Shown: in pieces, positions 1-64,000 of the stretch | Layout of the letters: each line of letters starts with the position of its first letter | Position numbering within the stretch: position 1 is the first letter of the stretch | Assembly (NCBI GenBank): GCA_001769655.1 | Contig: MEPC01000017.1 | Coordinates: 26,157-90,156 of the forward strand | DNA: 64,000 bases | Direction: 5' to 3' | Origin: Bacteroidetes bacterium RIFCSPLOWO2_12_FULL_37_12 | Lineage (GTDB): Bacteria; Bacteroidota; Bacteroidia; 2-12-FULL-37-12 | Notes under the pieces: generated by a model | Databases searched by the model: none | Seen by the model: only the letters and a program-made list of their open reading frames with translations | Told to the model about the DNA's origin: nothing | Made by a program: the position numbers and the translations under genes

Positions 1-1449
1 GAAAAAATAAACTGGTGGATTCACATTTCATTAATTTTTATTTTTCTGAATGTTCTCCCGTTATCGAAGCATTTTCATGTCATTCTTTCCATTCCGAATG
101 TTTTTCTTTCACGGATGGAACCAAAAACAAAACTAAACTCACTTCCGAGTGTCACTAATGAGGTGAAACAAATGTTAGACCCCTCGTTTCAACTCATTGT
201 AATCAGTGACACACCCAAACGCTTTGGGGTAAAAGATGTTGAAGATGTTACCTGGAAAAATTATCTGGATGCACTAACCTGTACAGAATGTGGCAGATGC
301 ACTTCTGTTTGTCCGGCAAATATTACCGGAAAAAAACTTTCACCCAGAAAAATATTTATTGATTTACGTGCCCGCATGAAAGAAAAAGGACCCGGCTTGT
401 TAAAATCAGGTGTAGAATATAGTGACCAACGAGCTTTGCTCGGAGATTTTATTTCCGCAGAAGAACTATGGGCTTGCACAACCTGTAATGCCTGCGTTGA
501 AGAATGTCCTGTCAACATAGACCATCCTTCTTTAATAGTGGATATGCGCCGATATTTAGTGATGGAAGAATCCAAAGCTCCTGCATTATTGAACACTATG
601 TTTACTAATCTCGAAAATAACGGAGCACCCTGGCAATTTCCGGCAGACGACCGCATGTTATGGGCTGAAGGTCTTGATATACCCACGATGGCAGATTTAT
701 CTGCAAAAGGCGAATCACCGGATATTTTATTCTGGGTAGGATGTTCCGGTAGTTTCGATGAGCGCTATAAATCAGTTACCAGGGCATTCGCAACTATATT
801 AAAATTCGCCGGGATAAAATTTGCTGTTCTGGGAACTGAAGAATCGTGTACGGGTGACCCAGCTAAACGGGCGGGAAATGAATTTATTGCTCAATTGCTT
901 GCATTAGGAAATATTCAAACTTTAAATCGTTATAACATTAAAAAAATTGTTACTGCCTGTCCGCATTGTTTTAACACGCTTTTAAATGAATACCCTGATT
1001 TAGGTGGAAACTATGAAGTGATTCATCATACAACCTTGTTGAAACAATTAATTGATAATGGCAATATACACTTCCATGATAGCCCCTCTTCAAATCCCAA
1101 AAAAATAACTTATCATGATTCCTGTTATCTGGGAAGAGGCAATGGAATTTATTCAGCTCCCAGAGCGGTTATAGAAAAATTGAATACAGAAGTTATAGAA
1201 ATGAAAAGTTCTAAAAGCCATGGATTATGTTGCGGTGCGGGTGGTGCACAAATGTTTAAAGAAGAAGAAAAAGGTAAAAAAGGAGTAAATATAGAAAGAA
1301 CGGAGCAAGCGCTTGAAACCGGAGCCGATGTAATAGCTACGGCTTGTCCTTTCTGTATGACCATGATGAATGACGGGCTAAAGGAAAAAAATAAAGAAGA
1401 AAACATTCAGGTACTTGATGTAGCCGAATTAGTGGCGAAACGGTTATAG
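1..1449 (+). CDS. (Fe-S)-binding oxidoreductase, GlpC/HdrD-like (5' partial)
   Basis: The gene is cut by the left edge. The ORF track begins at an internal ATG at 115, but the same frame is open from base 1 and encodes a hydrophobic stretch (WWIHISLIFIFLN) typical of the membrane-anchored N-terminus of this family. After it come two 4Fe-4S cluster motifs (CTECGRCTSVCP and CTTCNACVEECP), then two cysteine-rich CCG domains (ACPHCFNTL; DSCYLGR...LCCGAGG; ACPFCMTMM). This is the layout of GlpC/HdrD/LldE-type electron-transfer subunits, which pass electrons between a partner dehydrogenase and quinone or thiol/disulfide chemistry. The partner is not visible, so the substrate is unknown. In this family the gene often sits near beta-oxidation or electron-transfer genes. 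Confidence 0.85.
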   Translation, partial: EKINWWIHISLIFIFLNVLPLSKHFHVILSIPNVFLSRMEPKTKLNSLPSVTNEVKQMLDPSFQLIVISDTPKRFGVKDVEDVTWKNYLDALTCTECGRCTSVCPANITGKKLSPRKIFIDLRARMKEKGPGLLKSGVEYSDQRALLGDFISAEELWACTTCNACVEECPVNIDHPSLIVDMRRYLVMEESKAPALLNTMFTNLENNGAPWQFPADDRMLWAEGLDIPTMADLSAKGESPDILFWVGCSGSFDERYKSVTRAFATILKFAGIKFAVLGTEESCTGDPAKRAGNEFIAQLLALGNIQTLNRYNIKKIVTACPHCFNTLLNEYPDLGGNYEVIHHTTLLKQLIDNGNIHFHDSPSSNPKKITYHDSCYLGRGNGIYSAPRAVIEKLNTEVIEMKSSKSHGLCCGAGGAQMFKEEEKGKKGVNIERTEQALETGADVIATACPFCMTMMNDGLKEKNKEENIQVLDVAELVAKRL

Positions 1450-1520
1450 AGGTATATGGGTATAGGGGAATAGGGATATAGGGATATTTGTGTAGCGACG
1501 CGGTGCACCGTGTCGCGTTT
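1450..1520. repeat. TATAGGG-type array plus CGGTGCACCG palindrome
   Basis: Just after the Fe-S gene stop codon there is a degenerate run of GGTATAG/ATAGGG heptamers (about 1450-1487). It is followed by a 22-bp near-palindrome at 1495-1516 (GCGACGCGGTGCACCGTGTC...), which would form a 9-bp stem in RNA with one G-U pair. The palindrome belongs to the same family as the hairpins at 24385, 44217 and 39201. It may act as a transcription terminator, but no U-tract follows. Confidence 0.6.
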
Positions 1521-1580
1521 AGGTATATACTATTAATTTATAAATTTCCTCAGGTATCATGATTATTCAATCCGATTCAT

Positions 1581-1588
1581 TATATTTG
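1581..1588 (+). promoter_or_regulatory. -7 box TATATTTG upstream of the 1612 gene
   Basis: This matches the Bacteroidota TAnnTTTG consensus 23 bp before the ATG at 1612. I see no clear -33 TTG at the usual 18-21 bp distance. Confidence 0.4.
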
Positions 1589-1611
1589 CAACAATTTTAA
1601 TCAACGTTTTT

Positions 1612-2304
1612 ATGAAAAACTGCCTCACCTATTTATCCCTTTGCTTAGTCCTGATTTTTTCTATGTCTGCCACCCATTCGGTTTTCGCGCAAGATGAAGA
1701 TGAAAATGAGGAAGAAAACAAACAAAAAAATGACGATAAAGGACCCCATAAAAGTATTTATGGGCATAACATATTCAAGGTAAACATCCCCGACCTGTTA
1801 TTTGCCGGTAATGCCGGAGCTGAATATGAAAGGTATATAAACGATGATTTTTCAGCGCAACTTGGATTTATCTATGGATTTTCACCTGATAAAACATTAA
1901 CACAGGTAAATCTGTACAGGCAGGTTTTAAATTTTGAAATTACCGGTAAATGGTATTATTTCGGTAATGATTTTAATAAAAAATGGTCACCTGTGGGCAC
2001 TTATTTTGGAGTATTTTTCAGATATGGGATAGTGGATACATGGGAAAATCCTGATAATCCTCTCAGTGAGCGAAATCCAAAATATCCTTTTAAAGGAAAT
2101 ATATATTGGCCTGGATTAATAGCAGGTCGTCAATGGGTTTTTTCAAATTGGTCCTTTGACATTTTCTTTGCCGCCGGTTACAGATTCACTGCTTTTGACA
2201 ATGAACCCTTTGAACCAAAACCAACATGGCAAATAAGTGAAGGATTCAATATTCGCCAATTTGCGGGTATTAAATTTGGATTATCAGCCGGTTATAATTT
2301 TTAA
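1612..2304 (+). CDS. Secreted outer-membrane beta-barrel-like protein
   Basis: This 230-residue protein is not recognised as a named family. It begins with a clear Sec signal peptide (CLVLIFSMSATHSVFAQ), followed by an acidic low-complexity segment (DEDENEEENKQKNDDK). The remainder is rich in aromatic residues and alternating beta-strand patterns (AEYERYINDDFSAQLGFIYG; SFDIFFAAGYRF) and ends in GLSAGYNF, a terminal aromatic typical of outer-membrane barrels. It probably sits in the outer membrane as a small barrel. Its stop codon is one base from the start of the MlaE-type permease gene, so the two are probably co-transcribed. A link to lipid transport is only suggested by this context. Confidence 0.65.
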   Translation: MKNCLTYLSLCLVLIFSMSATHSVFAQDEDENEEENKQKNDDKGPHKSIYGHNIFKVNIPDLLFAGNAGAEYERYINDDFSAQLGFIYGFSPDKTLTQVNLYRQVLNFEITGKWYYFGNDFNKKWSPVGTYFGVFFRYGIVDTWENPDNPLSERNPKYPFKGNIYWPGLIAGRQWVFSNWSFDIFFAAGYRFTAFDNEPFEPKPTWQISEGFNIRQFAGIKFGLSAGYNF

Positions 2305-2305
2305 C

Positions 2306-3046
2306 ATGAATTTCAACTTTTTATCTTCCTGCGGTAAATTTGGTTACGAAACGCTTCAAATTTTTTTATCATTCAGGTACATTTTCAAGGACCATAAACG
2401 GATTGCGTTTCAACTCGACCATATCGGAGTTAAATCCATCCCATTAGTAGCGTTTATAGGAATGTTTGCCGGAGGCATTGTTGCATGGCAAGCCGCCGCC
2501 CAGTTCAAGGGCATGGTTTCTCTTTCATTACTTGGTGGCGCCAGTAGCAGGGCTATTGCCATGGAGATGGGACCCGTACTTACTTCTTTGATTGTCGCAG
2601 GAAGAGTAGGCGCTTCCATGACCGCCGAAATTGGTACCATGAATATTACCGAGCAACTTGATGCACTCAGGTGCATGGCTATTAAGCCAACCCGTTATAT
2701 CGCAATGCCCCGTGTTTTCTCCATGATGATTATGCTTCCTCTTCTTGTATTAATGGCAAATGTTATTGGAGTTATCGGTTCTTATCTTGTAGCTAAAATG
2801 TTTCTTGACATGAGCGCATTCCAGTTTTTTGAATCGGTTCTTGGGATGTTCAGATTATCTGATTTATCAAGTGGACTTATAAAATCATTTGGTTTTGCTT
2901 TGATAATATCAGTTACTTCCTGTTATCTGGGAATGAATGATGTGAAAGGAGCTAAGGGTGTTGGGGAGGCAACTATTAAATCATTTGTTTTTTCATCCTT
3001 ATCGATTCTGGTTTTCGATTTTATAATCTGGATTTTGATTTATTAA
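2306..3046 (+). CDS. mlaE: MlaE-family ABC transporter permease
   Basis: This 246-residue inner-membrane permease belongs to the MlaE family, which moves phospholipids between inner and outer membranes together with an MlaF ATPase and an MlaD substrate-binding protein. Typical family segments are visible, including FIGMFAGGIVAWQAA, AMEMGPVLTSLIVAGRVGASM, AEIGTMNITEQLDALRCM and a last hydrophobic block ending in DFIIWILIY. I chose the ATG at 2306, two bases after the previous stop codon, rather than the track start at 2237, which lies inside the upstream gene and would add 23 unrelated residues. No mlaF or mlaD gene follows; instead a PorE-like gene does, so the rest of the transporter must be elsewhere. 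Confidence 0.9.
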   Translation: MNFNFLSSCGKFGYETLQIFLSFRYIFKDHKRIAFQLDHIGVKSIPLVAFIGMFAGGIVAWQAAAQFKGMVSLSLLGGASSRAIAMEMGPVLTSLIVAGRVGASMTAEIGTMNITEQLDALRCMAIKPTRYIAMPRVFSMMIMLPLLVLMANVIGVIGSYLVAKMFLDMSAFQFFESVLGMFRLSDLSSGLIKSFGFALIISVTSCYLGMNDVKGAKGVGEATIKSFVFSSLSILVFDFIIWILIY

Positions 3047-3082
3047 TGTGTCTTTAAAAAAAAGTATCAAAAAATTTAAAAA

Positions 3083-3115
3083 TTGCAATTATTTCAAAAT
3101 TAATATTTACTTTTG
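3083..3115 (+). promoter_or_regulatory. Promoter of the PorE-like gene
   Basis: TACTTTTG at 3108-3115 matches the Bacteroidota -7 consensus, and TTG at 3083-3085 is a possible -33 element with 22 bp between them, slightly longer than usual. The box lies downstream of the ORF-track start at 3048 and 13 bp before the ATG at 3129. It is the main reason for choosing 3129 as the start. Confidence 0.5.
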
Positions 3116-3128
3116 CCTTTTCTTTAAA

Positions 3129-5660
3129 ATGCCCGCTTTTACACAGTCCCGGAATCCATTGAAATTCTCATTTTATTTATACATCCTTGCGGTAATAAGC
3201 ACTTTTACCGGTTGTAATACAGGTGCAAAACTTCTCAAGGAAGGAGATAATGAGTTTCGTTCTGCCAATTATTTCCCAGCTATTGAAAAATACAAACTTG
3301 CACAAGAAAAACTTACAAAAGACCCAAATATCCCATTTAAAATTGCAGAATCCTTTCGTTTGGCAAATAAAATTTTTGATTCGGAAACGTATTATCAGGA
3401 TGCAGACGCCAGAGGGTGCAAAATGAATTCATTACCATTCTACTATGGGATGTCACTGAAAACCAATGGAAAATATGATGAAGCGGCTCAGCAATTTAAA
3501 AATTATGTTTCACAGGCAGATGATCCTGACTTAAAATCCGCCGCCGCTTTTGAAATTGCAAATTTGAATGAGATTAAAAAACTTGCTGAAAAAAATACCC
3601 GGAATAAAATTAAAAATTTCTCCGCCATAAATACTTCTGCTTCGGAATTTTGCCCCGTGCTGATTAAAACAGGGCTTATTTTTTCATCTTCAAGAGGCGA
3701 GAATAATCCTACCTTCCTCACCGATGGCTCAAAATTTACTGATTTATACCGTGTTACTATAGAAAATGATGGAAATGTCAGCAATCCTGAACCGGTTGGA
3801 AGTCCTATAAATACACCAAACGCCCATGAAGCCACTACTGCTATTTCTTTAGATGGCAAAACGATGCTTTTTACAAGAAGTAATACGGGAATAAAAGATG
3901 ACGGAGTTGAAACAAATATTTATGAAACAAAACTTGAATTTGAAGAGTGGACAGCTCCTGCCAAATTAGCAATCAACGGAGATACAACCTGGGAATCGTC
4001 ACCGGCTTTTTCCTTAGATAATAATACTTTGTATTTTTCATCGAATCGTGAAGGTGGATTTGGAGGTCTTGACTTATACAAAGCAACCAAAGTGAACGGC
4101 GAATGGGGAAATGTTCAAAACCTCGGCTCCACTATAAACACAAGTGGCAACGAAGTATTTCCGGTTTTTGGTCACGATGGCACTCTTTATTTTTCTTCCG
4201 ATAGGCATGTTGGACTAGGAAATCTCGATATCTTTTATTCAAAACCAGATGGCAATACCTTCAGCAAGCCCTTAAACATGGGACCTCCTATTAATTCTCC
4301 TTTTGATGATTTTCATTTGGTAATGGATGAGTTGGAAACCAAAGGGTATTTTTCCTCCAACCGTGCGGGTGGATCAGGAGATGATGATATTTATGAAGTG
4401 GAATTAGTCCCACTGACATTTGGAGTAGATGGATTGGTTTTTGAAGTTCTTCCTGAAACCAAAGATACCGTACCTGTTACCTCAGCCAGAGTGCGCTTGA
4501 TTAAAGAGGCAACACAAATTGATGAGTTTATTACCAAAGAAGATGGTAAATTTTCTTTTGAACTTTCCCAGGAAAGTGATTTTGAAATAATTGGAACAAA
4601 GACCGCTTATTTTACAAAAACGCAGACAGTTACAACCAAAGGGTTAACTCAATCCACAAAAATTCTTGTGAAGATTTTGCTGGAACTTGAAAAAATTGAT
4701 ACTACTAAATATTATAAAGTGGATAATATTTATTACGATTATGATAAAGCAGATATCCGAGTTGATGCCGCCGCACAATTAGAGCGAGTGGATAATAAAA
4801 ACCCGGGTCTGATTCAGATACTCAAAGAAAATCCCGGTATTTCCATAGAACTTCATTCTCATACCGATTCACGGGGAACTGATGAATATAACAATGACCT
4901 TTCTCAACGAAGAGCAGAATCAGCTGTTAATTTTATTTCCATAAGAAAAATTGATAAAAAACGAATGAAGCCAAAGGGATTTGGTGAGTCAAAGCCGCTT
5001 ATTCCAAATGCTGAAACTGCCATTGAGCACCAGATAAACAGACGAACAGAATTCAAAGTTTTTGCCATTGACCCAACCAAAGAATACCAATACGAAGGTC
5101 CAACAGGGCAATCTTCAGATGCACCTAAAAAGCAAGAACCTGCAAAGAATGAAAAAACACAATTAACCAAACCGGAGCCAGTTGTACCTCCTCAAAAGCA
5201 AGTGTCTCTAATAGAAAAGAAACCGGTTGAGCCAATAAAAACTACTCCTTTATCACCAACAAAAACAGCAAAAAAAGATAGTGTCTCCAAAAAGCCGGTT
5301 CTTGTAAGTCCTACTCAAACACAACCTGCTCCTATTACTCCTGCTCCAGTCGAAAAAACTAATCCTACACCGGCTCCAGCTAATGCAATAACTCCTCCTG
5401 TAACTCCTCCTGCTAAAACACCAGAACCGGTTCAAACCGAACCAGCCCCAACTCCTGTTCCTATGTCTCCACAAGATACAACTGAAACTGAAATAAAGGA
5501 TGAAGAAATTAAATCTGAGACAACTCCACCCGATCCAACTGCGCCTGTTACAACTGAAAAAAGTGATACAGTGAAACCTATTAAGATAGAAAAACCTGTA
5601 ACCACACCCACTGAACCCGATACTACCAAAAAGAAAGACGACTCCGATGACGATTGGTAA
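3129..5660 (+). CDS. porE: PorE-like OmpA lipoprotein (TPR, WD40/PD40, CRD, OmpA)
   Basis: This 843-residue lipoprotein has, in order, a signal peptide with a plausible lipobox (STFTGC, Cys29), TPR-like helices (about 35-150), PD40/WD40 propeller blades with repeated YFSSNR-type motifs (about 180-425), a carboxypeptidase-regulatory-like domain (about 430-515) and an OmpA peptidoglycan-binding domain (SHTDSRGTDEYNNDLSQRR, about 535-650). That order matches PorE, the T9SS component linking the secretion machine to peptidoglycan. A Pro/Thr/Lys-rich tail of about 180 residues ending KKKDDSDDDW is extra. Bacteroidota carry several similar OmpA/PD40 paralogues, so the PorE name is likely but not certain. 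The 3' end overlaps purM by 14 bp. The start at 3129 is preferred over 3048 because a -7 box lies between them. Confidence 0.75.
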   Translation: MPAFTQSRNPLKFSFYLYILAVISTFTGCNTGAKLLKEGDNEFRSANYFPAIEKYKLAQEKLTKDPNIPFKIAESFRLANKIFDSETYYQDADARGCKMNSLPFYYGMSLKTNGKYDEAAQQFKNYVSQADDPDLKSAAAFEIANLNEIKKLAEKNTRNKIKNFSAINTSASEFCPVLIKTGLIFSSSRGENNPTFLTDGSKFTDLYRVTIENDGNVSNPEPVGSPINTPNAHEATTAISLDGKTMLFTRSNTGIKDDGVETNIYETKLEFEEWTAPAKLAINGDTTWESSPAFSLDNNTLYFSSNREGGFGGLDLYKATKVNGEWGNVQNLGSTINTSGNEVFPVFGHDGTLYFSSDRHVGLGNLDIFYSKPDGNTFSKPLNMGPPINSPFDDFHLVMDELETKGYFSSNRAGGSGDDDIYEVELVPLTFGVDGLVFEVLPETKDTVPVTSARVRLIKEATQIDEFITKEDGKFSFELSQESDFEIIGTKTAYFTKTQTVTTKGLTQSTKILVKILLELEKIDTTKYYKVDNIYYDYDKADIRVDAAAQLERVDNKNPGLIQILKENPGISIELHSHTDSRGTDEYNNDLSQRRAESAVNFISIRKIDKKRMKPKGFGESKPLIPNAETAIEHQINRRTEFKVFAIDPTKEYQYEGPTGQSSDAPKKQEPAKNEKTQLTKPEPVVPPQKQVSLIEKKPVEPIKTTPLSPTKTAKKDSVSKKPVLVSPTQTQPAPITPAPVEKTNPTPAPANAITPPVTPPAKTPEPVQTEPAPTPVPMSPQDTTETEIKDEEIKSETTPPDPTAPVTTEKSDTVKPIKIEKPVTTPTEPDTTKKKDDSDDDW

Positions 5661-6813
5661 TTATTCTCTCCGAGGGGTTTCTTCCTCAAAAGAGGATGTT
5701 CACAAAGCCATAAAAAATTTAGATAAAGGCATTTACCCGAATGCATTTTGCAAAATACTGCCCGATTATCTGGGAAATAATAAAAATTATTGTAATATTC
5801 TCCATGCCGACGGCGCCGGTACAAAACCCGTATTGGCTTACCTGCATTGGAAAGAATTTAAAGACCCCGAAATCTGGAAAGGGATTATTCAGGATGCTAT
5901 AGTAATGAATCTCGATGACCTGTTATGCGTCGGTGCCACCGGTCCCTTTCTGTTATCATCGCTGATTGCTCGAAATAAATATAAAATTGAAGGAGAGGTA
6001 ATAAGTCATTTAATCAGTGCCACTCAAAAAATAATCAATGAATTTAAAAAATCTGGAATAAAAATTATACTTACCGGTGGTGAAACGGAGGACGTGGGTG
6101 ATGTGGTAAAAACGTTGAGTGTGAATTTCACCATGGCTTGCCGTATGAAAAGAATTGAAGTAATTCCTGTTAATATAGAGCCGGGCGATGTCATAGTAGG
6201 ACTGTCTTCTTCGGGAGTTACCAAGTATGAAAAGGATTTTAACAGTGGCATTGGATGCAATGGTTTAACTTCAGCCAGACATGATTTGCTTTCAAAACAT
6301 TATAGTATAAAATATCCAGAAAGTTATGACACGGAAATTCCGGAAAATCTTGTTTATTCCGGAAAAAACAAACTGAATCAAAAAAAATCAGGAGTGAATC
6401 CTGATATTACTAATTATTTGCTTTCTCCTACAAGAACATATTCGCCATTATTACTCGAAATTTTTAAATACGATAGAAAAAAAATTAATGGAATCATTCA
6501 TTGTACCGGTGGGGGTCAAACCAAAGTACTGCATTTTATAAAAAGTAATCATGTCATAAAGAATAATTTATTTCCTATCCCACCCGTTTTTAGTTTAATT
6601 AAGGAACAAAGCCAAACACAATGGGAGGAAATGTACAAGGTTTTTAACATGGGACACCGGATGGAGATTTATACCAATGAAAGTGTTGCCAATACGATTA
6701 TCAAAAAATCTCGTAAATTTGGAATAGATGCCCGAATCATTGGTTACGTAGAAAAAAGTAAAACAAAAAAACTTTCCATAATGACTGAGCATGGAGATTT
6801 TGTTTATTCATGA
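5647..6813 (+). CDS. purM: Phosphoribosylformylglycinamidine cyclo-ligase (AIR synthase)
   Basis: This 388-residue enzyme converts FGAM to aminoimidazole ribonucleotide using ATP, the fifth step of purine synthesis. It shows the PurM ATP-grasp-like signature features: RGVSSSKEDVHKAI at the N-terminus, HADGAGTKPVLAYL, NLDDLLCVGA, TGGETEDVGDVV and a C-terminal CTGGGQTKVLHF segment. The sequence is the Bacteroidota type, longer than the roughly 345-residue E. coli enzyme. The ATG overlaps the end of the PorE-like gene by 14 bp, which suggests translational coupling although the functions are unrelated. A perfect hairpin (6822-6845) follows the stop codon. Confidence 0.9.
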   Translation: MTIGNYSLRGVSSSKEDVHKAIKNLDKGIYPNAFCKILPDYLGNNKNYCNILHADGAGTKPVLAYLHWKEFKDPEIWKGIIQDAIVMNLDDLLCVGATGPFLLSSLIARNKYKIEGEVISHLISATQKIINEFKKSGIKIILTGGETEDVGDVVKTLSVNFTMACRMKRIEVIPVNIEPGDVIVGLSSSGVTKYEKDFNSGIGCNGLTSARHDLLSKHYSIKYPESYDTEIPENLVYSGKNKLNQKKSGVNPDITNYLLSPTRTYSPLLLEIFKYDRKKINGIIHCTGGGQTKVLHFIKSNHVIKNNLFPIPPVFSLIKEQSQTQWEEMYKVFNMGHRMEIYTNESVANTIIKKSRKFGIDARIIGYVEKSKTKKLSIMTEHGDFVYS

Positions 6814-6821
6814 TGACTCAT

Positions 6822-6845
6822 TTCGTTTGTGTGGACACAAACGAA
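6822..6845 (+). terminator. Hairpin after purM
   Basis: TTCGTTTGTGT and its exact reverse complement ACACAAACGAA are separated by only GG, giving an 11-bp arm (realistically 10 bp with a 4-nt loop). It lies nine bases after the purM stop codon. No T-tract follows on either strand, so it is a candidate terminator or mRNA-stabilising hairpin. Confidence 0.5.
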
Positions 6846-6854
6846 GGCGATATA

Positions 6855-6896
6855 TGACTAATGACTAATGACTAATAACTAATGACTAATGCCCAA
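6855..6896. repeat. ACTAATG heptamer array
   Basis: About five tandem copies of TGACTAA (ACTAATG) lie directly before, and run into, the start codon of the 6896 lipoprotein gene. This is one of several short-unit arrays in gaps of this window. Confidence 0.7.
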
Positions 6897-7849
6897 TGAA
6901 TCTTTTCCCTTTTATACTATTTTTCATACTTACATTCTCCTCCTGCACTTTCAGAGATAATCCAACGCCCGTTCCTGAAGAAAAACCATTTAATAAAATT
7001 TACATTTCCTTTAAAAATTTCAAGCCATTAACCAATGGTTCTGTCTATACAGCATGGGTGCAGTTGAATAATAAAATATCCATTGCAGGTAAATTTTATT
7101 TAGACACGACAGGAAATGTTTTTAAGGATTCCACTTCCATAGGTTTTGTTTCCAATGCTTTGTTTGCTCTTTCTCAAGATGTAGGAAACGCGGAGCGTTT
7201 TTTCATTACATTAGAAAATAATAATGACAAGGATACGATCCCATCATCCCTGATAGTTGTGTCAGGAAATTTTATTAATAAGTCAGCCACTTGTCTTGCC
7301 TTAACCCCGAATGCCATTAACTTGAATTTTAATTTCGATTCCAGCAAATATGTGTTAGGAACTCAAACCACAATTCCATCCGATACACTTCCTTATGGAG
7401 TATGGTTTGCCGCAAGAATTGATACCAATCACAAAAACTTTAATTCTTCACTTAATTTACCGGTTCTTTCTTCAGCTTCTGACTGGATTTATGAAGGATG
7501 GCTACGGCACAAAACACAACCCGCCGATGAATGGTATTCTATGGGAAGATTTACAAATGGAAATGTAGCAGACAGTTCAAAAATCCCTCCTATGGCACCC
7601 AATCAAGTTCCGAAATCCTACCCCGGCGAAGATTTTATTTATTATAATGACACTTTGCCTGTAAACAATGGCGATTTTTCTGTACTTGTTACGCTTGAAC
7701 CGGTTAATTTCAAATCATCCATCCCATTTTTTCTAAAACTTTTTGAATCAGATATTCCATACCTTGAATTTTACAAGGACACAAGCTTAATATTAAATTC
7801 ACTCAAACCGGAAGATTTTCCGAGTGCAACGGTTAGAATAAGTCAATAG
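6896..7849 (+). CDS. Hypothetical lipoprotein
   Basis: This 317-residue protein is not recognised. It starts with a lipoprotein signal (ILFFILTFSSC, lipid-attachment Cys17) and continues with a beta-rich soluble domain (YISFKNFKPLTNGSVYTAWVQLNN) containing several Pro/Asp-Thr linkers. It is predicted to sit in the periplasm or on the outer membrane as an anchored protein. It is flanked by purM and a secreted cyclophilin on the same strand, and the 5' end directly follows an ACTAATG array. An anti-sigma-like DUF identity is possible, but I cannot support one. Confidence 0.6.
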   Translation: MNLFPFILFFILTFSSCTFRDNPTPVPEEKPFNKIYISFKNFKPLTNGSVYTAWVQLNNKISIAGKFYLDTTGNVFKDSTSIGFVSNALFALSQDVGNAERFFITLENNNDKDTIPSSLIVVSGNFINKSATCLALTPNAINLNFNFDSSKYVLGTQTTIPSDTLPYGVWFAARIDTNHKNFNSSLNLPVLSSASDWIYEGWLRHKTQPADEWYSMGRFTNGNVADSSKIPPMAPNQVPKSYPGEDFIYYNDTLPVNNGDFSVLVTLEPVNFKSSIPFFLKLFESDIPYLEFYKDTSLILNSLKPEDFPSATVRISQ

Positions 7850-7900
7850 GATTTACGAAGTACGATTTACAAGTTGCGATTTTTAACTCGTAATTTTATT
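7850..7900. repeat. TACGATTT short repeat
   Basis: A degenerate direct repeat (GATTTACGAAGTACGATTTAC) lies between the lipoprotein stop codon and the cyclophilin start. An A-rich tract then leads directly into the ATG at 7917. Confidence 0.45.
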
Positions 7901-7916
7901 TAAAACAAAAAAAAAA

Positions 7917-8531
7917 ATGATTAAAACATTCCTATTACTCATCCTCATGTCAGCAAACTGCTATTCACAAAATTCTGATTCCATTCCGGTAGTAACTATT
8001 ACAACCGATTTTGGTGAGATAAAATTTGTTTTATCTGACAAAACACCAAAGCATAAAGAAAATTTTCTCAAACTTATTAAAGAAGGATTTTATGACGGAA
8101 CTACTTTTCATCGTATCATTCCCGGATTTATGATTCAAGGGGGCGATGGTAATTCTAAAGATACAATTCCCATGAATGACGGTACTGGTGATATGCCATA
8201 TCTTATCCCTGCTGAATTTAACGCCACTCTGAAACATTACAAAGGAGCTGTTGCCGCCGCCCGTAAAGGGGATATGGTTAATCCTACCCGTTCTTCGAGT
8301 GGGAGTCAGTTTTATATAGTACAAAATCCAACCGGTGAACACAGGTTAGACGGCGAATACACTGTTTTCGGACAAACTATTTCAGGAATGGAAGTAGTGG
8401 ATAAGATTTCCATGCAGGCAAGAGATAGAAATAACCGTCCTGTAAAAAATATAAAAATGAAAGTAACAGTTACCTATGAAGATTCGGGTTGGATGAAAAA
8501 AAATTTTCCGGAGGGGATACGTAATTATTAG
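7917..8531 (+). CDS. Secreted cyclophilin-type peptidyl-prolyl isomerase
   Basis: This 204-residue protein has a signal peptide (MIKTFLLLILMSANCYSQ) followed by one cyclophilin domain, which speeds cis-trans isomerisation of proline bonds, here in the periplasm. Active-site landmarks are visible: FHRIIPGFMIQGGD (with the catalytic Arg), the SSSGSQFYIVQN segment (Gln and Phe of the pocket) and LDGEYTVFG. The length is usual for exported bacterial cyclophilins of the PpiA type. It ends 10 bp before the end of rmuC, which converges from the other strand. Confidence 0.9.
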   Translation: MIKTFLLLILMSANCYSQNSDSIPVVTITTDFGEIKFVLSDKTPKHKENFLKLIKEGFYDGTTFHRIIPGFMIQGGDGNSKDTIPMNDGTGDMPYLIPAEFNATLKHYKGAVAAARKGDMVNPTRSSSGSQFYIVQNPTGEHRLDGEYTVFGQTISGMEVVDKISMQARDRNNRPVKNIKMKVTVTYEDSGWMKKNFPEGIRNY

Positions 8532-8541
8532 CTATCTGTTA

Positions 8542-9855
8542 CTATTCCTCCGCCGAACTTTGCATTATAACAGGAAAACTTTTTGTTGCTTTCGCTCCCA
8601 ACTCCTTTATTTTCTCGGCAGTTTTTAACATATTCCCTTTTCCGGTGTAGAGTTTTTTATAACCCTCCTGAAAAATATCCTGTGCCCGGATAAGCTCCTC
8701 TCCTACTTTTGTAAAGTCATCAGTGACACTTACCAATTTATCATACATTTCTCCACTTAAACGGGCAATCTCAAGCGTGTTTTTATTTTGATTCTCCTGC
8801 TTCCAGATATAGGCAATCGTTCTCAACGTAGCTAATAAAGTAGAAGGATATACCAACACAATGTTTTTTTCAAATGCTTCGTTATAGATAGCATGATCGG
8901 TTAGAATGGCGGCTGGTTCCACCGGAATAAATAGAAATACAAAATCGGGCGAATTGATCTGATACAAGGTTTGATAATTCTTTTGACTCAACTCTTTAAT
9001 ATGTTTCCTGAGCGCATTAAAATGTTCTTTCAAATAACCATCCTTTTCAATTTCATTTTCTGCATTAAAATATTTTTCATACGCAATCAGTGACACTTTA
9101 GAATCAATAATATAATGTTTATTCTCGGGAAGTGAAATAACAACATCCGGTTGGTACCGGCTCCCATCTTGTCCTGTAAATTGGCTTTGAATTTTGAAAT
9201 GTACATCCCTCTTAAGCCCTGATATTTCCAATATTTTCTCAAGAATGACTTCTCCCCAATTCCCACGTGTTTTGGCTTCTCCTTTTAAAGCACGGGTTAA
9301 ATTGGATGTCTCCTTTGAAATTACGTTCTGTGCTTCCCCCAGTTTGCGGATTTCAGTTTCAAGCGAAGTTCGTTGTTTGGATTCCCTGTCATAACTCTCA
9401 CTCAATTTACTTTGAAAGTCCTTTATTTTTTCGTTGAGGGTTTGAAAGGTCTGGTCAAGATTTAATTTGTTAATCTGAGTAAATTTTTCTGACTTCTCCT
9501 CCAACATCCGATTTGTGATGAGTGAGATTTCATTCAGCATTATTTTTTTCTTTTCATCTAATTCGGCTTTTTGTTGTTCAAGTTTTTCTTTTAGAAATTT
9601 GTTTTCCGAGAGCGAAGTTGTCAAAGATTGTCCGGTATCAATACGCCGGTTCCGTTCTTTTTCTAATTCCGTTTGAAGTTCTTTAATTTGCTTGATGTAT
9701 TCCTCAATTTTCGCAAGTGTCACTGCGTAATCCCGCGACAGGTTATCCTGTTTTTCTTTCGCGTTGGAAATTTCCTTAGATGCAATAAATCGGGAGATTA
9801 GGAAGCCGGTAATTAAGCCGGTGGCTGTAGCGATTAATAGGGGGAAGATTTCCAT
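8542..9855 (-). CDS. rmuC: DNA recombination protein RmuC homologue
   Basis: RmuC homologues are membrane-anchored, nuclease-like proteins thought to limit recombination at inverted repeats. This 437-residue copy has an N-terminal membrane helix (IFPLLIATATGLITGFLISRF), about 150 residues of coiled coil rich in Lys/Glu, and the RmuC domain (GNWGEVILEKILEISGL; YQPDVVISLPENKHYIIDSKVSL; FLFIPVEPA). The ORF track starts at a TTG at 9867, but that codon lies inside a good -7 promoter box (9865-9872), so I use the ATG at 9855. That leaves almost no leader. The gene carries three copies of the AGTGWCACT motif, the highest density in the window together with xdhA. Confidence 0.9.
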   Translation of the reverse strand: MEIFPLLIATATGLITGFLISRFIASKEISNAKEKQDNLSRDYAVTLAKIEEYIKQIKELQTELEKERNRRIDTGQSLTTSLSENKFLKEKLEQQKAELDEKKKIMLNEISLITNRMLEEKSEKFTQINKLNLDQTFQTLNEKIKDFQSKLSESYDRESKQRTSLETEIRKLGEAQNVISKETSNLTRALKGEAKTRGNWGEVILEKILEISGLKRDVHFKIQSQFTGQDGSRYQPDVVISLPENKHYIIDSKVSLIAYEKYFNAENEIEKDGYLKEHFNALRKHIKELSQKNYQTLYQINSPDFVFLFIPVEPAAILTDHAIYNEAFEKNIVLVYPSTLLATLRTIAYIWKQENQNKNTLEIARLSGEMYDKLVSVTDDFTKVGEELIRAQDIFQEGYKKLYTGKGNMLKTAEKIKELGAKATKSFPVIMQSSAEE

Positions 9856-9864
9856 GGTTTTGAA

Positions 9865-9872
9865 CAAAGGTA
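9865..9872 (-). promoter_or_regulatory. -7 box TACCTTTG of rmuC
   Basis: On the minus strand the box reads TACCTTTG and ends 10 bases before the ATG at 9855. The mRNA would have an extremely short leader, and this rules out the upstream TTG start. Confidence 0.5.
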
Positions 9873-9892
9873 AGTAATATTTTATATAGAAA

Positions 9893-9982
9893 TGGTTAGA
9901 TGGTTAGATAGTTAGATGGTTGACTGAAAACAATTAAGCATATACCTCTATACCCCTATACCCTATACCCTATACCCCTATA
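9893..9982. repeat. GGTTAGAT array next to CCCTATA array
   Basis: Two different short-unit arrays stand side by side between the cytochrome gene end and rmuC. At about 9894-9921 there are GGTTAGAT octamers, and at about 9940-9978 there are CCCTATA/CCTATAC heptamers. Both unit types recur elsewhere in the window. Confidence 0.7.
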
Positions 9983-9986
9983 TCCT

Positions 9987-12900
9987 CTAATTCCTGTGAT
10001 ATTTCATCTCTCTCCTCAAGGTATAGAGATAATCCCTCACAGCTTCACCCTGGTAGCGGGCTTCTTCCTCTACTGTCATTCCGGAGTTGGGAATCGGGAA
10101 ATCCACTTTCACATATCCATTGCCCCAGTTAGGTAACATTTTTGTGCTTTTCAGGAATCCCTGCGGATCGCCCAACCATTTGTGAGTCCAATCGGGTTTT
10201 AATTTTTCGTGCACGTCCCGAAGATCAGGGGCGTATTTAGAAAGGAAGATATCTTTGGGCTCCCCTCCTACTGCGTGACATTTCTGGCAATCAAACTTTG
10301 CTACAAGATCCTTTCCGAGCGCAATTTTATCCGGGGTTGTTTTAGGTGGAGAATTATCTTTCAACTGTAAGGATTTTCCTTCGGTAGAATGAAAATAATT
10401 CAGCACCACATTCATTTCTTCTTCCTTAAAATCAAACGAAGGCATGCGAATTAAAAAGTTAGGTCTAATCCCATACTCATTTCCCAGAGTAGGATCTTTC
10501 AAAAATTTTAGTAACCAGTTTTCCTGATACCGGCTTCCGGGAGTAGCTAAAATGGGAGGAGCATACGCAATATCATTTCCAAATTCAAAGGGATCCAATC
10601 CGATCAAAAGTTCCTGGTTAATCTGGTCCCGAATATGACCGCTTTTATAGTTTTCAATCTGGTGACATCCCACGCAATTATTATCTCTGAAAAACACTTG
10701 TCCCATATCTCTGGCTTTAACTACCGGAGAAGGCGATGGCTGATAAGGATCTGCAATTTTTCTCTTAGTCCACCCTTTCAATGCCACCGCAATTGCCTCT
10801 ATTTCCGTTTCATTCAATCCAAAATTAGGCATGGCAAGTGTAATCCTGTCTGTTTGATATTGACGTGGGTCTCGAACTTTTCCTTTTATCCAACCTTCCC
10901 AAGTATGGTTATGATGTTTAGGATTGGTGGATACCGAATTACCGAAATCAAGATTGTGAACATTTTTATCGGCAATCTCGATAAGAGAAACCGAAACATT
11001 CGAGAATTGATTATGTTCTTTCAAGTCGTGGCAACCATAGCAACCCTTCTGTTCTATTAATTTTGAACCGAGAGCAATCATTTTCTGGTCATCTAGTTTA
11101 AAAGCATCGAAACCAGTTAAGGTGGACTCCTCATTTTTTTCTTTAAGTGTCACCAGAAACGCTGTGATATCTGCCGCTTCCTGCGAGGTAAGGCGTAAAT
11201 CAGGCATTCTTGTTTCGGGGTGATATTTTTTTGGATTCAAAATCCAATCGTAAATCCAATCGGCTTTTGCTTTGGAACCCACTTTATTAAGATTGGGAGC
11301 AAAGCCGGAGCCTTCCTTCAAAAAGGGAGTAGGGGAAAGTTTCGACCATTGTATATCGCCTATTGAGTGGCAAGAAGTACAACCAACGTGCATGGCTAGT
11401 TGTGAGCCCCTTTCAGCATCTCCGTTGCCTGGATATGTTTCGGGTTGATACGTTGAAGATTTACTGAGATTTGCCAAATAAGCCGTTATAGCCATCGCAT
11501 CCTTGTCGGACAGATAAAAATTGGGCATTCGTGAGAATGAATAATAGTTTTTGGGATTCTTTATCCAACGATAAATAAATTGCGGGTTGGTTTTCGCCAT
11601 TAAACCATTAAGATTAGGTCCGACCTTTCTCAATTTATAATATTTATCTAACGGTGTTTGGTGACACCCCCAGCATCCCAAGTCCATAACCAATTTACGA
11701 CCGAGAGAAACCGTTTCTCCCATAGAGAGATTTACAGAAGTAGGATGACAGGATTGACAGGATGATTCTACATACTTTTCCCTCATTAATGGTTTTTCCC
11801 AATAATGGTCGTATCCGGGTTCATGCGGGCGAGAATGTGCTTCCCCAATATCAATGGCTATTCCCTGCCCCTGATGACAGGAGATACAACCTATTTTATC
11901 AACATTATGTACTTTAAGAATTTCAGGAGAGTGATATTGCAATGGATCCGTTCTGATTTCAAGGAGGTCCGTTTGAGTTGCTGTTAAAGGATCCGGCGCA
12001 GGAATTCTTACCGTTCCAGAATGTTTTTGGGCTACTTCTTCCAGAATTTTTGTCCGTTCTTCTGCAGGTAATGCATAAAATTCTTCTACGGTCAGAGGTG
12101 CCTCGTATTTCCAATGCATGTGGGCAAATTCTTTGTAAGTAATTTTTTTATAGAATGAAGGAATTTTGTATATTTTCTGAAGAGAATCAGCAAAACCTTT
12201 AAACTTGAACATATTTTCCGACTTATCATCAAACAAACTATCATTCCATGCAAGGTGGCAAGATTGGCAACGGTCAATATTCATTTCAAGATCAAAAAAG
12301 TTATTGGTAGAGTAGTCCTTCATGACTACCTGATTGATTCTTGATTTTACCTCAGAATACATGGTAGAATCATTATTGAGTTGAATAAGATCGGCATTTA
12401 ATTTTTCTATATTATCATGTAAATCATTAATGTTTTTTTCAAACTCCGCTATTTTAGATTTTTGTTCATCCCTGAGAGTTCTTATTTTTTCAATTTTTAA
12501 TCCTATGGTATAAATTGAGTCGGCATACAAATCAATGTCAGCTTTCATCTTTTTAATCACCTTAAAATCATTTTTCTTTAGCGCATCGGTATAGAAAAAG
12601 TACGCCTGCGCATCTTTTGCTTTCATATCTGATAACTTCACTGATTCATCCCTTAGCTGATTAAAATAAAGAATATACGAATTTTTGGCGCTTAGATAAC
12701 CGCTGAGTTTTGATACAGAATCGGAAACAATTCTTAAACGGATTTTCATGGCTGTGATTTGTCCGACTAAATTATTTCCGTTTTCATCCTTTGTATAAAG
12801 TAATTGGTCTTTTTTGAGACGGGTCATATTCAACCCTATTTGTTTATATTCGTTAATCCATTCCCTCCATTCTCTTCTGGGCAGGTCTTTCAGATAATTG

Positions 12901-13085
12901 ACACTTGAAAATTCATCGTAGGCGGCCCAGATGGTGCTTAGAAATAGTAATAGTGAAAAGAAAAGATAAACGGAAGTATAAGAACGCAATTCAACCGGGT
13001 CTTTCGTGAGCCGTTTTATGCGTTTCCATTTCATTTCTTCACGGAAAAGTTTTAGGTCTTGTTGAAATTGGGAAAGTAAGCTCAT
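9987..13085 (-). CDS. Membrane-anchored multiheme c-type cytochrome (8 CXXCH)
   Basis: This 1032-residue protein has a short cytoplasmic start, one membrane helix (SVYLFFSLLLFLSTIWAAY, about 38-56) and a long coiled coil (about 80-260). It then carries eight CXXCH heme-attachment motifs: CQSCH, CISCH, CQSCH, CWGCH, CTSCH, CYGCH, CVGCH and CQKCH. Several domains repeat the cytochrome c pattern GPNLNGL / WIYDWILNPK / TRMPDLRLT. The heme part faces the periplasm and probably transfers electrons. The MDRCQSCH form of the first site resembles cytochromes attached to alternative quinol-oxidising complexes, but no oxidase, reductase or quinol-oxidising genes lie nearby, so its partner is unknown. 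Its promoter region holds two TGAT...ATCA dyads of the CRP/FNR type. The exact complex remains unidentified. Confidence 0.85.
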   Translation of the reverse strand: MSLLSQFQQDLKLFREEMKWKRIKRLTKDPVELRSYTSVYLFFSLLLFLSTIWAAYDEFSSVNYLKDLPRREWREWINEYKQIGLNMTRLKKDQLLYTKDENGNNLVGQITAMKIRLRIVSDSVSKLSGYLSAKNSYILYFNQLRDESVKLSDMKAKDAQAYFFYTDALKKNDFKVIKKMKADIDLYADSIYTIGLKIEKIRTLRDEQKSKIAEFEKNINDLHDNIEKLNADLIQLNNDSTMYSEVKSRINQVVMKDYSTNNFFDLEMNIDRCQSCHLAWNDSLFDDKSENMFKFKGFADSLQKIYKIPSFYKKITYKEFAHMHWKYEAPLTVEEFYALPAEERTKILEEVAQKHSGTVRIPAPDPLTATQTDLLEIRTDPLQYHSPEILKVHNVDKIGCISCHQGQGIAIDIGEAHSRPHEPGYDHYWEKPLMREKYVESSCQSCHPTSVNLSMGETVSLGRKLVMDLGCWGCHQTPLDKYYKLRKVGPNLNGLMAKTNPQFIYRWIKNPKNYYSFSRMPNFYLSDKDAMAITAYLANLSKSSTYQPETYPGNGDAERGSQLAMHVGCTSCHSIGDIQWSKLSPTPFLKEGSGFAPNLNKVGSKAKADWIYDWILNPKKYHPETRMPDLRLTSQEAADITAFLVTLKEKNEESTLTGFDAFKLDDQKMIALGSKLIEQKGCYGCHDLKEHNQFSNVSVSLIEIADKNVHNLDFGNSVSTNPKHHNHTWEGWIKGKVRDPRQYQTDRITLAMPNFGLNETEIEAIAVALKGWTKRKIADPYQPSPSPVVKARDMGQVFFRDNNCVGCHQIENYKSGHIRDQINQELLIGLDPFEFGNDIAYAPPILATPGSRYQENWLLKFLKDPTLGNEYGIRPNFLIRMPSFDFKEEEMNVVLNYFHSTEGKSLQLKDNSPPKTTPDKIALGKDLVAKFDCQKCHAVGGEPKDIFLSKYAPDLRDVHEKLKPDWTHKWLGDPQGFLKSTKMLPNWGNGYVKVDFPIPNSGMTVEEEARYQGEAVRDYLYTLRREMKYHRN

Positions 13086-13133
13086 GGTGAGTTACAGGTT
13101 TTTTAGCTTGAAAAATAAAGAATTTAAGTGGAC

Positions 13134-13178
13134 TGATATTTCATATCAAATATTAATCTTTGTCATGATTTATATCAT
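13134..13178. promoter_or_regulatory. Two CRP/FNR-like dyads upstream of the cytochrome gene
   Basis: TGATATTTCATATCA (13134-13148) and ATGATTTATATCAT (13165-13178) are exact dyads upstream of the cytochrome start. The second closely resembles the FNR/DNR half-site arrangement TTGAT-N4-ATCAA. This suggests oxygen- or nitrogen-oxide-responsive control, which is an inference. Confidence 0.45.
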
Positions 13179-13197
13179 ACCCATTGAAATTAAAGTG

Positions 13198-13205
13198 CAA
13201 ATGTA
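13198..13205 (-). promoter_or_regulatory. -7 box TACATTTG, cytochrome gene
   Basis: TACATTTG on the minus strand lies 113 bp before the cytochrome start codon. If used, the two dyads would lie just downstream of the transcription start. No good -33 element is visible. Confidence 0.35.
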
Positions 13206-13245
13206 ATATTTTATAGATAAAAAGGAAAGAGTTGGGGAAAAAAAA

Positions 13246-13327
13246 GGTATAGGGTATAGAGGTATAGAGGTGAAGGGTATAAGGTATAAAGGTACAGCCC
13301 CTATACCTTATACCTTATACCCCTTTC
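13246..13327. repeat. GGTATAG array with complementary arm (long hairpin)
   Basis: A left arm of GGTATAG/GGTATAA heptamers (13246-13294) is followed, after a short loop, by CCTATACCTTATACC units (13299-13323). The inner segments pair over about 20 bp. It lies directly after the first tonB stop codon and before the cytochrome promoter, so it could end tonB transcripts. Confidence 0.7.
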
Positions 13328-13332
13328 CTTCA

Positions 13333-14007
13333 TCACCCCAAAGTAAACTTAATCGGTAAGCTCATTCGTACTTTTACGGGTTTGCCTCGTTGCTTTCCGG
13401 GGTTCCATTTCATTAGTTTTACCACTCTGACGGCTTCTTCATCACAGCCACCACCAATCCCTTTCAAAACTTCTACATTATCAATGGATCCTTTTTCGTT
13501 GACCACAAATTGCACAAACACACGACCATCAATGCCGGCTTGTTTAGCCATTTCAGGGTAGCGGATATTGTCCTGGAGAAATTTTGCAATACCTGCCTGA
13601 CCACCTGGAAATGACTGGGGTTCTTCGACCACTAAAAAGATTTCTGAAACCACTTCTTCTGCCGGTGCTTCTTCTTTGATTTCCTGCGGAACTATCTGGG
13701 TTTCCTCCGTGATTTCTGCATCAAAACTAACTTTTGTTTCCTGAATAATTTCATCGTTGGCTACTTCTACAATTTGTGTTTGCTGTACCTGAGGAGGCGG
13801 AGGAGGGGGAACGTCCTGTTTGGTTTGAGGAATTTCGAGGGTTTCTTCAAATTGTGCATCAAGAACACCCAGATTAGCAACTGTATCGGAGTTTGATTCC
13901 CATTGAAAAGCCATAATGACAAGAGCAAGAACAACTACATAAGAAAACGCAAGGAAAAAAGCCCTTTTCTTATTGAGGTCAGCGGATTCTGTTTTTTTTA
14001 GTTCCAT
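13333..14007 (-). CDS. tonB: TonB energy-transducing protein
   Basis: This 224-residue protein has an N-terminal membrane helix (AFFLAFSYVVVLALVIMAF, about 16-34), a proline-rich periplasm-spanning stretch (DVPPPPPPQVQQ), an acidic linker and a TonB C-terminal domain (FLQDNIRYPEMAKQAGIDG; GSIDNVEVLKGIGGGCDEEA). TonB passes proton-motive energy from ExbB/ExbD to outer-membrane TonB-dependent receptors. No exbBD or receptor gene is next to it. It lies 130 bp downstream of a second, closely similar tonB on the same strand, indicating a tandem duplication. Confidence 0.9.
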   Translation of the reverse strand: MELKKTESADLNKKRAFFLAFSYVVVLALVIMAFQWESNSDTVANLGVLDAQFEETLEIPQTKQDVPPPPPPQVQQTQIVEVANDEIIQETKVSFDAEITEETQIVPQEIKEEAPAEEVVSEIFLVVEEPQSFPGGQAGIAKFLQDNIRYPEMAKQAGIDGRVFVQFVVNEKGSIDNVEVLKGIGGGCDEEAVRVVKLMKWNPGKQRGKPVKVRMSLPIKFTLG

Positions 14008-14137
14008 GGTTTTTAAAGGTTTTGGTTCAGGTTGAAGTTGAAGTTAGTTAGTCAAGTTTGGTTAGGAAATGATTAGTTGTATAGGATGGTTTAATAAAAT
14101 TGTAAGAATAATATTCTAAATCTCTATCTCTTTTAAA

Positions 14138-14824
14138 TCAGAAATTCCTTAAACTAAATCTAACTGGCATGCTCCTGGGTACTTTGACAGGTATGCCACG
14201 TTGTTTTCCAGGACTCCATTTCATTAATTTTACCGCCCTAACTGCTTCTTCATCACAACCACTCCCGATCCCTTTTAATACTTTCACACTATCAATATTT
14301 CCTTTTTCATTAATAATAAATTGAACATATACAAGTCCTTCTGTACCAATTTGTGTTGCGATTTCAGGATAATGAATATTCTCCTGAAGAAATTTATTAA
14401 TGCCTGCATTACCACCAGGAAATGATGGTGCTACTTCAGGTACATATACAAAAGGGGGTTCTGAAACTTTTTCATCAGGGGGTTCAACAGCGAGCACCGG
14501 TAAAGCTGGAATCTCGGTTTCATCTGTGATTTCCGAAGTAAAATCAATCTTCGGATTTTCTATAATTACATCGTCAGGCACTTCTTTAATTTTCGGTTGT
14601 TTTGGTTGTGGAGTAGGTGGGGGTGGAAGCTCCTGTTTTGTTTGTGGAATAATAATGGTTTCTTCAAATACAGGATCAACTATTCCATAATTGGCTTCCT
14701 TACCAAGATTTGACTCCCACTGGAATGCCATAATGACAAGAGTAAGAACAACCACAAAAGAAAATAGAAGGAAAAAAAATCTTTTCTTATTGAGGTCAGC
14801 GGATTTGTTTTTTTTGAGTTCCAT
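14138..14824 (-). CDS. tonB: TonB energy-transducing protein, tandem paralogue
   Basis: This 228-residue paralogue of the downstream tonB shares the start MELKK.K(S)ADLNKKR, a membrane helix, the spacer ELPPPPTPQPKQP and a C-terminal TonB domain (FLQENIHYPEIATQIGTEG; GCDEEAVRAVKLMKWSPGKQ). The track start at 14899 adds 25 residues that are read from the promoter; a well-formed promoter at 14869-14899 shows that the ATG at 14824 is the start. The linker differs in length and composition from the first copy, so the two may serve different receptors. Confidence 0.9.
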   Translation of the reverse strand: MELKKNKSADLNKKRFFFLLFSFVVVLTLVIMAFQWESNLGKEANYGIVDPVFEETIIIPQTKQELPPPPTPQPKQPKIKEVPDDVIIENPKIDFTSEITDETEIPALPVLAVEPPDEKVSEPPFVYVPEVAPSFPGGNAGINKFLQENIHYPEIATQIGTEGLVYVQFIINEKGNIDSVKVLKGIGSGCDEEAVRAVKLMKWSPGKQRGIPVKVPRSMPVRFSLRNF

Positions 14825-14868
14825 GGTTTCTGGAGATTTAGTTTGTTCTTTATTACATTCAATCCCCA

Positions 14869-14899
14869 CAAATATACTAAAACTTTTGTGAATTTGCAA
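14869..14899 (-). promoter_or_regulatory. Promoter of upstream tonB (TTG-N20-TATATTTG)
   Basis: On the minus strand TTG (14897-14899) and TATATTTG (14869-14876) are 20 bp apart, close to the Bacteroidota -33/-7 consensus. It is one of the best promoters in the window and lies 45 bp before the ATG at 14824. Confidence 0.6.
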
Positions 14900-14913
14900 G
14901 CAACATTAAAAAT

Positions 14914-15294
14914 TTAATGCGCCACAATTTCCTCATACTGCGAAGAAGACAATAAGGCATCTATTTCCGTTGGATTGTCAATGGAAATTTTGATAATCCA
15001 TCCCTTTCCGTAGCAATCCTTATTTACCAAATCGGGATTGGTGGATAGTTCTTCATTTTTTTCAAGTACCTTTCCTGTTACAGGAGAAAAAAGGTCAGAA
15101 ACGGTTTTCACTGCTTCAACCGTTCCAAAAATTTCATCTTGCTTTATATTTTTACCGACCGATTCAATTTCAATAAAAACGATGTCGCCGAGTTCACTTT
15201 GTGCAAAGTTGGTGATTCCTACGGTTCCGATATTGCCTTCGATAAGGAGCCATTCATGGTTTTTGGTGTATTTGAGTGAGGAGGGGTATGACAT
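14914..15294 (-). CDS. gcvH: Glycine cleavage system H protein
   Basis: GcvH carries the methylamine intermediate between the P, T and L proteins of the glycine cleavage system on a lipoyl arm. This 126-residue protein has the expected length, the start YPSSLKYTKNHEWL, and the lipoyl site GTVEAVKTVSD with the modified lysine at residue 63. The other glycine cleavage genes are not nearby; in Bacteroidota gcvH commonly lies apart from them and next to sprA, as here. A -7 box TACTTTTG (15379-15386) lies upstream, and a GGTTAAAT array occupies the leader. Confidence 0.95.
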   Translation of the reverse strand: MSYPSSLKYTKNHEWLLIEGNIGTVGITNFAQSELGDIVFIEIESVGKNIKQDEIFGTVEAVKTVSDLFSPVTGKVLEKNEELSTNPDLVNKDCYGKGWIIKISIDNPTEIDALLSSSQYEEIVAH

Positions 15295-15312
15295 GGGAGT
15301 TAAAAAAAAGTT

Positions 15313-15386
15313 TTATGGTTATGTGGTTGGATGGTTAAATGGTTAAATGGTTATAAGGATGAACTATGGAATTTCATGCAAAAGTA
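15313..15386 (-). promoter_or_regulatory. gcvH upstream region: -7 box TACTTTTG and GGTTAAAT array
   Basis: TACTTTTG on the minus strand at 15379-15386 is a plausible gcvH -7 element. Between it and the start codon lies an octamer array (GGTTATGT GGTTGGAT GGTTAAAT GGTTAAAT) of the same family as those at 9894, 36549 and 56607, here apparently inside the transcribed leader. Confidence 0.45.
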
Positions 15387-15647
15387 TAAATTTTAATGGA
15401 TATAATTTTAATAGGGAAATTATAGGGTTAATTTATTATTGAAATGCTGAGAAACTTCAGGCAGTCGCGTTAAGGACAAAATATCGGTAGAAAGAAAATT
15501 CAATGTTTTTCTATTGAAGTGCCCCTTCCTTCGTCAGGGTAAACTCCGGCACAAATCATATTGTAACAACGGACTTCAGTCCGTTGTGGAAACGCTAACT
15601 TCAAACAATTGAGTGCCGTAGGCAGGAATCATAAAGAAAAAAAAATT

Positions 15648-15790
15648 ATGCCAAACACGTATTATCAGGTATATATACAAGGTGTCTTCGGGGTAATATA
15701 TCGCGAAGCAGTTGTTGAAAAAACCTGGTATTTTTGAAAAAGTTTGGAGTATCGTATGACGACAGATACCTTTTTGAGGATCTGATATGA
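15648..15790 (+). pseudogene. IS200-like (Y1) transposase remnant, internally deleted
   Basis: From the ATG at 15648 the translation MPNTYYQVYIQGVFGVIYRE matches the start of IS200-like Y1 transposases (family form MPNTYxQIYIQIVFAVKxR). It stops at 15735. In another frame the segment FLKKFGVSYDDRYLFEDLI ends at 15788-15790 and matches the family C-terminus. About 100 middle residues, including the HUH and catalytic Tyr regions, are missing, so the gene is dead. It was too short for the ORF track; the minus-strand ORF listed there is a shadow. Confidence 0.75.
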
Positions 15791-15854
15791 ATCGTGCCTA
15801 CGGCACTTTTTACTATAAACCGTACGCACTTGAAGAATGGGCTAAAGTCCATCC

Positions 15855-15995
15855 TTACAAAATAAAATCGTACCGGAGTTTACCCTAACGGAGGAAGGGG
15901 TACTTTTAAACCCTTAGTGTATTATACTGAAATTACAAAATAAAATCGTTCCGGAGTTTACCCTGACGGAGGAAGGGGCACTTTTAAACCCTTAG
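15855..15995. repeat. 63-bp direct repeat, two copies at 78-bp spacing
   Basis: 15855-15917 and 15933-15995 are near-identical copies beginning TTACAAAATAAAATCG and ending CTTTTAAACCCTTAG. Each contains the CCGGAGTTTACCCT...GGAAGGGG block, whose inverted copy lies at 15517-15549. A duplication of one end of the mobile element is the simplest reading. Confidence 0.8.
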
Positions 15996-16089
15996 GGGAA
16001 CTTTCTACCGGTGATTTAGAATAAAAATTGGTTGAAACATTTTTATCAGCACATCAAAATAAGAATTAGCCAAATTAAAGCATGTATCA

Positions 16090-19000
16090 CTACTGTGTAA
16101 GCGTAAACCTGATTTCAAATCCTGCAAGCGTGTATGTATTCGGGTAGGAGGTACTAACAAGAGGAGTATTCCGGGTAGTATCATAGAAGATACGCACTTT
16201 CAGCCGTTGATTTACCACGTAATCAATACTTGGGCTGAATTTTATAGTAGATTGACCGGAAGTAGGTTCCGGGTTTGAATTTACAATACGTTGAATGGTT
16301 CTGTTAACAGAATAACTCAAATCAATTTTAAAGGTTAAATCATTTTTCAACGTAAGTTGTTTACCTCTGAAATTAAATGGAGCTGTAAATCCTGCTTTTC
16401 TGTAACCCAATCCTATCATAAATTCGGTTCTTCTGGTTTCAGTAACCTGACTGTTTGATAAACTTAATGTCAGGTCCCGTGTTTTTTTAATTTCAAATCG
16501 TGTAGTGACATCATTTTTCCATGCAAAATCGAGACCGGCAAGTGGCGAGTATTGCTCTCTGATGCTGACGGCATCAATTACATATTCTGAATAGAAAATG
16601 CCATCATCTCTGGCAGTCGTTGGTTTTCCGTTATTGTCTTTATCATTATAATAGAGAGAAGTGACAGCACTTCCAACAGTGTAGGTAGAAGAATATCCAT
16701 GTGTAAAATTTACAGAACGGAAATATTCTTTCGCCCAGGGAATTTTCGATAAGCCGCCATACGTAAGTTTCCATTGAGGGAAAAGTAAAGGAGGAAAATA
16801 ATCAATGGATATATTTTCAGCATTGGTTCCCCTGTAAGCAGACAGAAATGCAGGAATTATTACTTCATTCGAATTATCACCGTATTCTGTAACACCTTGC
16901 GAATATTTTGGGTTATATTCAAGATTATTGACTCTGCTTTTTAAAATAGGAATATAAGCAGAAAAATTTGAAAATGCCTCGTTATTATTCAACGTATCAT
17001 CTCCCATTAATGAGGTTGCCCAGGTATTATATGAAACAGAATATGTGCGGGTATTTCTCGGGCTCTGGCTGACAAATTCTTCTAGTATTGGATCATATCT
17101 GAAAAATTCTTCTCTGTTTACTCCATCACTCCTTGTCCATGTAAAATCAACTTTGAATTCACTGAATGGCTCAAAAGAAGTCCGGATATTAAGATTATTC
17201 CGGTTTGTAAGCGTGAATTTTGAATTAAGGTTTGTATCGAGTGTTAAATATTTCTTTTTAGCCGCGGTTTGATGAATATTCTCATCCTGAAAACCCAGAA
17301 CATAACCTAACCCGGGAGCATTTGTAAAATCAACTTCATTATCTCTACGATTATCTAACCCAAAATACTTTGTTGAAGGCATGTATCCTGGTAGTAACGA
17401 ACCTTTATTAATAGTATATGACCAATTAATAGTACGGATAGTCATCAAGGCACGCAATACTTTTCTGAAATACTTATTATCAGAGACCTTTTTGACGGTA
17501 TCTTTTTTCGCGCCAGGCGCCGGTGGTGGTGTACCGGATGTTCCGGTGGGTGCTGTATTAATTGATTTCAAATAACTGCTTTTGTTATAGAGAGAAGTCA
17601 GATTGATATTGCCGTTATAATTCCAACCTTCACTGTTTTGAATAACGTTACCCAATGTCTCCTGACCAATGGGAGCGGCATCCCATGTATATCCACCGGT
17701 ATATCTTACATTGCCCGAAACCCAGTTTAAAAATGAAATTTTATCAAGTGGCACGCGGTAATCAAGTGAGGTGGTTTGATTATAGCGGGTGGTTCTTCCG
17801 TATCTAAAAACTTCTTGCCATACCGAGTCCTTTTTCTCTTTTGTGTCTATTCTTCCCATGGGCTCATCAATTCGCGCATTATTTACGGCGTTGTAGTCCA
17901 ATTTCAACCCTTTGGTAATATCCCATTTCAAATCATAAACTCTATCCCAATTAAATGATTTATTGAAAACATACTCCATTTCCACGTCGCCCGGACTTCT
18001 GAGTTTTGATTCATTAAACTTGCGGTCCATGTCGGAGCGAAAGCCGAGATTTTTTGGAAAGAGCGAATAATTAAAATCTTTAATTAATTTATACCTGGGA
18101 GGATTAAATGCCTGAATTTTTCCGAAGGGTTGATAATTTTTAATGGTAGGATTAATGTAATTGTAGCCCAAACTTCCTCTGTACTGGTTGGTAAAATTCC
18201 GTTCATAATTAATATTCCGGTTGAAATTATCATTGTAAGAAACCGTTGCGGCAAGATTTTCCACATCGTACAAATGCACTTTTTTACTGGGTTTCCTCAC
18301 CCGTTGCACATTGGTAAAACTAAGAGACCTCCGTTCGGTATAATCAATGGCTTCATTCTCAATTCTCTCTCTTTCTTCTCCTACATAATTGGTAAGTTTT
18401 TCAGACATGAGAACATCCTGATTTAAGGGGTCAAATTGCGGGCTGATGGTTGTTTCCCCATACGTGGCATACATAGGAATTCTTACTGAAAATGACTCCG
18501 GTATAAATTTCGCTAATTCAAGTGAAGTTGACAGATCGTATTGTGTAGCGTTCACTTTACTTCGGGTAGAAATCTTTGTATCAATAGAACCAAATCCGGC
18601 AGTGCTGTGATTACCGGCGGCAATAAAAGTTCCCACATCCGCGAGATTTGCCTGAAGCCGTCCGGTGGATGCCCAGCCGGCTTCTTCTTTAAAATCAGTG
18701 ACACGCATTTCGTTCACCCAGATGCACCCACTGAAATTCTGCCCGTCGTCTTTAGGATTTCTGATTCCAATCATAATCGTTTTTACTGCGGCTAAATCCG
18801 GATTGCCTCTTATGGTAATTATATTTCCTCCTCTGGAAATAGAATAGGGTTTATCAAGTGGCATTTTTTCATCGTTACGAAGGGCTTTGACTACTCCGAG
18901 GGCATCAAATAAAATATCGAGGTCATTTTCATACCGCCAGATTCTACCTTCAGCATCGGTAGAAGTAGGATCTACCGGACCTTGTGTAGGATGCAATGGA

Positions 19001-22000
19001 ATTTCGTATTCATAATAGTTTTGCGTGAAGTCGGTACCCAGACGAACGAATGCATTCAACTGTCCTGGTTCTGTAAAAGGAACCGAACCAGGTGAAGGTT
19101 TATTTTCTGCATGAATAAACATTTTAAATTTTTTGTACGTTCTGAAATCCATGCTGATGTTTTTATAAGCCGCTTTGGCGTCACCATCCAACAAGTCAGT
19201 GACACAAAGTTCAAGCGCCTGTTCATTCATTTTCCGTTGGTTGACAGATGCCACTTCAATTTCCTGTTGTATTCCGGGCGGGAGTACGTATGGAATGTTT
19301 GAGCCATCGAACGTACCATTATCTTCAATATTAACTGTTGAGATACTAAATGCAGTATTCTGGGATCCATCGGGAGGAACCCATGCGCCCTCTGAAAATA
19401 AATCCTGATTGTATCTTCTCCAGGAACCGCCAATAAGTTGAAAACGTGCAAAACGGAAAACTACATTTTCCTTAAATCCGGTTAAATACATGCGCATAAA
19501 ACGAATGGATTTAAAATCGCGGATATTCCCAATTATTTCTGTGGGATTGTTGATAGGAATACGAAATTGATACCAACTGATTGTGTCGGTTTCGCCATTT
19601 GCCAACTCCACCGGCGCTTTCACGCGGTCTGTAATGTAATTCTGACCTACCGTCATAGTGCCTGGGGTCAAATGCATTTTATATTCAAAATATTCTTCCA
19701 TTTCATTTAACGTATTATCTTTATTTATATCTTCATCATCCGGCAAATAGGTAGCAGAAGTTGCATAATCCTCTTTATTCTGTTCTTCAGAAGGAGAATT
19801 TCCCTGCATATTATTGTAATTCAAATAACGGGGAAGGATCTCCAGATTTTCAATATCAGACCCCCGGTAATAATGATAATTGTCTGCGGAGGGATCCTGT
19901 AAAATACTATCAAGAGCGGTTGGATTTGTAACGATTTTTCTTACCGTATCAAGATAAACGGAATCAAAAAAACTTTGCTCATCCAAATCATTCAGACCAT
20001 CCAGACCTAAATCCTGAAATTGGCGTGAACTTCCCTGATTATCGAATGCGTGCGCAATGGATTGCAGGGTTGAAACTCTTCCCCAGAAAGTTGTGTCAAC
20101 ATTCGAAACGTTAGTTGTCTTAGGCAAACCATCTTCAAAAGCTTTTCTGGAATCCTTCAATAAATCTTCGGAAACATTTCCTAGGTTCATATAAAAATCT
20201 CCTCCGGTATTATTCATTCCACCATGCGTGCCCTGAATAAAAGGATCGAGGAGCCAGAATTCGATAAATTCAATGTTTGCCGCTTCAAAATCGGTTGTAG
20301 AAATAATTGCTTTCATAACCCCTCCCCAACGTTTTTCAGGATTTTTCAAATGACCATTTTCGTCTAAATCCAACGCATAATTATAAGGTCCTCGTTTGGT
20401 TGGATAATAAGCGATATCCAAGGTTGCAAGGTTTGTTTCGCCTACTGTTTCATCACGTTTAGGAAAAACTTCGCGAGGTAAAACTTCCCGGTTGTAATGT
20501 CTTGATAATAATTCTTTGTTTCCCTTAATTACTTTGGGTGTTGCTGAATTATCATCTCTGAAAAACAAAGGGTCAATGGTGTACCAGGCAAGTTTTGCCC
20601 TGTCATAATTCCATTGCAGTGGATTTGATAACGAATATTTCTGAGCAAACCGCTGAGGCGTGCTTGCCAGCTTCCAACTATACTGACTTTGCATATCAAA
20701 CGGAATTTTGGAACTTTCAAAATCATCTATATATGCTTTTGCTTCTCCTTTTTTATCTTCAATACTGGAAGGATGACCGGGGAGTAATTGTGCAAATTCT
20801 GCATTGAATAAAATAGACGAAGGTTTTTTAGTAGTTAGAAACGGAAGTTTGTCAAGTGCTTTTGTGATAAATTGAGATTCTTTTTTCCAACTAAGATCCA
20901 AGCCCCAGATTGTATTTGAAATGGGTTCCTGACCTATGTCAATTTTTGGAGTCAACGGTCTTTCGTGCAATTTTAAAAATGCACCGCCCACATTAAAGTC
21001 CTCGTTAATTTTATAATCAAACCGTGACCCTATCAAGGATTTTGACTGAATGGTGAAAAACGAATTAGTTTCAAATTTAACACTTACTTTCTGACCGGAA
21101 GTCAATATGGCTTGATTAATAATTTTTACGCGGCCTAAGGTGTAATCCACTGTGTAATCCTGATTTTCAGTTAAGGGTGTTGTTCCTGCGCTCACTACTA
21201 CAGAACCCTTAATGACATTAATCGCATTTAAGGGAATTTCGGAAGAACTGGAGGAAAGATATTTTCCCTTCAGATAATATTTATTTAATTCCGCATTTTG
21301 CTGTGCATCGCTTTTTGTTTTCTTGTAGAGGTCTTCAAATACAAAGGAAGAGGCGGCATTGTCACCGTTAAATTTTACCTTTAAATTATTTCCAAAGGGT
21401 TCCAACACAGGGAAAATGACTCTGCCGTTATTAGCATCTATGGTATAATTTTCTATAAAGTCAAATACTCCGTCTTTCCCAACGTCATTGTTTGTGTTTA
21501 ATTTATCGAGATTTAAAATTTCTATAATACGTTGTCCGCTAAGCACCCCCGCTGAAGATGGAAAAACTGGTAAATTGAACCCTGTCCTGTCATCTTTAAA
21601 ATATATATTCAATTGAAAATCCTGTTTGTTTACCTGATAAGCACCAATGGAATAGATATTTTTCATCATCAGATTCCACATAGGGAGGTCAGTACGCACT
21701 GTCACTGATTTAAGAAGTTTTAAAAACAACACGTTTGGTTCAGAAATAGTTGGAGGCACGTCCTGAGAAAATTCACCGACCTGATAATTTTTACCGGCAT
21801 ACGTATATTCATAGGCGACAGCAAGCGCTTCATCTGAATTTAAGGAAGCATTGAGGGAAATATATCCTAACTGGGGTTGTATCTTGAACTCATTTGCCTG
21901 AAGTTTACGTGCATTATCAATTTTCTGAAAATCCTGTGCCTGAATTAAACTATCGGTTCCAATTGAAATCAGATTCAGGGCATTTATCGTTTTTTGAGCT

Positions 22001-23379
22001 ATGCGAACGTCCGGGTTATCTTTAATTTTCTGATACAATATGTTCGCATTGTTTTCTGGCAATAAAACACCATTCTTTTTCAACGAAACCAAATAAGGGA
22101 CTGGTTCGCCCAAATCCTGAAATCCAAGCGCATTTCTCACTCCTTCAGCCGTATTTCTTTTATTCGTCACCCAAACCTCGACACGAGTGACATTGTAAGG
22201 TGAATTTATAAAGGGAAGTTTTATTAAAGAGGTATCATACTGTTCTCTGAAAAACTGTCCAAGAAAAAAATGCCTGTTGGCATCGTATTCATCAGCTCTT
22301 ATTTCAAACGTATTACTTTGTGCGCCTCCTTCCACTTCAATTTCCTCTTTTTTTCCTTTTTGCTGGGAAGCGAGCGCTGTTACTGTCAATCTACCGAATC
22401 GCAATTGTGTTTTGATTCCGAAAAGATTTTGCGCACCTGTGATTAATGAACTGTTGAGAGGCAAGCTGACGTTTCCGGCTTCAATTTTTTGAATAATTTC
22501 TTCTTCGTAGCCGGTATATTCCAATTTTAATTGATTTTCGAAATCGAAATTTGCCTGAGTATCCCAGTTGGCAGTAATTTTTAATTTCTCACCAATATTT
22601 CCAATGACGTTCATCTGAATCTGCTGATCGAAATTAAAGCCGGTATGCGAGCGTTGTTCCTCCGAAATATTCGGATCTTGGTTTCTATTATGACTGGCGG
22701 CAAAAGTAAGCAACGCAGAACCATTTGGACGAATGTCCACATAATTGCCACCAAATATTCTGTCAAAAACTTTCGGTATAGGTAATTTAGGAATTACCCC
22801 TTTTTGGCTTACCACCTCTTCAGATCTTGCTTTTTCTTTCCAATAATTTTTAATGCTGTTTCGCATTTGCAACTTTGAAAATTCATCATACGTCATGGTA
22901 GAAGGAGAACGGTAATTTATCTTATTTCCGATTTTTTTATCCACCGAATAATTTTCAAGGGAAGAATCCACATTAATTTCTGTTTTAATGTTGGAAGGAT
23001 TTTTCAGAAACAATTCTGATTCAGAAAGACCGGGATCATGCTGAAAGCCGTCATCTTTCAACTGATAGTTCCATGGATTGGGAATTGTTTTTCGTGTAGA
23101 GTCCTTTTTAGTTGAATCTTTCTTAGATGTATCATAGGGCAACTCCAAAAACGAATTTTTTTCTATCCTCTTTATCTCCCTCCAAAGGGAGACATTTGGT
23201 TGAATTTTTAGAAGTGGCCTATAAAAAGAATTTTCCGGGAATGGTAAATTAATGTCTTTGATATCAAATTTAGCTGATGAAAAAAGGAGAGAATGGGAAA
23301 GGAGAAAAAAAACCGGAATGAATATAAATAAACGGTTCAGTGGGTACAGAACTTTTTTTATGAAGAATGTGAGTTTCAA
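16090..23379 (-). CDS. sprA: T9SS outer-membrane translocon protein SprA
   Basis: SprA (Sov) forms the very large outer-membrane barrel through which type IX cargo leaves the cell. At 2429 residues the length is right for the family. It has an N-terminal signal peptide (FIFIPVFFLLSHSLLFSSA), a DPNISEEQRSHTGFNFDQQIQMNVIGNIGEK-type early domain, long beta-strand blocks through the middle, and a C-terminal end rich in aromatic strands closing with AGFEIRFTLTQ. The start codon is 37 bp after ruvA, indicating one operon with ruvA and the upstream wHTH-like gene. SprA is also needed for gliding in some species, but its presence alone does not show motility. A degenerate transposon lies between this gene's 3' end and gcvH. 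Confidence 0.95.
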   Translation of the reverse strand: MKLTFFIKKVLYPLNRLFIFIPVFFLLSHSLLFSSAKFDIKDINLPFPENSFYRPLLKIQPNVSLWREIKRIEKNSFLELPYDTSKKDSTKKDSTRKTIPNPWNYQLKDDGFQHDPGLSESELFLKNPSNIKTEINVDSSLENYSVDKKIGNKINYRSPSTMTYDEFSKLQMRNSIKNYWKEKARSEEVVSQKGVIPKLPIPKVFDRIFGGNYVDIRPNGSALLTFAASHNRNQDPNISEEQRSHTGFNFDQQIQMNVIGNIGEKLKITANWDTQANFDFENQLKLEYTGYEEEIIQKIEAGNVSLPLNSSLITGAQNLFGIKTQLRFGRLTVTALASQQKGKKEEIEVEGGAQSNTFEIRADEYDANRHFFLGQFFREQYDTSLIKLPFINSPYNVTRVEVWVTNKRNTAEGVRNALGFQDLGEPVPYLVSLKKNGVLLPENNANILYQKIKDNPDVRIAQKTINALNLISIGTDSLIQAQDFQKIDNARKLQANEFKIQPQLGYISLNASLNSDEALAVAYEYTYAGKNYQVGEFSQDVPPTISEPNVLFLKLLKSVTVRTDLPMWNLMMKNIYSIGAYQVNKQDFQLNIYFKDDRTGFNLPVFPSSAGVLSGQRIIEILNLDKLNTNNDVGKDGVFDFIENYTIDANNGRVIFPVLEPFGNNLKVKFNGDNAASSFVFEDLYKKTKSDAQQNAELNKYYLKGKYLSSSSSEIPLNAINVIKGSVVVSAGTTPLTENQDYTVDYTLGRVKIINQAILTSGQKVSVKFETNSFFTIQSKSLIGSRFDYKINEDFNVGGAFLKLHERPLTPKIDIGQEPISNTIWGLDLSWKKESQFITKALDKLPFLTTKKPSSILFNAEFAQLLPGHPSSIEDKKGEAKAYIDDFESSKIPFDMQSQYSWKLASTPQRFAQKYSLSNPLQWNYDRAKLAWYTIDPLFFRDDNSATPKVIKGNKELLSRHYNREVLPREVFPKRDETVGETNLATLDIAYYPTKRGPYNYALDLDENGHLKNPEKRWGGVMKAIISTTDFEAANIEFIEFWLLDPFIQGTHGGMNNTGGDFYMNLGNVSEDLLKDSRKAFEDGLPKTTNVSNVDTTFWGRVSTLQSIAHAFDNQGSSRQFQDLGLDGLNDLDEQSFFDSVYLDTVRKIVTNPTALDSILQDPSADNYHYYRGSDIENLEILPRYLNYNNMQGNSPSEEQNKEDYATSATYLPDDEDINKDNTLNEMEEYFEYKMHLTPGTMTVGQNYITDRVKAPVELANGETDTISWYQFRIPINNPTEIIGNIRDFKSIRFMRMYLTGFKENVVFRFARFQLIGGSWRRYNQDLFSEGAWVPPDGSQNTAFSISTVNIEDNGTFDGSNIPYVLPPGIQQEIEVASVNQRKMNEQALELCVTDLLDGDAKAAYKNISMDFRTYKKFKMFIHAENKPSPGSVPFTEPGQLNAFVRLGTDFTQNYYEYEIPLHPTQGPVDPTSTDAEGRIWRYENDLDILFDALGVVKALRNDEKMPLDKPYSISRGGNIITIRGNPDLAAVKTIMIGIRNPKDDGQNFSGCIWVNEMRVTDFKEEAGWASTGRLQANLADVGTFIAAGNHSTAGFGSIDTKISTRSKVNATQYDLSTSLELAKFIPESFSVRIPMYATYGETTISPQFDPLNQDVLMSEKLTNYVGEERERIENEAIDYTERRSLSFTNVQRVRKPSKKVHLYDVENLAATVSYNDNFNRNINYERNFTNQYRGSLGYNYINPTIKNYQPFGKIQAFNPPRYKLIKDFNYSLFPKNLGFRSDMDRKFNESKLRSPGDVEMEYVFNKSFNWDRVYDLKWDITKGLKLDYNAVNNARIDEPMGRIDTKEKKDSVWQEVFRYGRTTRYNQTTSLDYRVPLDKISFLNWVSGNVRYTGGYTWDAAPIGQETLGNVIQNSEGWNYNGNINLTSLYNKSSYLKSINTAPTGTSGTPPPAPGAKKDTVKKVSDNKYFRKVLRALMTIRTINWSYTINKGSLLPGYMPSTKYFGLDNRRDNEVDFTNAPGLGYVLGFQDENIHQTAAKKKYLTLDTNLNSKFTLTNRNNLNIRTSFEPFSEFKVDFTWTRSDGVNREEFFRYDPILEEFVSQSPRNTRTYSVSYNTWATSLMGDDTLNNNEAFSNFSAYIPILKSRVNNLEYNPKYSQGVTEYGDNSNEVIIPAFLSAYRGTNAENISIDYFPPLLFPQWKLTYGGLSKIPWAKEYFRSVNFTHGYSSTYTVGSAVTSLYYNDKDNNGKPTTARDDGIFYSEYVIDAVSIREQYSPLAGLDFAWKNDVTTRFEIKKTRDLTLSLSNSQVTETRRTEFMIGLGYRKAGFTAPFNFRGKQLTLKNDLTFKIDLSYSVNRTIQRIVNSNPEPTSGQSTIKFSPSIDYVVNQRLKVRIFYDTTRNTPLVSTSYPNTYTLAGFEIRFTLTQ

Positions 23380-23416
23380 AAAAGTGGAAAATTAAAAACA
23401 GTGTAAATATAAAAAA

Positions 23417-23998
23417 TTATCTTGCTTTTAATGCCAAGCGGATAATTTCTTCAAGGGTGAGAGGTTGTGGAAACTGCCGGAAAAGTTGCTCAATGGTTTG
23501 TTCTGCCGCCATGCGTGTAAATCCCATATTTTGCAAAGCTGACATAGCGTCCCGTTTTATACTTGACCCGCTGTTTTCCACAGAAAAACCAGCATCCTTG
23601 CCTAATTTATCCTTCAGTTCAAGGATTATACGTTGTGCTGTTTTTGGTCCTATCCCTTTAATGGATTGTAATGATTGGATACTACTACGGATAATTGCTG
23701 AATGTAGTTCCGCTGGATTTGAGGCAGACAAAATATTAATAGCGGTGGCAGGACCTACTCCATTTACCGAGATAAGCATTTGAAAAATATTTTTTTCTTT
23801 TACATCGGCAAATCCATAGAGAAGATGGGCATCTTCGCGAATATGAAAATGAGTATAAAGCAAACAAGGTTGTTCGATGTTTGGTAATTTTTCATAGGTG
23901 AATAAAGAAATAATGCAACGGTAACCCACCCCACCACAATCTACGATTGCTTCAGAAGGAGATTTATGGATGAGGAGACCTTTGAGATAGGCAATCAT
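23417..23998 (-). CDS. ruvA: Holliday junction branch migration protein RuvA
   Basis: RuvA binds Holliday junctions as a tetramer and loads the RuvB motor for branch migration. This 193-residue protein has the expected length and three parts: an OB fold at the N-terminus (MIAYLKGLLIHKSPSEAIVD; HIREDAHLLYGFAD), two helix-hairpin-helix motifs (LISVNGVGPATAINIL; LQSIKGIGPKTAQRIILELKDKL) and a C-terminal RuvB-binding domain (DAMSALQNMGFTRMAAEQTI). It sits between a small wHTH-like gene (8 bp upstream) and sprA (37 bp downstream). Confidence 0.95.
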   Translation of the reverse strand: MIAYLKGLLIHKSPSEAIVDCGGVGYRCIISLFTYEKLPNIEQPCLLYTHFHIREDAHLLYGFADVKEKNIFQMLISVNGVGPATAINILSASNPAELHSAIIRSSIQSLQSIKGIGPKTAQRIILELKDKLGKDAGFSVENSGSSIKRDAMSALQNMGFTRMAAEQTIEQLFRQFPQPLTLEEIIRLALKAR

Positions 23999-24006
23999 GG
24001 GTTGGT

Positions 24007-24315
24007 TTAACGGTGTTCTAAATCGTATTTCTGTGGCTTAAGATTTTTAAATCTTTTAATCAGCTTATGGGCTTCGAGGTCTAATTTTACAACTTCAACA
24101 TACCAGGGTAAAGAACCTTCGAATTCAATTTTGTTATCGGTAAGATAAATTTTTACGTAATCCACAATCTCAGAAAAAGAAATCCTTGGTTTTTTCTCCA
24201 GTACTTCCAGAATGGCTTTACGGATTATTTTGTATTTCTTTTTTTCGATGCGGAAACCCTGTTTGGATTCGGAGGGGTGTAAGGTTAAGACGGTTGTTTT
24301 GTCTTGTGCTGGCAT
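24007..24315 (-). CDS. Small conserved wHTH-like protein (possibly DUF6958)
   Basis: This is a 102-residue basic protein with a predicted helix-turn-helix-like core: IIRKAILEVLEKKPRISFSEI, then SLPWYVEVVKLDLEAHKLIKR. It resembles small Bacteroidota proteins I recall under DUF6958, but I am not certain of that name. There is no signal peptide. It heads the run ending in ruvA and sprA, with only 8 bp to ruvA, and has its own -7 box (24335-24342) 20 bp upstream. A role in DNA binding is inferred only from the fold pattern. Confidence 0.65.
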   Translation of the reverse strand: MPAQDKTTVLTLHPSESKQGFRIEKKKYKIIRKAILEVLEKKPRISFSEIVDYVKIYLTDNKIEFEGSLPWYVEVVKLDLEAHKLIKRFKNLKPQKYDLEHR

Positions 24316-24334
24316 AACGAATAGAAATTTTCTG

Positions 24335-24342
24335 CAAAGGTA
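24335..24342 (-). promoter_or_regulatory. -7 box TACCTTTG for wHTH-ruvA-sprA operon
   Basis: TACCTTTG on the minus strand ends 20 bases before the ATG at 24315. It would drive the small gene, ruvA and sprA as one transcript. Confidence 0.45.
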
Positions 24343-24384
24343 GAAAAATTTTATTTACAAATAACCAGGGTGAAAATCATTTCA

Positions 24385-24452
24385 TAGAGACACGGCACAC
24401 CGTGTCTCTACATTTACAATATTCTCTATTTTTTGGAAAGGGGCTGGGGAAT
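24385..24452. repeat. TAGAGACACGG hairpin and decayed GGGGCTGGGG repeat
   Basis: 24385-24410 is a perfect 11-bp stem (TAGAGACACGG / CCGTGTCTCTA) with a CACA loop, directly after maeB on the minus strand. It is the best-preserved member of the CGGTGCACCG family. Immediately next to it, TTTTGGAAAGGGGCTGGGGA (about 24430-24450) is a truncated copy of the CCTCACCCC repeat found elsewhere. Confidence 0.7.
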
Positions 24453-24453
24453 T

Positions 24454-26718
24454 TTATTTCATTACTAATTGGGCATCAATGGCGGCAATTGCCACCATAT
24501 TTACAATTTCACGAACAGAACTACCGAGCTGAAGGATATGAACTGGTTTAGCCATTCCCATTAATATAGGTCCGATTGCCTCAGCATCGCCTAATTCCTG
24601 CAAAAGTTTGTAAGCCATATTTCCGGAAGCCAGGTCAGGAAAAATCAATGTATTGGTTTTGTGGCTTGCCAAATCACAAAATGGATAATTATCTTTTAGA
24701 AGTTGAGGATTCACTGCAAAATTTGCCTGAATTTCACCGTCAATAACCAATTCAGGGTATCGTAATTTTGCCAACCGGGTTGCTTCTTTCACTTTTTCGG
24801 GGAGTTCCTCGTTGCTTGAGCCAAAATTTGTATAAGACAGCATGGCAATGTGCGGCTCCACATTAAAATATTTTACGGCACGAGCTGTTAGTCCGGCTAT
24901 ATCCACAAGGTCTTCCACTGAAGGATTTACATTAACCGTAGTATCCGCCAGGAAAAAAGTGCCTTTCTTAGTTATCAAAATATACATGCCTGCTACTTTG
25001 CGAATTCCTTTTTCAACTCCAATTACTTCAAGCGCAGGTAAAATGGTGCGGCGATAGTTTTTAGTTAATCCTGAAATCAATGCATCCGCATCCCCTTTTT
25101 CCACCATCATGGCGCCAAAATAATTCCGTTCCTTCATGTGTGTTTTTGCATCATGCAGTGTCACTCCTTTTCGTTGTCTTTTTTTATAAAACAATTCAAT
25201 GTAATCCTTTTTGTTTTCCGCTTCAAAATGCGGGTCAATTATCTGAGTGTCTTTCAAACCCAATTTATTGTCTTTAATCAATTGTTTTATTTTTTGAATA
25301 TTCCCCAGCAAAATAGGAATGGCAATCTCTTCGTCTTTAATAATCTGAGCGGCTTTAAGAATTTTAAGATTATCGGCTTCCGCAAAAACCACTCTTTTCT
25401 TATTCATCTTTGCGCGATTAATCACATTAGACATAAGTTTCTGGTCAATGCCCATTCTTTTCAACAACTCTGTTTCATATACCTTCCAATCCTTAATTTT
25501 TATTTTAGCCACACCGGAATCCATTGCGGCTTTTGCAACAGCGGGAGCGACTACCGTAATTAACCTGGGATCGAGCGGAGTGGGTATGAGGTATTCTTTG
25601 CCGAAGGAGAATTTTTTCCCACCGTAAGCATTAATAACCGAGTCGGGCACAGATTCTTTTGCAAGCTGAGCAAGGGCTTTAACGGCGGCTAATTTCATGG
25701 CTTCATTGATTTGAGTGGCACGAACATCAAGAGCGCCTCTGAAAATGTAAGGGAAACCGAGCACATTATTCACCTGATTGGGATAATCACTCCTGCCGGT
25801 CGCCATAATGATATCATTGCGGGTTTTTACGGCAAGTTCATATTTGATTTCCGGATCCGGATTTGCCATTGCAAATACGATAGGTGTTTTTGCCATACTC
25901 AAGAGCATTTTGGGAGAGATAAGATCTTTGGTAGAAAGACCAATAAACACATCGGCTCCTTTCATGGCTTGTTCTAAAGAAATAAAATCATCAATGGCAA
26001 ATTTTTCTTTGTATTTATTGAGGTCTTTTCTCTTCTTACATAAAACGCCTTTGGAATCAAACATAACGATATTTGATTTTTTCATTCCTAAGGAAATATA
26101 AATATTCGCACACGAAATAGCCGCCGCACCTGCGCCGCTGATTACCAATTTAACCTGTCCGATTTTTTTGTTTGCGACCTCCAATGCGTTTAAAAGGGCG
26201 GCGCCTGAAATAATCGCTGTCCCATGCTGGTCATCGTGCATCACCGGGATTTTTAATTCCGCTCTTAATTGTTGTTCTATTTCAAAACTTTCCGGGGCTT
26301 TGATGTCTTCGAGATTAATTCCACCGAAGGTGGGTTCAAGGGCTTTCACCACCTGAATAAATCCTTGCACATCATCCATGCGTAATTCAATATCAAATAC
26401 ATCAATTCCGGCAAATTTTTTAAAGAGTACTCCTTTACCTTCCATGACCGGTTTTCCTGCTTCAGGACCAATGTTTCCAAGACCAAGCACCGCAGTGCCA
26501 TTACTGATAACCGCCACGAGGTTTCCCTTTGCGGTATATTTATAAACGTTTTCAACGTCTTTATAAATTTCTTTGCAGGGTTCAGCGACTCCAGGGGAAT
26601 AGGCAAGTGCCAGGTCGCGTTGGGTGGTGAGTGGTTTGGTAGGAACTACCTCGATTTTTCCAGGGCGATCCATAGAATGAAAATCGAGGGCATCTTGTTT
26701 GCGGCGTTGGTCTTCCAT
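24454..26718 (-). CDS. maeB: NADP-dependent malic enzyme (MaeB type)
   Basis: MaeB oxidatively decarboxylates malate to pyruvate with NADP, supplying NADPH and pyruvate. This 754-residue protein has the two-part MaeB layout. The malic-enzyme half (about 1-430) shows [38 protein letters not shown] and the nucleotide fold [19 protein letters not shown]. The C-terminal half (about 430-754) resembles phosphotransacetylase and in known MaeB proteins is regulatory. Length and order are normal. It lies upstream of the ruvA operon and diverges from the AAA/nuclease gene at 26822. Confidence 0.95.
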
Positions 26719-26796
26719 GATTTTGTGTTATGAGTCAGATTTTAGTTTTCAGGAAAACCGTAAAGATAAGATAAAAAAAATTAGCCACAATTTACT

Positions 26797-26804
26797 TACA
26801 TTTG
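26797..26804 (+). promoter_or_regulatory. -7 box TACATTTG of the AAA/nuclease gene
   Basis: TACATTTG ends 17 bases before the ATG at 26822. No -33 TTG stands at the usual distance. Confidence 0.45.
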
Positions 26805-26821
26805 CATATTAAAGTTATTAT

Positions 26822-28402
26822 ATGCAGAGAGAATTTAACATTACCGGCACCTGTATTCCAGAAAAGCATTATATGGTAGATATTTCAGGAAAGCTCAAAG
26901 AAATTATGGTTTTGATTGAGAAAGGAAACTACTTTACGATTAACCGTCCGAGGCAGTATGGAAAAACCACTACTCAGTTTTTTTTGGAAAAGATCTTGGA
27001 AAAGAGAGAGGATTATTTAATTGCGAGAATATCTTTTGAAGGGGTGGGAGACAGCGTTTTTGCGAATGAAGAAGTTTTTGGAAAGAAAGTGATTGAATTT
27101 ATAGCAGACCGTATTTCAGCAGAAGAAGAAATACGAAACAAACTTTATGAATCTATCCATAATATATCCAGCATAAACACCTTATCCAAAGAAATAACAA
27201 AATTTTGTGAATCCATTAAAAAGAAATTTGTTTTACTTATTGATGAAGTGGACAAGAGCAGTAATAACCAGTTATTTTTGAGTTTTCTTGGGATGCTCCG
27301 CAATAAATACTTATTGCGGAATGAAGGAAGAGATTCTACCTTTCACAGTGTCATTCTTGCCGGTGTTCACGATGTGAAAACTTTAAAATTAAAACTGCGC
27401 CCCGGTGAGGAGCAAAAATACAACAGCCCCTGGAATATTGCCACTGACTTTAAAGTGGACATGAGTTTTAATCCGCAGGAAATTTCTACCATGCTCGTGG
27501 ATTATAGCAAGGATAAAAAAATAAAGATGGACATCACAAAAATCGCTGAAAGGATTTATCATTATACGAGTGGGTATCCGTTTTTAGTGAGCAAGATTTG
27601 CAAGGAAATAGACGAAAATATTTTACCTGAAAAAGAAAGAACGGAATGGAGTGTGAAAGAGGTAGAAAGAGCGGTGAAAACCATTACGCTTGGTGAAGAA
27701 TCCAATACAAATTTTGACAGTATTATTAAAAATATTGAAAACGACAGCGCTTTAGGTGATTTTGTTCTCAACCTGTTGTTAGGAAGCACCGAATATTCAT
27801 TTTTATACAATGTTCCTTTAATTTATAATGCTGTAACTCATGGAATCATAAAAAATGAAAAAGGCAAAGCAAAAATTCATAATAAAATTTATGAGGAATA
27901 CCTTACTAATTATTTTGTCATAAAATTAAAAACTGAAAATAAAAGTATTTTTTCTTCTTTCGATGTCGTTCAGAGTTCTTACATTAAACCAACCGGTAAA
28001 TTAGAAATTGAAAAAGTTCTCTTAAAATTTCAGGAAGTAATCAAAGAAAAATATTCCCAAAGCGAAGCATTAAAGAGCGATGAATTTCTGGAAAAGGAAT
28101 TACGAATGCGCTTTTTCTGTTTTATTCAACCCATTATGAACGGCATCGGCTTTGCGTTCAAGGAAGTAGAGACGGGAGAGGAAAAGAGGATAGATGTGGT
28201 GATTATCTTCCGTGATGAAAAATTTGTAGTGGAGTTGAAGCTCTGGCGAGGTATGAAATATCACAGACAGGGTATTAAACGGCTGAAAGATTATATGAAA
28301 AAAGAAGGTGTAAAAAAGGGATATATGCTTATAGCAGATAAGACCCGGCATAAGCAGTTTAAGGTGGAGAAGCAGGAAGGATTGATGATGGTGTGGATAT
28401 GA
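26822..28402 (+). CDS. AAA-ATPase-like protein with PD-(D/E)XK nuclease domain
   Basis: This 526-residue protein combines an N-terminal ATPase domain with a C-terminal nuclease-like domain. The Walker A motif is in NRPRQYGKTTT and Walker B is KFVLLIDEVDKS. The end shows the PD-(D/E)XK pattern EEKRIDVVIIFRDEKFVVELKLWRG, with Asp, Glu and Lys in order. It belongs to a family that is widespread and often multicopy in Bacteroidota; its biological role is unknown and a defence or mobile-element role has been considered. It stands alone on the plus strand with its own -7 box, and an attC-like inverted repeat lies just downstream. Confidence 0.8.
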   Translation: MQREFNITGTCIPEKHYMVDISGKLKEIMVLIEKGNYFTINRPRQYGKTTTQFFLEKILEKREDYLIARISFEGVGDSVFANEEVFGKKVIEFIADRISAEEEIRNKLYESIHNISSINTLSKEITKFCESIKKKFVLLIDEVDKSSNNQLFLSFLGMLRNKYLLRNEGRDSTFHSVILAGVHDVKTLKLKLRPGEEQKYNSPWNIATDFKVDMSFNPQEISTMLVDYSKDKKIKMDITKIAERIYHYTSGYPFLVSKICKEIDENILPEKERTEWSVKEVERAVKTITLGEESNTNFDSIIKNIENDSALGDFVLNLLLGSTEYSFLYNVPLIYNAVTHGIIKNEKGKAKIHNKIYEEYLTNYFVIKLKTENKSIFSSFDVVQSSYIKPTGKLEIEKVLLKFQEVIKEKYSQSEALKSDEFLEKELRMRFFCFIQPIMNGIGFAFKEVETGEEKRIDVVIIFRDEKFVVELKLWRGMKYHRQGIKRLKDYMKKEGVKKGYMLIADKTRHKQFKVEKQEGLMMVWI

Positions 28403-28474
28403 AGGGAACCCTATACCCATTTTCTTTCTATCATCTCAATCGTCTGTTTGGTATTATAAATATTTTTTCAAATC

Positions 28475-28612
28475 ATCTAACGGTTCGTGGGTTTAAGAAG
28501 TGGCGGATATTAAATGCACGTTACCGTCAGAAAACACAAAGTTAATTTAAAATAACGAACTTTCAAATTTTACGTACCCCGCCATTTCTTTAAACCCCCT
28601 GTTACCGCAAGT
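28475..28612. repeat. Imperfect inverted repeat, attC-like
   Basis: Downstream of the AAA/nuclease gene, GGGTTTAAGAAGTGGCGG (28489-28506) pairs with CCGCCATTTCTTTAAACCC (28579-28597) with one gap and one mismatch. The structure is bracketed by ATCTAAC on the left and GTTACCG on the right, reminiscent of the RYYYAAC...GTTRRRY frame of integron attC sites, although the right box does not fit the consensus. The purpose is unknown. Confidence 0.45.
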
Positions 28613-28626
28613 GCAATTGTCCTCTG

Positions 28627-30378
28627 TTATTGTTTTACCAGCTGAATGGTTTGTCCTTCAACTTTCAACAGATACACACCGTTATCATTCTTTGACAGGT
28701 CAATCGTTGTCTGTTTGTTCGTAAGATTACCCTTTTTAACCACTTTTCCTGTAATGTCAGTTATTTCAAAAGATTTATTTCCTGCTTTCACACGTTCAAT
28801 GATGAAGAGTCCGTTTGTAGGATTCGTATAAACCGAAAACTTATTATATTTGCTACTCTCAATTATTTCTGTAACGGTCGAATTGTAGCAGGAAGAAGTA
28901 TCCGTGCATCCGCTTTTTTCAACTGCTACCGCAAAATTGCCTGTAACTGTCGTAGTAAAGGTTTGATTGATTTCACCCGAGATTGTAGCGTAATTATTAT
29001 TGCAGTCCAGCCATTGATATGTTGCAACTGTAGCATTTGCTGTAAGTGAATTGGCAGAAGTTGTTACAGAAGTGTCCACCGTGTTAATGGTTAAATTAAG
29101 TGTCATCACACTGTCGCAGCCCACAGTGTTTGGAATAGTATCGGTGTAAGTTCCCGAAGATGTGTAGGTGATGGAGTTCCATGTATAACTGCCACACTCG
29201 GTAATAGAAAAAGATGAACCTGTATCTGTGCATGAAGTATCTGTTAGCTTTATCAAGATTACTTCATTCTGAAAAGAAGCCATGCTAAGTGTACTTCCGC
29301 TTAAAATAAATCCGCCATCAGCCGTTTGTTCTACATATCTTCCGTAAGCAGCTTCTTTGCCGGAAAATACTTTGGTCCACAAAATATCTCCTGACGAGTT
29401 TGTTTTAATTAAACAGATAGCAGATAGAAAAGTTGCATAAGTTTGAGTTTGCCCAATGAGTATGTAACCTCCATCGGAAGTTTGTTGTACTGTTTTACCT
29501 TTCTCACTTCCAGAACCTCCGTAAGTTTTTGTCCAAATGGTATCACCGCTTGGATTAGTTTTAATTAAATAAAAGTCATCACTACCCGCACCAAAACTTT
29601 TTGTTCTACCAAAAATAATATATCCACTGTCGGCTGTTTGCCTGATGGATTCTATCTCGTCATCATTTGCACCTCCGTAGGTTTTTGTCCAAAGCGTGTC
29701 TCCGATAGAATCGGTTCTGATAAAATAAAAATCTTTACCTCCGGAACCATAACTTTCTGTATAACCACCTAAAGCATAGCCACCTTCAGAAGTTTGAACA
29801 AAATCTTGCACAGATTCATTTTGATTACCCCCATATACTTTTGTCCATAAGGTATCTCCATTAATATCAGTTTTAACAAAGAATCCATTAAAATTACAGG
29901 GTCCATATACACACTGTGAACCAACCATTGCATAACCACCATCAGAGGTTTGATGAATTGTGTATCCATATTCGACTCCGCCATCAGCAGGAGTTTTCAC
30001 CCATTGCGTATTGCCTGAAACATCTAATTTAATAAGATAAAAATCGGGAAAATCACCTGCTCCGTAACTTTTTGTCCATCCAAAAACAGCGTAACCGGTA
30101 TCGGTTGTTTGTTCAACGGAATACCCCCAATCCTCATCCGTGCCTCCCAAAGTTTTAGTCCAACTTGTATCTCCGACTGCATCTGTTTTTACTACATAAA
30201 AGTCATATCCATTAGAAGTTGTTTGTCCCACCGATATATACCCGCCATCGATCGTTTGCTTTACTTCAACAGAATAATCATCGCTTGTTCCTCCATAGTA
30301 TTTTTCAAAGTCCACAGTGATCTGAGAAGAAACTTTTAACGAAAGTATCAATAGAACTGGTAGGATTAAATATTTCAT
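28627..30378 (-). CDS. T9SS-secreted protein with propeller-like repeats
   Basis: This 583-residue protein has a signal peptide (ILPVLLILSLKVSSQ) and about seven repeats of roughly 50 residues with the core GDTLWTKTYGG...DDEIESIRQTADSGYIIFG, probably forming a beta-propeller. A cysteine-containing linker (CGSYTWNSITYTSSGTY) follows, and a C-terminal T9SS type A sorting domain (YTNPTNGLFIIER; ITGKVVKKG; NGVYLLKV). The sorting domain should direct it through SprA to the cell surface or medium. The ligand or substrate is unknown. It is one of three such cargo proteins in this window. Confidence 0.85.
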   Translation of the reverse strand: MKYLILPVLLILSLKVSSQITVDFEKYYGGTSDDYSVEVKQTIDGGYISVGQTTSNGYDFYVVKTDAVGDTSWTKTLGGTDEDWGYSVEQTTDTGYAVFGWTKSYGAGDFPDFYLIKLDVSGNTQWVKTPADGGVEYGYTIHQTSDGGYAMVGSQCVYGPCNFNGFFVKTDINGDTLWTKVYGGNQNESVQDFVQTSEGGYALGGYTESYGSGGKDFYFIRTDSIGDTLWTKTYGGANDDEIESIRQTADSGYIIFGRTKSFGAGSDDFYLIKTNPSGDTIWTKTYGGSGSEKGKTVQQTSDGGYILIGQTQTYATFLSAICLIKTNSSGDILWTKVFSGKEAAYGRYVEQTADGGFILSGSTLSMASFQNEVILIKLTDTSCTDTGSSFSITECGSYTWNSITYTSSGTYTDTIPNTVGCDSVMTLNLTINTVDTSVTTSANSLTANATVATYQWLDCNNNYATISGEINQTFTTTVTGNFAVAVEKSGCTDTSSCYNSTVTEIIESSKYNKFSVYTNPTNGLFIIERVKAGNKSFEITDITGKVVKKGNLTNKQTTIDLSKNDNGVYLLKVEGQTIQLVKQ

Positions 30379-30696
30379 ATCTATCTTTTTTGGGTGTTTA
30401 TAATATTTTTATGATCATGTCAGCCTAATGTTTAAAGTGAGTTACATTTCAATTTTTTTGTCGTATGTAACAGTTACACAGTGATAAAGTTAGTTCATTT
30501 GCAATTATCATGTCTATATGCAGTATCGTTTTTAACATTGGTGCTAACGTCATTATTTCCGCATTGCGTATTTAATGTCTATTGACTTTTTCACCTTTAT
30601 AAATTGACAAAAATACTCATTTTTTTGCCTAATAACCTGATATGCAAGGTCGCATTTTTTATGTTATGGTAGTTTTTCGAGTCACCCTAAAATTTT
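30379..30696. other. Gene-free gap with a TGTAAC dyad
   Basis: This 318-bp AT-rich gap between two minus-strand genes contains no ORF, tRNA or array that I can support. The one clear structure is a perfect dyad TGTAACAGTTACA at 30466-30478 with a further GTTACA half-site at 30441-30446. It could be an operator for the T9SS cargo gene starting at 30378. No convincing TAnnTTTG box was found. Confidence 0.45.
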
Positions 30697-31740
30697 CTAT
30701 TTCTCCTCTTCCACCGTCCACAACAGCCCCTCCAATTCACGCATCAAATTCCTTTTGGGTTCGTTGGGCGCATATAAAAATGCTTCCACGAAGAAAAGAG
30801 TTTGAAATTTCTTATCCGTAAACACCAGCGCCATAAAAGGTCCCCCCATGGTGTTGTTATTTGTTTTCCATAAGCCCCTTATTTCTTTTCCTGTATTACC
30901 TTGATAGGTAATCCAGCGAGACACAAGGGGAAGTTCCTCTTGAAGCGTAAGAAATGAATTCTTTGAATCATTGCCATAAATAAATTTTTTTCCTGTTTCA
31001 CAGTGCCACTCCGTCAATGCCGAATCGGAAAACTGTTTTTGAGATAGGTACGGTTTCCATGAAATAAAAATATTCCGGTCGCGAATGTTCTCTGCATATC
31101 GCCACCAGACAAAGCCGGAGGTGTCTTTGATTAATAAAAATTCAGTTGGAAGATGCAGAGAAAATTCCCGGTTACTTTTTGGAAATGTTTCCGGAAATTT
31201 ATTTTTAAAAATCAACATTTTGTTTTTTATTTCCGTATCGAGTAAATTTTCCAATATAAATTTTCCTTCCTGTAGAATTTTTCCTGCTAATGCATCCTGG
31301 TTTCCTTCCACTAAAAAATGAATCTGCTGTCCACTGGCAAACAAATCTTTTTCACGGAAATAAAATAACGAATCCAAGCCATTAATTATTTTCTTTTGAG
31401 GTAAACGGTGATTGATAAATTTTCCTGTTGCATTAATGCCATCGAGCACTCCGGCAAAAAGAATTATTTTATGCCTTTTCCAGAAATCAGAAAATTTTTC
31501 CATAGGAATGTAGGTAATGTTGAAAAATGGTTCACATCCTGAAAAATAATGAATAGTATCCTTCAAGGTGTTTTTTAGCGCTATTCCCGCACTTGATTTC
31601 CATAACAAACTGTCGCATACAACCAGAATTTCACCTTCACGTCCTATAGAAGCAGGAAGTATGGAGGATTTTTTGTCGGATTGACAGCTTGCTGAATATA
31701 TCAGTAGAAAAGTAAGTATCGTTTTTTGGGAAAAGTTCAT
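30697..31740 (-). CDS. DUF4837-family lipoprotein
   Basis: This 347-residue protein begins with a lipoprotein signal ([17 protein letters not shown], Cys19) and continues with sequence I recognise as DUF4837: [20 protein letters not shown] at the N-terminus, and [19 protein letters not shown] with [11 protein letters not shown] near the end. The function is unknown; the protein is expected in the periplasm or at the outer membrane. The track start at 31854 would begin inside the opposing fbp gene, so I use the ATG at 31740 in front of the lipoprotein signal. It diverges from fbp with 58 bp between start codons. Confidence 0.8.
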
Positions 31741-31773
31741 GAATGTTATCCAACAAATTAACCCAAAAATATT

Positions 31774-31781
31774 TACATTTG
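31774..31781 (+). promoter_or_regulatory. -7 box TACATTTG of fbp
   Basis: TACATTTG ends 17 bases before the ATG at 31799 and lies downstream of the track start at 31739, fixing the later start. Confidence 0.5.
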
Positions 31782-31798
31782 CGTCTTTACAACACACT

Positions 31799-32866
31799 AT
31801 GGCTGATTTTGATAAGCTCGCCGCTCCTGTAGGAACCACCCTGGACCGTTTCATAATGATGCGCCAGCAGGATTTTCTCTACGCAACCGGAGAATTATCT
31901 CAATTATTGAGAGATATTGCCCTTGCAACAAAAATTGTAAACCGGGAAATAAACCGCGCAGGGTTGATAAATATTTCCGGTACGTATGGAGCCATTAATG
32001 TGCAAGGGGAAGAACAACAGAAAATGGATGTGATTGCCAATATCCGTTTTATCCGTGCATTAAAAAATGGCGGTGAAACCTGTGTGATTGCCTCTGAAGA
32101 AAACGACACCATCATTGATACTGAAAAGTATCAAGGCAGATACGTAGTTGCCATAGACCCTTTAGACGGTTCGTCCAATATTGATGTAAATGTATCGGTG
32201 GGGACTATTTTTTCCATATACCGGCGAATGTCTCCCATAAATACTCCCGGTACCATTGAAGATTTCATGCAGGGTGGAACGCAACAAGTTGCCGCCGGAT
32301 ACATAATTTTTGGTTCTTCCACCATGTTTGTTTACACCACCGGTCATGGGGTAAACGGTTTCACGTATGAACATTCTCTTGGCGAATTTTTTTTATCGCA
32401 TCCGAACATGAAAATTAAAGATGCAGGAAAAATATATTCTATCAATGAGGGGCTTGCGATGGAGATGACCGAAGGGGTAAAAGCATATCTTGATTATTGT
32501 AAAGAAACAGACAAAGAAACTTATCGTCCCTATTCGTGCAGATATATCGGTTCGCTGGTTGCCGATTTTCACCGGAATCTGTTGAAAGGGGGAATTTATA
32601 TTTATCCTGCTACTAAAAAGCTCAAAACCGGTAAATTAAGATTGTTGTACGAGGCATTTCCTCTCTCATTCATTATAGAGCAAGCAGGTGGAAAAGCCAG
32701 TGATGGTATTAACAGAATGTTGGAAATAAAACCAACAACTCTTCATCAACGCACTCCGCTTTATATTGGTTCGAAAACAATGGTGGAAAAGGCAGAAGAG
32801 ATGTTGAGGATTCATGAAGCGGTGAAGACCTCACCCCAGCCCCTCTCCAAAGTGGAGAGGGGTTAG
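31799..32866 (+). CDS. fbp: Fructose-1,6-bisphosphatase, class I
   Basis: FBPase removes the 1-phosphate from fructose-1,6-bisphosphate in gluconeogenesis. This 355-residue protein shows the class I metal- and phosphate-binding motifs SEENDT and [27 protein letters not shown], and the substrate loop [16 protein letters not shown] use the ATG at 31799 because a -7 box lies between it and the earlier start. The last residues ([13 protein letters not shown]) are not FBPase sequence but the translation of the CCTCACCCC dispersed repeat, which also supplies the stop codon. The enzyme core appears complete, so the extension is probably harmless. Confidence 0.95.
32828..32863. repeat. CCTCACCCC repeat copy 1, fused to fbp end
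   Basis: The copy reads ACCTCACCCCAGCCCCTCTC followed by a short loop and TGGAGAGGGG, giving a 10-bp stem. It lies inside the 3' end of fbp. Confidence 0.85.
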
Positions 32867-32873
32867 AGATTTG

Positions 32874-33323
32874 TTATAATCCCTCCCCTTCTACTTCTTC
32901 GCGGGTTTCTCTCAAATCATTTATGGTATTTTCCAACTCAATAACTTTCAGGTTCATTGCATTTAATGCTTCTTCTAAAGCATTTTTATCGGTTTGTAAC
33001 TTGTCGCTTGCTTCTTTTAAGGTATGTATTTCTCTTTTTAATTCACTATTTTCATTGGTGTATTTGATGATTTCTGAATTTAATTTCGAATTTTGAAGCC
33101 GTACCACGGTCACTTCTGATTTTACATTTGTGATTTCCTTATTTTTTAATTCTACTTCGTTTTTCTTGTTCTCAATATCTGATTGTAAACTTTCGATTTT
33201 GCTTTTCAACTCTGAGATTTCTTTATTCCGGTTTTCCAATTCGAGCTTAATGGTAAGCAGATTGGAATAAAGATTAGTTACCTTGCCGGTAATTTCTTCT
33301 GCGTAATTTATTTTTGTTGCCAT
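32874..33323 (-). CDS. Coiled-coil protein of unknown function
   Basis: This 149-residue acidic protein is almost wholly coiled coil, with heptad-type sequence such as IKLELENRNKEISELKSKIE and LQTDKNALEEALNAMNLKV. It has no signal peptide, membrane helix or catalytic motif. The stop codon lies 7 bp from the end of fbp, which converges on it. It precedes nothing and follows a second coiled-coil protein gene on the same strand, 84 bp away, so the two may form an operon. A structural or cell-division role is possible, but nothing here proves one. Confidence 0.6.
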   Translation of the reverse strand: MATKINYAEEITGKVTNLYSNLLTIKLELENRNKEISELKSKIESLQSDIENKKNEVELKNKEITNVKSEVTVVRLQNSKLNSEIIKYTNENSELKREIHTLKEASDKLQTDKNALEEALNAMNLKVIELENTINDLRETREEVEGEGL

Positions 33324-33344
33324 GGTTTAAAAGTTTTAATTCCA

Positions 33345-33376
33345 ACTAACTTTGTTTCTTTGTGTCTTTGCGTTGA
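33345..33376. repeat. CTTTGTGTCTTTGCG intergenic repeat
   Basis: CTTTGTTTCTTTGTGTCTTTGCG lies between the two coiled-coil genes and is the reverse-complement form of the CGCAAAG repeat at 54570-54605. This simple dispersed repeat type is common in Bacteroidota gaps. Confidence 0.55.
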
Positions 33377-33407
33377 AAAAACTGCATTATGCAAGATATC
33401 TATTGAA

Positions 33408-34433
33408 TTACCATCCCGAGTCCTCTTTCTTTCCAGAATCATTTTTCTTTTCGGGCTCTTTTTTTTCTGTTTCTTTTTCGGATTCTTTCTTTTTGGAATC
33501 TTTCATTTCCTGTGCTTTTTTTAACTTCAATTTTTGCAAACTGTCTATTTTAATAAGAGCGGTGTCCGTTATAATGGTTGATTGCTGTATTTTCTTTTCG
33601 GAAATAATATTTTGCAATTCATTTAAAGAATAATTTTTATAATCCCCTTTGCCAGGTGCAGGAGAAGACGGTTTACTAATGTTATTAACCAAGTCGGTTT
33701 TATTTTCATTGGTGATCTTCTTTTCATTTTTAACAGGTAATTTTTCTGCTGTTTTAATTTTTTCTGGTTTAACTTTTTCTTTCTGGGGAGTTTCTTTAGG
33801 AACAATATTTTCACTCACCGGCTGATTTTTTTGTTTTTCCGGCTGTTTGACGATTTTCTCTTCCTGATTTGATTTCTTTTTTTTCTCCGCAACTACTGCA
33901 TTTTTTTCAACCAGTTTTGGTTCAACAGGTTTTGGTTTAGTTACGTCTGGTGTTTTAATTTCTTTTTTTTCAGGCACTTTTTCTTTCGAAGGTTCTGTTT
34001 TTTTAATTTCTTTTGTAGCGGCTACAACCGGTATATCCTTTTTTTCAACGGTGTTGTTTTCTTTTGATTCAAGAGCCAACTTTTCTTTTTGTTTCCATTC
34101 TTCTTCTTTTTTAGAAAAATCATCTGCTTGCTTTTCCAATTGAGTGATTTTGTTTTTTAGACCTTCATTTTCTTTTTTAAATAATTCCATTTCCGCCGCT
34201 GAAACTGCATCGCTGGATTTTCTGGGACTAAATAAGAGAAACACCACTCCAGCCAGTAAAACTCCGGATAAGATGATAAAAATACTTTTTAATTTACCGG
34301 AAGATTTCCGGTCAGCGTCAAACTTCTTAATATTTTCAAATATTTCGAGGTCGCTGTCGCACTTAGGGCAGTGGCGTAGCGATTCATCCAAATCCGGGTT
34401 ATTACAAACGGGACATTCGTGGAGAGTGGGCAT
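33408..34433 (-). CDS. Membrane protein with zinc ribbon and Lys-rich coiled coil
   Basis: This 341-residue protein starts with a short zinc-ribbon-like motif (CPVCNN...CPKCDSDLEIF, four cysteines in CXXC pairs), then one membrane helix (LKSIFIILSGVLLAGVVFLLF, about 52-72). The rest is a coiled coil and a long Lys/Glu/Pro-rich disordered stretch ending SGKKEDSGW. The arrangement suggests a cytoplasmic ribbon with a periplasmic tail. The family is not recognised. A -7 box TAAATTTG (34452-34459) lies 19 bases before the ATG, face to face with the promoter of the divergent dehydrogenase gene. Confidence 0.6.
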   Translation of the reverse strand: MPTLHECPVCNNPDLDESLRHCPKCDSDLEIFENIKKFDADRKSSGKLKSIFIILSGVLLAGVVFLLFSPRKSSDAVSAAEMELFKKENEGLKNKITQLEKQADDFSKKEEEWKQKEKLALESKENNTVEKKDIPVVAATKEIKKTEPSKEKVPEKKEIKTPDVTKPKPVEPKLVEKNAVVAEKKKKSNQEEKIVKQPEKQKNQPVSENIVPKETPQKEKVKPEKIKTAEKLPVKNEKKITNENKTDLVNNISKPSSPAPGKGDYKNYSLNELQNIISEKKIQQSTIITDTALIKIDSLQKLKLKKAQEMKDSKKKESEKETEKKEPEKKNDSGKKEDSGW

Positions 34434-34451
34434 CTTTTTTAGTGAAAGTTA

Positions 34452-34471
34452 CAAATTTATTACTAATTTTG
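34452..34471. promoter_or_regulatory. Divergent -7 boxes between two genes
   Basis: TAAATTTG on the minus strand (34452-34459) serves the zinc-ribbon gene; TAATTTTG on the plus strand (34464-34471) serves the dehydrogenase gene and ends only 7 bases before its ATG at 34478. The two boxes are 4 bp apart. Confidence 0.5.
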
Positions 34472-34477
34472 GAAATT

Positions 34478-35815
34478 ATGAACATAAAAAAAATTCTTAT
34501 ACTGGGAGCCGGAAGGTCTTCCTTTTATCTGATAAATTATCTGCTCGAAAATGCTGACAAAGAAAATTGGTTAGTAACCGTAGTGGATAAAACCATTCAA
34601 CTTGCCAATGAAAAAACCAATAATCACCCCTGTTCAACCGCCCTTGGGGTTGATATTCTAAAACCCGAACAAAGATACCATTTAGTATCCGATTCTGACA
34701 TAGTTATTTCATTATTGCCTCCCGATCTTCATTTTCTGGTTGCAACTGATTGCCTGGAATTGAAAAAACATTTATTTACAGCTTCCTATATATCGCCCGA
34801 AATCCAGAGATTGAATGAGCCGGTAGAAAAAAATAACCTGTTGTTTATGAATGAAATAGGGTTAGACCCCGGCATTGACCACATTTCGGCTATAAAAATA
34901 ATCCACAAAATAAAAGCGAAAAATGGAAAATTAATTTCGTTTAAATCCTATTGCGGCGGGTTGATAGCCCCTGAATGTAATGATAATCCATGGAATTATA
35001 AATTTACCTGGAATCCCAGGAATGTGATTTTAGCCGGACAAGGAACTGCAAAATATTTGTTAAATGGAAAGTACAAATATGTCCCCTATAACCGGATTTT
35101 TACAAATTCAGAAATCGTCGAGGTGGAAGGAGCCGGGACTTATGAAGCATATCCTAACAGGGATTCGATAGGATACAGGAAAATATATGGGATTGAAGAT
35201 ATATCAACCATGCTCAGGGGAACATTGCGTTCACCCGATTTTTGCAATTCATGGGATATTTTTATAAAACTTGGACTAACGGATGATTCCTACCAGATAG
35301 AAAATTCAAAAAACATGAGTTATAAGGAATTGATTGAAAGTTTGCTACCACATTCTCAAGGAAAAACTCTCTCCGAAAAAATTTGTTCTGTTGCGAATGT
35401 TGCTGCTGACTCCACAGCATATAAAAATTTTCTCTGGACAGGAATAGCATCGGATGAAAAAATTCCTCTTGAAAAAGCCAGTCCGGCGATGATTTTGCAA
35501 AATCTTCTCGAATCAAAATGGAAAATGAATCCTAATGATAAAGACATGGTAGTCATGCATCATGAATTTTCATATATAAACAGTAACGGCAATCAAAAAC
35601 ATATTTCAAGTTCATTGGTAGTAAAAGGTGAAAATTCGCAATTAACCGCCATGGCAAAAACCGTAGGGTTGCCTTTAGCCATCACGGTAAAACTTTTTTT
35701 ACAGGGAAAAATTTCATTAAGGGGGGTACGAATACCGGTTTATAAAGAAATCTACCTTCCGGTTCTGAATGAATTAGAGAAAAATGGGATTATCTTTTCG
35801 GAAACGGAAGGATAG
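34478..35815 (+). CDS. Saccharopine dehydrogenase-like oxidoreductase
   Basis: This 445-residue enzyme has an N-terminal NAD(P)-binding Rossmann motif (ILILGAGRSSFYLINYLLE) and a saccharopine dehydrogenase C-terminal domain with NEIGLDPGIDHISAIKIIHKI and SFKSYCGGLIAPECNDNPWNYKFTWNP. Saccharopine dehydrogenases form or split saccharopine in lysine metabolism, and this version is the homologue widespread in Bacteroidota; the physiological direction cannot be read from sequence. I chose the ATG at 34478 because the earlier track start at 34442 lies upstream of the -7 box. The transcript would be nearly leaderless. No other lysine pathway gene is adjacent. Confidence 0.85.
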   Translation: MNIKKILILGAGRSSFYLINYLLENADKENWLVTVVDKTIQLANEKTNNHPCSTALGVDILKPEQRYHLVSDSDIVISLLPPDLHFLVATDCLELKKHLFTASYISPEIQRLNEPVEKNNLLFMNEIGLDPGIDHISAIKIIHKIKAKNGKLISFKSYCGGLIAPECNDNPWNYKFTWNPRNVILAGQGTAKYLLNGKYKYVPYNRIFTNSEIVEVEGAGTYEAYPNRDSIGYRKIYGIEDISTMLRGTLRSPDFCNSWDIFIKLGLTDDSYQIENSKNMSYKELIESLLPHSQGKTLSEKICSVANVAADSTAYKNFLWTGIASDEKIPLEKASPAMILQNLLESKWKMNPNDKDMVVMHHEFSYINSNGNQKHISSSLVVKGENSQLTAMAKTVGLPLAITVKLFLQGKISLRGVRIPVYKEIYLPVLNELEKNGIIFSETEG

Positions 35816-35877
35816 GGAGAAAGAAATTTATTTATACTTTAAACGGAACAAATTTCAGCAAATGTCTATATTGACAT

Positions 35878-35944
35878 ATTGCTCTATTGTTTCATTGTTA
35901 ATTGACCCCATGATTTCAGCACAACAATGAAACAATGTAGCAAT
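35878..35944. terminator. 22-bp inverted repeat between convergent genes
   Basis: ATTGCTCTATTGTTTCATTG (from 35878) is complementary to 35923-35944, with 2 mismatches in 22. The arms themselves are built from CAATG/CATTG short repeats. It lies between the convergent dehydrogenase and HAD phosphatase genes and could be a bidirectional terminator, although there is no strong T-tract. Confidence 0.5.
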
Positions 35945-35997
35945 GGAACAATGAACAGAGTTACACGAAAATTTATACCGATTGCAGTATAGTAAAT

Positions 35998-36525
35998 TCA
36001 TGATATCCCAATTATTAAATCCACCGCAGATATTAAATTTTTAGTTTTATAATCTTCCTTAAATGATTCCTCCTTATCTGAAATTAAAATTGTTCTAAGA
36101 TTCATTTTTTTTCCGGCAATAATGTCCCTCTCCGTATCGCCAATCATCCAGGATTTTGATATGTCAATGTTAAATTGAGAAATGGCTTTTTCATACAATA
36201 GCGTTCCCGGTTTGTGGACTAAGGATGCACTAAAACGTGAACGACAGGGACTGTAATAAAAAGCATCAATTGATTTTGCACATCTTTTTTGAATTTCGTC
36301 ATGAATAACTTTCAATTGCTCTCTGGTGAACAAACCTTCAGTAATACCACCCTGATTGGTGATCACAATCAATAAATATCCGTGTGATTTTAGTAGTTGT
36401 AATGCCTGGGATACTCCGTTGATTATTTTCAAATCTTCCACGCGAGCGATGTAGTCACCGCTCTCTTCATTGATAACACCATCGCGGTCTAAAAAAATGC
36501 ATTTTCTTTTTTTGGCGGTTTTCAT
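35998..36525 (-). CDS. HAD-IIIA phosphatase, GmhB-like
   Basis: This 175-residue protein belongs to the HAD-IIIA phosphatases, nearest to D,D-heptose 1,7-bisphosphate phosphatase (GmhB), an enzyme of heptose synthesis for lipopolysaccharide. The nucleophile motif is FLDRDGVINEE, motif II is VITNQGG, and motif IV is MIGDTERDIIAGKK. The cysteine-rich zinc loop typical of GmhB is replaced by YYSPCRSRFSASLVHKPG, with a single cysteine, so zinc is probably not bound and the substrate may differ. A -7 box (TAAATTTG, 36530-36537) lies 5 bases before the ATG, giving an essentially leaderless transcript. Confidence 0.75.
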   Translation of the reverse strand: MKTAKKRKCIFLDRDGVINEESGDYIARVEDLKIINGVSQALQLLKSHGYLLIVITNQGGITEGLFTREQLKVIHDEIQKRCAKSIDAFYYSPCRSRFSASLVHKPGTLLYEKAISQFNIDISKSWMIGDTERDIIAGKKMNLRTILISDKEESFKEDYKTKNLISAVDLIIGIS

Positions 36526-36529
36526 TCGG

Positions 36530-36545
36530 CAAATTTACAAACATA
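36530..36545 (-). promoter_or_regulatory. -7 boxes TAAATTTG / TATGTTTG, GmhB-like gene
   Basis: Two adjacent TAnnTTTG matches lie on the minus strand (36530-36537 and 36538-36545) immediately before the ATG at 36525. Confidence 0.4.
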
Positions 36546-36548
36546 AAT

Positions 36549-36694
36549 GATTAAATGGTTAGATGGTTGGATAGTTGGATGGTTTGATGGTTTGATGGTT
36601 AAATGGCTAAATGATTAGATTGTTGGATGGTTAGATGGTTTTTACTCAACCATTTAACATTTTAACCATATAACATTTTAACCATTTAACCATA
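36549..36694. repeat. GGTTAGAT array plus complementary arm
   Basis: About eleven copies of GGTTNGAT/GGTTAAAT octamers (36549-36640) are followed after TTTTACT by units of the complementary kind, CAACCATTTAACATTTTAACC (36648-36694). The two halves can pair into a long imperfect hairpin. It fills the gap between the divergent HAD phosphatase and glycosyltransferase genes. Confidence 0.75.
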
Positions 36695-36714
36695 ATTTTT
36701 TGTCATATTATAAA

Positions 36715-36722
36715 TATATTTG
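36715..36722 (+). promoter_or_regulatory. -7 box TATATTTG of glycosyltransferase gene
   Basis: TATATTTG ends 28 bases before the ATG at 36751 and lies downstream of the track start at 36700, supporting the later start. Confidence 0.5.
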
Positions 36723-36750
36723 CAAAAACAAACAATATTCTGATATACTC

Positions 36751-37473
36751 ATGAGTTCCTGCTTAGTCATAATTCCCACTTACAATGAAGCTGAAAATGT
36801 TGAAGCAATCATTCATGCCGTATTCGGCTTAGAACAGGGGTTTGAGGTTCTTATTGTAGATGATAATTCCAAAGATGGCACTGCTGAAATTGTTAAAAAT
36901 CTAATGACGAAATTTAAAGATAAGTTACATCTTGAAAGCAGAAACGGTAAATTAGGATTGGGAACCGCCTATATACATGGATTTAAGTGGGCGTTGCAAC
37001 ATCATTTTGATTTGATTTTTGAAATGGATGCTGATTTCTCGCATAATCCGAAAGATTTAATTGCCTTACGGGATGCCTGTGAACGGGACGGAAATGACAT
37101 GGCTATCGGTTCGAGGTATATTAAAGGTGTAAATGTAGTAAATTGGCCCTTAGGGCGGGTTCTTTTATCCTATTTTGCAAGCATATATGTTCGTGTAATT
37201 ACCAGCATGCCCATTCATGACAGTACAGCCGGTTTTATTTGTTATAAAAGAAATGTCCTCGAAAAAATTGACTTTAATACCATTCAGTTTGTGGGATATG
37301 CTTTTCAGATAGAAATGAAATTTAATGCATGGAAGCTGGGATTTAAAATCAAGGAAGTCCCCATAGTTTTTACCGATAGAACACGAGGAGAATCCAAAAT
37401 GTCGAAAGGAATTTTTACTGAAGCGTTTACAGGCGTAATTGAAATGAAATGGAGAAGTTTGTGGGGGAAGTAG
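36751..37473 (+). CDS. Polyprenol-phosphate mannosyltransferase-like GT2 enzyme
   Basis: This 240-residue family 2 glycosyltransferase resembles dolichol-phosphate-mannose synthases, which transfer a sugar from a nucleotide donor to a lipid phosphate on the cytoplasmic membrane face. Visible motifs are VIIPTYNEAENVEAI, LIVDDNSKDGTAEIV, LGLGTAYIHGFKWAL and the metal-binding EMDADFSHNP. It lacks the C-terminal membrane domain of longer relatives, as is common in Bacteroidota. I use the ATG at 36751 for the promoter reason given there. It probably supplies activated sugars for envelope glycans; the sugar is not determined. Confidence 0.85.
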   Translation: MSSCLVIIPTYNEAENVEAIIHAVFGLEQGFEVLIVDDNSKDGTAEIVKNLMTKFKDKLHLESRNGKLGLGTAYIHGFKWALQHHFDLIFEMDADFSHNPKDLIALRDACERDGNDMAIGSRYIKGVNVVNWPLGRVLLSYFASIYVRVITSMPIHDSTAGFICYKRNVLEKIDFNTIQFVGYAFQIEMKFNAWKLGFKIKEVPIVFTDRTRGESKMSKGIFTEAFTGVIEMKWRSLWGK

Positions 37474-37474
37474 G

Positions 37475-37577
37475 GAAAGGGGAAAGGTAAAAGGAGAAAG
37501 GAGAAAGGAGAAAGGAGAAAGGAAACCTGCAAGGTTTAGTAAGGGTCAGAGGCGCAAGTTAACCTTCAAGGTTTAAG
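37475..37577. repeat. GGAGAAA array and AAACCTTGCAAGGTTT-type hairpins
   Basis: A GGAGAAA heptamer array (37478-37522) follows the glycosyltransferase stop codon. Then come two small hairpins, AAACCTGCAAGGTTT (37523-37537) and TTAACCTTCAAGGTTTAA (37559-37576). Confidence 0.6.
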
Positions 37578-37602
37578 CCCTAGATAATTCAAAAAACTGT
37601 AT

Positions 37603-37610
37603 TATTTTTG
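37603..37610 (+). promoter_or_regulatory. -7 box TATTTTTG of thioredoxin-fold gene
   Basis: TATTTTTG ends 33 bases before the first ATG at 37644 and 51 before the alternative ATG at 37662. Confidence 0.35.
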
Positions 37611-37643
37611 TTTCGTAAAAACTTTCTCTATTATTAAAAATAA

Positions 37644-39155
37644 ATGCAACTAAATTTGTATATGATAAAAAATATATTAACATTAATTTCAATCTGCTTA
37701 TTCATACAACCTGCTTTTTCGCAAAAGCAAAAATCTAAAGACAAGAAATCAACGGGGAACACTGGTTACGAAATAAAAGTCAAAATAAGAGGATTAAAGG
37801 ATACTATCTGTTTACTCGCCAATTATTATGGCGATAAACAATATCTGAGGGATACTGCTAAAGTAGATAAAGAGGGTTTGATGGTATTTGAAGGTGATAA
37901 AAAACTTCCGGGTGGAATTTACCTCGTTGTATTGCCCGATAAGCGTTTTTTTGAACTGATAATGGATAGTACTCAGATATTCTACATGGAAACCGATACT
38001 TCCCGGGAATTACAGGAAAAAGTTATCGTGAACAATTCCGCGGAAAATTCAGTGTTCTATGAATATCTGAAATGGGTAGGACAAAAACAAAAAGAGGATG
38101 AGCCATTGAGAAAGGCATATAGAAAGTTAACTGATAAAAAAGATTCGTCAAAAACGCCTGTCGAATTAACTCAGGTACAAAAGGACTCAGTGACACTCCT
38201 GAAAAAACAGTTAGGAGCAATAGAGAAAGAAGTTCACAATTTCAAAACAAATTTTATGAAAGAAAAGGAAGGTTATTTTATTGCGAAAGTGATCAAAGCA
38301 TCTTCAGAACCGGATGTTCCGGAGGCGCCTTTATTGCCCAATGGGAGAAAGGACTCCACCTGGTCATTTAATTATTATAAAAGTCATTACTTAGCCAACA
38401 TAGATTTTTCAGACGGAAGAATTCTTTATACCCCTATTTTTCACAATAAATTAAAATTTTATTTTTCTAACCTCGTGATTCAAATTCCAGATTCTATTAA
38501 AAAAGAAGCTGATATGATTATTGAAAAAGCAAGCGCTGATAAAGAATTATTCAAGTATATCGTTTGGTATATTACCAATACGTATGAAACATCCAACATT
38601 ATGGGAATGGATGCTGTTTTTGTGCACATGGTTGAGAAATATTACATAACCCACAGAGCATATTGGGTTGATTCTGCCGTTTTAGCTAAAATTACGGATA
38701 GGGCATTGACCGTTAAGAATGCACTCATCGGAAATCTTGCTCCTGGGCTGGTGATGAAAAATTTAAGTGGAAAGGACGTTTCTCTTTACAGTGTAAATGC
38801 TAAATACACCTGTTTGGTTTTCTGGGATTCTGACTGCGGACATTGTAAAAAGGAAATTCCAATATTGCATGAGAAATATAAAGAACTGAAAGCATTAGGG
38901 CTGGAAGTTTTTGCAGTTAACATTGAACAGAAGGAAGAGGGCTGGAAAAAATTTATTGAAGAAAAAGGGTTAACGGATTGGATAAATGTGAACGATATGT
39001 ACCATCGTACCAACTTCAGGAAATTATATGATATATATTCCACACCGGTCGTTTATGTTCTCGATAAAGAGAAAAAGATTCTTGCCAAAAGAATCGGTGT
39101 TGAACAAGTGGCTGATTTTATAAAACGGATTTCTGAGAAGGAGGTTGGAAAGTGA
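37644..39155 (+). CDS. Secreted thiol-disulfide oxidoreductase (DUF4369/DUF5106 type)
   Basis: This 503-residue protein has a signal peptide (IKNILTLISICLFIQPAFSQ), an N-terminal DUF4369-like domain (IKVKIRGLKDTICLLANYYGD), a central DUF5106-like helical region and a C-terminal thioredoxin fold with the active site DCGHCKKEIP (CGHC). It should act in the periplasm on disulfides, as such proteins commonly do in Bacteroidota. The second ATG at 37662 gives a better signal peptide start, so the true start may be six residues later. A related redoxin with CKPC lies on the other strand at 39866. Confidence 0.85.
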   Translation: MQLNLYMIKNILTLISICLFIQPAFSQKQKSKDKKSTGNTGYEIKVKIRGLKDTICLLANYYGDKQYLRDTAKVDKEGLMVFEGDKKLPGGIYLVVLPDKRFFELIMDSTQIFYMETDTSRELQEKVIVNNSAENSVFYEYLKWVGQKQKEDEPLRKAYRKLTDKKDSSKTPVELTQVQKDSVTLLKKQLGAIEKEVHNFKTNFMKEKEGYFIAKVIKASSEPDVPEAPLLPNGRKDSTWSFNYYKSHYLANIDFSDGRILYTPIFHNKLKFYFSNLVIQIPDSIKKEADMIIEKASADKELFKYIVWYITNTYETSNIMGMDAVFVHMVEKYYITHRAYWVDSAVLAKITDRALTVKNALIGNLAPGLVMKNLSGKDVSLYSVNAKYTCLVFWDSDCGHCKKEIPILHEKYKELKALGLEVFAVNIEQKEEGWKKFIEEKGLTDWINVNDMYHRTNFRKLYDIYSTPVVYVLDKEKKILAKRIGVEQVADFIKRISEKEVGK

Positions 39156-39200
39156 GAAACATTTTAAATATTTTATTATTTTTTTAAATTTATTTACTGT

Positions 39201-39228
39201 GTATTGAAACAGTGCATCGTGTCAATAC
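39201..39228. repeat. GTATTGA palindrome, decayed CGTGTC family copy
   Basis: GTATTGA (39201-39207) and TCAATAC (39222-39228) flank AGTGCATCGTG, which resembles the GTGCACCGTGTC hairpin element but with mismatches. It lies between the thioredoxin gene and the DUF6438 gene. Confidence 0.45.
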
Positions 39229-39249
39229 AATACGATTTCCTTCAAATTT

Positions 39250-39801
39250 ATGAGTAGCTCAAATTTATTATTGAAGTTTATACTAGTATATTTTTTCGTA
39301 GTATTTACATTTACCGGAGAAAAATGCCGTAAAGATTCAAAACCTAGCACTGATTCTAAAACTACTGAAACAAGCTTTTCAAATTCCAAAGGAATTAATC
39401 TCAATTACGAATTTCCAGCCAGCCAACTTGTACTTAGTTTTGAAAGAACTGCCTGTTTTGGAAGGTGTCCCATATATAAAGTAGATATTTATGCCAATGG
39501 ATCTGCAAATTATAAGGGACGAAATTTTGTTGAATATATTGGTTCTTTTACTTCTTCACTTTCCCACGATTCATTAATTAAAATTGTTAATAAAGCTGAA
39601 AGCATAGGATTTTTTGACATGAATGACAGATATGATTCCAATATCACTGACGTTCCCAGCACCATTACTACATTGCGAACACGTAGCGGCGCATTAAAGA
39701 GTGTCACAAATCGTTGGGATGGACCGGTTGTACTAAAAGAATTGGAAGATTTGATAGAAGCACAAATTAAAATAATGAAATGGACAAAAGCAGGTGAATA
39801 G
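39250..39801 (+). CDS. DUF6438-like secreted protein
   Basis: This 183-residue protein has an N-terminal hydrophobic signal (LLLKFILVYFFVVFTFTG) and then the segment LSFERTACFGRCPIYKVDIYANGSANYKG, characteristic of what I recall as DUF6438 (RTPCFGxCPxY). The two cysteines of FGRCP and TACF are probably paired in the periplasm. No enzymatic role is known to me. It lies between two thioredoxin-fold genes, which may hint at oxidative folding, though the neighbours are on different strands. Confidence 0.75.
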   Translation: MSSSNLLLKFILVYFFVVFTFTGEKCRKDSKPSTDSKTTETSFSNSKGINLNYEFPASQLVLSFERTACFGRCPIYKVDIYANGSANYKGRNFVEYIGSFTSSLSHDSLIKIVNKAESIGFFDMNDRYDSNITDVPSTITTLRTRSGALKSVTNRWDGPVVLKELEDLIEAQIKIMKWTKAGE

Positions 39802-39865
39802 TATTTTTAGGTCGTGACAATTGATAACAATGCCTGCGTTTTGAAGTGACTTTTTGGATTAAAGT

Positions 39866-41272
39866 TTAGTTGACAGGCATTACCCCCAGAATTTCTTCCA
39901 ATTTCTTCTCTAATTCCTCCCCGTGTAAATTTTTTTCTATAATTTTTCCTTCCCTGTCAAGCAAAATAGTATGTGGGATGCCTTTTACATTATAAAGCAC
40001 TGCCGCCTGAGAATTCCATCCGTTTAAATCAGAGACATGATTTTCCCATTTCATTTGATCGTCGCTGATAGCGGCTACCCAACGATCCTTTTCTACATCT
40101 AATGAAATGGAATAAATCTCAAAACCGTGGTTTTTGAATTTAGAATACAATCTCACAACATTTGGGTTTTCAACTCTGCATGGCTTGCACCAGGATGCCC
40201 AGAAATCTATTAATACGATTTTCCCTCGTAATGCCGATAATTTTAAGGATTTTCCGTTTGGATTATTAAGTGCAAGCTCCGGTGCCATTCCTCCTGTTTC
40301 TAACTTTTTTTCATCTTTAATTCTAAGTGTCAAACCGGGTGTTCTACTATCGTTGGGAAAAGCTGAAACATACTTCTCGGCAAGTCGAATGAATAAATCG
40401 GTGGGTTGGTAATTTTCAAAAGCAGATAACAGATAATTCATGGTTGCCTGAAAAACCACTGTATTTACAGAGGTCTTTTCCATAATCAATTCTAACCCTT
40501 TCCAGTGTCCTTCTTTAGTTTGCTCGGCATATAGTTTCAGATACGTGAAATATTTTTCTTCGAGCATGGGACCACGGATTATTTCCTCCTTCGAAAAATC
40601 TATTAAATCAAAATAATGGTCGTGTAAAAAGTCAGCGTCATTCGAATAATTTTTACCGGTTTCTGGATTTGCCATCCGGTTGGGAACCTTTGCCACTTGT
40701 GCCACAATCGCCATAAATGATTCGGGATTTTCTGCGCCGGTTTGTTGCAATAAATTAATTTGCTCGGTTTCAAGCAAAGAAAATTCGTTTTCGAGCCGTG
40801 TCATTTCCCTTTGATCCGGAGTTCCGCCACCCAACGTTAGATTAGCGGCTTTTTCCCTTAAATCATTGATTTTGCCGAGTATCATTTTTTTCTTTTTTAA
40901 GAACCCAAAATAAATTTCATTCTCCTTGGAATTTTCTATCACCATATTCTCACCGAAGTGATCATAGTCGGTTGTAAATTTTATGGATTCATCCGATAAA
41001 ATTATATCCCCAAACGTTCTGTAATTGAAGCCAATTCTATAAAATCCTTTAGTCAACGGCTTGTTTGAAGATAAATGAAATTGAGAATTTTCGATTCTCG
41101 CGGAATCAATTTTTTTAATGGCGCCACATTGGTATTCCCATAGATAAATTTCTTCCCGGGGTCCTCCATGAACAGTCCCCTTAATAGAATATCCTGAATT
41201 TCTATGACTTCCGTTCTGACAGGAATCTGATAAAAACAGGAAAATAAAATAAATGAATAGCGATTTTTTCAT
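39866..41272 (-). CDS. Thiol-disulfide lipoprotein (TlpA/AhpC-like, DUF4369)
   Basis: This 468-residue protein starts with a signal of lipoprotein type (YFIFLFLSDSC, Cys18), followed by a DUF4369-like domain (GYSIKGTVHGGPREEIYLWEYQ) and a C-terminal thioredoxin-like fold with the active site FWASWCKPCRVENPNV (CKPC) and the cis-Pro loop GIPHTILLD. Such TlpA-like proteins reduce disulfides on the periplasmic side. It faces the DUF6438 gene convergently. Its upstream region is filled by the 11-bp array at 41301-41484. Confidence 0.85.
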   Translation of the reverse strand: MKKSLFIYFIFLFLSDSCQNGSHRNSGYSIKGTVHGGPREEIYLWEYQCGAIKKIDSARIENSQFHLSSNKPLTKGFYRIGFNYRTFGDIILSDESIKFTTDYDHFGENMVIENSKENEIYFGFLKKKKMILGKINDLREKAANLTLGGGTPDQREMTRLENEFSLLETEQINLLQQTGAENPESFMAIVAQVAKVPNRMANPETGKNYSNDADFLHDHYFDLIDFSKEEIIRGPMLEEKYFTYLKLYAEQTKEGHWKGLELIMEKTSVNTVVFQATMNYLLSAFENYQPTDLFIRLAEKYVSAFPNDSRTPGLTLRIKDEKKLETGGMAPELALNNPNGKSLKLSALRGKIVLIDFWASWCKPCRVENPNVVRLYSKFKNHGFEIYSISLDVEKDRWVAAISDDQMKWENHVSDLNGWNSQAAVLYNVKGIPHTILLDREGKIIEKNLHGEELEKKLEEILGVMPVN

Positions 41273-41300
41273 GTATGAATATTGATATATTTCTATTTGT

Positions 41301-41484
41301 TAATACTTTTGTAATACAGTTGTAATACGATTGTAATACAATTGTAATTCAGTTTTAATACGATTGTATTACCATTGCATTACCATTGTATTACTGTTGC
41401 ATTACCATTGTATTACTGTTGCATTACTATTGTATTACTATTGCATTACTATTGTATTACTATTGCATTACTATTGTATTACTA
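41301..41484. repeat. 11-bp tandem array switching to its complement
   Basis: About seventeen units of 11 bp run without a break. From 41301 they read TAATACNNTTG; from 41364 they read TTGTATTACYA alternating with TTGCATTACYA (eleven units, ending at 41484). The first part is largely complementary to the second, so the region can fold on itself. It lies between gatB and the redoxin gene (both minus strand). The plus-strand ORF at 41364 in the track is only the array being translated. Confidence 0.85.
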
Positions 41485-41499
41485 GTGTCCATGCTCCCC

Positions 41500-42957
41500 T
41501 CAATTCCCTTCCAATTTCTCAAGTACTAACCGGTTTACCGCCTTTGGTTCCGCTTTTCCTTTGCTTAATTTCATGACTTCTCCCACGAAAAGACCAAGCA
41601 ACCCCTTTTTCCCGTTTTTATATTCAAGAATTTTTTCCGGATACTTTTCAATTGCTTTTTCAACAAGTTCATTTAATAAACCGGTGTCATTCGTTTGAAG
41701 TAAATTCATTTCCTTCGCAATATCTCCGGGCATCTTTTCTTTATGGGTTAACATCAACGGATAAATCTGCTTTTCAGCAATATGGTTGCTTATTAATTGA
41801 TTATCTATCATATTGATTAATTCAGCAATCTTAACGGGTGACACCGGATATTCATGGATGCCTATTCCTAATTCATTCAAATAAGATTTTACAGTGACAG
41901 TAACCCAGTTAGCGGCGGATTTATAATTTGAAGTGTGCATGACTAATTCTTCAAAATAAAGAGCTATTTCTTTTGTTTCGGTAATCACTACCGCATCATA
42001 GTGAGATAATCCGAACTGATTTACATATTTTTCATATAATTCTTCCGGGAGACCCGGCATTTGCCGTTGTATCTGCTCTATCCACTCAGCGGAAATAACC
42101 ACAGGAGATAAATCGGGCTCCGGAAAATAACGATAGTCATCCGCTTGTTCTTTGGAACGCAACACAAACGTTTTGCCTGAATGGGCATCAAAACGGCGTG
42201 TTTCTTGTTTTACCCTGTTTCCGGATTCAATGAGTTCGATCTGGCGTTGAATCTCATATTCAATAGCTGAACGGATGTTTTTAAAAGAATTCAGATTCTT
42301 CACTTCCGTTCGAGTACCTAATTTTTCATCTTCTTTTTTCTTAATCGAAATATTGGCATCGCAACGCATGGAACCCTCTTCCATATTTCCATCACATATT
42401 TCCAAATATCTGAGCAATTTTCTCATTTCCGATAAAAATAAATGTGCCTCTTCCGATGAATAAATTTCCGGCTTTGTAACAATCTCAAGCAGTGGCACTC
42501 CCGCGCGATTAAGATCCACTAATGAGTCCTCCGGATCCTGGTCGTGCATGGATTTTCCTGCATCTTCTTCTATGTGAATACGGATAAGTCCAATTTGCTT
42601 TTTTACACCTGATTTATTCTTAATGGTGACAGAACCATTCGAACAAACAGGGCCTGTATGCTGACTTATCTGATACCCTTTAGGCAAGTCGGGATAAAAA
42701 TAATTTTTTCTGGCAAAAATATTATACTTGTTGATTTCGGAATGAGTCGCAAGTCCTAATTTTATAGCGAAATTAACTACTTCTTTATTCAATCGTGGCA
42801 ACGTTCCCGGATGCGCTAATGTGATGGCACTGATATGTGAATTAGGTAGCTCGCCATATTCAGCCGAGTCGGAAGAAAATGCCTTGCTCTTTGTCGAAAG
42901 TTGAGCGTGAATTTCAAGACCTATAACAGGTTGGTATTTATCAATGGAATTTTCCAT
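41500..42957 (-). CDS. gatB: Asp-tRNA(Asn)/Glu-tRNA(Gln) amidotransferase subunit B
   Basis: GatB binds the mischarged tRNA and, with GatA and GatC, converts Glu-tRNA(Gln) or Asp-tRNA(Asn) to the correct amidated form. This 485-residue protein has the family start YQPVIGLEIHAQLSTKSKAF, the motifs FYPDLPKGYQISQHTGP and MRCDANISI, the GatB catalytic centre EVKNLNSFKNI and the YqeY-like C-terminal domain. I start at the ATG at 42957 (the track starts at a TTG inside the -7 box). No gatA or gatC is adjacent. It diverges from tgt. Confidence 0.95.
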   Translation of the reverse strand: MENSIDKYQPVIGLEIHAQLSTKSKAFSSDSAEYGELPNSHISAITLAHPGTLPRLNKEVVNFAIKLGLATHSEINKYNIFARKNYFYPDLPKGYQISQHTGPVCSNGSVTIKNKSGVKKQIGLIRIHIEEDAGKSMHDQDPEDSLVDLNRAGVPLLEIVTKPEIYSSEEAHLFLSEMRKLLRYLEICDGNMEEGSMRCDANISIKKKEDEKLGTRTEVKNLNSFKNIRSAIEYEIQRQIELIESGNRVKQETRRFDAHSGKTFVLRSKEQADDYRYFPEPDLSPVVISAEWIEQIQRQMPGLPEELYEKYVNQFGLSHYDAVVITETKEIALYFEELVMHTSNYKSAANWVTVTVKSYLNELGIGIHEYPVSPVKIAELINMIDNQLISNHIAEKQIYPLMLTHKEKMPGDIAKEMNLLQTNDTGLLNELVEKAIEKYPEKILEYKNGKKGLLGLFVGEVMKLSKGKAEPKAVNRLVLEKLEGN

Positions 42958-42963
42958 AGATTG

Positions 42964-42971
42964 CAAATGTA
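42964..42971 (-). promoter_or_regulatory. -7 box TACATTTG of gatB
   Basis: TACATTTG on the minus strand ends 7 bases before the ATG at 42957, so the gatB transcript should be nearly leaderless. It overlaps the TTG used by the track. Confidence 0.5.
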
Positions 42972-43013
42972 GGGAAAAACGGGTTTATTAGTAAGAAAGT
43001 TGGAAATTTTTAA

Positions 43014-43021
43014 TAATTTTG
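43014..43021 (+). promoter_or_regulatory. -7 box TAATTTTG of tgt
   Basis: TAATTTTG ends 21 bases before the ATG at 43042 and lies downstream of the track start at 43000, which supports the later start. Confidence 0.5.
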
Positions 43022-43041
43022 TCTTTCGATATCTCCCTATC

Positions 43042-44172
43042 ATGTTTTTTAAAAATAAATCCAAAGACCCACACTCTTCTGCCAGAACCGGTGAAATTCA
43101 TACGGCACATGGTATTATTCAAACACCGGTATTTATGCCGGTAGGAACTGGCGCCAATGTAAAATCCATTCATTTCAAAGAGCTAAAGGATGAATTACGA
43201 TCTGAAATCATGCTTTGCAATACCTATCATCTTTACCTTCGTCCCGGTACCGATGTAATGCAAAAAGCAGGAGGAATACATGCATTTACAAATTGGAAAA
43301 ATCCAATTCTGACAGATAGCGGAGGATTTCAGATTTTTTCCCTCACAAAACAATTTAAAATTTCAGAAGAAGGCGCAGAATTCCGCTCGCATATAGATGG
43401 ATCCAAACACTTTTTCTCTCCGGAAAGTGTCGTTGATATTCAACGAAAAATCGGGGCGGATATCCTAATGGCATTTGATGAGTGTCCATCTTATCAAACA
43501 GATTTTCAGTCGGTAAATAAATCAATGGAATTAACCCATCGTTGGTTAGACAGAAATATTAATGCATTTCATACAACGGAAAACCATTATAAATACGATC
43601 AGCATTTGTTTCCTATTATTCAGGGGGGTATTTATCCAGAATTGAGAAGGAAGTCGGCGGAACTTGTGGCTGAAAAAAATTTGCCAGGAAATGCAATAGG
43701 AGGCCTGTCTGTTGGGGAGCCGGTAAATGAAATGTATTCCATGACAAAACTAATTTGTGAAATTCTTCCTCAGGATAAACCAAGATATTTAATGGGTGTT
43801 GGAACCCCTGAAAATATTCTTGAATGTATTAGTTACGGAGTGGATATGTTTGATTGTGTGCTTCCTACCCGAAACGGAAGGCATGGATTATTTTACACCT
43901 GCAATGGTATCATTAATATTAAAAATGAAAAATGGAAAAATGATTTTAGTCCGCTGAATGAACAATCTGAATTAGTTGCTGACCGGGATTATTCGAAGGC
44001 ATTTGTAAGACATTTGTTTATGACGGGAGAATTATTAGGAGCGCAAATAGGCAGTTTGCATAATCTTAATTTTTACTTTGGTTTGATGAGAGAATCCCGT
44101 AAACACATTGAAAATGGCGATTTTGTGGTATGGAAAGATAGTATTATAACAAATCTTGGTAAACGTTTGTGA
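43042..44172 (+). CDS. tgt: tRNA-guanine transglycosylase
   Basis: Tgt swaps the wobble guanine of tRNAs with GUN anticodons for preQ1, leading to queuosine. This 376-residue protein has the expected length with PVFMPVGTGANVKSI, the catalytic-base segment ILTDSGGFQIFS, and the nucleophile segment GVDMFDCVLPTRNGRHG. The CXCXXC zinc site of most bacterial enzymes is absent: EECDCYTC of the family form is replaced by NEQSELVADRDYSKAF, while the HNL histidine remains. Other Bacteroidota versions I recall also lack these cysteines, so the enzyme is probably functional. No other queuosine gene is adjacent; gatB diverges from it. Confidence 0.95.
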   Translation: MFFKNKSKDPHSSARTGEIHTAHGIIQTPVFMPVGTGANVKSIHFKELKDELRSEIMLCNTYHLYLRPGTDVMQKAGGIHAFTNWKNPILTDSGGFQIFSLTKQFKISEEGAEFRSHIDGSKHFFSPESVVDIQRKIGADILMAFDECPSYQTDFQSVNKSMELTHRWLDRNINAFHTTENHYKYDQHLFPIIQGGIYPELRRKSAELVAEKNLPGNAIGGLSVGEPVNEMYSMTKLICEILPQDKPRYLMGVGTPENILECISYGVDMFDCVLPTRNGRHGLFYTCNGIINIKNEKWKNDFSPLNEQSELVADRDYSKAFVRHLFMTGELLGAQIGSLHNLNFYFGLMRESRKHIENGDFVVWKDSIITNLGKRL

Positions 44173-44186
44173 TATTTTCAGCGTAT

Positions 44187-44240
44187 TGGAGCACCGCGCC
44201 GCTACACACCCATTTCAGCGGCACGGAGCACCGTGCCGCT
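44187..44240. repeat. GCGGCACGG hairpin after tgt
   Basis: A perfect 10-bp stem AGCGGCACGG (44217-44226) / CCGTGCCGCT (44231-44240) has loop AGCA and is preceded by a half copy (GGAGCACCGCGCCGC). It lies between the convergent tgt and T9SS cargo genes and belongs to the CGGTGCACCG family. Confidence 0.65.
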
Positions 44241-44251
44241 TCACCCCACCC

Positions 44252-46891
44252 TTACTGCACCATCATCTTACCTGAAATCCTTCCATTATCTGTTTCGAGA
44301 TGATATAAATAAACCCCTTTATTTAAACCCTGTTCTTTTGTAGAAATCTTAAATTGATAACTGCCGGGTAAAAAATCTCCCTTCGTAATATCTATAATTT
44401 TCTGGTTCAAAAGATTGGTAATATAAAAATTTACGTGAGATTCCTCAGTGACACTTAACGAAAATTCAGTTTCTTCATCAAACGGGTTTGGTTTATTTTG
44501 ATTCAGTGACACTCCTTCAGGATAATTGTTTTCATTAATACCCAATCCGATGCTTATGATCTTTGTAAAAGAATTGCTACAACCTGACAAGGTATCGGTT
44601 ATGGATAGTGTAACATTATATGCGGCAACGTTAGTAAATGCATGACTTGTTGACCAATTTTTAACATCGGTTTTACCATCACCAAAGGTCCATTTAAAAC
44701 TATAATCAGAAGGGCTACCGGTAGTTGTGTTTGTAAAAGTTATGGTATCGTTTTTTCCCCCTGAATTCTTACTGGCTGTAAAACTGACTGCAGGAAGATC
44801 TACAACTCTGACAGTTACTGTATCTGCATCTGTGCAACTACCAACGTTTACTTCTAGAATATAATTAGTAGTTAAACCTGGTGAAGCAAGTGGGCTAAAG
44901 GAACTAGTGTCAGTAAGTCCTGTAGTGGGAGTCCATGAAAAATTTCCAATTAGCATTGGAACGGCTTTAATGGTATCCGCTTCACCACTGCATACTGCGA
45001 CATCCGGACCGGCTTTCGCTCTGATAAGAAAAACCCCCACTTCCGCTTTACTTTCACAACCGTTGCTGTCACTGACTGTCACTACAAAATAATTATCATA
45101 ATCATCCGGCACATTTTTTCCTAAAGTGATGGTAGGACTTGCACTGGTAGAATCATCTAAAAATTCAGGATGGCTCCAACGATAAGTAGTGCCACCACTC
45201 GCATGCAACTGTACTGACCCTTGCCCACAAATAAATGTGTCTGACTCTGCAAATCGAGCATTAAAACGACACGTTGGAATAGTGACATAACGGATTTCAT
45301 TATCTACAAAATCATGGTCGTAGTCCTTCGGTGTCGTTTCTCCGACTTTCGTTACAGCAACTCCCGGTAAATCATCTTTTTGATAAAGAATGTGTAAATT
45401 ATCATCCACTTTTTTGGCTAAGGATCCATACACTGCTTCAATGGATTGATACTCATTACCGGAAAATTCTTCTTTAGTGATGTGAACAGGATAAGACCAG
45501 CTATTTCCTCCATCATGAGATGCGACTGCAAACAAATTCCTGTAAAGTTCTCCATCGTCATTACCGGTGCTGTTTGTATTTTCAACTATGGAGGAATAAA
45601 CACAATAGATAGTTCCATCAGGACCCACAGCGGCAGAAGGCATTGAAATCAAGGCGGGTGAATAAATTTCGTTAGTCACATTGTTCTGATAAATACTATC
45701 ATCCCTTAATGTAATAAGACCATCGCCATTATCATCTTTAATTCGTGCTGTATTGATACTTTCCGGTTTATCCATGTTTTCATTCCAATACATTAATTCC
45801 AGTGTTGACCATGAATAAAAGTATAATGTATCATTTCTGTTAAAAGAGAATCTACCCCCAAAAAAAACATGCGCTATGTTATTACTATCCAATGCTACGG
45901 AGAATGAACCATCGGAGGCATATCGATTAGCATTCAGAACGGTGTCACCGGATGAAAAAAATATCGTATCAGAATGTGTAAGAATAGTTGTAGTATCCCA
46001 TGTCACACCGGCATCATTGGATTTGAAAAGTATTGTTTTATCTTCACCGGCTACGATAACAACTGTATTTCCTCGTGAATCCATTGCGTAAGAGTCCCCA
46101 CCAATACTTCCGGCGGCTTTAAAATTAATAGTATCCATTCCGGGTAATTTAACAGGACCAGTATAACTTAAGCCGGCGTTGAATGACCGGAAATAAGCAA
46201 TGCCGCTATTTACATTATTATAACTGCTTCCCAGACGGCTTGCGATAATGTGAATTGTATCACCTGTATTTGCCATTCGAGGCCAGGTAGCGCCGGTATC
46301 AGATACTTGCGTAATCCATTTATTAGTCCAGGATCCTCCTCCTTCTATTGGTCTGGAAGCTATGTTTAACCCGTTAGGGTTTGCAGAAGAAACTGCATAA
46401 TGAGAAACAACCATTTCATTGCCATTTCTTGTCAAAATGGGTTCTGGCCATCCACATCGTGCCGCTTCAATTCTTTCAGTAGGATCAGGTCCCCATGAGC
46501 TACCATCAAAATAGTTATAACCAGTCCCACGGTCATCAAAGGATGGTGAACCATCTAACCCGCGTGTCCATGTAGTAGTAATTTTGTTATTCTCATGGCG
46601 AATAATTCGACGGCAAACTGACGCGTTTGTCTGTAAATCATATTTGGTTATTCCCACCACTTCGCCGGTAATTCCCTGAGTGCCTCTGGCATGGGTTTGT
46701 TTTAAAGGGCGTGTCTTTTTGATGGGATCTATGTTAATTTTTTCTCTTCCGGAAATACGGGGGAGAGAAGCAACAGACACTGCTTTTCTGTATTTTGGAA
46801 TATCAGAATTTCTATACACTCTGTTTTGCGCGGAAATCGTGCAAGGGATTCCGATTAAGAGTAGCAAATAAATGAGGAAGTTTGTTTTCAT
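44252..46891 (-). CDS. T9SS-secreted protein with BNR propeller and PKD domain
   Basis: This 879-residue protein has a signal peptide (FLIYLLLLIGIPCTISAQ), a sialidase-like propeller region with BNR-type boxes (SNDAGVTWDTT; SHDGGNSWSYP), an Ig-like region with paired cysteines (CGQGSVQLHASGG...CESKAEVG), a PKD domain (FKWTFGDGKTDVKNW) and a C-terminal T9SS sorting domain (PNPFDEETEFSLSV; GVYLYHLET). The catalytic residues needed for a true sialidase were not confirmed. The ATG at 46891 is used; the track start at 46990 would overlap the flippase gene. It is a surface or secreted protein of unknown substrate. Confidence 0.85.
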   Translation of the reverse strand: MKTNFLIYLLLLIGIPCTISAQNRVYRNSDIPKYRKAVSVASLPRISGREKINIDPIKKTRPLKQTHARGTQGITGEVVGITKYDLQTNASVCRRIIRHENNKITTTWTRGLDGSPSFDDRGTGYNYFDGSSWGPDPTERIEAARCGWPEPILTRNGNEMVVSHYAVSSANPNGLNIASRPIEGGGSWTNKWITQVSDTGATWPRMANTGDTIHIIASRLGSSYNNVNSGIAYFRSFNAGLSYTGPVKLPGMDTINFKAAGSIGGDSYAMDSRGNTVVIVAGEDKTILFKSNDAGVTWDTTTILTHSDTIFFSSGDTVLNANRYASDGSFSVALDSNNIAHVFFGGRFSFNRNDTLYFYSWSTLELMYWNENMDKPESINTARIKDDNGDGLITLRDDSIYQNNVTNEIYSPALISMPSAAVGPDGTIYCVYSSIVENTNSTGNDDGELYRNLFAVASHDGGNSWSYPVHITKEEFSGNEYQSIEAVYGSLAKKVDDNLHILYQKDDLPGVAVTKVGETTPKDYDHDFVDNEIRYVTIPTCRFNARFAESDTFICGQGSVQLHASGGTTYRWSHPEFLDDSTSASPTITLGKNVPDDYDNYFVVTVSDSNGCESKAEVGVFLIRAKAGPDVAVCSGEADTIKAVPMLIGNFSWTPTTGLTDTSSFSPLASPGLTTNYILEVNVGSCTDADTVTVRVVDLPAVSFTASKNSGGKNDTITFTNTTTGSPSDYSFKWTFGDGKTDVKNWSTSHAFTNVAAYNVTLSITDTLSGCSNSFTKIISIGLGINENNYPEGVSLNQNKPNPFDEETEFSLSVTEESHVNFYITNLLNQKIIDITKGDFLPGSYQFKISTKEQGLNKGVYLYHLETDNGRISGKMMVQ

Positions 46892-46932
46892 GTGATTTTG
46901 ATTAAAGGGCATTTCTAAAAAACTTTCGCAAG

Positions 46933-48237
46933 TTAGAAAAAATCGGTTAAAAAAACAATAATTAATGTACCACTGTATATCAGAAACCATCCTGTTGGAA
47001 TATAATCCGAAAAATGAATGTTATTTCTTCTTTTGAGATACAACCCTAACACTATTTTTTCAAGCATAAAAGCTATCAATGAGGCATAAGCAACCCCCTT
47101 GATTCCAAAGATGTTGATAAACAGGACGCTTAGTGAAACGTGTACGCATAGTTCTATTATTGAAACCGTTGCCATCATCTTGTTTAATAATAAACCGGAT
47201 GAAACTGCCTGCGGAAAAACAACCCGGCTGATTACAAGCAAAAGATAAATCCTAAAAATAAAGACCGCATCCCTGAACGATTCCCCATACAATAAATTAA
47301 ATAATGGCTCTGAAAAAATCATCAGCAGAATGGTTAAGGGAAAGGCAATATGCATTAACTGCAAGGATTCTTTTTTAAGATTTAGTAACTCCTTATTCAG
47401 CGTATTGTTTTTAAGCCCGGTTGCTATCTGAGATGAAAAAGATATACTAAGCGCATTTGCCAGTAATAAAATGATGGGGAATTCTCTGGCACCATACCTG
47501 AACAGCGTAAAATCAGTTTTTGTAAATAAATTGCTTACTAATATATTATCAAAATAATCAGCAAATCCTCCGGCAAGTGTAATGAGCAAAATGGGAAAAA
47601 AATAAATTGCCGACTCCATAAATAAGTTGAAATTAAAAGCGGGTTTTGCAGATTTGCCGATTAACATAACTAAATAAAAAAATCGCAATATGCTAAAAAT
47701 TACAAGTGCATATAAGGAATAAACAAACGGCTTTCCCATAAAAACAGGAATAATAACTGCAAAAACCATTAGGATGAAAGTAATTGTACTGAATAGGACA
47801 AGCGTTTTCCGTTTATTTTCAGCAAACAGCAGGTATTCCGTAAAATAAGAAGGAGCGGAAAAAAAAGTATAAATAACCAACCATAACAGGTATTCCTGAT
47901 TTAACGATGGATATAGTAAGGTGCCCGTAAAATATATTGCAGTAGATGAAAAAATACTGCATAGACAAAGCCATAGAAAATTATGAAAAACTATCTCTTT
48001 TCTTTTTAGTATGTCTGCCTGACTATAGTAAGGTAGAAATGCTTTCAAAATTCCATTCACCCAAAAGAAAGTGAAGGTACCGGCTATCAATAAAAATAGT
48101 TCATATTGACTGATTAAAATTTTATCTCCGGACAGCCGCGCAAGTAAAATTGAAATCAAAAATAAAGCACTAAACCTTGCGAGCTGAAAATATTGTAAAC
48201 TGCGGGAACCCGTGTGGGTTAGAAAGGATATGAGCAT
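46933..48237 (-). CDS. Polysaccharide flippase-like membrane protein
   Basis: This 434-residue integral membrane protein has about twelve to fourteen hydrophobic segments spread over its length, as in Wzx/MATE-type flippases of the oligosaccharide flippase family (FSALFLISILLARLSGDKI at the start; YGAREFPIILLLANALSIS and SGLLLNKMMATVSIIELCVH further on). Such proteins move lipid-linked sugar units across the inner membrane. No other polysaccharide gene is next to it, although a glycosyltransferase lies at 36751. It is transcribed away from the two tandem CCTCACCCC repeat copies at 48271. Confidence 0.75.
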   Translation of the reverse strand: MLISFLTHTGSRSLQYFQLARFSALFLISILLARLSGDKILISQYELFLLIAGTFTFFWVNGILKAFLPYYSQADILKRKEIVFHNFLWLCLCSIFSSTAIYFTGTLLYPSLNQEYLLWLVIYTFFSAPSYFTEYLLFAENKRKTLVLFSTITFILMVFAVIIPVFMGKPFVYSLYALVIFSILRFFYLVMLIGKSAKPAFNFNLFMESAIYFFPILLITLAGGFADYFDNILVSNLFTKTDFTLFRYGAREFPIILLLANALSISFSSQIATGLKNNTLNKELLNLKKESLQLMHIAFPLTILLMIFSEPLFNLLYGESFRDAVFIFRIYLLLVISRVVFPQAVSSGLLLNKMMATVSIIELCVHVSLSVLFINIFGIKGVAYASLIAFMLEKIVLGLYLKRRNNIHFSDYIPTGWFLIYSGTLIIVFLTDFF

Positions 48238-48270
48238 GCTGACATTTTTGAATCAATCCAGGATCCCAAT

Positions 48271-48376
48271 CACCCCTCTCCATTTTGGAGAGGGGCTGGG
48301 GTGAGGTCATTTTGAATCTATCCAGAGTCTCTTTCACCTCTCTCCATTTTGGAGAGGGGCTGGGGTGAGGTCATTT
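48271..48376. repeat. CCTCACCCC repeat, two tandem copies; second runs into copA stop
   Basis: Copies at 48271-48312 and 48335-48376 read on the minus strand as GACCTCACCCCAGCCCCTCT with a hairpin, and the flanking unit is itself duplicated with about 64-bp spacing. The second copy overlaps the end of copA, and the copA stop codon (TGA, 48371-48373) falls at its edge. Confidence 0.85.
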
Positions 48377-50542
48377 ATATCGTAAGCGTAATGAGTTTCC
48401 AATCACCACTACATCAGAAAGCGCCATGGCGGCGGCTCCTATTATGGGCTGTAATAACCCCACAAAAGCTACCGGTATGGCTACTACATTATAAAAGAAA
48501 GCCCAGAATAAATTTTGTTTTATGGTTTGAAGCGTCTTGCGGGATAACTGAAAAGCCGTCACCAATGTATTCAATTTTCCATGCAAAAGAACAATATCGG
48601 CTGAATGAATAGCTATATCAGTGGCATTGCTCAGTGACACTCCGATGGTTGCTTTTGATAATGCCGGTGCATCATTAATTCCATCTCCTACCATGGCTGT
48701 AAATCCTTCTGAAGTTAATTTTTCAATAATGGAAAGTTTTTCATCAGGTAGTTTTTCATAAAATACCTTTTCAATGCCACAACGATTTGCTACCGCTATG
48801 CATTTTTCTTTCTTATCCCCGCTTAAAAGCACAGGTTGAATTCCCTTTGATTTAAACCATTGAACAATAGTTACAGCATCGGGTTTTAATTCATCTTCCA
48901 TGTCAATACCGGCAAGTATTTTACCATCTTCAACTACATAAATATCGTGCGGACATTCTATATTTTCAATTACGATTTCCTTTGAACCAATTTTATATTC
49001 ACGGTTGTTTTCATCCACCGCAAGCATACCTATTCCCTTTTGCTCTGTAATTGTTTTAAATGATAATACTTTTTCCGAATGAAAATTTTTAGCCAGCGAC
49101 TTTGCTATTACATGAGATGAATGTTTTTCGATATTATATATAAGGGTATTCATATCTGTATCATTATTTTGATACATTTTGATATTTCTGATTCTGAATT
49201 CTCCGTTAGTTAGCGTTCCTGTTTTATCAAAGACAATCGTTTTAATATTTGCGAATTTTTCGAGGGTCTTTCCTCCCTTTATCAGAATTCCGTTTCGGGC
49301 GGCTCTTCCAATTCCCACTATCAATGCAGTGGGAGTTGCTAATCCCATCGCACAGGGGCAGGAAATTACGAGTACCGCAATTGCAGACATGACTGATAAT
49401 TTAATGGCAACAGCTACCATCTGTTCATTAAAAAAAGAGTGATAGATGAACATAGTAATCAAAGAACAAAAGGAAATTCCTATTACTACCGGCACAAAGA
49501 TGGAGGAAATTTTATCACCAATTGCCTGGATTTCCGGTTTGGATTGCTGAGCCGATTTTACCAATTCAATAATTTTACTCAACATGGAATTATCCGCATT
49601 GCCGGTTGCCTTATACTTAAGATTTCCATCAGAAACCAAGGTGCCGGCATACACTTTATTTCCGTTTTTTTTGCTGACAGGTATGCTTTCTCCTGTAATC
49701 ATGGATTCGTCAAAAACAGCAGTGCCTTCTTCTATTACACCATCAACGGGAACTGCATCGCCGCTATGCAACACGAGTATATCATTCTCTGCAATTTTCT
49801 CAAATCCGGTTTCTTCGATTTTTTCATTCCCGTTTGCATCTGTGACAATTCGTTTTGCAATGTTGGGTTGAAGTTTGGATAATTGCTCTATGGCGTGAGT
49901 GGTTTTTTTAACGGCAGTTTTTTCGAGAAGATTACCCAGCAATACCAGCGTAATAATGGAAGCCGAAGTTTCAAAATACAAATCGCCCCCCCAAAACATG
50001 GCAAGCACACTATATATAAATGCCGCTGAAGAACCGGTAATAATGAGCACATCCATGTTTGGAATTTTTTCTTTTAAGGAATGCCAGGCGCTTTTTCCGA
50101 ATTGAATTGCTCCGATAAAATAAACCGGCAGACAAAGTAATAGTTGCGACCACTGATTATGAAATATATGAAAATAGGAAACCCAAGTGCCGGTAAAATT
50201 AAACGGTAAATGAAAAATCATGGTAGAGAAAAGCGGGAGAGTAAAAATCAAGGCGATAAAAAACCTGATTTTTAATTGTTTTGCAAAATCATGTATTGAA
50301 TCATGCTCAGAATGAATCCGGCTGTTTTTTTCCCTGGCTTTGTATCCAAGAGAATTTATTCCGGTTCTTATTTTGTCGAATGAAATTTTTTCATCCAAAT
50401 AAAAACTTGCTTCACCGGTGATAAAATCCACTTGAATATTCTGTGCTTTTTCTTTTTCAAGAAAATGGCTGATGGTTTTTGCACAATTCGTGCAGGTCAT
50501 TCCCTCAACTATAATCTCTGTTTTTTTGTTTTGGGTGTTCAC
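48371..50542 (-). CDS. copA: Copper-exporting P1B-type ATPase
   Basis: This 723-residue inner-membrane pump removes Cu(I) from the cytoplasm. The N-terminal metal-binding domain has GMTCTNC (about 14-20); then come the actuator loop with TGES (about 283-286), the CPC transport motif SCPCAMGLATP (395-397), the phosphorylated Asp in DKTGTLT (439) and GDGINDAP (619). Eight membrane helices fit the hydrophobic profile. The conserved SEHP nucleotide-binding motif of P1B pumps is altered to SSHV (H477-V478), an unusual change that could lower ATP affinity. The stop codon lies at the edge of a dispersed repeat. No copper regulator gene is adjacent. Confidence 0.92.
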   Translation of the reverse strand: MNTQNKKTEIIVEGMTCTNCAKTISHFLEKEKAQNIQVDFITGEASFYLDEKISFDKIRTGINSLGYKAREKNSRIHSEHDSIHDFAKQLKIRFFIALIFTLPLFSTMIFHLPFNFTGTWVSYFHIFHNQWSQLLLCLPVYFIGAIQFGKSAWHSLKEKIPNMDVLIITGSSAAFIYSVLAMFWGGDLYFETSASIITLVLLGNLLEKTAVKKTTHAIEQLSKLQPNIAKRIVTDANGNEKIEETGFEKIAENDILVLHSGDAVPVDGVIEEGTAVFDESMITGESIPVSKKNGNKVYAGTLVSDGNLKYKATGNADNSMLSKIIELVKSAQQSKPEIQAIGDKISSIFVPVVIGISFCSLITMFIYHSFFNEQMVAVAIKLSVMSAIAVLVISCPCAMGLATPTALIVGIGRAARNGILIKGGKTLEKFANIKTIVFDKTGTLTNGEFRIRNIKMYQNNDTDMNTLIYNIEKHSSHVIAKSLAKNFHSEKVLSFKTITEQKGIGMLAVDENNREYKIGSKEIVIENIECPHDIYVVEDGKILAGIDMEDELKPDAVTIVQWFKSKGIQPVLLSGDKKEKCIAVANRCGIEKVFYEKLPDEKLSIIEKLTSEGFTAMVGDGINDAPALSKATIGVSLSNATDIAIHSADIVLLHGKLNTLVTAFQLSRKTLQTIKQNLFWAFFYNVVAIPVAFVGLLQPIIGAAAMALSDVVVIGNSLRLRYK

Positions 50543-50590
50543 AAATGCAAATGTCCATGAAATTTTTTAATTTATACGCTATTAAACCCG

Positions 50591-50629
50591 ACCTCACCCC
50601 AGCCCCTCTCCAAAAAAATGGAGAGGGGT
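50591..50629. repeat. CCTCACCCC repeat copy upstream of 50693 gene
   Basis: The copy reads ACCTCACCCCAGCCCCTCTC, A-rich loop, GGAGAGGGGT. It lies 52 bp upstream of the shared 26-bp promoter block at 50664-50689. Confidence 0.85.
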
Positions 50630-50663
50630 TAAAAAGCACCTGGATTTTCATTCGTACGTGTGT

Positions 50664-50689
50664 AAATCAAAATTTTCATGTAAGTTTGA
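50664..50689 (+). promoter_or_regulatory. 26-bp block with -7 box TAAGTTTG, shared with xdhA
   Basis: The block ends in TAAGTTTG (50681-50688) just before the ATG at 50693. An identical 26-bp block (both begin AAATCAAAATTTTCATG) precedes xdhA at 61867-61892. The leader here would be only a few bases. Confidence 0.55.
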
Positions 50690-50692
50690 ACT

Positions 50693-52624
50693 ATGCTCCG
50701 CTCAATTATCCTCATTTTATTGATATTTTTTGGGTACTCCTCTTACGCTCAGATGAGTTTAAGTGACACTGATTCGTCAAGAAAAAAAAGTTGGGATTTT
50801 TCAAGTTCCCGGCTTGGTGTCAGCACCATCGGATTAACTAACCGGTTTTTAACATACTATCCTTATAAAAACAATGATTTTACATTTTTCTCGGTTGATA
50901 ATGATTGGTTGTACAACGAAAACCTTCCTGAGAACTCTTTTGTAAAGCGAGATATGAATTTGAATGTTTTTCATTACAACCGCATCCATGAAAATTTCCA
51001 TTACATTCCGCAGATTAGTTTAAATGAATATTACGGCAGTAAAACATCCATCCGTGGATTTATCAATAATTTCAGCATTGCCACCCCGTCGAGGGTATTT
51101 ATCAATGATTTTCAATTAGGGTATCAGCAAGACACCCGTGACACCCTGCAGGACAAAGGGTTAGTTTATGGAAGCAATCTACTTATGAAAATCCGTAATG
51201 ACAGCACATTTAAAACTGGAATCAGAGGGAACATTTTGCAAACACAGATTTATCCGCGTTCCAATAATAAATATTACATAGAGGGTTATCTTAATCAACT
51301 TCTCAATCCACAAGCTGATTATTCTCTTTCGCTCGGCTATAAAAGCAGAAGAGTAGAAGATTACCTGAATAATAATATTCAAAGCATAGTGAGCGATACC
51401 ATGATTACCGGATTAGGATTCCACTATGAAATGCTTAAAGGGCTTACTTTTTCTTCTCAAAACAGTTTTGAACTTCCTAAACGGAATTTTAATTACAGGA
51501 GATTTAACGATTCCCTTTTGAACAAACAAAACTCACGTTTTGAAGAGTCACGTTTAAACACAAAACAATCTCTCAGTTTTAGCCGGAATACCCTGAATAT
51601 TTTGTTTACTTTTTCAGATGTGACCCGAAGCCGGGATTATGAACTGGAAAATTCATTGTTTAATTCTACGGAGGCATTTACTAAAGAACTTGAAGCAGAA
51701 AAAATTAAAAATATAGATGAAGAGGTAAAAGAATGGAGAATTCTCACGAACTATGGAATTAATGCAAAGCATTCAATACAATTAAACAGTGTGGGACAAC
51801 TGTTGCGGATTGATACGCCCAGTGAAAAAGAGAATCAGGACCGCGATGAAGTATATTATCAAACCGAACTTGGATTTGTTTCGCAATGGAACCCCATATT
51901 CAAAACAAACATTTCTCTGGCTGGTAATTACAGGGAACACCGATTTATTAAAAGCGAAAATAGCAATATTAATTTTGTTCAACAGGGGCTTTTACTGACT
52001 CCGGGATTTCAATGGAACCCAGGCAATTTTTATTGGAGTGGTTTTTACGGGTTGAATGTATCTTATCTGGTAAAAAATTTACTTTTTGAGCAGGAAAAAA
52101 ACCGTTCCAACCGTCAGTTTCTATCATCGCAGAATTTTAAATACCTCTGGAATGAGAATCATTCATCGGAATTACTTTTTGTACACACTGAAAACTTTCT
52201 GAGCAGATTAAATTGGGAAAAATTTTCAGAAAGTCCTCTCGATTCCACCTTTAGTGATGAAATTCAACTGAATCACTTTTTATCGTTAGGAAAGAAAATT
52301 TCAAGAGGAAATTTAAAAACAGGTTATCGTGTTTTTTATCAGAGTAAAACCATGACAGGTACCCTGCAAAAATTGAATGGATTGCCGGTTATGATTTATG
52401 CTGAGTCCATGGTTTTACAGCAGGGTCCCGACATTGGTTTTTTATTTACAAAAAAAAGATTTTCATTTTCTGTTTCCTGCTGGTTTCAGTTTGCAAAAAA
52501 CTACATCCGTTATAAAGAAGGAATTGCACCGGGCTCCGGTCACCTATATACAGAAGAAGAATTAAATGCAGTGATTAGAAACTTTTATCCCTATTTCAGT
52601 GTGAGTTCGAAGTGGAATTTGTGA
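50693..52624 (+). CDS. Putative outer-membrane beta-barrel protein
   Basis: This 643-residue protein is not recognised as a named family. A signal peptide (LRSIILILLIFFGYSSYAQ) precedes alternating polar/hydrophobic strands with frequent Tyr, Asn and Arg (for example DMNLNVFHYNRIHENFHYIPQ; RFLSSQNFKYLWNENHSS). The sequence ends SVSSKWNL, a plausible barrel terminus. It is predicted to sit in the outer membrane. It has the same 26-bp promoter block as xdhA, which hints at shared regulation rather than shared function. A TATAGGG array follows. Confidence 0.6.
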   Translation: MLRSIILILLIFFGYSSYAQMSLSDTDSSRKKSWDFSSSRLGVSTIGLTNRFLTYYPYKNNDFTFFSVDNDWLYNENLPENSFVKRDMNLNVFHYNRIHENFHYIPQISLNEYYGSKTSIRGFINNFSIATPSRVFINDFQLGYQQDTRDTLQDKGLVYGSNLLMKIRNDSTFKTGIRGNILQTQIYPRSNNKYYIEGYLNQLLNPQADYSLSLGYKSRRVEDYLNNNIQSIVSDTMITGLGFHYEMLKGLTFSSQNSFELPKRNFNYRRFNDSLLNKQNSRFEESRLNTKQSLSFSRNTLNILFTFSDVTRSRDYELENSLFNSTEAFTKELEAEKIKNIDEEVKEWRILTNYGINAKHSIQLNSVGQLLRIDTPSEKENQDRDEVYYQTELGFVSQWNPIFKTNISLAGNYREHRFIKSENSNINFVQQGLLLTPGFQWNPGNFYWSGFYGLNVSYLVKNLLFEQEKNRSNRQFLSSQNFKYLWNENHSSELLFVHTENFLSRLNWEKFSESPLDSTFSDEIQLNHFLSLGKKISRGNLKTGYRVFYQSKTMTGTLQKLNGLPVMIYAESMVLQQGPDIGFLFTKKRFSFSVSCWFQFAKNYIRYKEGIAPGSGHLYTEEELNAVIRNFYPYFSVSSKWNL

Positions 52625-52672
52625 GGGGTAGAAGGTATAGGGGTATAGGGGTATAGGGGCATAGGGCATAGC
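52625..52672. repeat. GGTATAG array after 50693 gene
   Basis: Tandem GGTATAGG heptamers and octamers follow the stop codon directly. No complementary arm follows within the next 100 bp, unlike 13246 and 57701. Confidence 0.7.
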
Positions 52673-52734
52673 CGTAAACTTTAGTATTTAAAAAATTATG
52701 AACTAATTTATAGTTTTCACTTGGTGTTTTTTTT

Positions 52735-52772
52735 GCCCCTCTCCATTTTGGAGAGGGGCTGGGGTGAGGTCT
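52735..52772. repeat. CCTCACCCC repeat copy (minus orientation)
   Basis: GCCCCTCTCCATTTTGGAGAGGGGCTGGGGTGAGGT-type copy, almost identical to those at 48271 and 48335, in the gap between the barrel and NtrC-type genes. Confidence 0.85.
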
Positions 52773-52801
52773 TTTAAGTTGACGAGAATAGGTATAGGCA
52801 C

Positions 52802-52870
52802 AAAAAAAAAGGTCGATCAGATACCTGATCGACCCCATCTACCTATGAAAAAAAGTACACTGGCGTGTAC
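52802..52870 (-). terminator. Two tandem hairpins with U-tracts after the NtrC-type gene
   Basis: On the minus strand GTACAC-GCCA-GTGTAC (52870-52855) is followed by seven T, then GGTCGATCAG-GTAT-CTGATCGACC (52834-52811) is followed by nine T. Both are perfect stems in intrinsic-terminator form. They lie 116-185 bp beyond the regulator stop codon, so they may end its transcript, or form the body of a small RNA. Confidence 0.7.
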
Positions 52871-52882
52871 GATTATCATATG

Positions 52883-52898
52883 CTCAAATACTGTGCCA
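52883..52898 (-). promoter_or_regulatory. Possible sigma-54 promoter ahead of the tandem hairpins
   Basis: On the minus strand TGGCACAGTATTTGAG matches TGGCACN5TTGCA spacing exactly at the -24 part but has GA instead of GC at -12. It would start transcription around 52872, directly before the two hairpins. Confidence 0.35.
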
Positions 52899-52985
52899 GA
52901 AAAAAAAGTGCTTTATAATGCTTTATAAACGTGTTTTTATATACCATTTTCTAATTTTTGGACAAATTGTTTCATTTTGAGAAAA

Positions 52986-54338
52986 CTAATTTTGAGTATC
53001 AGCGGGTTCCCCTTCGGGTTTCATCAATCTGTAAACAGTGGACCTGCCTATTTGCAGGTGGTCGGCTACTTTCTCTATGTCATTGTTATACCTTTTAAGC
53101 AATCGTTTTATCATAAAAACCTTGATTTCATCAAGGGTATAATTATCCAACTCGATTTCTCCCTGTTGAATGATATTTGAAACAATGAAATGTTCTTTGC
53201 CAATTTCTTTACCCTCTGCCAAAATAGCAGACCTTTCGACAACGGCTTTTAATTCTCTGACATTTCCGGGCCATCCATAGCTCATTATAATCCTTATAAC
53301 ATCCGGGCTTAATTCCTTTTTCTCTAATTTATTCGACTTTATAAACTCTCTAAGGAAATGATTGGCAAGCAGAAGACAATCATCCCCTCTTTCTTTCAAT
53401 AAGGGCATATTTATTGGAAATCCGTAAAGCCGGTAGTACAGGTCTTCTCTGAATCTTCCTTTACTTACCTCTTCTTCCAGAAGTTTATTCGTTGCAACGA
53501 TAATCCTTGCATCAATCGGAATTCTTCCTGTTCCTCCAACGCGTGTGATTTCCTGCTCCTGTAATACTCTCAATAGTTTCACTTGCATTGAAAAGTCAAG
53601 TTCGGTGATTTCATCGAGGAAGAGCGTACCCCCAGTTGCTTCTTCAAATTTACCCATCCTACGGGCTAAAGCGCCGGTAAATGAGCCCTTTTCATGACCA
53701 AACAATTCGCTTTCAATTAAGTCCTTTGGAATAGCGCCCATATTGACAGATACCAGCGCCTTTTTTTTACGGGTAGAATTAAAATGGACAGCTCTGGCAA
53801 CAAGTTCTTTACCGGTACCACTTGCTCCGCTAATGCAAATTGTAATATTTGTTTGTGCGGCTTTTTTAATTAAGCTGAAAACCTTCTGCATGGGCTCGCT
53901 GACCCCGATAATATGTTGAAATTGATATTTTTCTTCCAGCGCTTCCTTAAGTTCTTCTACTTCCGTTTTCAAAGCCGCTGTTTTCATTAGAGCTCGAACG
54001 GTAACCAACAAGCGGTTTTCCCACTCTTCGCTCTTTATAATATAGTCACGAACTCCTTTTCTTAACATATTTATTGCAATCTCAACGTTGCTTTGACCTG
54101 ACAACATGATAACCGGTATTTCATTGGAAAAAGCATTAACTTGTTTAAATACATCCATCCCATTCATATCGCTTAATGAATAATCGAGAATGACAATGGA
54201 AGGTTTTTTATGCAAGTCAGCAAGCATTTTTTTTCCACTGAGGTATCTGTGGACTTCCAGTTCCGGCTCGTAACGAAGTGAGTATTCTACTAATTTTCCA
54301 AACATCTCATCGTCGTCAAGGATAAATACTTTAAACAT
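52986..54338 (-). CDS. Sigma-54-dependent response regulator, NtrC type
   Basis: This 450-residue regulator has a receiver domain with the phosphoacceptor Asp in VILDYSLSD, a central AAA+ ATPase with Walker A GASGTGKELVARAV, the sigma-54 contact loop GSFTGA (family form GAFTGA, one conservative change) and a Fis-type helix-turn-helix at the end (KVADHLQIGRSTVYRLMK). When phosphorylated such proteins bind enhancers and open sigma-54 promoters. It diverges from a PAS histidine kinase, a likely partner. A possible sigma-54 promoter and tandem terminators lie just beyond its 3' end, and a perfect 42-bp palindrome stands in its upstream region. Its target genes are not evident. Confidence 0.92.
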   Translation of the reverse strand: MFKVFILDDDEMFGKLVEYSLRYEPELEVHRYLSGKKMLADLHKKPSIVILDYSLSDMNGMDVFKQVNAFSNEIPVIMLSGQSNVEIAINMLRKGVRDYIIKSEEWENRLLVTVRALMKTAALKTEVEELKEALEEKYQFQHIIGVSEPMQKVFSLIKKAAQTNITICISGASGTGKELVARAVHFNSTRKKKALVSVNMGAIPKDLIESELFGHEKGSFTGALARRMGKFEEATGGTLFLDEITELDFSMQVKLLRVLQEQEITRVGGTGRIPIDARIIVATNKLLEEEVSKGRFREDLYYRLYGFPINMPLLKERGDDCLLLANHFLREFIKSNKLEKKELSPDVIRIIMSYGWPGNVRELKAVVERSAILAEGKEIGKEHFIVSNIIQQGEIELDNYTLDEIKVFMIKRLLKRYNNDIEKVADHLQIGRSTVYRLMKPEGEPADTQN

Positions 54339-54351
54339 GGGAATTAATTAA

Positions 54352-54442
54352 TGCGATTGTGATAAGATTGTAATACAGTGGTAATACGGTGGTAATACTA
54401 TAGTAATACAATTGTATTACTATAGTATTACCATTGTATTAA
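54352..54442. repeat. 11-bp TAATAC array containing a perfect 42-bp palindrome
   Basis: Units such as TAATACAGTGG, TAATACGGTGG and TAATACTATAG run into TATTACTATAG and TATTACCATTG, with the same 11-bp period as 41301. 54391-54432 is an exact palindrome centred on AATT. It lies between the divergent regulator and kinase genes. Confidence 0.85.
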
Positions 54443-54485
54443 CTTAAATCAGCACGCTAAATTACGGATTTTCAAATAAAAAAAG

Positions 54486-54605
54486 TAACTTTGAGTTTCT
54501 TTTAGTTACAATTGTTATTTAATTAGCTATCTTTTGTAACTATTCAGGCGGGTATTATTTCTCACAAATAAAATGTCACGCAAAGAAGCAAAGTACGCAA
54601 AGAAT
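54486..54605 (+). promoter_or_regulatory. Kinase upstream region: -7 box and CGCAAAG repeat
   Basis: TAACTTTG (54486-54493) is a weak -7 candidate 158 bp before the kinase ATG. CGCAAAGAAGCAAAGTACGC (54575-54594) and its surroundings are a CGCAAAG repeat, the counterpart of the one at 33345. Nothing else was found in this gap. Confidence 0.35.
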
Positions 54606-54650
54606 TAATAACCATAATTTTCAATTCAAACAACCAATCTTTAAATATCT

Positions 54651-56555
54651 ATGACCAAAAAAACTAATAAAAAGCCACTAAAAAAAATTTATTCTAAAAA
54701 AGAAGTTGACCCCTCTTTTTATTCTGTGTTTGAAGGAGAAAAAATAAATGAGCGTTTTAACCGTTTAAGCAATGCGACCTTTGAGGCATTGGTTTTTCAT
54801 TACCATGAAATTATCGTTGACGTAAATTTATCCTTTACCCGCATGTTTGGGTATGAAAGGGAAGGAGTATTAGGAAAAAGCATCTGGATATTACCTGCCT
54901 GGGAAAAACAATCTGAACTAAAAAGATATATTAAGGAAAAATATAACAAACCTTTTGAAACGATTGGAATCAGGAAAGACGGAACTTCATTTAATTGTGA
55001 AGTGATTGGCAAAGAATTACCTTACAAAAACAAAAAAATAATCGTTTCGGCAATCCGTGACATAACCACTCAGGTTAAAACACGCAAAGAATTAGCAGAG
55101 AGCGAAGAGCGGTTCAGGGTTTTATCAGAATCCTCAACGGAAGCAATATTTATTCATAATCAGGGCATTATTGTATTAGCAAACACGGCCGCCTGCAAAT
55201 TATTTGGCTATACAAAAAGTGAATTGATTGGAATGACACCCAAAGAACTGGCTACACCCGAATACCACGCGATAATATTTCATAATATTAAAACTCAGAA
55301 TACAAGACCCTACGAAGTAACGGCAGTTCATAAAAACGGTTCTCATTTGAATATAGAAATAAAAGGGGATAAAGTTTTTTATAAAGGAAATGAGATGAGA
55401 GTGGTTTGCATAAGAGATATTACAGAAACCAAAAAAATGGAAGCTGTCTTGCGTGAAAATGAAGAAAAATACCGGAATTTGTTTGAAAATGCACATGACT
55501 TAATACAAAGCGTTAGTCCGGAAGGAAAATTTTTATATGTAAACAAGTCATGGCTCGATACCTTAGGTTATTCCGTAGAAGATCTTAATACCATGACTAT
55601 TTTTGATGTCATTCACCCTGAATCCATCTCTCATTGCGGAGACATTTTTTCACAAATTCTACAGGGAAAATCGTATGAAAATGTAGAAGTCACGTTTATG
55701 TGTAAAAACAAATCCATCATAATTGCTGAGGGAAACATTCATCCCCGTTATATGGGACAAAAAGTTATTGCCACTCAGGCATTGTTCCGGGATGTAACTG
55801 AAAAGAAGGAGTCGCTTAAAAAAATTAAAAAATTGAATGAAGAACTTGAGGAAAGAGTGCGGCAAAGAACGCTCGAACTGACACAAGTTAATCAGGAATT
55901 GGAATCATTTAGTTATTCTGTTTCGCATGACTTGAGGGGACCCCTGCGTAATATTGATGGTTTTTGCAATATTCTTCTGGCGGAATATTCTGTGAAGTTT
56001 GACAGCTTGGGATTAGATTGTCTGGAAAACATTCATCAATCGAGCCGGAAAATGAGTGTTTTAATTAACGATTTGATTAATTTATCAAAAGTTTCGCGGG
56101 CAGATATTATAAAAACAAGCATCAACCTAAGTTCGATGTTTGAAAAAATTGCCAATGATTATAAACTGAACCACTACGATCGTGCTATCCAACTTCAGGT
56201 GCAGAATGATATTTATTCAAACGGTGATGAAAATTTAATAAGCATTGTCATTGAAAATCTGATAAGCAATGCTCTAAAATTCACATCGAAGAAGCCCTCC
56301 GCCCTTATTAAATTCGGTCTATTGAAAGGTGATTTTGGAAATGCGTGTTTTGTGAGTGATAACGGAGCCGGATTTGACATGAATTTATATGACAGATTAT
56401 TCTGTGCTTTTCAACGGTTGCATCCGGCATCTGAATTTGAAGGAACCGGAATAGGGCTGGCTACCGTTAAGCGGATTATAGAACGTCATGGAGGAAAAAT
56501 TTGGGCTGAAGGAGAAGTGGAAAAGGGAGCTACTTTTTATTTTACCATCCCTTGA
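54651..56555 (+). CDS. Multi-PAS sensor histidine kinase
   Basis: This 634-residue kinase has three PAS domains: about 28-145 (TFEALVFHYHEIIVDVNLSF), 150-262 (FRVLSESSTEAIFIHNQGII) and 272-385 (YRNLFENAHDLIQSVSPEG). A coiled coil, a HisKA dimerisation domain with the phospho-His in SYSVSHDLRGPLRNIDG, and a HATPase domain (NLISNALKFTS; SDNGAGFD; GTGIGLATVKRIIERHGG) follow. There is no membrane helix, so it should sense a cytoplasmic signal; the ligand is unknown. It diverges from the NtrC-type regulator and is the obvious candidate partner, although divergent pairs are not always cognate. Confidence 0.92.
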   Translation: MTKKTNKKPLKKIYSKKEVDPSFYSVFEGEKINERFNRLSNATFEALVFHYHEIIVDVNLSFTRMFGYEREGVLGKSIWILPAWEKQSELKRYIKEKYNKPFETIGIRKDGTSFNCEVIGKELPYKNKKIIVSAIRDITTQVKTRKELAESEERFRVLSESSTEAIFIHNQGIIVLANTAACKLFGYTKSELIGMTPKELATPEYHAIIFHNIKTQNTRPYEVTAVHKNGSHLNIEIKGDKVFYKGNEMRVVCIRDITETKKMEAVLRENEEKYRNLFENAHDLIQSVSPEGKFLYVNKSWLDTLGYSVEDLNTMTIFDVIHPESISHCGDIFSQILQGKSYENVEVTFMCKNKSIIIAEGNIHPRYMGQKVIATQALFRDVTEKKESLKKIKKLNEELEERVRQRTLELTQVNQELESFSYSVSHDLRGPLRNIDGFCNILLAEYSVKFDSLGLDCLENIHQSSRKMSVLINDLINLSKVSRADIIKTSINLSSMFEKIANDYKLNHYDRAIQLQVQNDIYSNGDENLISIVIENLISNALKFTSKKPSALIKFGLLKGDFGNACFVSDNGAGFDMNLYDRLFCAFQRLHPASEFEGTGIGLATVKRIIERHGGKIWAEGEVEKGATFYFTIP

Positions 56556-56606
56556 AAAAAGTTATACCAATGGGATTCCGGTTACCGAATATTAGGGTGA
56601 GTATTG

Positions 56607-56643
56607 ATAAAATAGTTAAATGGTTAAAATGGTTAAATGGTAG
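56607..56643. repeat. GGTTAAAT array
   Basis: A short GTTAAATG array follows the kinase gene. Its unit belongs to the GGTTNNAT family. Confidence 0.55.
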
Positions 56644-56740
56644 AGCTAAAACAAATAACAATTTAGTGATTTAACATGAATTTTGCAAACCTTTTTAGGT
56701 TGGTAAAACAAAAGAATCAACATTAAGCATGTAGTAAAAA

Positions 56741-57697
56741 ATGAATAAGTACTTTTCATTTAACATTATTTACCGCGCGTTTAGTATTATTCAGCTTTTC
56801 AATCTTTTCCACCCTGATCATCTATTTTCTCAAACCTTTGAAATAAAGAATAGTGACACTATAAATTATACTGACAAATATGGTCAGTCCCAATATTTAT
56901 GGAAAATTTTTTATACTAACGGAGGTGTTTTTTGTGAAGTATATTACAAAGACGGTGTATTTCATGGTCCTTGTGCTTTTTATCATCAAAATGGTAAACT
57001 AAGGAGTCAGGGCTATTATGCGGATGGAAATAAAACCGGAATTTGGCACTATTTTGATGAGAATGGCAGACCCTTGCGAGATGAAAGTATTCTTGACAAA
57101 GGAATTGATGAGGTTTGGAAATCCTACGATAAAAGCAATAAACTGGTACTTCAAAGCCGTGAAAAAAACGAAATCGTGAACGGAGAATACCGTACCTACT
57201 ATCCAAATGGTTCCCTGAATAGCATATCTTATTACCGTAATGGTAAAAAGGAAGGGACCTGGAGTTGGTTTTATAAAAATGGGACAGTCCTTCTTGAGCA
57301 AAATTATAAAACCGGAAAACTGCATGGACCCATTCATATTTTTTTTAAGACCGGCATCCTTGAATATTCCGGATTTTATAAAAACGGAAAAAATACAGGC
57401 ATTGCAGAAACCTATTTTGAAAATGGTGTATTGTCAGAAAGAATTAAATTCTGGGGAAATTCCAGCAAGGTGAAAACATACACTGAAAAAGGAGAACTCT
57501 CAGAAGTTTTTACATTAAGAAAAGGAATGTATCATGGGAAGTATAAATCTTATTATACTAATAATCTTAAAATAAATGAGGGGATGTATTTTAATGGAAA
57601 AAAGGAGGGGGAATGGAAATTATATTCACGCAACGGGAAACTTTTGAAAATTACTTTCTATAAGGAAGATGAGGTGGTTAGGGAGGAGATAAAGTGA
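56741..57697 (+). CDS. MORN-repeat protein, YwqK-like
   Basis: This 318-residue protein contains about nine MORN-type repeats of 20-24 residues, as in HGPCAFYHQNGKLRSQGYYAD and NGEYRTYYPNGSLNSISYY. Proteins of this type are annotated as YwqK-like, sometimes as antitoxins, because some members lie next to toxin genes; no toxin gene is seen here, so I do not claim that role. The N-terminus is hydrophobic (IIYRAFSIIQLFNLFHPDHLF), consistent with an exported protein. It contains one AGTGWCACT motif and converges on a barrel gene. Confidence 0.8.
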   Translation: MNKYFSFNIIYRAFSIIQLFNLFHPDHLFSQTFEIKNSDTINYTDKYGQSQYLWKIFYTNGGVFCEVYYKDGVFHGPCAFYHQNGKLRSQGYYADGNKTGIWHYFDENGRPLRDESILDKGIDEVWKSYDKSNKLVLQSREKNEIVNGEYRTYYPNGSLNSISYYRNGKKEGTWSWFYKNGTVLLEQNYKTGKLHGPIHIFFKTGILEYSGFYKNGKNTGIAETYFENGVLSERIKFWGNSSKVKTYTEKGELSEVFTLRKGMYHGKYKSYYTNNLKINEGMYFNGKKEGEWKLYSRNGKLLKITFYKEDEVVREEIK

Positions 57698-57700
57698 AAG

Positions 57701-57791
57701 AGTATAGGGGTATAGGGGTATAGGGGTATAGGGTATAGGGTATAGGGGTATAGAACTTCAAAATTTCCTTATACCCTTATACCTTTATACC
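57701..57791. terminator. GGTATAG array with complementary arm between convergent genes
   Basis: Tandem GGTATAGG units (57701-57753), a short loop and TTATACCCTTATACCTTTATACC-type units (57769-57791) can pair imperfectly. The location between the convergent MORN and barrel genes suggests a bidirectional terminator. It is the same design as 13246. Confidence 0.6.
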
Positions 57792-58580
57792 TCAGTATGG
57801 GATATGAAAATATAAATGCAATTCAATTCCCACCCAGGCATTTGTGGATGATTGGTAGGAATTATCGCCATAAGGAGTTAGCGCTCCTGTTTGATTTTTA
57901 TCCAGATCCCCGGAGGGATGATATTTACTGCGTGCATTTTTATCAATGATATCCGAGAGACCGTAATTAAACCTGAAACTTAAATCCAAACTAAAAAAAT
58001 CACTTAATTGATTGAAGGAAGTAAAACTAAAAACGGCGGAATAGGATAAAAGTGAAAAATCATTGGTGTTGGGTTCGTTGAAATCGCCAATTTTGGGTTT
58101 TGAGTTTGCCGCATTTAAATTATTATTTTTTCTTGTCTGATGTGCCTGTTGACGTATTGAAATCTGGGGTCCTACTAAAATACCTATTCCCATACCACCC
58201 GGTTCCCCACCTCTAATCTTATACAATAAAGGAATATGCATATACCATAATTCTTGTTGGGAATCATAAAAATCAAGAATATTCGTGCTATAATTACCAG
58301 CTGAGTCCATATACAATCCTGTGTATTTCTGCCCGAGTTTTCCCATGATTCCTTCTACCTGAATCCCTTGAAAATCTGTAAAATTCCAACCAAAAACACC
58401 TCCGTAACTTCCGCCGAAAGTTGGTTCAAAATCAATTTTATCTTCGGAATTCATCATGTTTTGATTAATAATCCATGAATTATTGAATCCACCAAAAAAT
58501 CCAAGATAAATGCTTCGTTGTGCTTGTGAGTTGAAAGCGGAGGTTAAAAAAAGCGTGACAAATAGAATTGGTTTATACAT
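57792..58580 (-). CDS. Outer-membrane beta-barrel protein (PorT-like family)
   Basis: This 262-residue protein has a signal peptide (KPILFVTLFLTSAFNSQAQ), then strands typical of the outer-membrane barrel family in Bacteroidota (YLGFFGGFNNSWIINQNMM; IQVEGIMGKLGQKY; YMHIPLLYKIRGG) and ends WVGIELHLYFHIPY. It is similar in style to PorT-type barrels but I would not call it PorT. The upstream -7 box TAAATTTG (58610-58617) lies inside the 3' end of the adjacent LVIVD gene. The function is unknown. Confidence 0.7.
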   Translation of the reverse strand: MYKPILFVTLFLTSAFNSQAQRSIYLGFFGGFNNSWIINQNMMNSEDKIDFEPTFGGSYGGVFGWNFTDFQGIQVEGIMGKLGQKYTGLYMDSAGNYSTNILDFYDSQQELWYMHIPLLYKIRGGEPGGMGIGILVGPQISIRQQAHQTRKNNNLNAANSKPKIGDFNEPNTNDFSLLSYSAVFSFTSFNQLSDFFSLDLSFRFNYGLSDIIDKNARSKYHPSGDLDKNQTGALTPYGDNSYQSSTNAWVGIELHLYFHIPY

Positions 58581-58598
58581 AGTAATTATCGTTTAAAA

Positions 58599-60965
58599 TC
58601 AGAATACCGCAAATTTAGTAAATCCACTTGATTTTCCAATTATATTTATATGTGCAATATACAAACCGGCGGGCAGGGTAACCCTGAATCGAAAACCAGT
58701 TCCATAATTTCCTGTGAGAATAACGGATATCACTTTTCCGGTAATGTCAAATAGCCGGAATGTAAAGGGAGTATTTTTATTAAAATTATCGGAGAGAGAA
58801 AGTGCATATTCGTTTTGATTCACATTCTGCACTTTGATTGAGAAACCCTGTGCCTCCAACGCAGAAGGGTCAACACTTAGCGCGGCGGCATCCACTATTT
58901 TAATATAATCTATACCTGATTCTACCAGATGTCCGGGTTCAACATCTTCTGTTTCAAAAATTAAATTCATCGTTTGTGTAGGTGTAATAAAATTTTTAAT
59001 GTCATACTTTTGATAAATCCATTTGCCTTTTCCGAAGGCATCATTAAAAAAAGTATCCACGATAACTTCCTGTAAACCATTTGATATTTTAAAAATCAAA
59101 AAATCATTGGGTGTTCCATTAGTTCCATCGTTAAAAAACCAGCGGTAAAAACTGACTTGAGGAACTGTAAAATCAGCTATATCGAAAAGAGGTGAGGTGA
59201 CAATGGTTTTGCCGGAATCAACATCATATTTAGAGACGGAAGTGCCGCCATTTCCGGTGATTAAACAATGATTGCCGCAATCGTCAACAATATCTGAATC
59301 CGGATTTGAAGTATAACCGGCATAATACGTTCCTATAGGTGTGCCTTGCTCCCACTGACCGGCAACGGCATTACCAGTTACAACCCAATTATTATTTATA
59401 TTAAAATCTTCTACGATTCCTTTTTTCAATGAAAAATTCATCTGTTCATTGGAATTGATTATTTTGTTTGTTAAACACTGCGTAATAAAACCCCAACCAC
59501 CCACATTAATTTCATACGTGTCTTCATAAATAGGATTTAAAGCAAAAACTCCGTTGGTATCGGAGATGACCGAGTTATTATATTCGATACTGGTGGCTTG
59601 AATGATGCAACGTAATGGATTACCCTGATTGTCGGTCACTTTACCGGAAAGCATAAAAGATTTTCTGGGAGAAAGTATGATATCAAGTTGATTGGGAATA
59701 GTGTCACTCAGTGCCACATTCTCAATTTTCTTTGGAACATATCCCGGGCTGGAAACAATTATAACTGCTAATCCGGAAATAATACCACCGGTTTTATATT
59801 TCCCATCCAAGCCGGTAACTGAAATATGTTTTTCATTTTCTATAGTTACTGTCACTCCGTTGATGGGAAGCCCAGTCAAAGAATCAGTGACCGTTCCGGA
59901 AACCATGGTTACAAAACGGTACGTTGGTTTCAAAATGAATAAACCCTCCTCCATATCATTGGCAATAATATTTCCGGAAGGCAAAAAAGGATAAGCGCCC
60001 CAACAGCCATTGTACCCTGGACCGGATAAAGGAGATGTATCATAATTTCCTACTTCCACAAGAAAAGAGGGATCATGTGCATCCACAATAGTGACACCAT
60101 CGCGGTAATAAGCGGTAATTAAAAATCCATTTCGTACGATAGTATTATGTGCAATTGAATTGGAACCGGGGTTCGACTGATACCTGCTGATTTCTGTGAT
60201 ATTGGATAAGTCAGTAATATTATATGCAGTGACACTAGAATTATCAACCTCATCGGTTGTGAAAATAAACTTGCCGTCATCCGAAAGCCAGCAATTATGA
60301 GTGAAACTCCCCGGAGTTGGTTGGGTTGCAAGCAAAACTGGATTTGATTTGTTTCTGAAATCAACAACGGAAAACCATCCTCTGTAAATTTCGCCTGCCC
60401 ATAGTGTATCGTTTCTTACATATCCGTCGTGAATGTAGTTCAGCGAATACGAACCTACTTCTACAGGATTTGCCGGATCTGCTAAATCCAACACCACGGC
60501 TCCTCCATTGGCTTTATTACTTCCGAACAAATAGGCAAAACCTTTTTCATCAATAAACAAGGTATGTGCACTTTCCAACCCACCGGATGTATAATAGTTG
60601 GCAGTGGCACTGTCGGGTAACCGGCTTAAATCAATGATGAGCATGCCCTCGGAAACATTGTCGGTGGCGATATATGCAAATTTTTTCCAGATTTTGGGTT
60701 CCCTCCAGATAGATTCTTGCCCCTGAAAGAAGAATAATTGAACCGGGTTTGCAGGATTGGTGACATTAACAATTGAAACACCTTGGTTAGTTCCAACAAT
60801 TGCATATTCATTACCGGCGCTATCGGCATATCCCCAGAGATTGCTTAATTCGGAAGGAAACGACAGACGTCCAAGTAATTCAACATTGCGGTTATTGGTT
60901 TGGGCGTGAGAGAGTGAGAAAATTTCAGAGAGGCAAAACGTTAAAAATAAAATTGAACGGAGCAT
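58599..60965 (-). CDS. T9SS-secreted LVIVD-repeat protein (choice-of-anchor B type)
   Basis: This 788-residue protein has a signal peptide (RSILFLTFCLSEIFSLSHAQ), an LVIVD propeller (TNQGVSIVNVTNPANPVQ; VDFRNKSNPVLLATQ; DLSNITEISRYQ), two carboxypeptidase-regulatory-like domains (GTVTDSLTGLPINGVTVTI; GKVTDNQGNPLRC), an MAM-like beta sandwich and a C-terminal T9SS sorting domain (FRLFDITGKVISV; LPAGLYIAHINI). It should be exported through SprA. The ligand is unknown. It contains two AGTGWCACT motifs and a TACATTTG -7 box at 60985-60992. Confidence 0.85.
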   Translation of the reverse strand: MLRSILFLTFCLSEIFSLSHAQTNNRNVELLGRLSFPSELSNLWGYADSAGNEYAIVGTNQGVSIVNVTNPANPVQLFFFQGQESIWREPKIWKKFAYIATDNVSEGMLIIDLSRLPDSATANYYTSGGLESAHTLFIDEKGFAYLFGSNKANGGAVVLDLADPANPVEVGSYSLNYIHDGYVRNDTLWAGEIYRGWFSVVDFRNKSNPVLLATQPTPGSFTHNCWLSDDGKFIFTTDEVDNSSVTAYNITDLSNITEISRYQSNPGSNSIAHNTIVRNGFLITAYYRDGVTIVDAHDPSFLVEVGNYDTSPLSGPGYNGCWGAYPFLPSGNIIANDMEEGLFILKPTYRFVTMVSGTVTDSLTGLPINGVTVTIENEKHISVTGLDGKYKTGGIISGLAVIIVSSPGYVPKKIENVALSDTIPNQLDIILSPRKSFMLSGKVTDNQGNPLRCIIQATSIEYNNSVISDTNGVFALNPIYEDTYEINVGGWGFITQCLTNKIINSNEQMNFSLKKGIVEDFNINNNWVVTGNAVAGQWEQGTPIGTYYAGYTSNPDSDIVDDCGNHCLITGNGGTSVSKYDVDSGKTIVTSPLFDIADFTVPQVSFYRWFFNDGTNGTPNDFLIFKISNGLQEVIVDTFFNDAFGKGKWIYQKYDIKNFITPTQTMNLIFETEDVEPGHLVESGIDYIKIVDAAALSVDPSALEAQGFSIKVQNVNQNEYALSLSDNFNKNTPFTFRLFDITGKVISVILTGNYGTGFRFRVTLPAGLYIAHINIIGKSSGFTKFAVF
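58610..58617 (-). promoter_or_regulatory. -7 box TAAATTTG of barrel gene
   Basis: It lies 30 bases before the ATG at 58580 and inside the coding end of the upstream gene. Confidence 0.4.
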
Positions 60966-60984
60966 GGTGTTTTTTAAGGAAAGG

Positions 60985-61014
60985 CAAATGTAGCAATTAT
61001 TTTGTTATATTTCC
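60985..61014. promoter_or_regulatory. Divergent -7 boxes of LVIVD gene and xdhC
   Basis: TACATTTG on the minus strand (60985-60992) lies 20 bases before the ATG at 60965. TATATTTC on the plus strand (61007-61014) is a near match 4 bases before the xdhC ATG. Confidence 0.4.
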
Positions 61015-61017
61015 ACC

Positions 61018-61779
61018 ATGAAAGATTTTACTCAAATTCTGAATTTCTGTACAAAAGGCATTTTCAACTCAGCGCTTTGCATTATTGTCAATACCCATGG
61101 ATCTACTCCCCGGAAAACCGGTTCAAAAATGATTGTCTTTGAAAGCGGAGAAATTTATGGAACCATCGGAGGAGGGGAGTTGGAAAAAAAGGTAATTGAA
61201 TCGGCGCTTGAAGTAATTAAAACAAAAAAACCGGTAATTTGCAAACACGAATTGCTTCAGGACCACGGAATGTGTTGCGGAGGAACTGTAGAAATTTATA
61301 TTGAACCCATCCAAAAAATCATGAATTTATATATTTTCGGCGCAGGTCATATTGGCAAAACGCTTGCCCGTTTCGCATCGGAACTTGATTTTAGTGTCAC
61401 ACTTATTGATGAAAGAGAGGACGCATTTAATCCTATTGAGAATAAGGACATAAAAATTATTCATAAAAATCACCATCTTGCTTTCAAACAACTTGAGTTT
61501 GCTAAAAACACGTTTATTGCTATTATTACCCATTCACATTTGTATGACCGTGAGATTCTTGCTTATTGCCTGAAACACCCTTTTGCTTATCTGGGAATGA
61601 TAGGGAGCCAGCGTAAAGTAAAGATGACTGGAAAAATGTTTTTGAGCGGCAATATTGCCGGCGAAGAAGAATTAAAAAGAATAGATATGCCCATGGGGAT
61701 AGATATAAAAGCACAAACACCCGAAGAAATTGCGATTAGTATTCTGGCGAAGATGATACGGGTGAGGGCGGAATTATAA
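61018..61779 (+). CDS. xdhC: XdhC-family molybdenum cofactor insertion protein
   Basis: XdhC proteins bind the molybdenum cofactor, help sulfurate it and insert it into xanthine dehydrogenase. This 253-residue protein has an N-terminal XdhC domain (STPRKTGSKMIVFESGEIYGTIGGGELE; DHGMCCGGTVEIYIEP) and a C-terminal Rossmann-like domain (LYIFGAGHIGKTLARFA; YLGMIGSQRKVKMTGKM). It immediately precedes the xanthine dehydrogenase genes with a dispersed repeat in between, so the functional link is direct even though transcription may be separate. Confidence 0.92.
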   Translation: MKDFTQILNFCTKGIFNSALCIIVNTHGSTPRKTGSKMIVFESGEIYGTIGGGELEKKVIESALEVIKTKKPVICKHELLQDHGMCCGGTVEIYIEPIQKIMNLYIFGAGHIGKTLARFASELDFSVTLIDEREDAFNPIENKDIKIIHKNHHLAFKQLEFAKNTFIAIITHSHLYDREILAYCLKHPFAYLGMIGSQRKVKMTGKMFLSGNIAGEEELKRIDMPMGIDIKAQTPEEIAISILAKMIRVRAEL

Positions 61780-61792
61780 AAGGAAGACGGAA

Positions 61793-61834
61793 GACCTCAC
61801 CCCAATTCCTCTCCAAAAAGTGGAGAGGGGTGAG
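61793..61834. repeat. CCTCACCCC repeat copy between xdhC and xdhA
   Basis: A diverged copy (GACCTCACCCCAATTCCTCT, then TGGAGAGGGG). It lies about 50 bp upstream of the shared 26-bp promoter block, the same spacing as at 50591. Confidence 0.8.
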
Positions 61835-61861
61835 AAATTTGTTGAATTTTTATACTGTTCA

Positions 61862-61892
61862 TTTGAAAATCAAAATTTTCATGTAAGTTTGA
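61862..61892 (+). promoter_or_regulatory. xdhA promoter: TTTG-N18-TAAGTTTG in shared 26-bp block
   Basis: TTTG (61862-61865) and TAAGTTTG (61884-61891) are 18 bp apart, close to the Bacteroidota consensus. The 61867-61892 block is identical to 50664-50689. Confidence 0.6.
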
Positions 61893-61917
61893 TGTACCAT
61901 TTTAGGGCACAGCTATT

Positions 61918-63519
61918 TTGTCAGCAAAAAACTCTATATCATTCATCCTCGGAGAAGAAACCATTCACCTCTCTTTTACGAAAGAGGCGCCCTTCTCCCC
62001 TACTACTACTTTGCTCAACTACCTCCGCCAATTACCCAGCAGGAAAGGCACCAAAGAGGGCTGTGCCGAAGGGGATTGCGGCGCCTGTACGGTGGTTCTT
62101 GGCGAATTAACTAATGATAAGAAAATAAAATACACCGCCGTTGATTCCTGTCTTGTTTTTTTGCCGATGCTTAATGGGAAATGGGTGATTACTGTAGAAG
62201 ACCTGAAAGATGATTCAAATAATGCTATTGAAAACATTATTAGTGACACTATCGAATTGTCTGAAAATGAAAACTTATCCACACTTCATCCTGTTCAGAA
62301 ATCCATGGTAGAAAATCATGGTGCACAATGCGGTTTCTGTACGCCGGGAATTGTCATGTCGTTAGTCGGACTGTATAAAAATAAGCCAAATCCTGCAAAA
62401 AATGTCATTGAGGATGCTTTAACCGGGAATCTTTGCCGTTGCACCGGTTACAGACCTATCATTACAGCGGCTTTTCAATCCTGTTCTCTTTACGCCAAAG
62501 ATAAATTTGATTCTCTGGAGAAGAAAATAATTCCTGAATTAATTTCATTGAATAAAAGCAGAAAACCGCTTTATTTTCCGAATAGTGACACTCCTTACCA
62601 TAAAGTATTCCACCTTGATGATGCCTTAAAACTACGGGCTAAATTTCCCAAAGCTATTCTCTTATCGGGTGCCACTGATCTGGCATTGAAGGTAACAAAA
62701 AAATTTGAAAATCTGCCCGAAATCATTGATATCAGTGAAGTAAAAGAATTAAAACATATAAAAAAGTATAATAACCGGATTGAAATTGGGGCGGCAGTGA
62801 CACTCTCTGCATTGAAAGATTTTATTGAAAATAATCCTAAAAGGAATAATAGAAAAATCAGAAAACACCCAAAATATGATGGAGAAGAGTGGAAGAATAC
62901 GTTTTTGGCATTGCATAATCAACTATGTGTTTTTGGCTCTTTGCAAATAAGAAATCTTGCCACTCTGGGAGGAAATATCGGAACTGCCTCCCCTATCAGT
63001 GATCTAATTTCAGTTTTAATGGCATATAATGCTGAAATAATTCTACAAAACAAAAATAAAATACGTACCCTGAAACTGGAACATTTTGTAGTTGGCTATA
63101 GAAAAACAGCTATTAAACCCGGAGAGCTAATAAGCAAAATTGTAATTCCTATTCCTTCCTCTAACCTTTCTTTATATGCTATTAAAATCTCTAATCGTAA
63201 ACACCTTGATATTGCTACAGTAAATGCAGGATTTCGCTTATTGCTGAATGATAAAAAAGTTATTGAAGAGATTGCGCTATTCTACGGTGGCATGTCCGCA
63301 TGGACAAAACGGGCAGTGAAAACAGAAAATTTTCTAAAGGGTAAAATCTGGAGTAAAGAAACTATCGAAAAGGCGATGGATTTCCTACCTGAAGATTTTA
63401 CTCCCATTTCAGATGCAAGATCCAGCACTGAATTCCGCACGATGGTTGCTAAGAACTTATTGTTGAAATTTTATTATACAAACAACACACTCTCTCCATG
63501 TATCACGAAAGTGCCATAA
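61918..63519 (+). CDS. xdhA: Xanthine dehydrogenase small (Fe-S/FAD) subunit
   Basis: This 533-residue subunit carries two [2Fe-2S] clusters and FAD and passes electrons from the molybdenum subunit. The first cluster motif is CAEGDCGACTVV, the second CGFCTPG...NLCRCTGYRP, and the FAD domain shows LLSGATDLALKV and NLATLGGNIGTASPISDL. The start codon is a TTG at 61918: an in-frame TAG at 61903 rules out anything upstream, and no in-frame ATG lies before conserved sequence. The length is somewhat long for a bacterial XdhA because the FAD domain is fused. It contains three AGTGWCACT motifs and overlaps xdhB by 22 bp. Confidence 0.9.
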   Translation: MSAKNSISFILGEETIHLSFTKEAPFSPTTTLLNYLRQLPSRKGTKEGCAEGDCGACTVVLGELTNDKKIKYTAVDSCLVFLPMLNGKWVITVEDLKDDSNNAIENIISDTIELSENENLSTLHPVQKSMVENHGAQCGFCTPGIVMSLVGLYKNKPNPAKNVIEDALTGNLCRCTGYRPIITAAFQSCSLYAKDKFDSLEKKIIPELISLNKSRKPLYFPNSDTPYHKVFHLDDALKLRAKFPKAILLSGATDLALKVTKKFENLPEIIDISEVKELKHIKKYNNRIEIGAAVTLSALKDFIENNPKRNNRKIRKHPKYDGEEWKNTFLALHNQLCVFGSLQIRNLATLGGNIGTASPISDLISVLMAYNAEIILQNKNKIRTLKLEHFVVGYRKTAIKPGELISKIVIPIPSSNLSLYAIKISNRKHLDIATVNAGFRLLLNDKKVIEEIALFYGGMSAWTKRAVKTENFLKGKIWSKETIEKAMDFLPEDFTPISDARSSTEFRTMVAKNLLLKFYYTNNTLSPCITKVP

Positions 63520-64000
63520 AACACGTAACCGGTGAATCCGTTTATATTGATGATATTCCAATGCCGGATACCCTTCTCTATGGAAAAGTTGTGTTTAGTC
63601 CTTACGCAAAAGCGAATATTTTATCAGTGGATTTCAGAAAAGCGCTTTCTTTAAAAGGAGTTCACGCCATTTTAAATTATAAAGATATTCCCGGGCATAA
63701 CCAACTGGGTCCCGTTATTCCGGATGAGCCATGCCTTGCTGAAAAGGAAGTAAGTTTTATAGGGCAAGCCATTTTGTTAATTGCCGCTGAAAGCGAAAAA
63801 ATTTGTAGAGATGCAGAAAAATTAATTAAAATCCGGTTTGAAGAAAAGGATCCCATCTTAACGCTGGAGGATGCCATTAAAAAGAAAAGTTTTTTGTCTA
63901 CTCCCCGCATAATACGAAGAGGAGAACCTGAAAAAATTTTAAAATCCTGCGCTCATAGTATCAAAGGTGAGTTACGAACGGGAGGACAAGAACACTGGTA
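63498..64000 (+). CDS. xdhB: Xanthine dehydrogenase molybdenum-binding subunit (3' partial)
   Basis: This gene is missing from the ORF track because the window ends inside it. The ATG at 63498 opens a frame that runs to the edge. Its translation begins ESAIKHVTGESVYIDDIPMP and continues YGKVVFSPYAKANILSVD and GHNQLGPVIPDEPCLAE, ending GELRTGGQEHWY, all typical of the large molybdopterin subunit that oxidises hypoxanthine and xanthine. The start overlaps xdhA by 22 bp, indicating coupled translation. The catalytic residues lie beyond the edge. Confidence 0.9.
   Translation, partial: MYHESAIKHVTGESVYIDDIPMPDTLLYGKVVFSPYAKANILSVDFRKALSLKGVHAILNYKDIPGHNQLGPVIPDEPCLAEKEVSFIGQAILLIAAESEKICRDAEKLIKIRFEEKDPILTLEDAIKKKSFLSTPRIIRRGEPEKILKSCAHSIKGELRTGGQEHW

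Follow-up and report, generated by a model that had tools for sequence, protein, structure and literature searches.

The window analysed here, a stretch of 64,000 nucleotides, is part of a Bacteroidota assembly (3.94 Mb in 43 contigs) that encodes one RpoN, in which the canonical RpoN box is intact. The features of interest, which are listed in Table 1, are all on the minus strand of the window. They include the gene for an NtrC-type response regulator, and its receiver, sigma-54 AAA+ and HTH domains bear out the initial annotation, which had placed an NtrC-type activator gene upstream of the hairpins described below. The GAFTGA-type loop of this regulator reads GSFTGA, and the same variant occurs in eight of 52 related genes. 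The stop codon of the regulator gene is separated by 115 nt from a predicted small RNA; the neighbour beyond the RNA is a convergent gene, and the first 2.2 kb contain no gene on the RNA's own strand. The TGGCACA-N4-TTGAG element and the two perfect hairpins followed by T7 and T9, as they were first reported from the sequence, are exact on the minus strand. The 5' end of the predicted RNA, position 52872, derives from the promoter-like element, and the structured unit itself extends from 52870 to 52802.

Table 1. Features of the small-RNA locus in the window
Feature	Position	Strand	Evidence
NtrC-type response regulator	52986..54338	-	receiver (PF00072), sigma-54 AAA+ (PF00158) and Fis-type HTH (PF02954) domains
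Perfect 10-bp direct repeat TTATAAAGCA x2, immediately upstream of the element; possible regulator site	52909..52928	-	
Sigma-54-like -24/-12 element TGGCACAGTATTTGAG, GA instead of GC at -12	52883..52898	-	sequence
Predicted small RNA, 71 nt	52802..52872	-	homologues and covariation; folding z-score -5.9
5' hairpin (hairpin 1), GTACAC-GCCA-GTGTAC, 6 bp, loop GCCA, then T7	52855..52870	-	3/6 pairs doubly changed in the paralogue, 5/6 across the family
Linker TTTTTTTCATAGGTAGATGG, mostly unpaired, proposed seed	52835..52854	-	TTTTTCATAGGTAGATG identical in 15/15 f40 copies
Terminator hairpin (hairpin 2), GGTCGATCAG-GTAT-CTGATCGACC, 10 bp	52811..52834	-	5/10 pairs doubly changed in the paralogue
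T9 tract, expected 3' end	52802..52810	-	T-tract also in the paralogue and all f40 copies

Hairpin 2 and its T9 tract have the composition of an intrinsic terminator, that is, a GC-containing stem followed by a T-tract. Hairpin 1 with its T7 also fits this pattern, but its T-run is part of the conserved linker. The folding z-score of the hairpin pair is well beyond chance. In the 464 kb sampled, just three perfect-stem hairpins that carry a T-tract were found between genes; two of them are this pair, which is the only tandem pair. Classical intrinsic terminators are rare in this genome, and in a broader scan of it (464 kb sampled) hairpins before intergenic T-runs were not more common than before A-runs. 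As the genome rarely uses such terminators, two of them together need to be explained. The other intrinsic terminators in the genome follow ordinary genes, 15-30 nt after the stop codon. The possibility that a hairpin-like repeat at 52903-52938 terminates the regulator gene was rejected, as the fold of this repeat is weak (z-score -0.4).

The genome contains a second copy of the whole unit, both hairpins and the linker, at C24:457802-457869, which was first seen as a partial DNA match at C24:457833. The paralogue consists of ACGCAC-GCCA-GUGCGU, a U-run, AUAGGUAGAUGG, a GGUCC...GGGACC stem and T9; with the window copy as its sole input, a covariance model detects this second copy at E=2e-8. When the two copies are compared, 32 of the 32 pair cells are standard and eight of the 16 pairs are changed on both sides; in the slid controls for this comparison at most 44% of the cells were paired. 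This compensatory pairing argues for one structured RNA rather than two coincidental terminators.

Conservation was compared at the class level by running the two-copy model (R2) on 395 genomes of the class. Matches at E<=0.1 occurred in 32 of the 395 genomes, which is no more than the chance expectation at that cut-off, and therefore only matches with independent support were counted; those without the CATAGGTAGATG linker (e.g., L220, L221 and L229-L239) were treated as chance. The independently supported copies number 15, spread over 14 genomes that all belong to one other family of the class (referred to as f40). All 15 have an identical 17-nt unpaired linker, UUUUUCAUAGGUAGAUG, flanked by a 5' hairpin of variable sequence and the terminator hairpin. 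Because the f40 matches have modest E-values (between 1e-4 and 7e-3 per genome, for 395 genomes), their homology to the window copy rests on the identical linker together with the shared architecture and structure. In 15 distinct sequences (both copies of this genome plus f40) 96% of the pair cells are standard, double changes occur in 12 of the 16 pairs compared with 7.0 in shuffles and no more than five in slid controls, and there are 52 double-change cells compared with 14.7 in shuffles, in an alignment that was fitted to the structure and so leans in its favour. A third model, R3, built from 16 copies, recovers a further f40 copy (L280) at E=2e-11.

A UbiX-type flavin prenyltransferase gene is located downstream of the RNA in 13 of the 15 f40 copies, an assignment that is domain-confirmed for one copy and read by eye for the others. 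In L215 the following gene is not ubiX, and L226 is followed by a convergent gene. In f40 (L211-L219, L222, L223, L227, L228 and L280) the RNA mostly ends about 25-45 nt before the UbiX-type gene, and readthrough from the RNA promoter is possible.

Neither the window copy, the paralogue nor the f40 copies match any family in Rfam 15 at the gathering cut-off. Plasmids, phages and viral contigs contain no family member by DNA similarity or by the full pattern, and the bare 16-mer in viral contigs is mostly in unrelated contexts. One viral contig (L293, 1883-1953, minus strand) has TTTTTTTCATAGGTAGATGTAG and a terminator hairpin right after the stop codon of a phage gene, a weak relative with an R3 E-value of 0.011; FopS-type seeds have been reported in phages (PMC11697453).

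Taken together, positions 52872-52802 (minus strand) very probably represent a small-RNA gene of a Bacteroidota family that is absent from Rfam 15. As the homologues and their covariation show, three parts define the family: a short variable 5' hairpin, the linker UUUUUCAUAGGUAGAUG, which is mostly unpaired, and a hairpin that acts as intrinsic terminator. Its transcription into a discrete RNA is what we infer. The initial annotation had suggested a sigma-54-driven small RNA of about 70 nt. The homologues strongly support an RNA of about this length that ends at hairpin 2, while the sigma-54 drive is a plausible hypothesis.

The promoters of the family display two patterns. The housekeeping -7 box of the phylum is TAnnTTTG (PMC9723704). 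All 15 type A copies, namely the paralogue and 14 of the 15 from f40, have a perfect match to this box, with 2-5 nt between its end and hairpin 1; by chance it would be expected at that position in about 1% of copies. Such spacing implies a transcription start for the type A RNA at, or close to, the base of the first hairpin. The type B copies, which have no proximal housekeeping box, are the window copy and L226/L281, the second copy in the f40 genome G362. Thus, this genome and G362 each have one type A and one type B copy.

Both type B copies have TGGCAC-N5-TTG at nearly the same distance from hairpin 1 (window copy, 14 nt; L226, 13 nt). With a tolerance of one position in this offset, the motif would occur by chance with a probability of about 8e-6 to 1e-5 (2.8e-6 per position). 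A sigma-54 start in the window copy, 12 nt past the -12 base at 52884, would be 52872, 2 nt before hairpin 1, and would give the RNA its 71 nt; this predicted start falls where the type A copies independently place the 5' end. The element in L226/L281 is TGGCAC-TACTT-TTG-GA, with the predicted start 1 nt before hairpin 1. Sigma-54 promoters have been described as TGGCAC plus TGC (PMC12316311). The TGGCAC at -24 is exact in the window copy and in L226; the spacing to -12 is correct, but in place of the expected GC the window copy reads GA and L226 reads GG. Conservation of the -24/-12 element in relatives had been proposed as a check, and its outcome is divided: TGGCAC-N5-TTG recurs in the same place in the remote L226/L281, but neither this copy nor that of the window has the -12 C. 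Relatives with the hairpins and without the sigma-54 element, which had been named at the outset as evidence against sigma-54 drive, do exist, namely all 15 type A copies.

The sequence of the element by itself is at chance level. The window has 14 sites with no more than two mismatches to TGGCACRNNNNTTGCW compared with 12.9 in shuffles, TGGCACRNNNNTTG occurs three times in the genome compared with four for the reversed control, and canonical sigma-54 sites show no excess in intergenic DNA. Hence, the element alone was rejected as proof of a promoter. Loose sigma-54 matches do exceed the reversed control (237 vs. 129); they were not accepted as a regulon, since in the stretches read all of them are within coding DNA.

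Nevertheless, given the placement of the element in two remote copies, there is nearly an even prospect that the promoter of the window copy is of the sigma-54 type; its activator could be the neighbouring NtrC-type regulator, in the manner of CbrB and crcZ. Somewhat short of an even chance is the explanation that the same small RNA is made without sigma-54. Here, a housekeeping sigma factor would use a displaced or degenerate box (AGTATTTG in the window, TACTTTTG in L226), with TGGCAC being an operator or an extended element, or the RNA would be a processing product of the regulator mRNA 3' end. The housekeeping box in all of the type A copies and the absence of the -12 C from both type B copies are consistent with this, as is the perfect TAnnTTTG contained in the TGGCAC-N5-TTG stretch of the G362 type B copy. 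Likewise, FopS and a form of CrcZ can arise from mRNA 3' ends (PMC11697453, PMC6292655), and the RNA is 115 nt past the stop codon of the regulator gene. However, the two boxes are 13-14 nt before hairpin 1 rather than 2-5, the one in the window matches at four of six positions, and a housekeeping box alone does not explain why two remote copies share TGGCAC-N5-TTG at an equal offset.

Two other explanations were considered. If the hairpins were solely tandem terminators of the regulator gene, which the initial annotation had regarded as the simpler reading, this would account for the location past the stop codon and for the T-tract on both hairpins, and the other intrinsic terminators of the genome do follow ordinary genes. 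These terminators, however, are 15-30 nt from the stop codon instead of 115, and the hairpins are absent at all of the regulator orthologues checked (n=52). Furthermore, the linker is the most conserved part, the hairpins covary as a unit, and the homologues are located away from regulator genes and have their own promoters, so that we now consider tandem terminators very unlikely. A cis-acting leader or attenuator, in which hairpin 1 and the linker control read-through of the terminator into the following gene, is just as improbable. The short distance to most of the f40 UbiX-type genes leaves little room for a promoter of their own, but the convergent genes after the window copy and L226, the lack of a same-strand gene within 2.2 kb in the window and the different gene after L215 all argue against it.

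Among the regulator orthologues, none of 52 downstream flanks has a strong terminator or such an RNA, and four of 52 have a loose sigma-54-like match. The family model finds no member at 54 related regulator loci (best E-value 0.17), within 6 kb of the G362 type B copy there is no activator gene, and an activator gene adjoins no family copy other than that of the window. Therefore, the adjacency in the window is suggestive only, and the neighbouring activator may control the RNA. The best precedent is CbrB-CrcZ of Pseudomonas and Azotobacter, in which the small-RNA gene directly follows the gene of an NtrC-type activator and the crcZ promoter is activated by CbrB; this promoter is strictly RpoN-dependent, with some co-transcript (PMC6292655, PMC6296734). 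CrcZ differs in that it is longer and titrates Crc/Hfq (PMC6292655, PMC6296734). In addition, the two RNAs are not related in sequence, and the sigma-54 step is established there but predicted here. The LuxO-Qrr system of Vibrio (RF00378) likewise consists of multicopy sigma-54-driven small RNAs, one of which adjoins the activator gene. It belongs to another phylum and differs in sequence, Qrr scoring 15.7 of 50 bits on the window copy.

With no same-strand gene downstream, the window copy is expected to act in trans. The sequences to which its linker is complementary are AUGAAAAA, a start region; CAUCUACCUAUGAAAAA, in which lysine codons come after the start codon; and CCAUCUACCUAUGAAAAAAA, a start codon with its surroundings. 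Given the complementarity to CAUCUACCUAUGAAAAA, the most likely mode of action would be a FopS-like repression of translation initiation, in which the linker pairs with start regions of the ACCUAUGAAA type. Complementary start regions are not enriched among the 1139 genes scanned, and no RRM protein was seen by motif in the 40% of the genome examined. In a viral contig (L291, 7818-7850), the start region CATCTACCTATGAAAAAC of a gene encoding MKNTLRTLR... is, whether or not by coincidence, exactly complementary to the linker.

The known small RNAs that resemble the family most are FopS and GibS of Bacteroides (RF04319, RF04182). Their seed with UUUUUCAU...UAGAU blocks start codons, and FopS, which binds RbpB, represses the translation of SusC-type mRNAs (PMC11697453, PMC7366714). 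FopS is 65-70 nt long, is present in several copies per genome and has an intrinsic terminator; both RNAs have the unpaired U-rich stretch UUUUUCAU...UAGAU that pairs with start-codon regions, and most copies have a housekeeping promoter, with a different promoter for one relative (GibS). The window copy contains a U-rich unpaired FopS-like seed plus a terminator hairpin (UUUUUUUCAUAGGUAGAUGG), a likeness and not a membership. Unlike the family described here, FopS has no 5' hairpin before the seed, and the linker sequence diverges after CAU. Among Rfam models FopS has the highest bit score on the window copy (21 of 56 bits) and GibS is the best match of the paralogue (33.6 of 115 bits), both far below the gathering cut-off. 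Rfp18 of Flavobacterium psychrophilum (PMC9723704), compared by description only, is likewise a conserved structured intergenic small RNA of the Bacteroidota.

Few small RNAs are known in Bacteroidota outside of Bacteroides and Flavobacterium, and the new family adds one with strong covariation and an invariant linker, located near ubiX in one family of the class. As the linker is similar to the GibS/FopS seed, seeds of the anti-start-codon type may extend beyond the Bacteroidaceae within the phylum. More tentatively, and with a probability that we would place below even, two sigma factors may drive different paralogues of the family, one copy having a housekeeping promoter and a second copy a sigma-54-type promoter, the second copy here being located beside an NtrC-type activator gene. 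In the literature searched, no sigma-54-driven small RNA was found in Bacteroidota. If the reading with two sigma factors is true, it would imply a CbrB-CrcZ-like circuit in this phylum, with the seed read as anti-start-codon, and the differently promoted second copy is a testable case for such a circuit of activator and small RNA.

Two types of repeats surround the locus. A dispersed repeat, CCTCACCCCAGCCCCTCTCCAAAATGGAGAGGGGC, starts just past the small RNA at 52687-52776, is also found near 48246-48376 and has about 50 copies in the genome. The heptamer GTAATAC forms arrays with 4-nt spacers (an 11-bp period), often as two facing blocks, at 54367-54442, at 41300-41488 and throughout the genome; one array is located between the regulator gene and a divergent histidine kinase gene. 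Matches to three successive GTAATAC units number 202 in the genome, compared with none for the reversed control.
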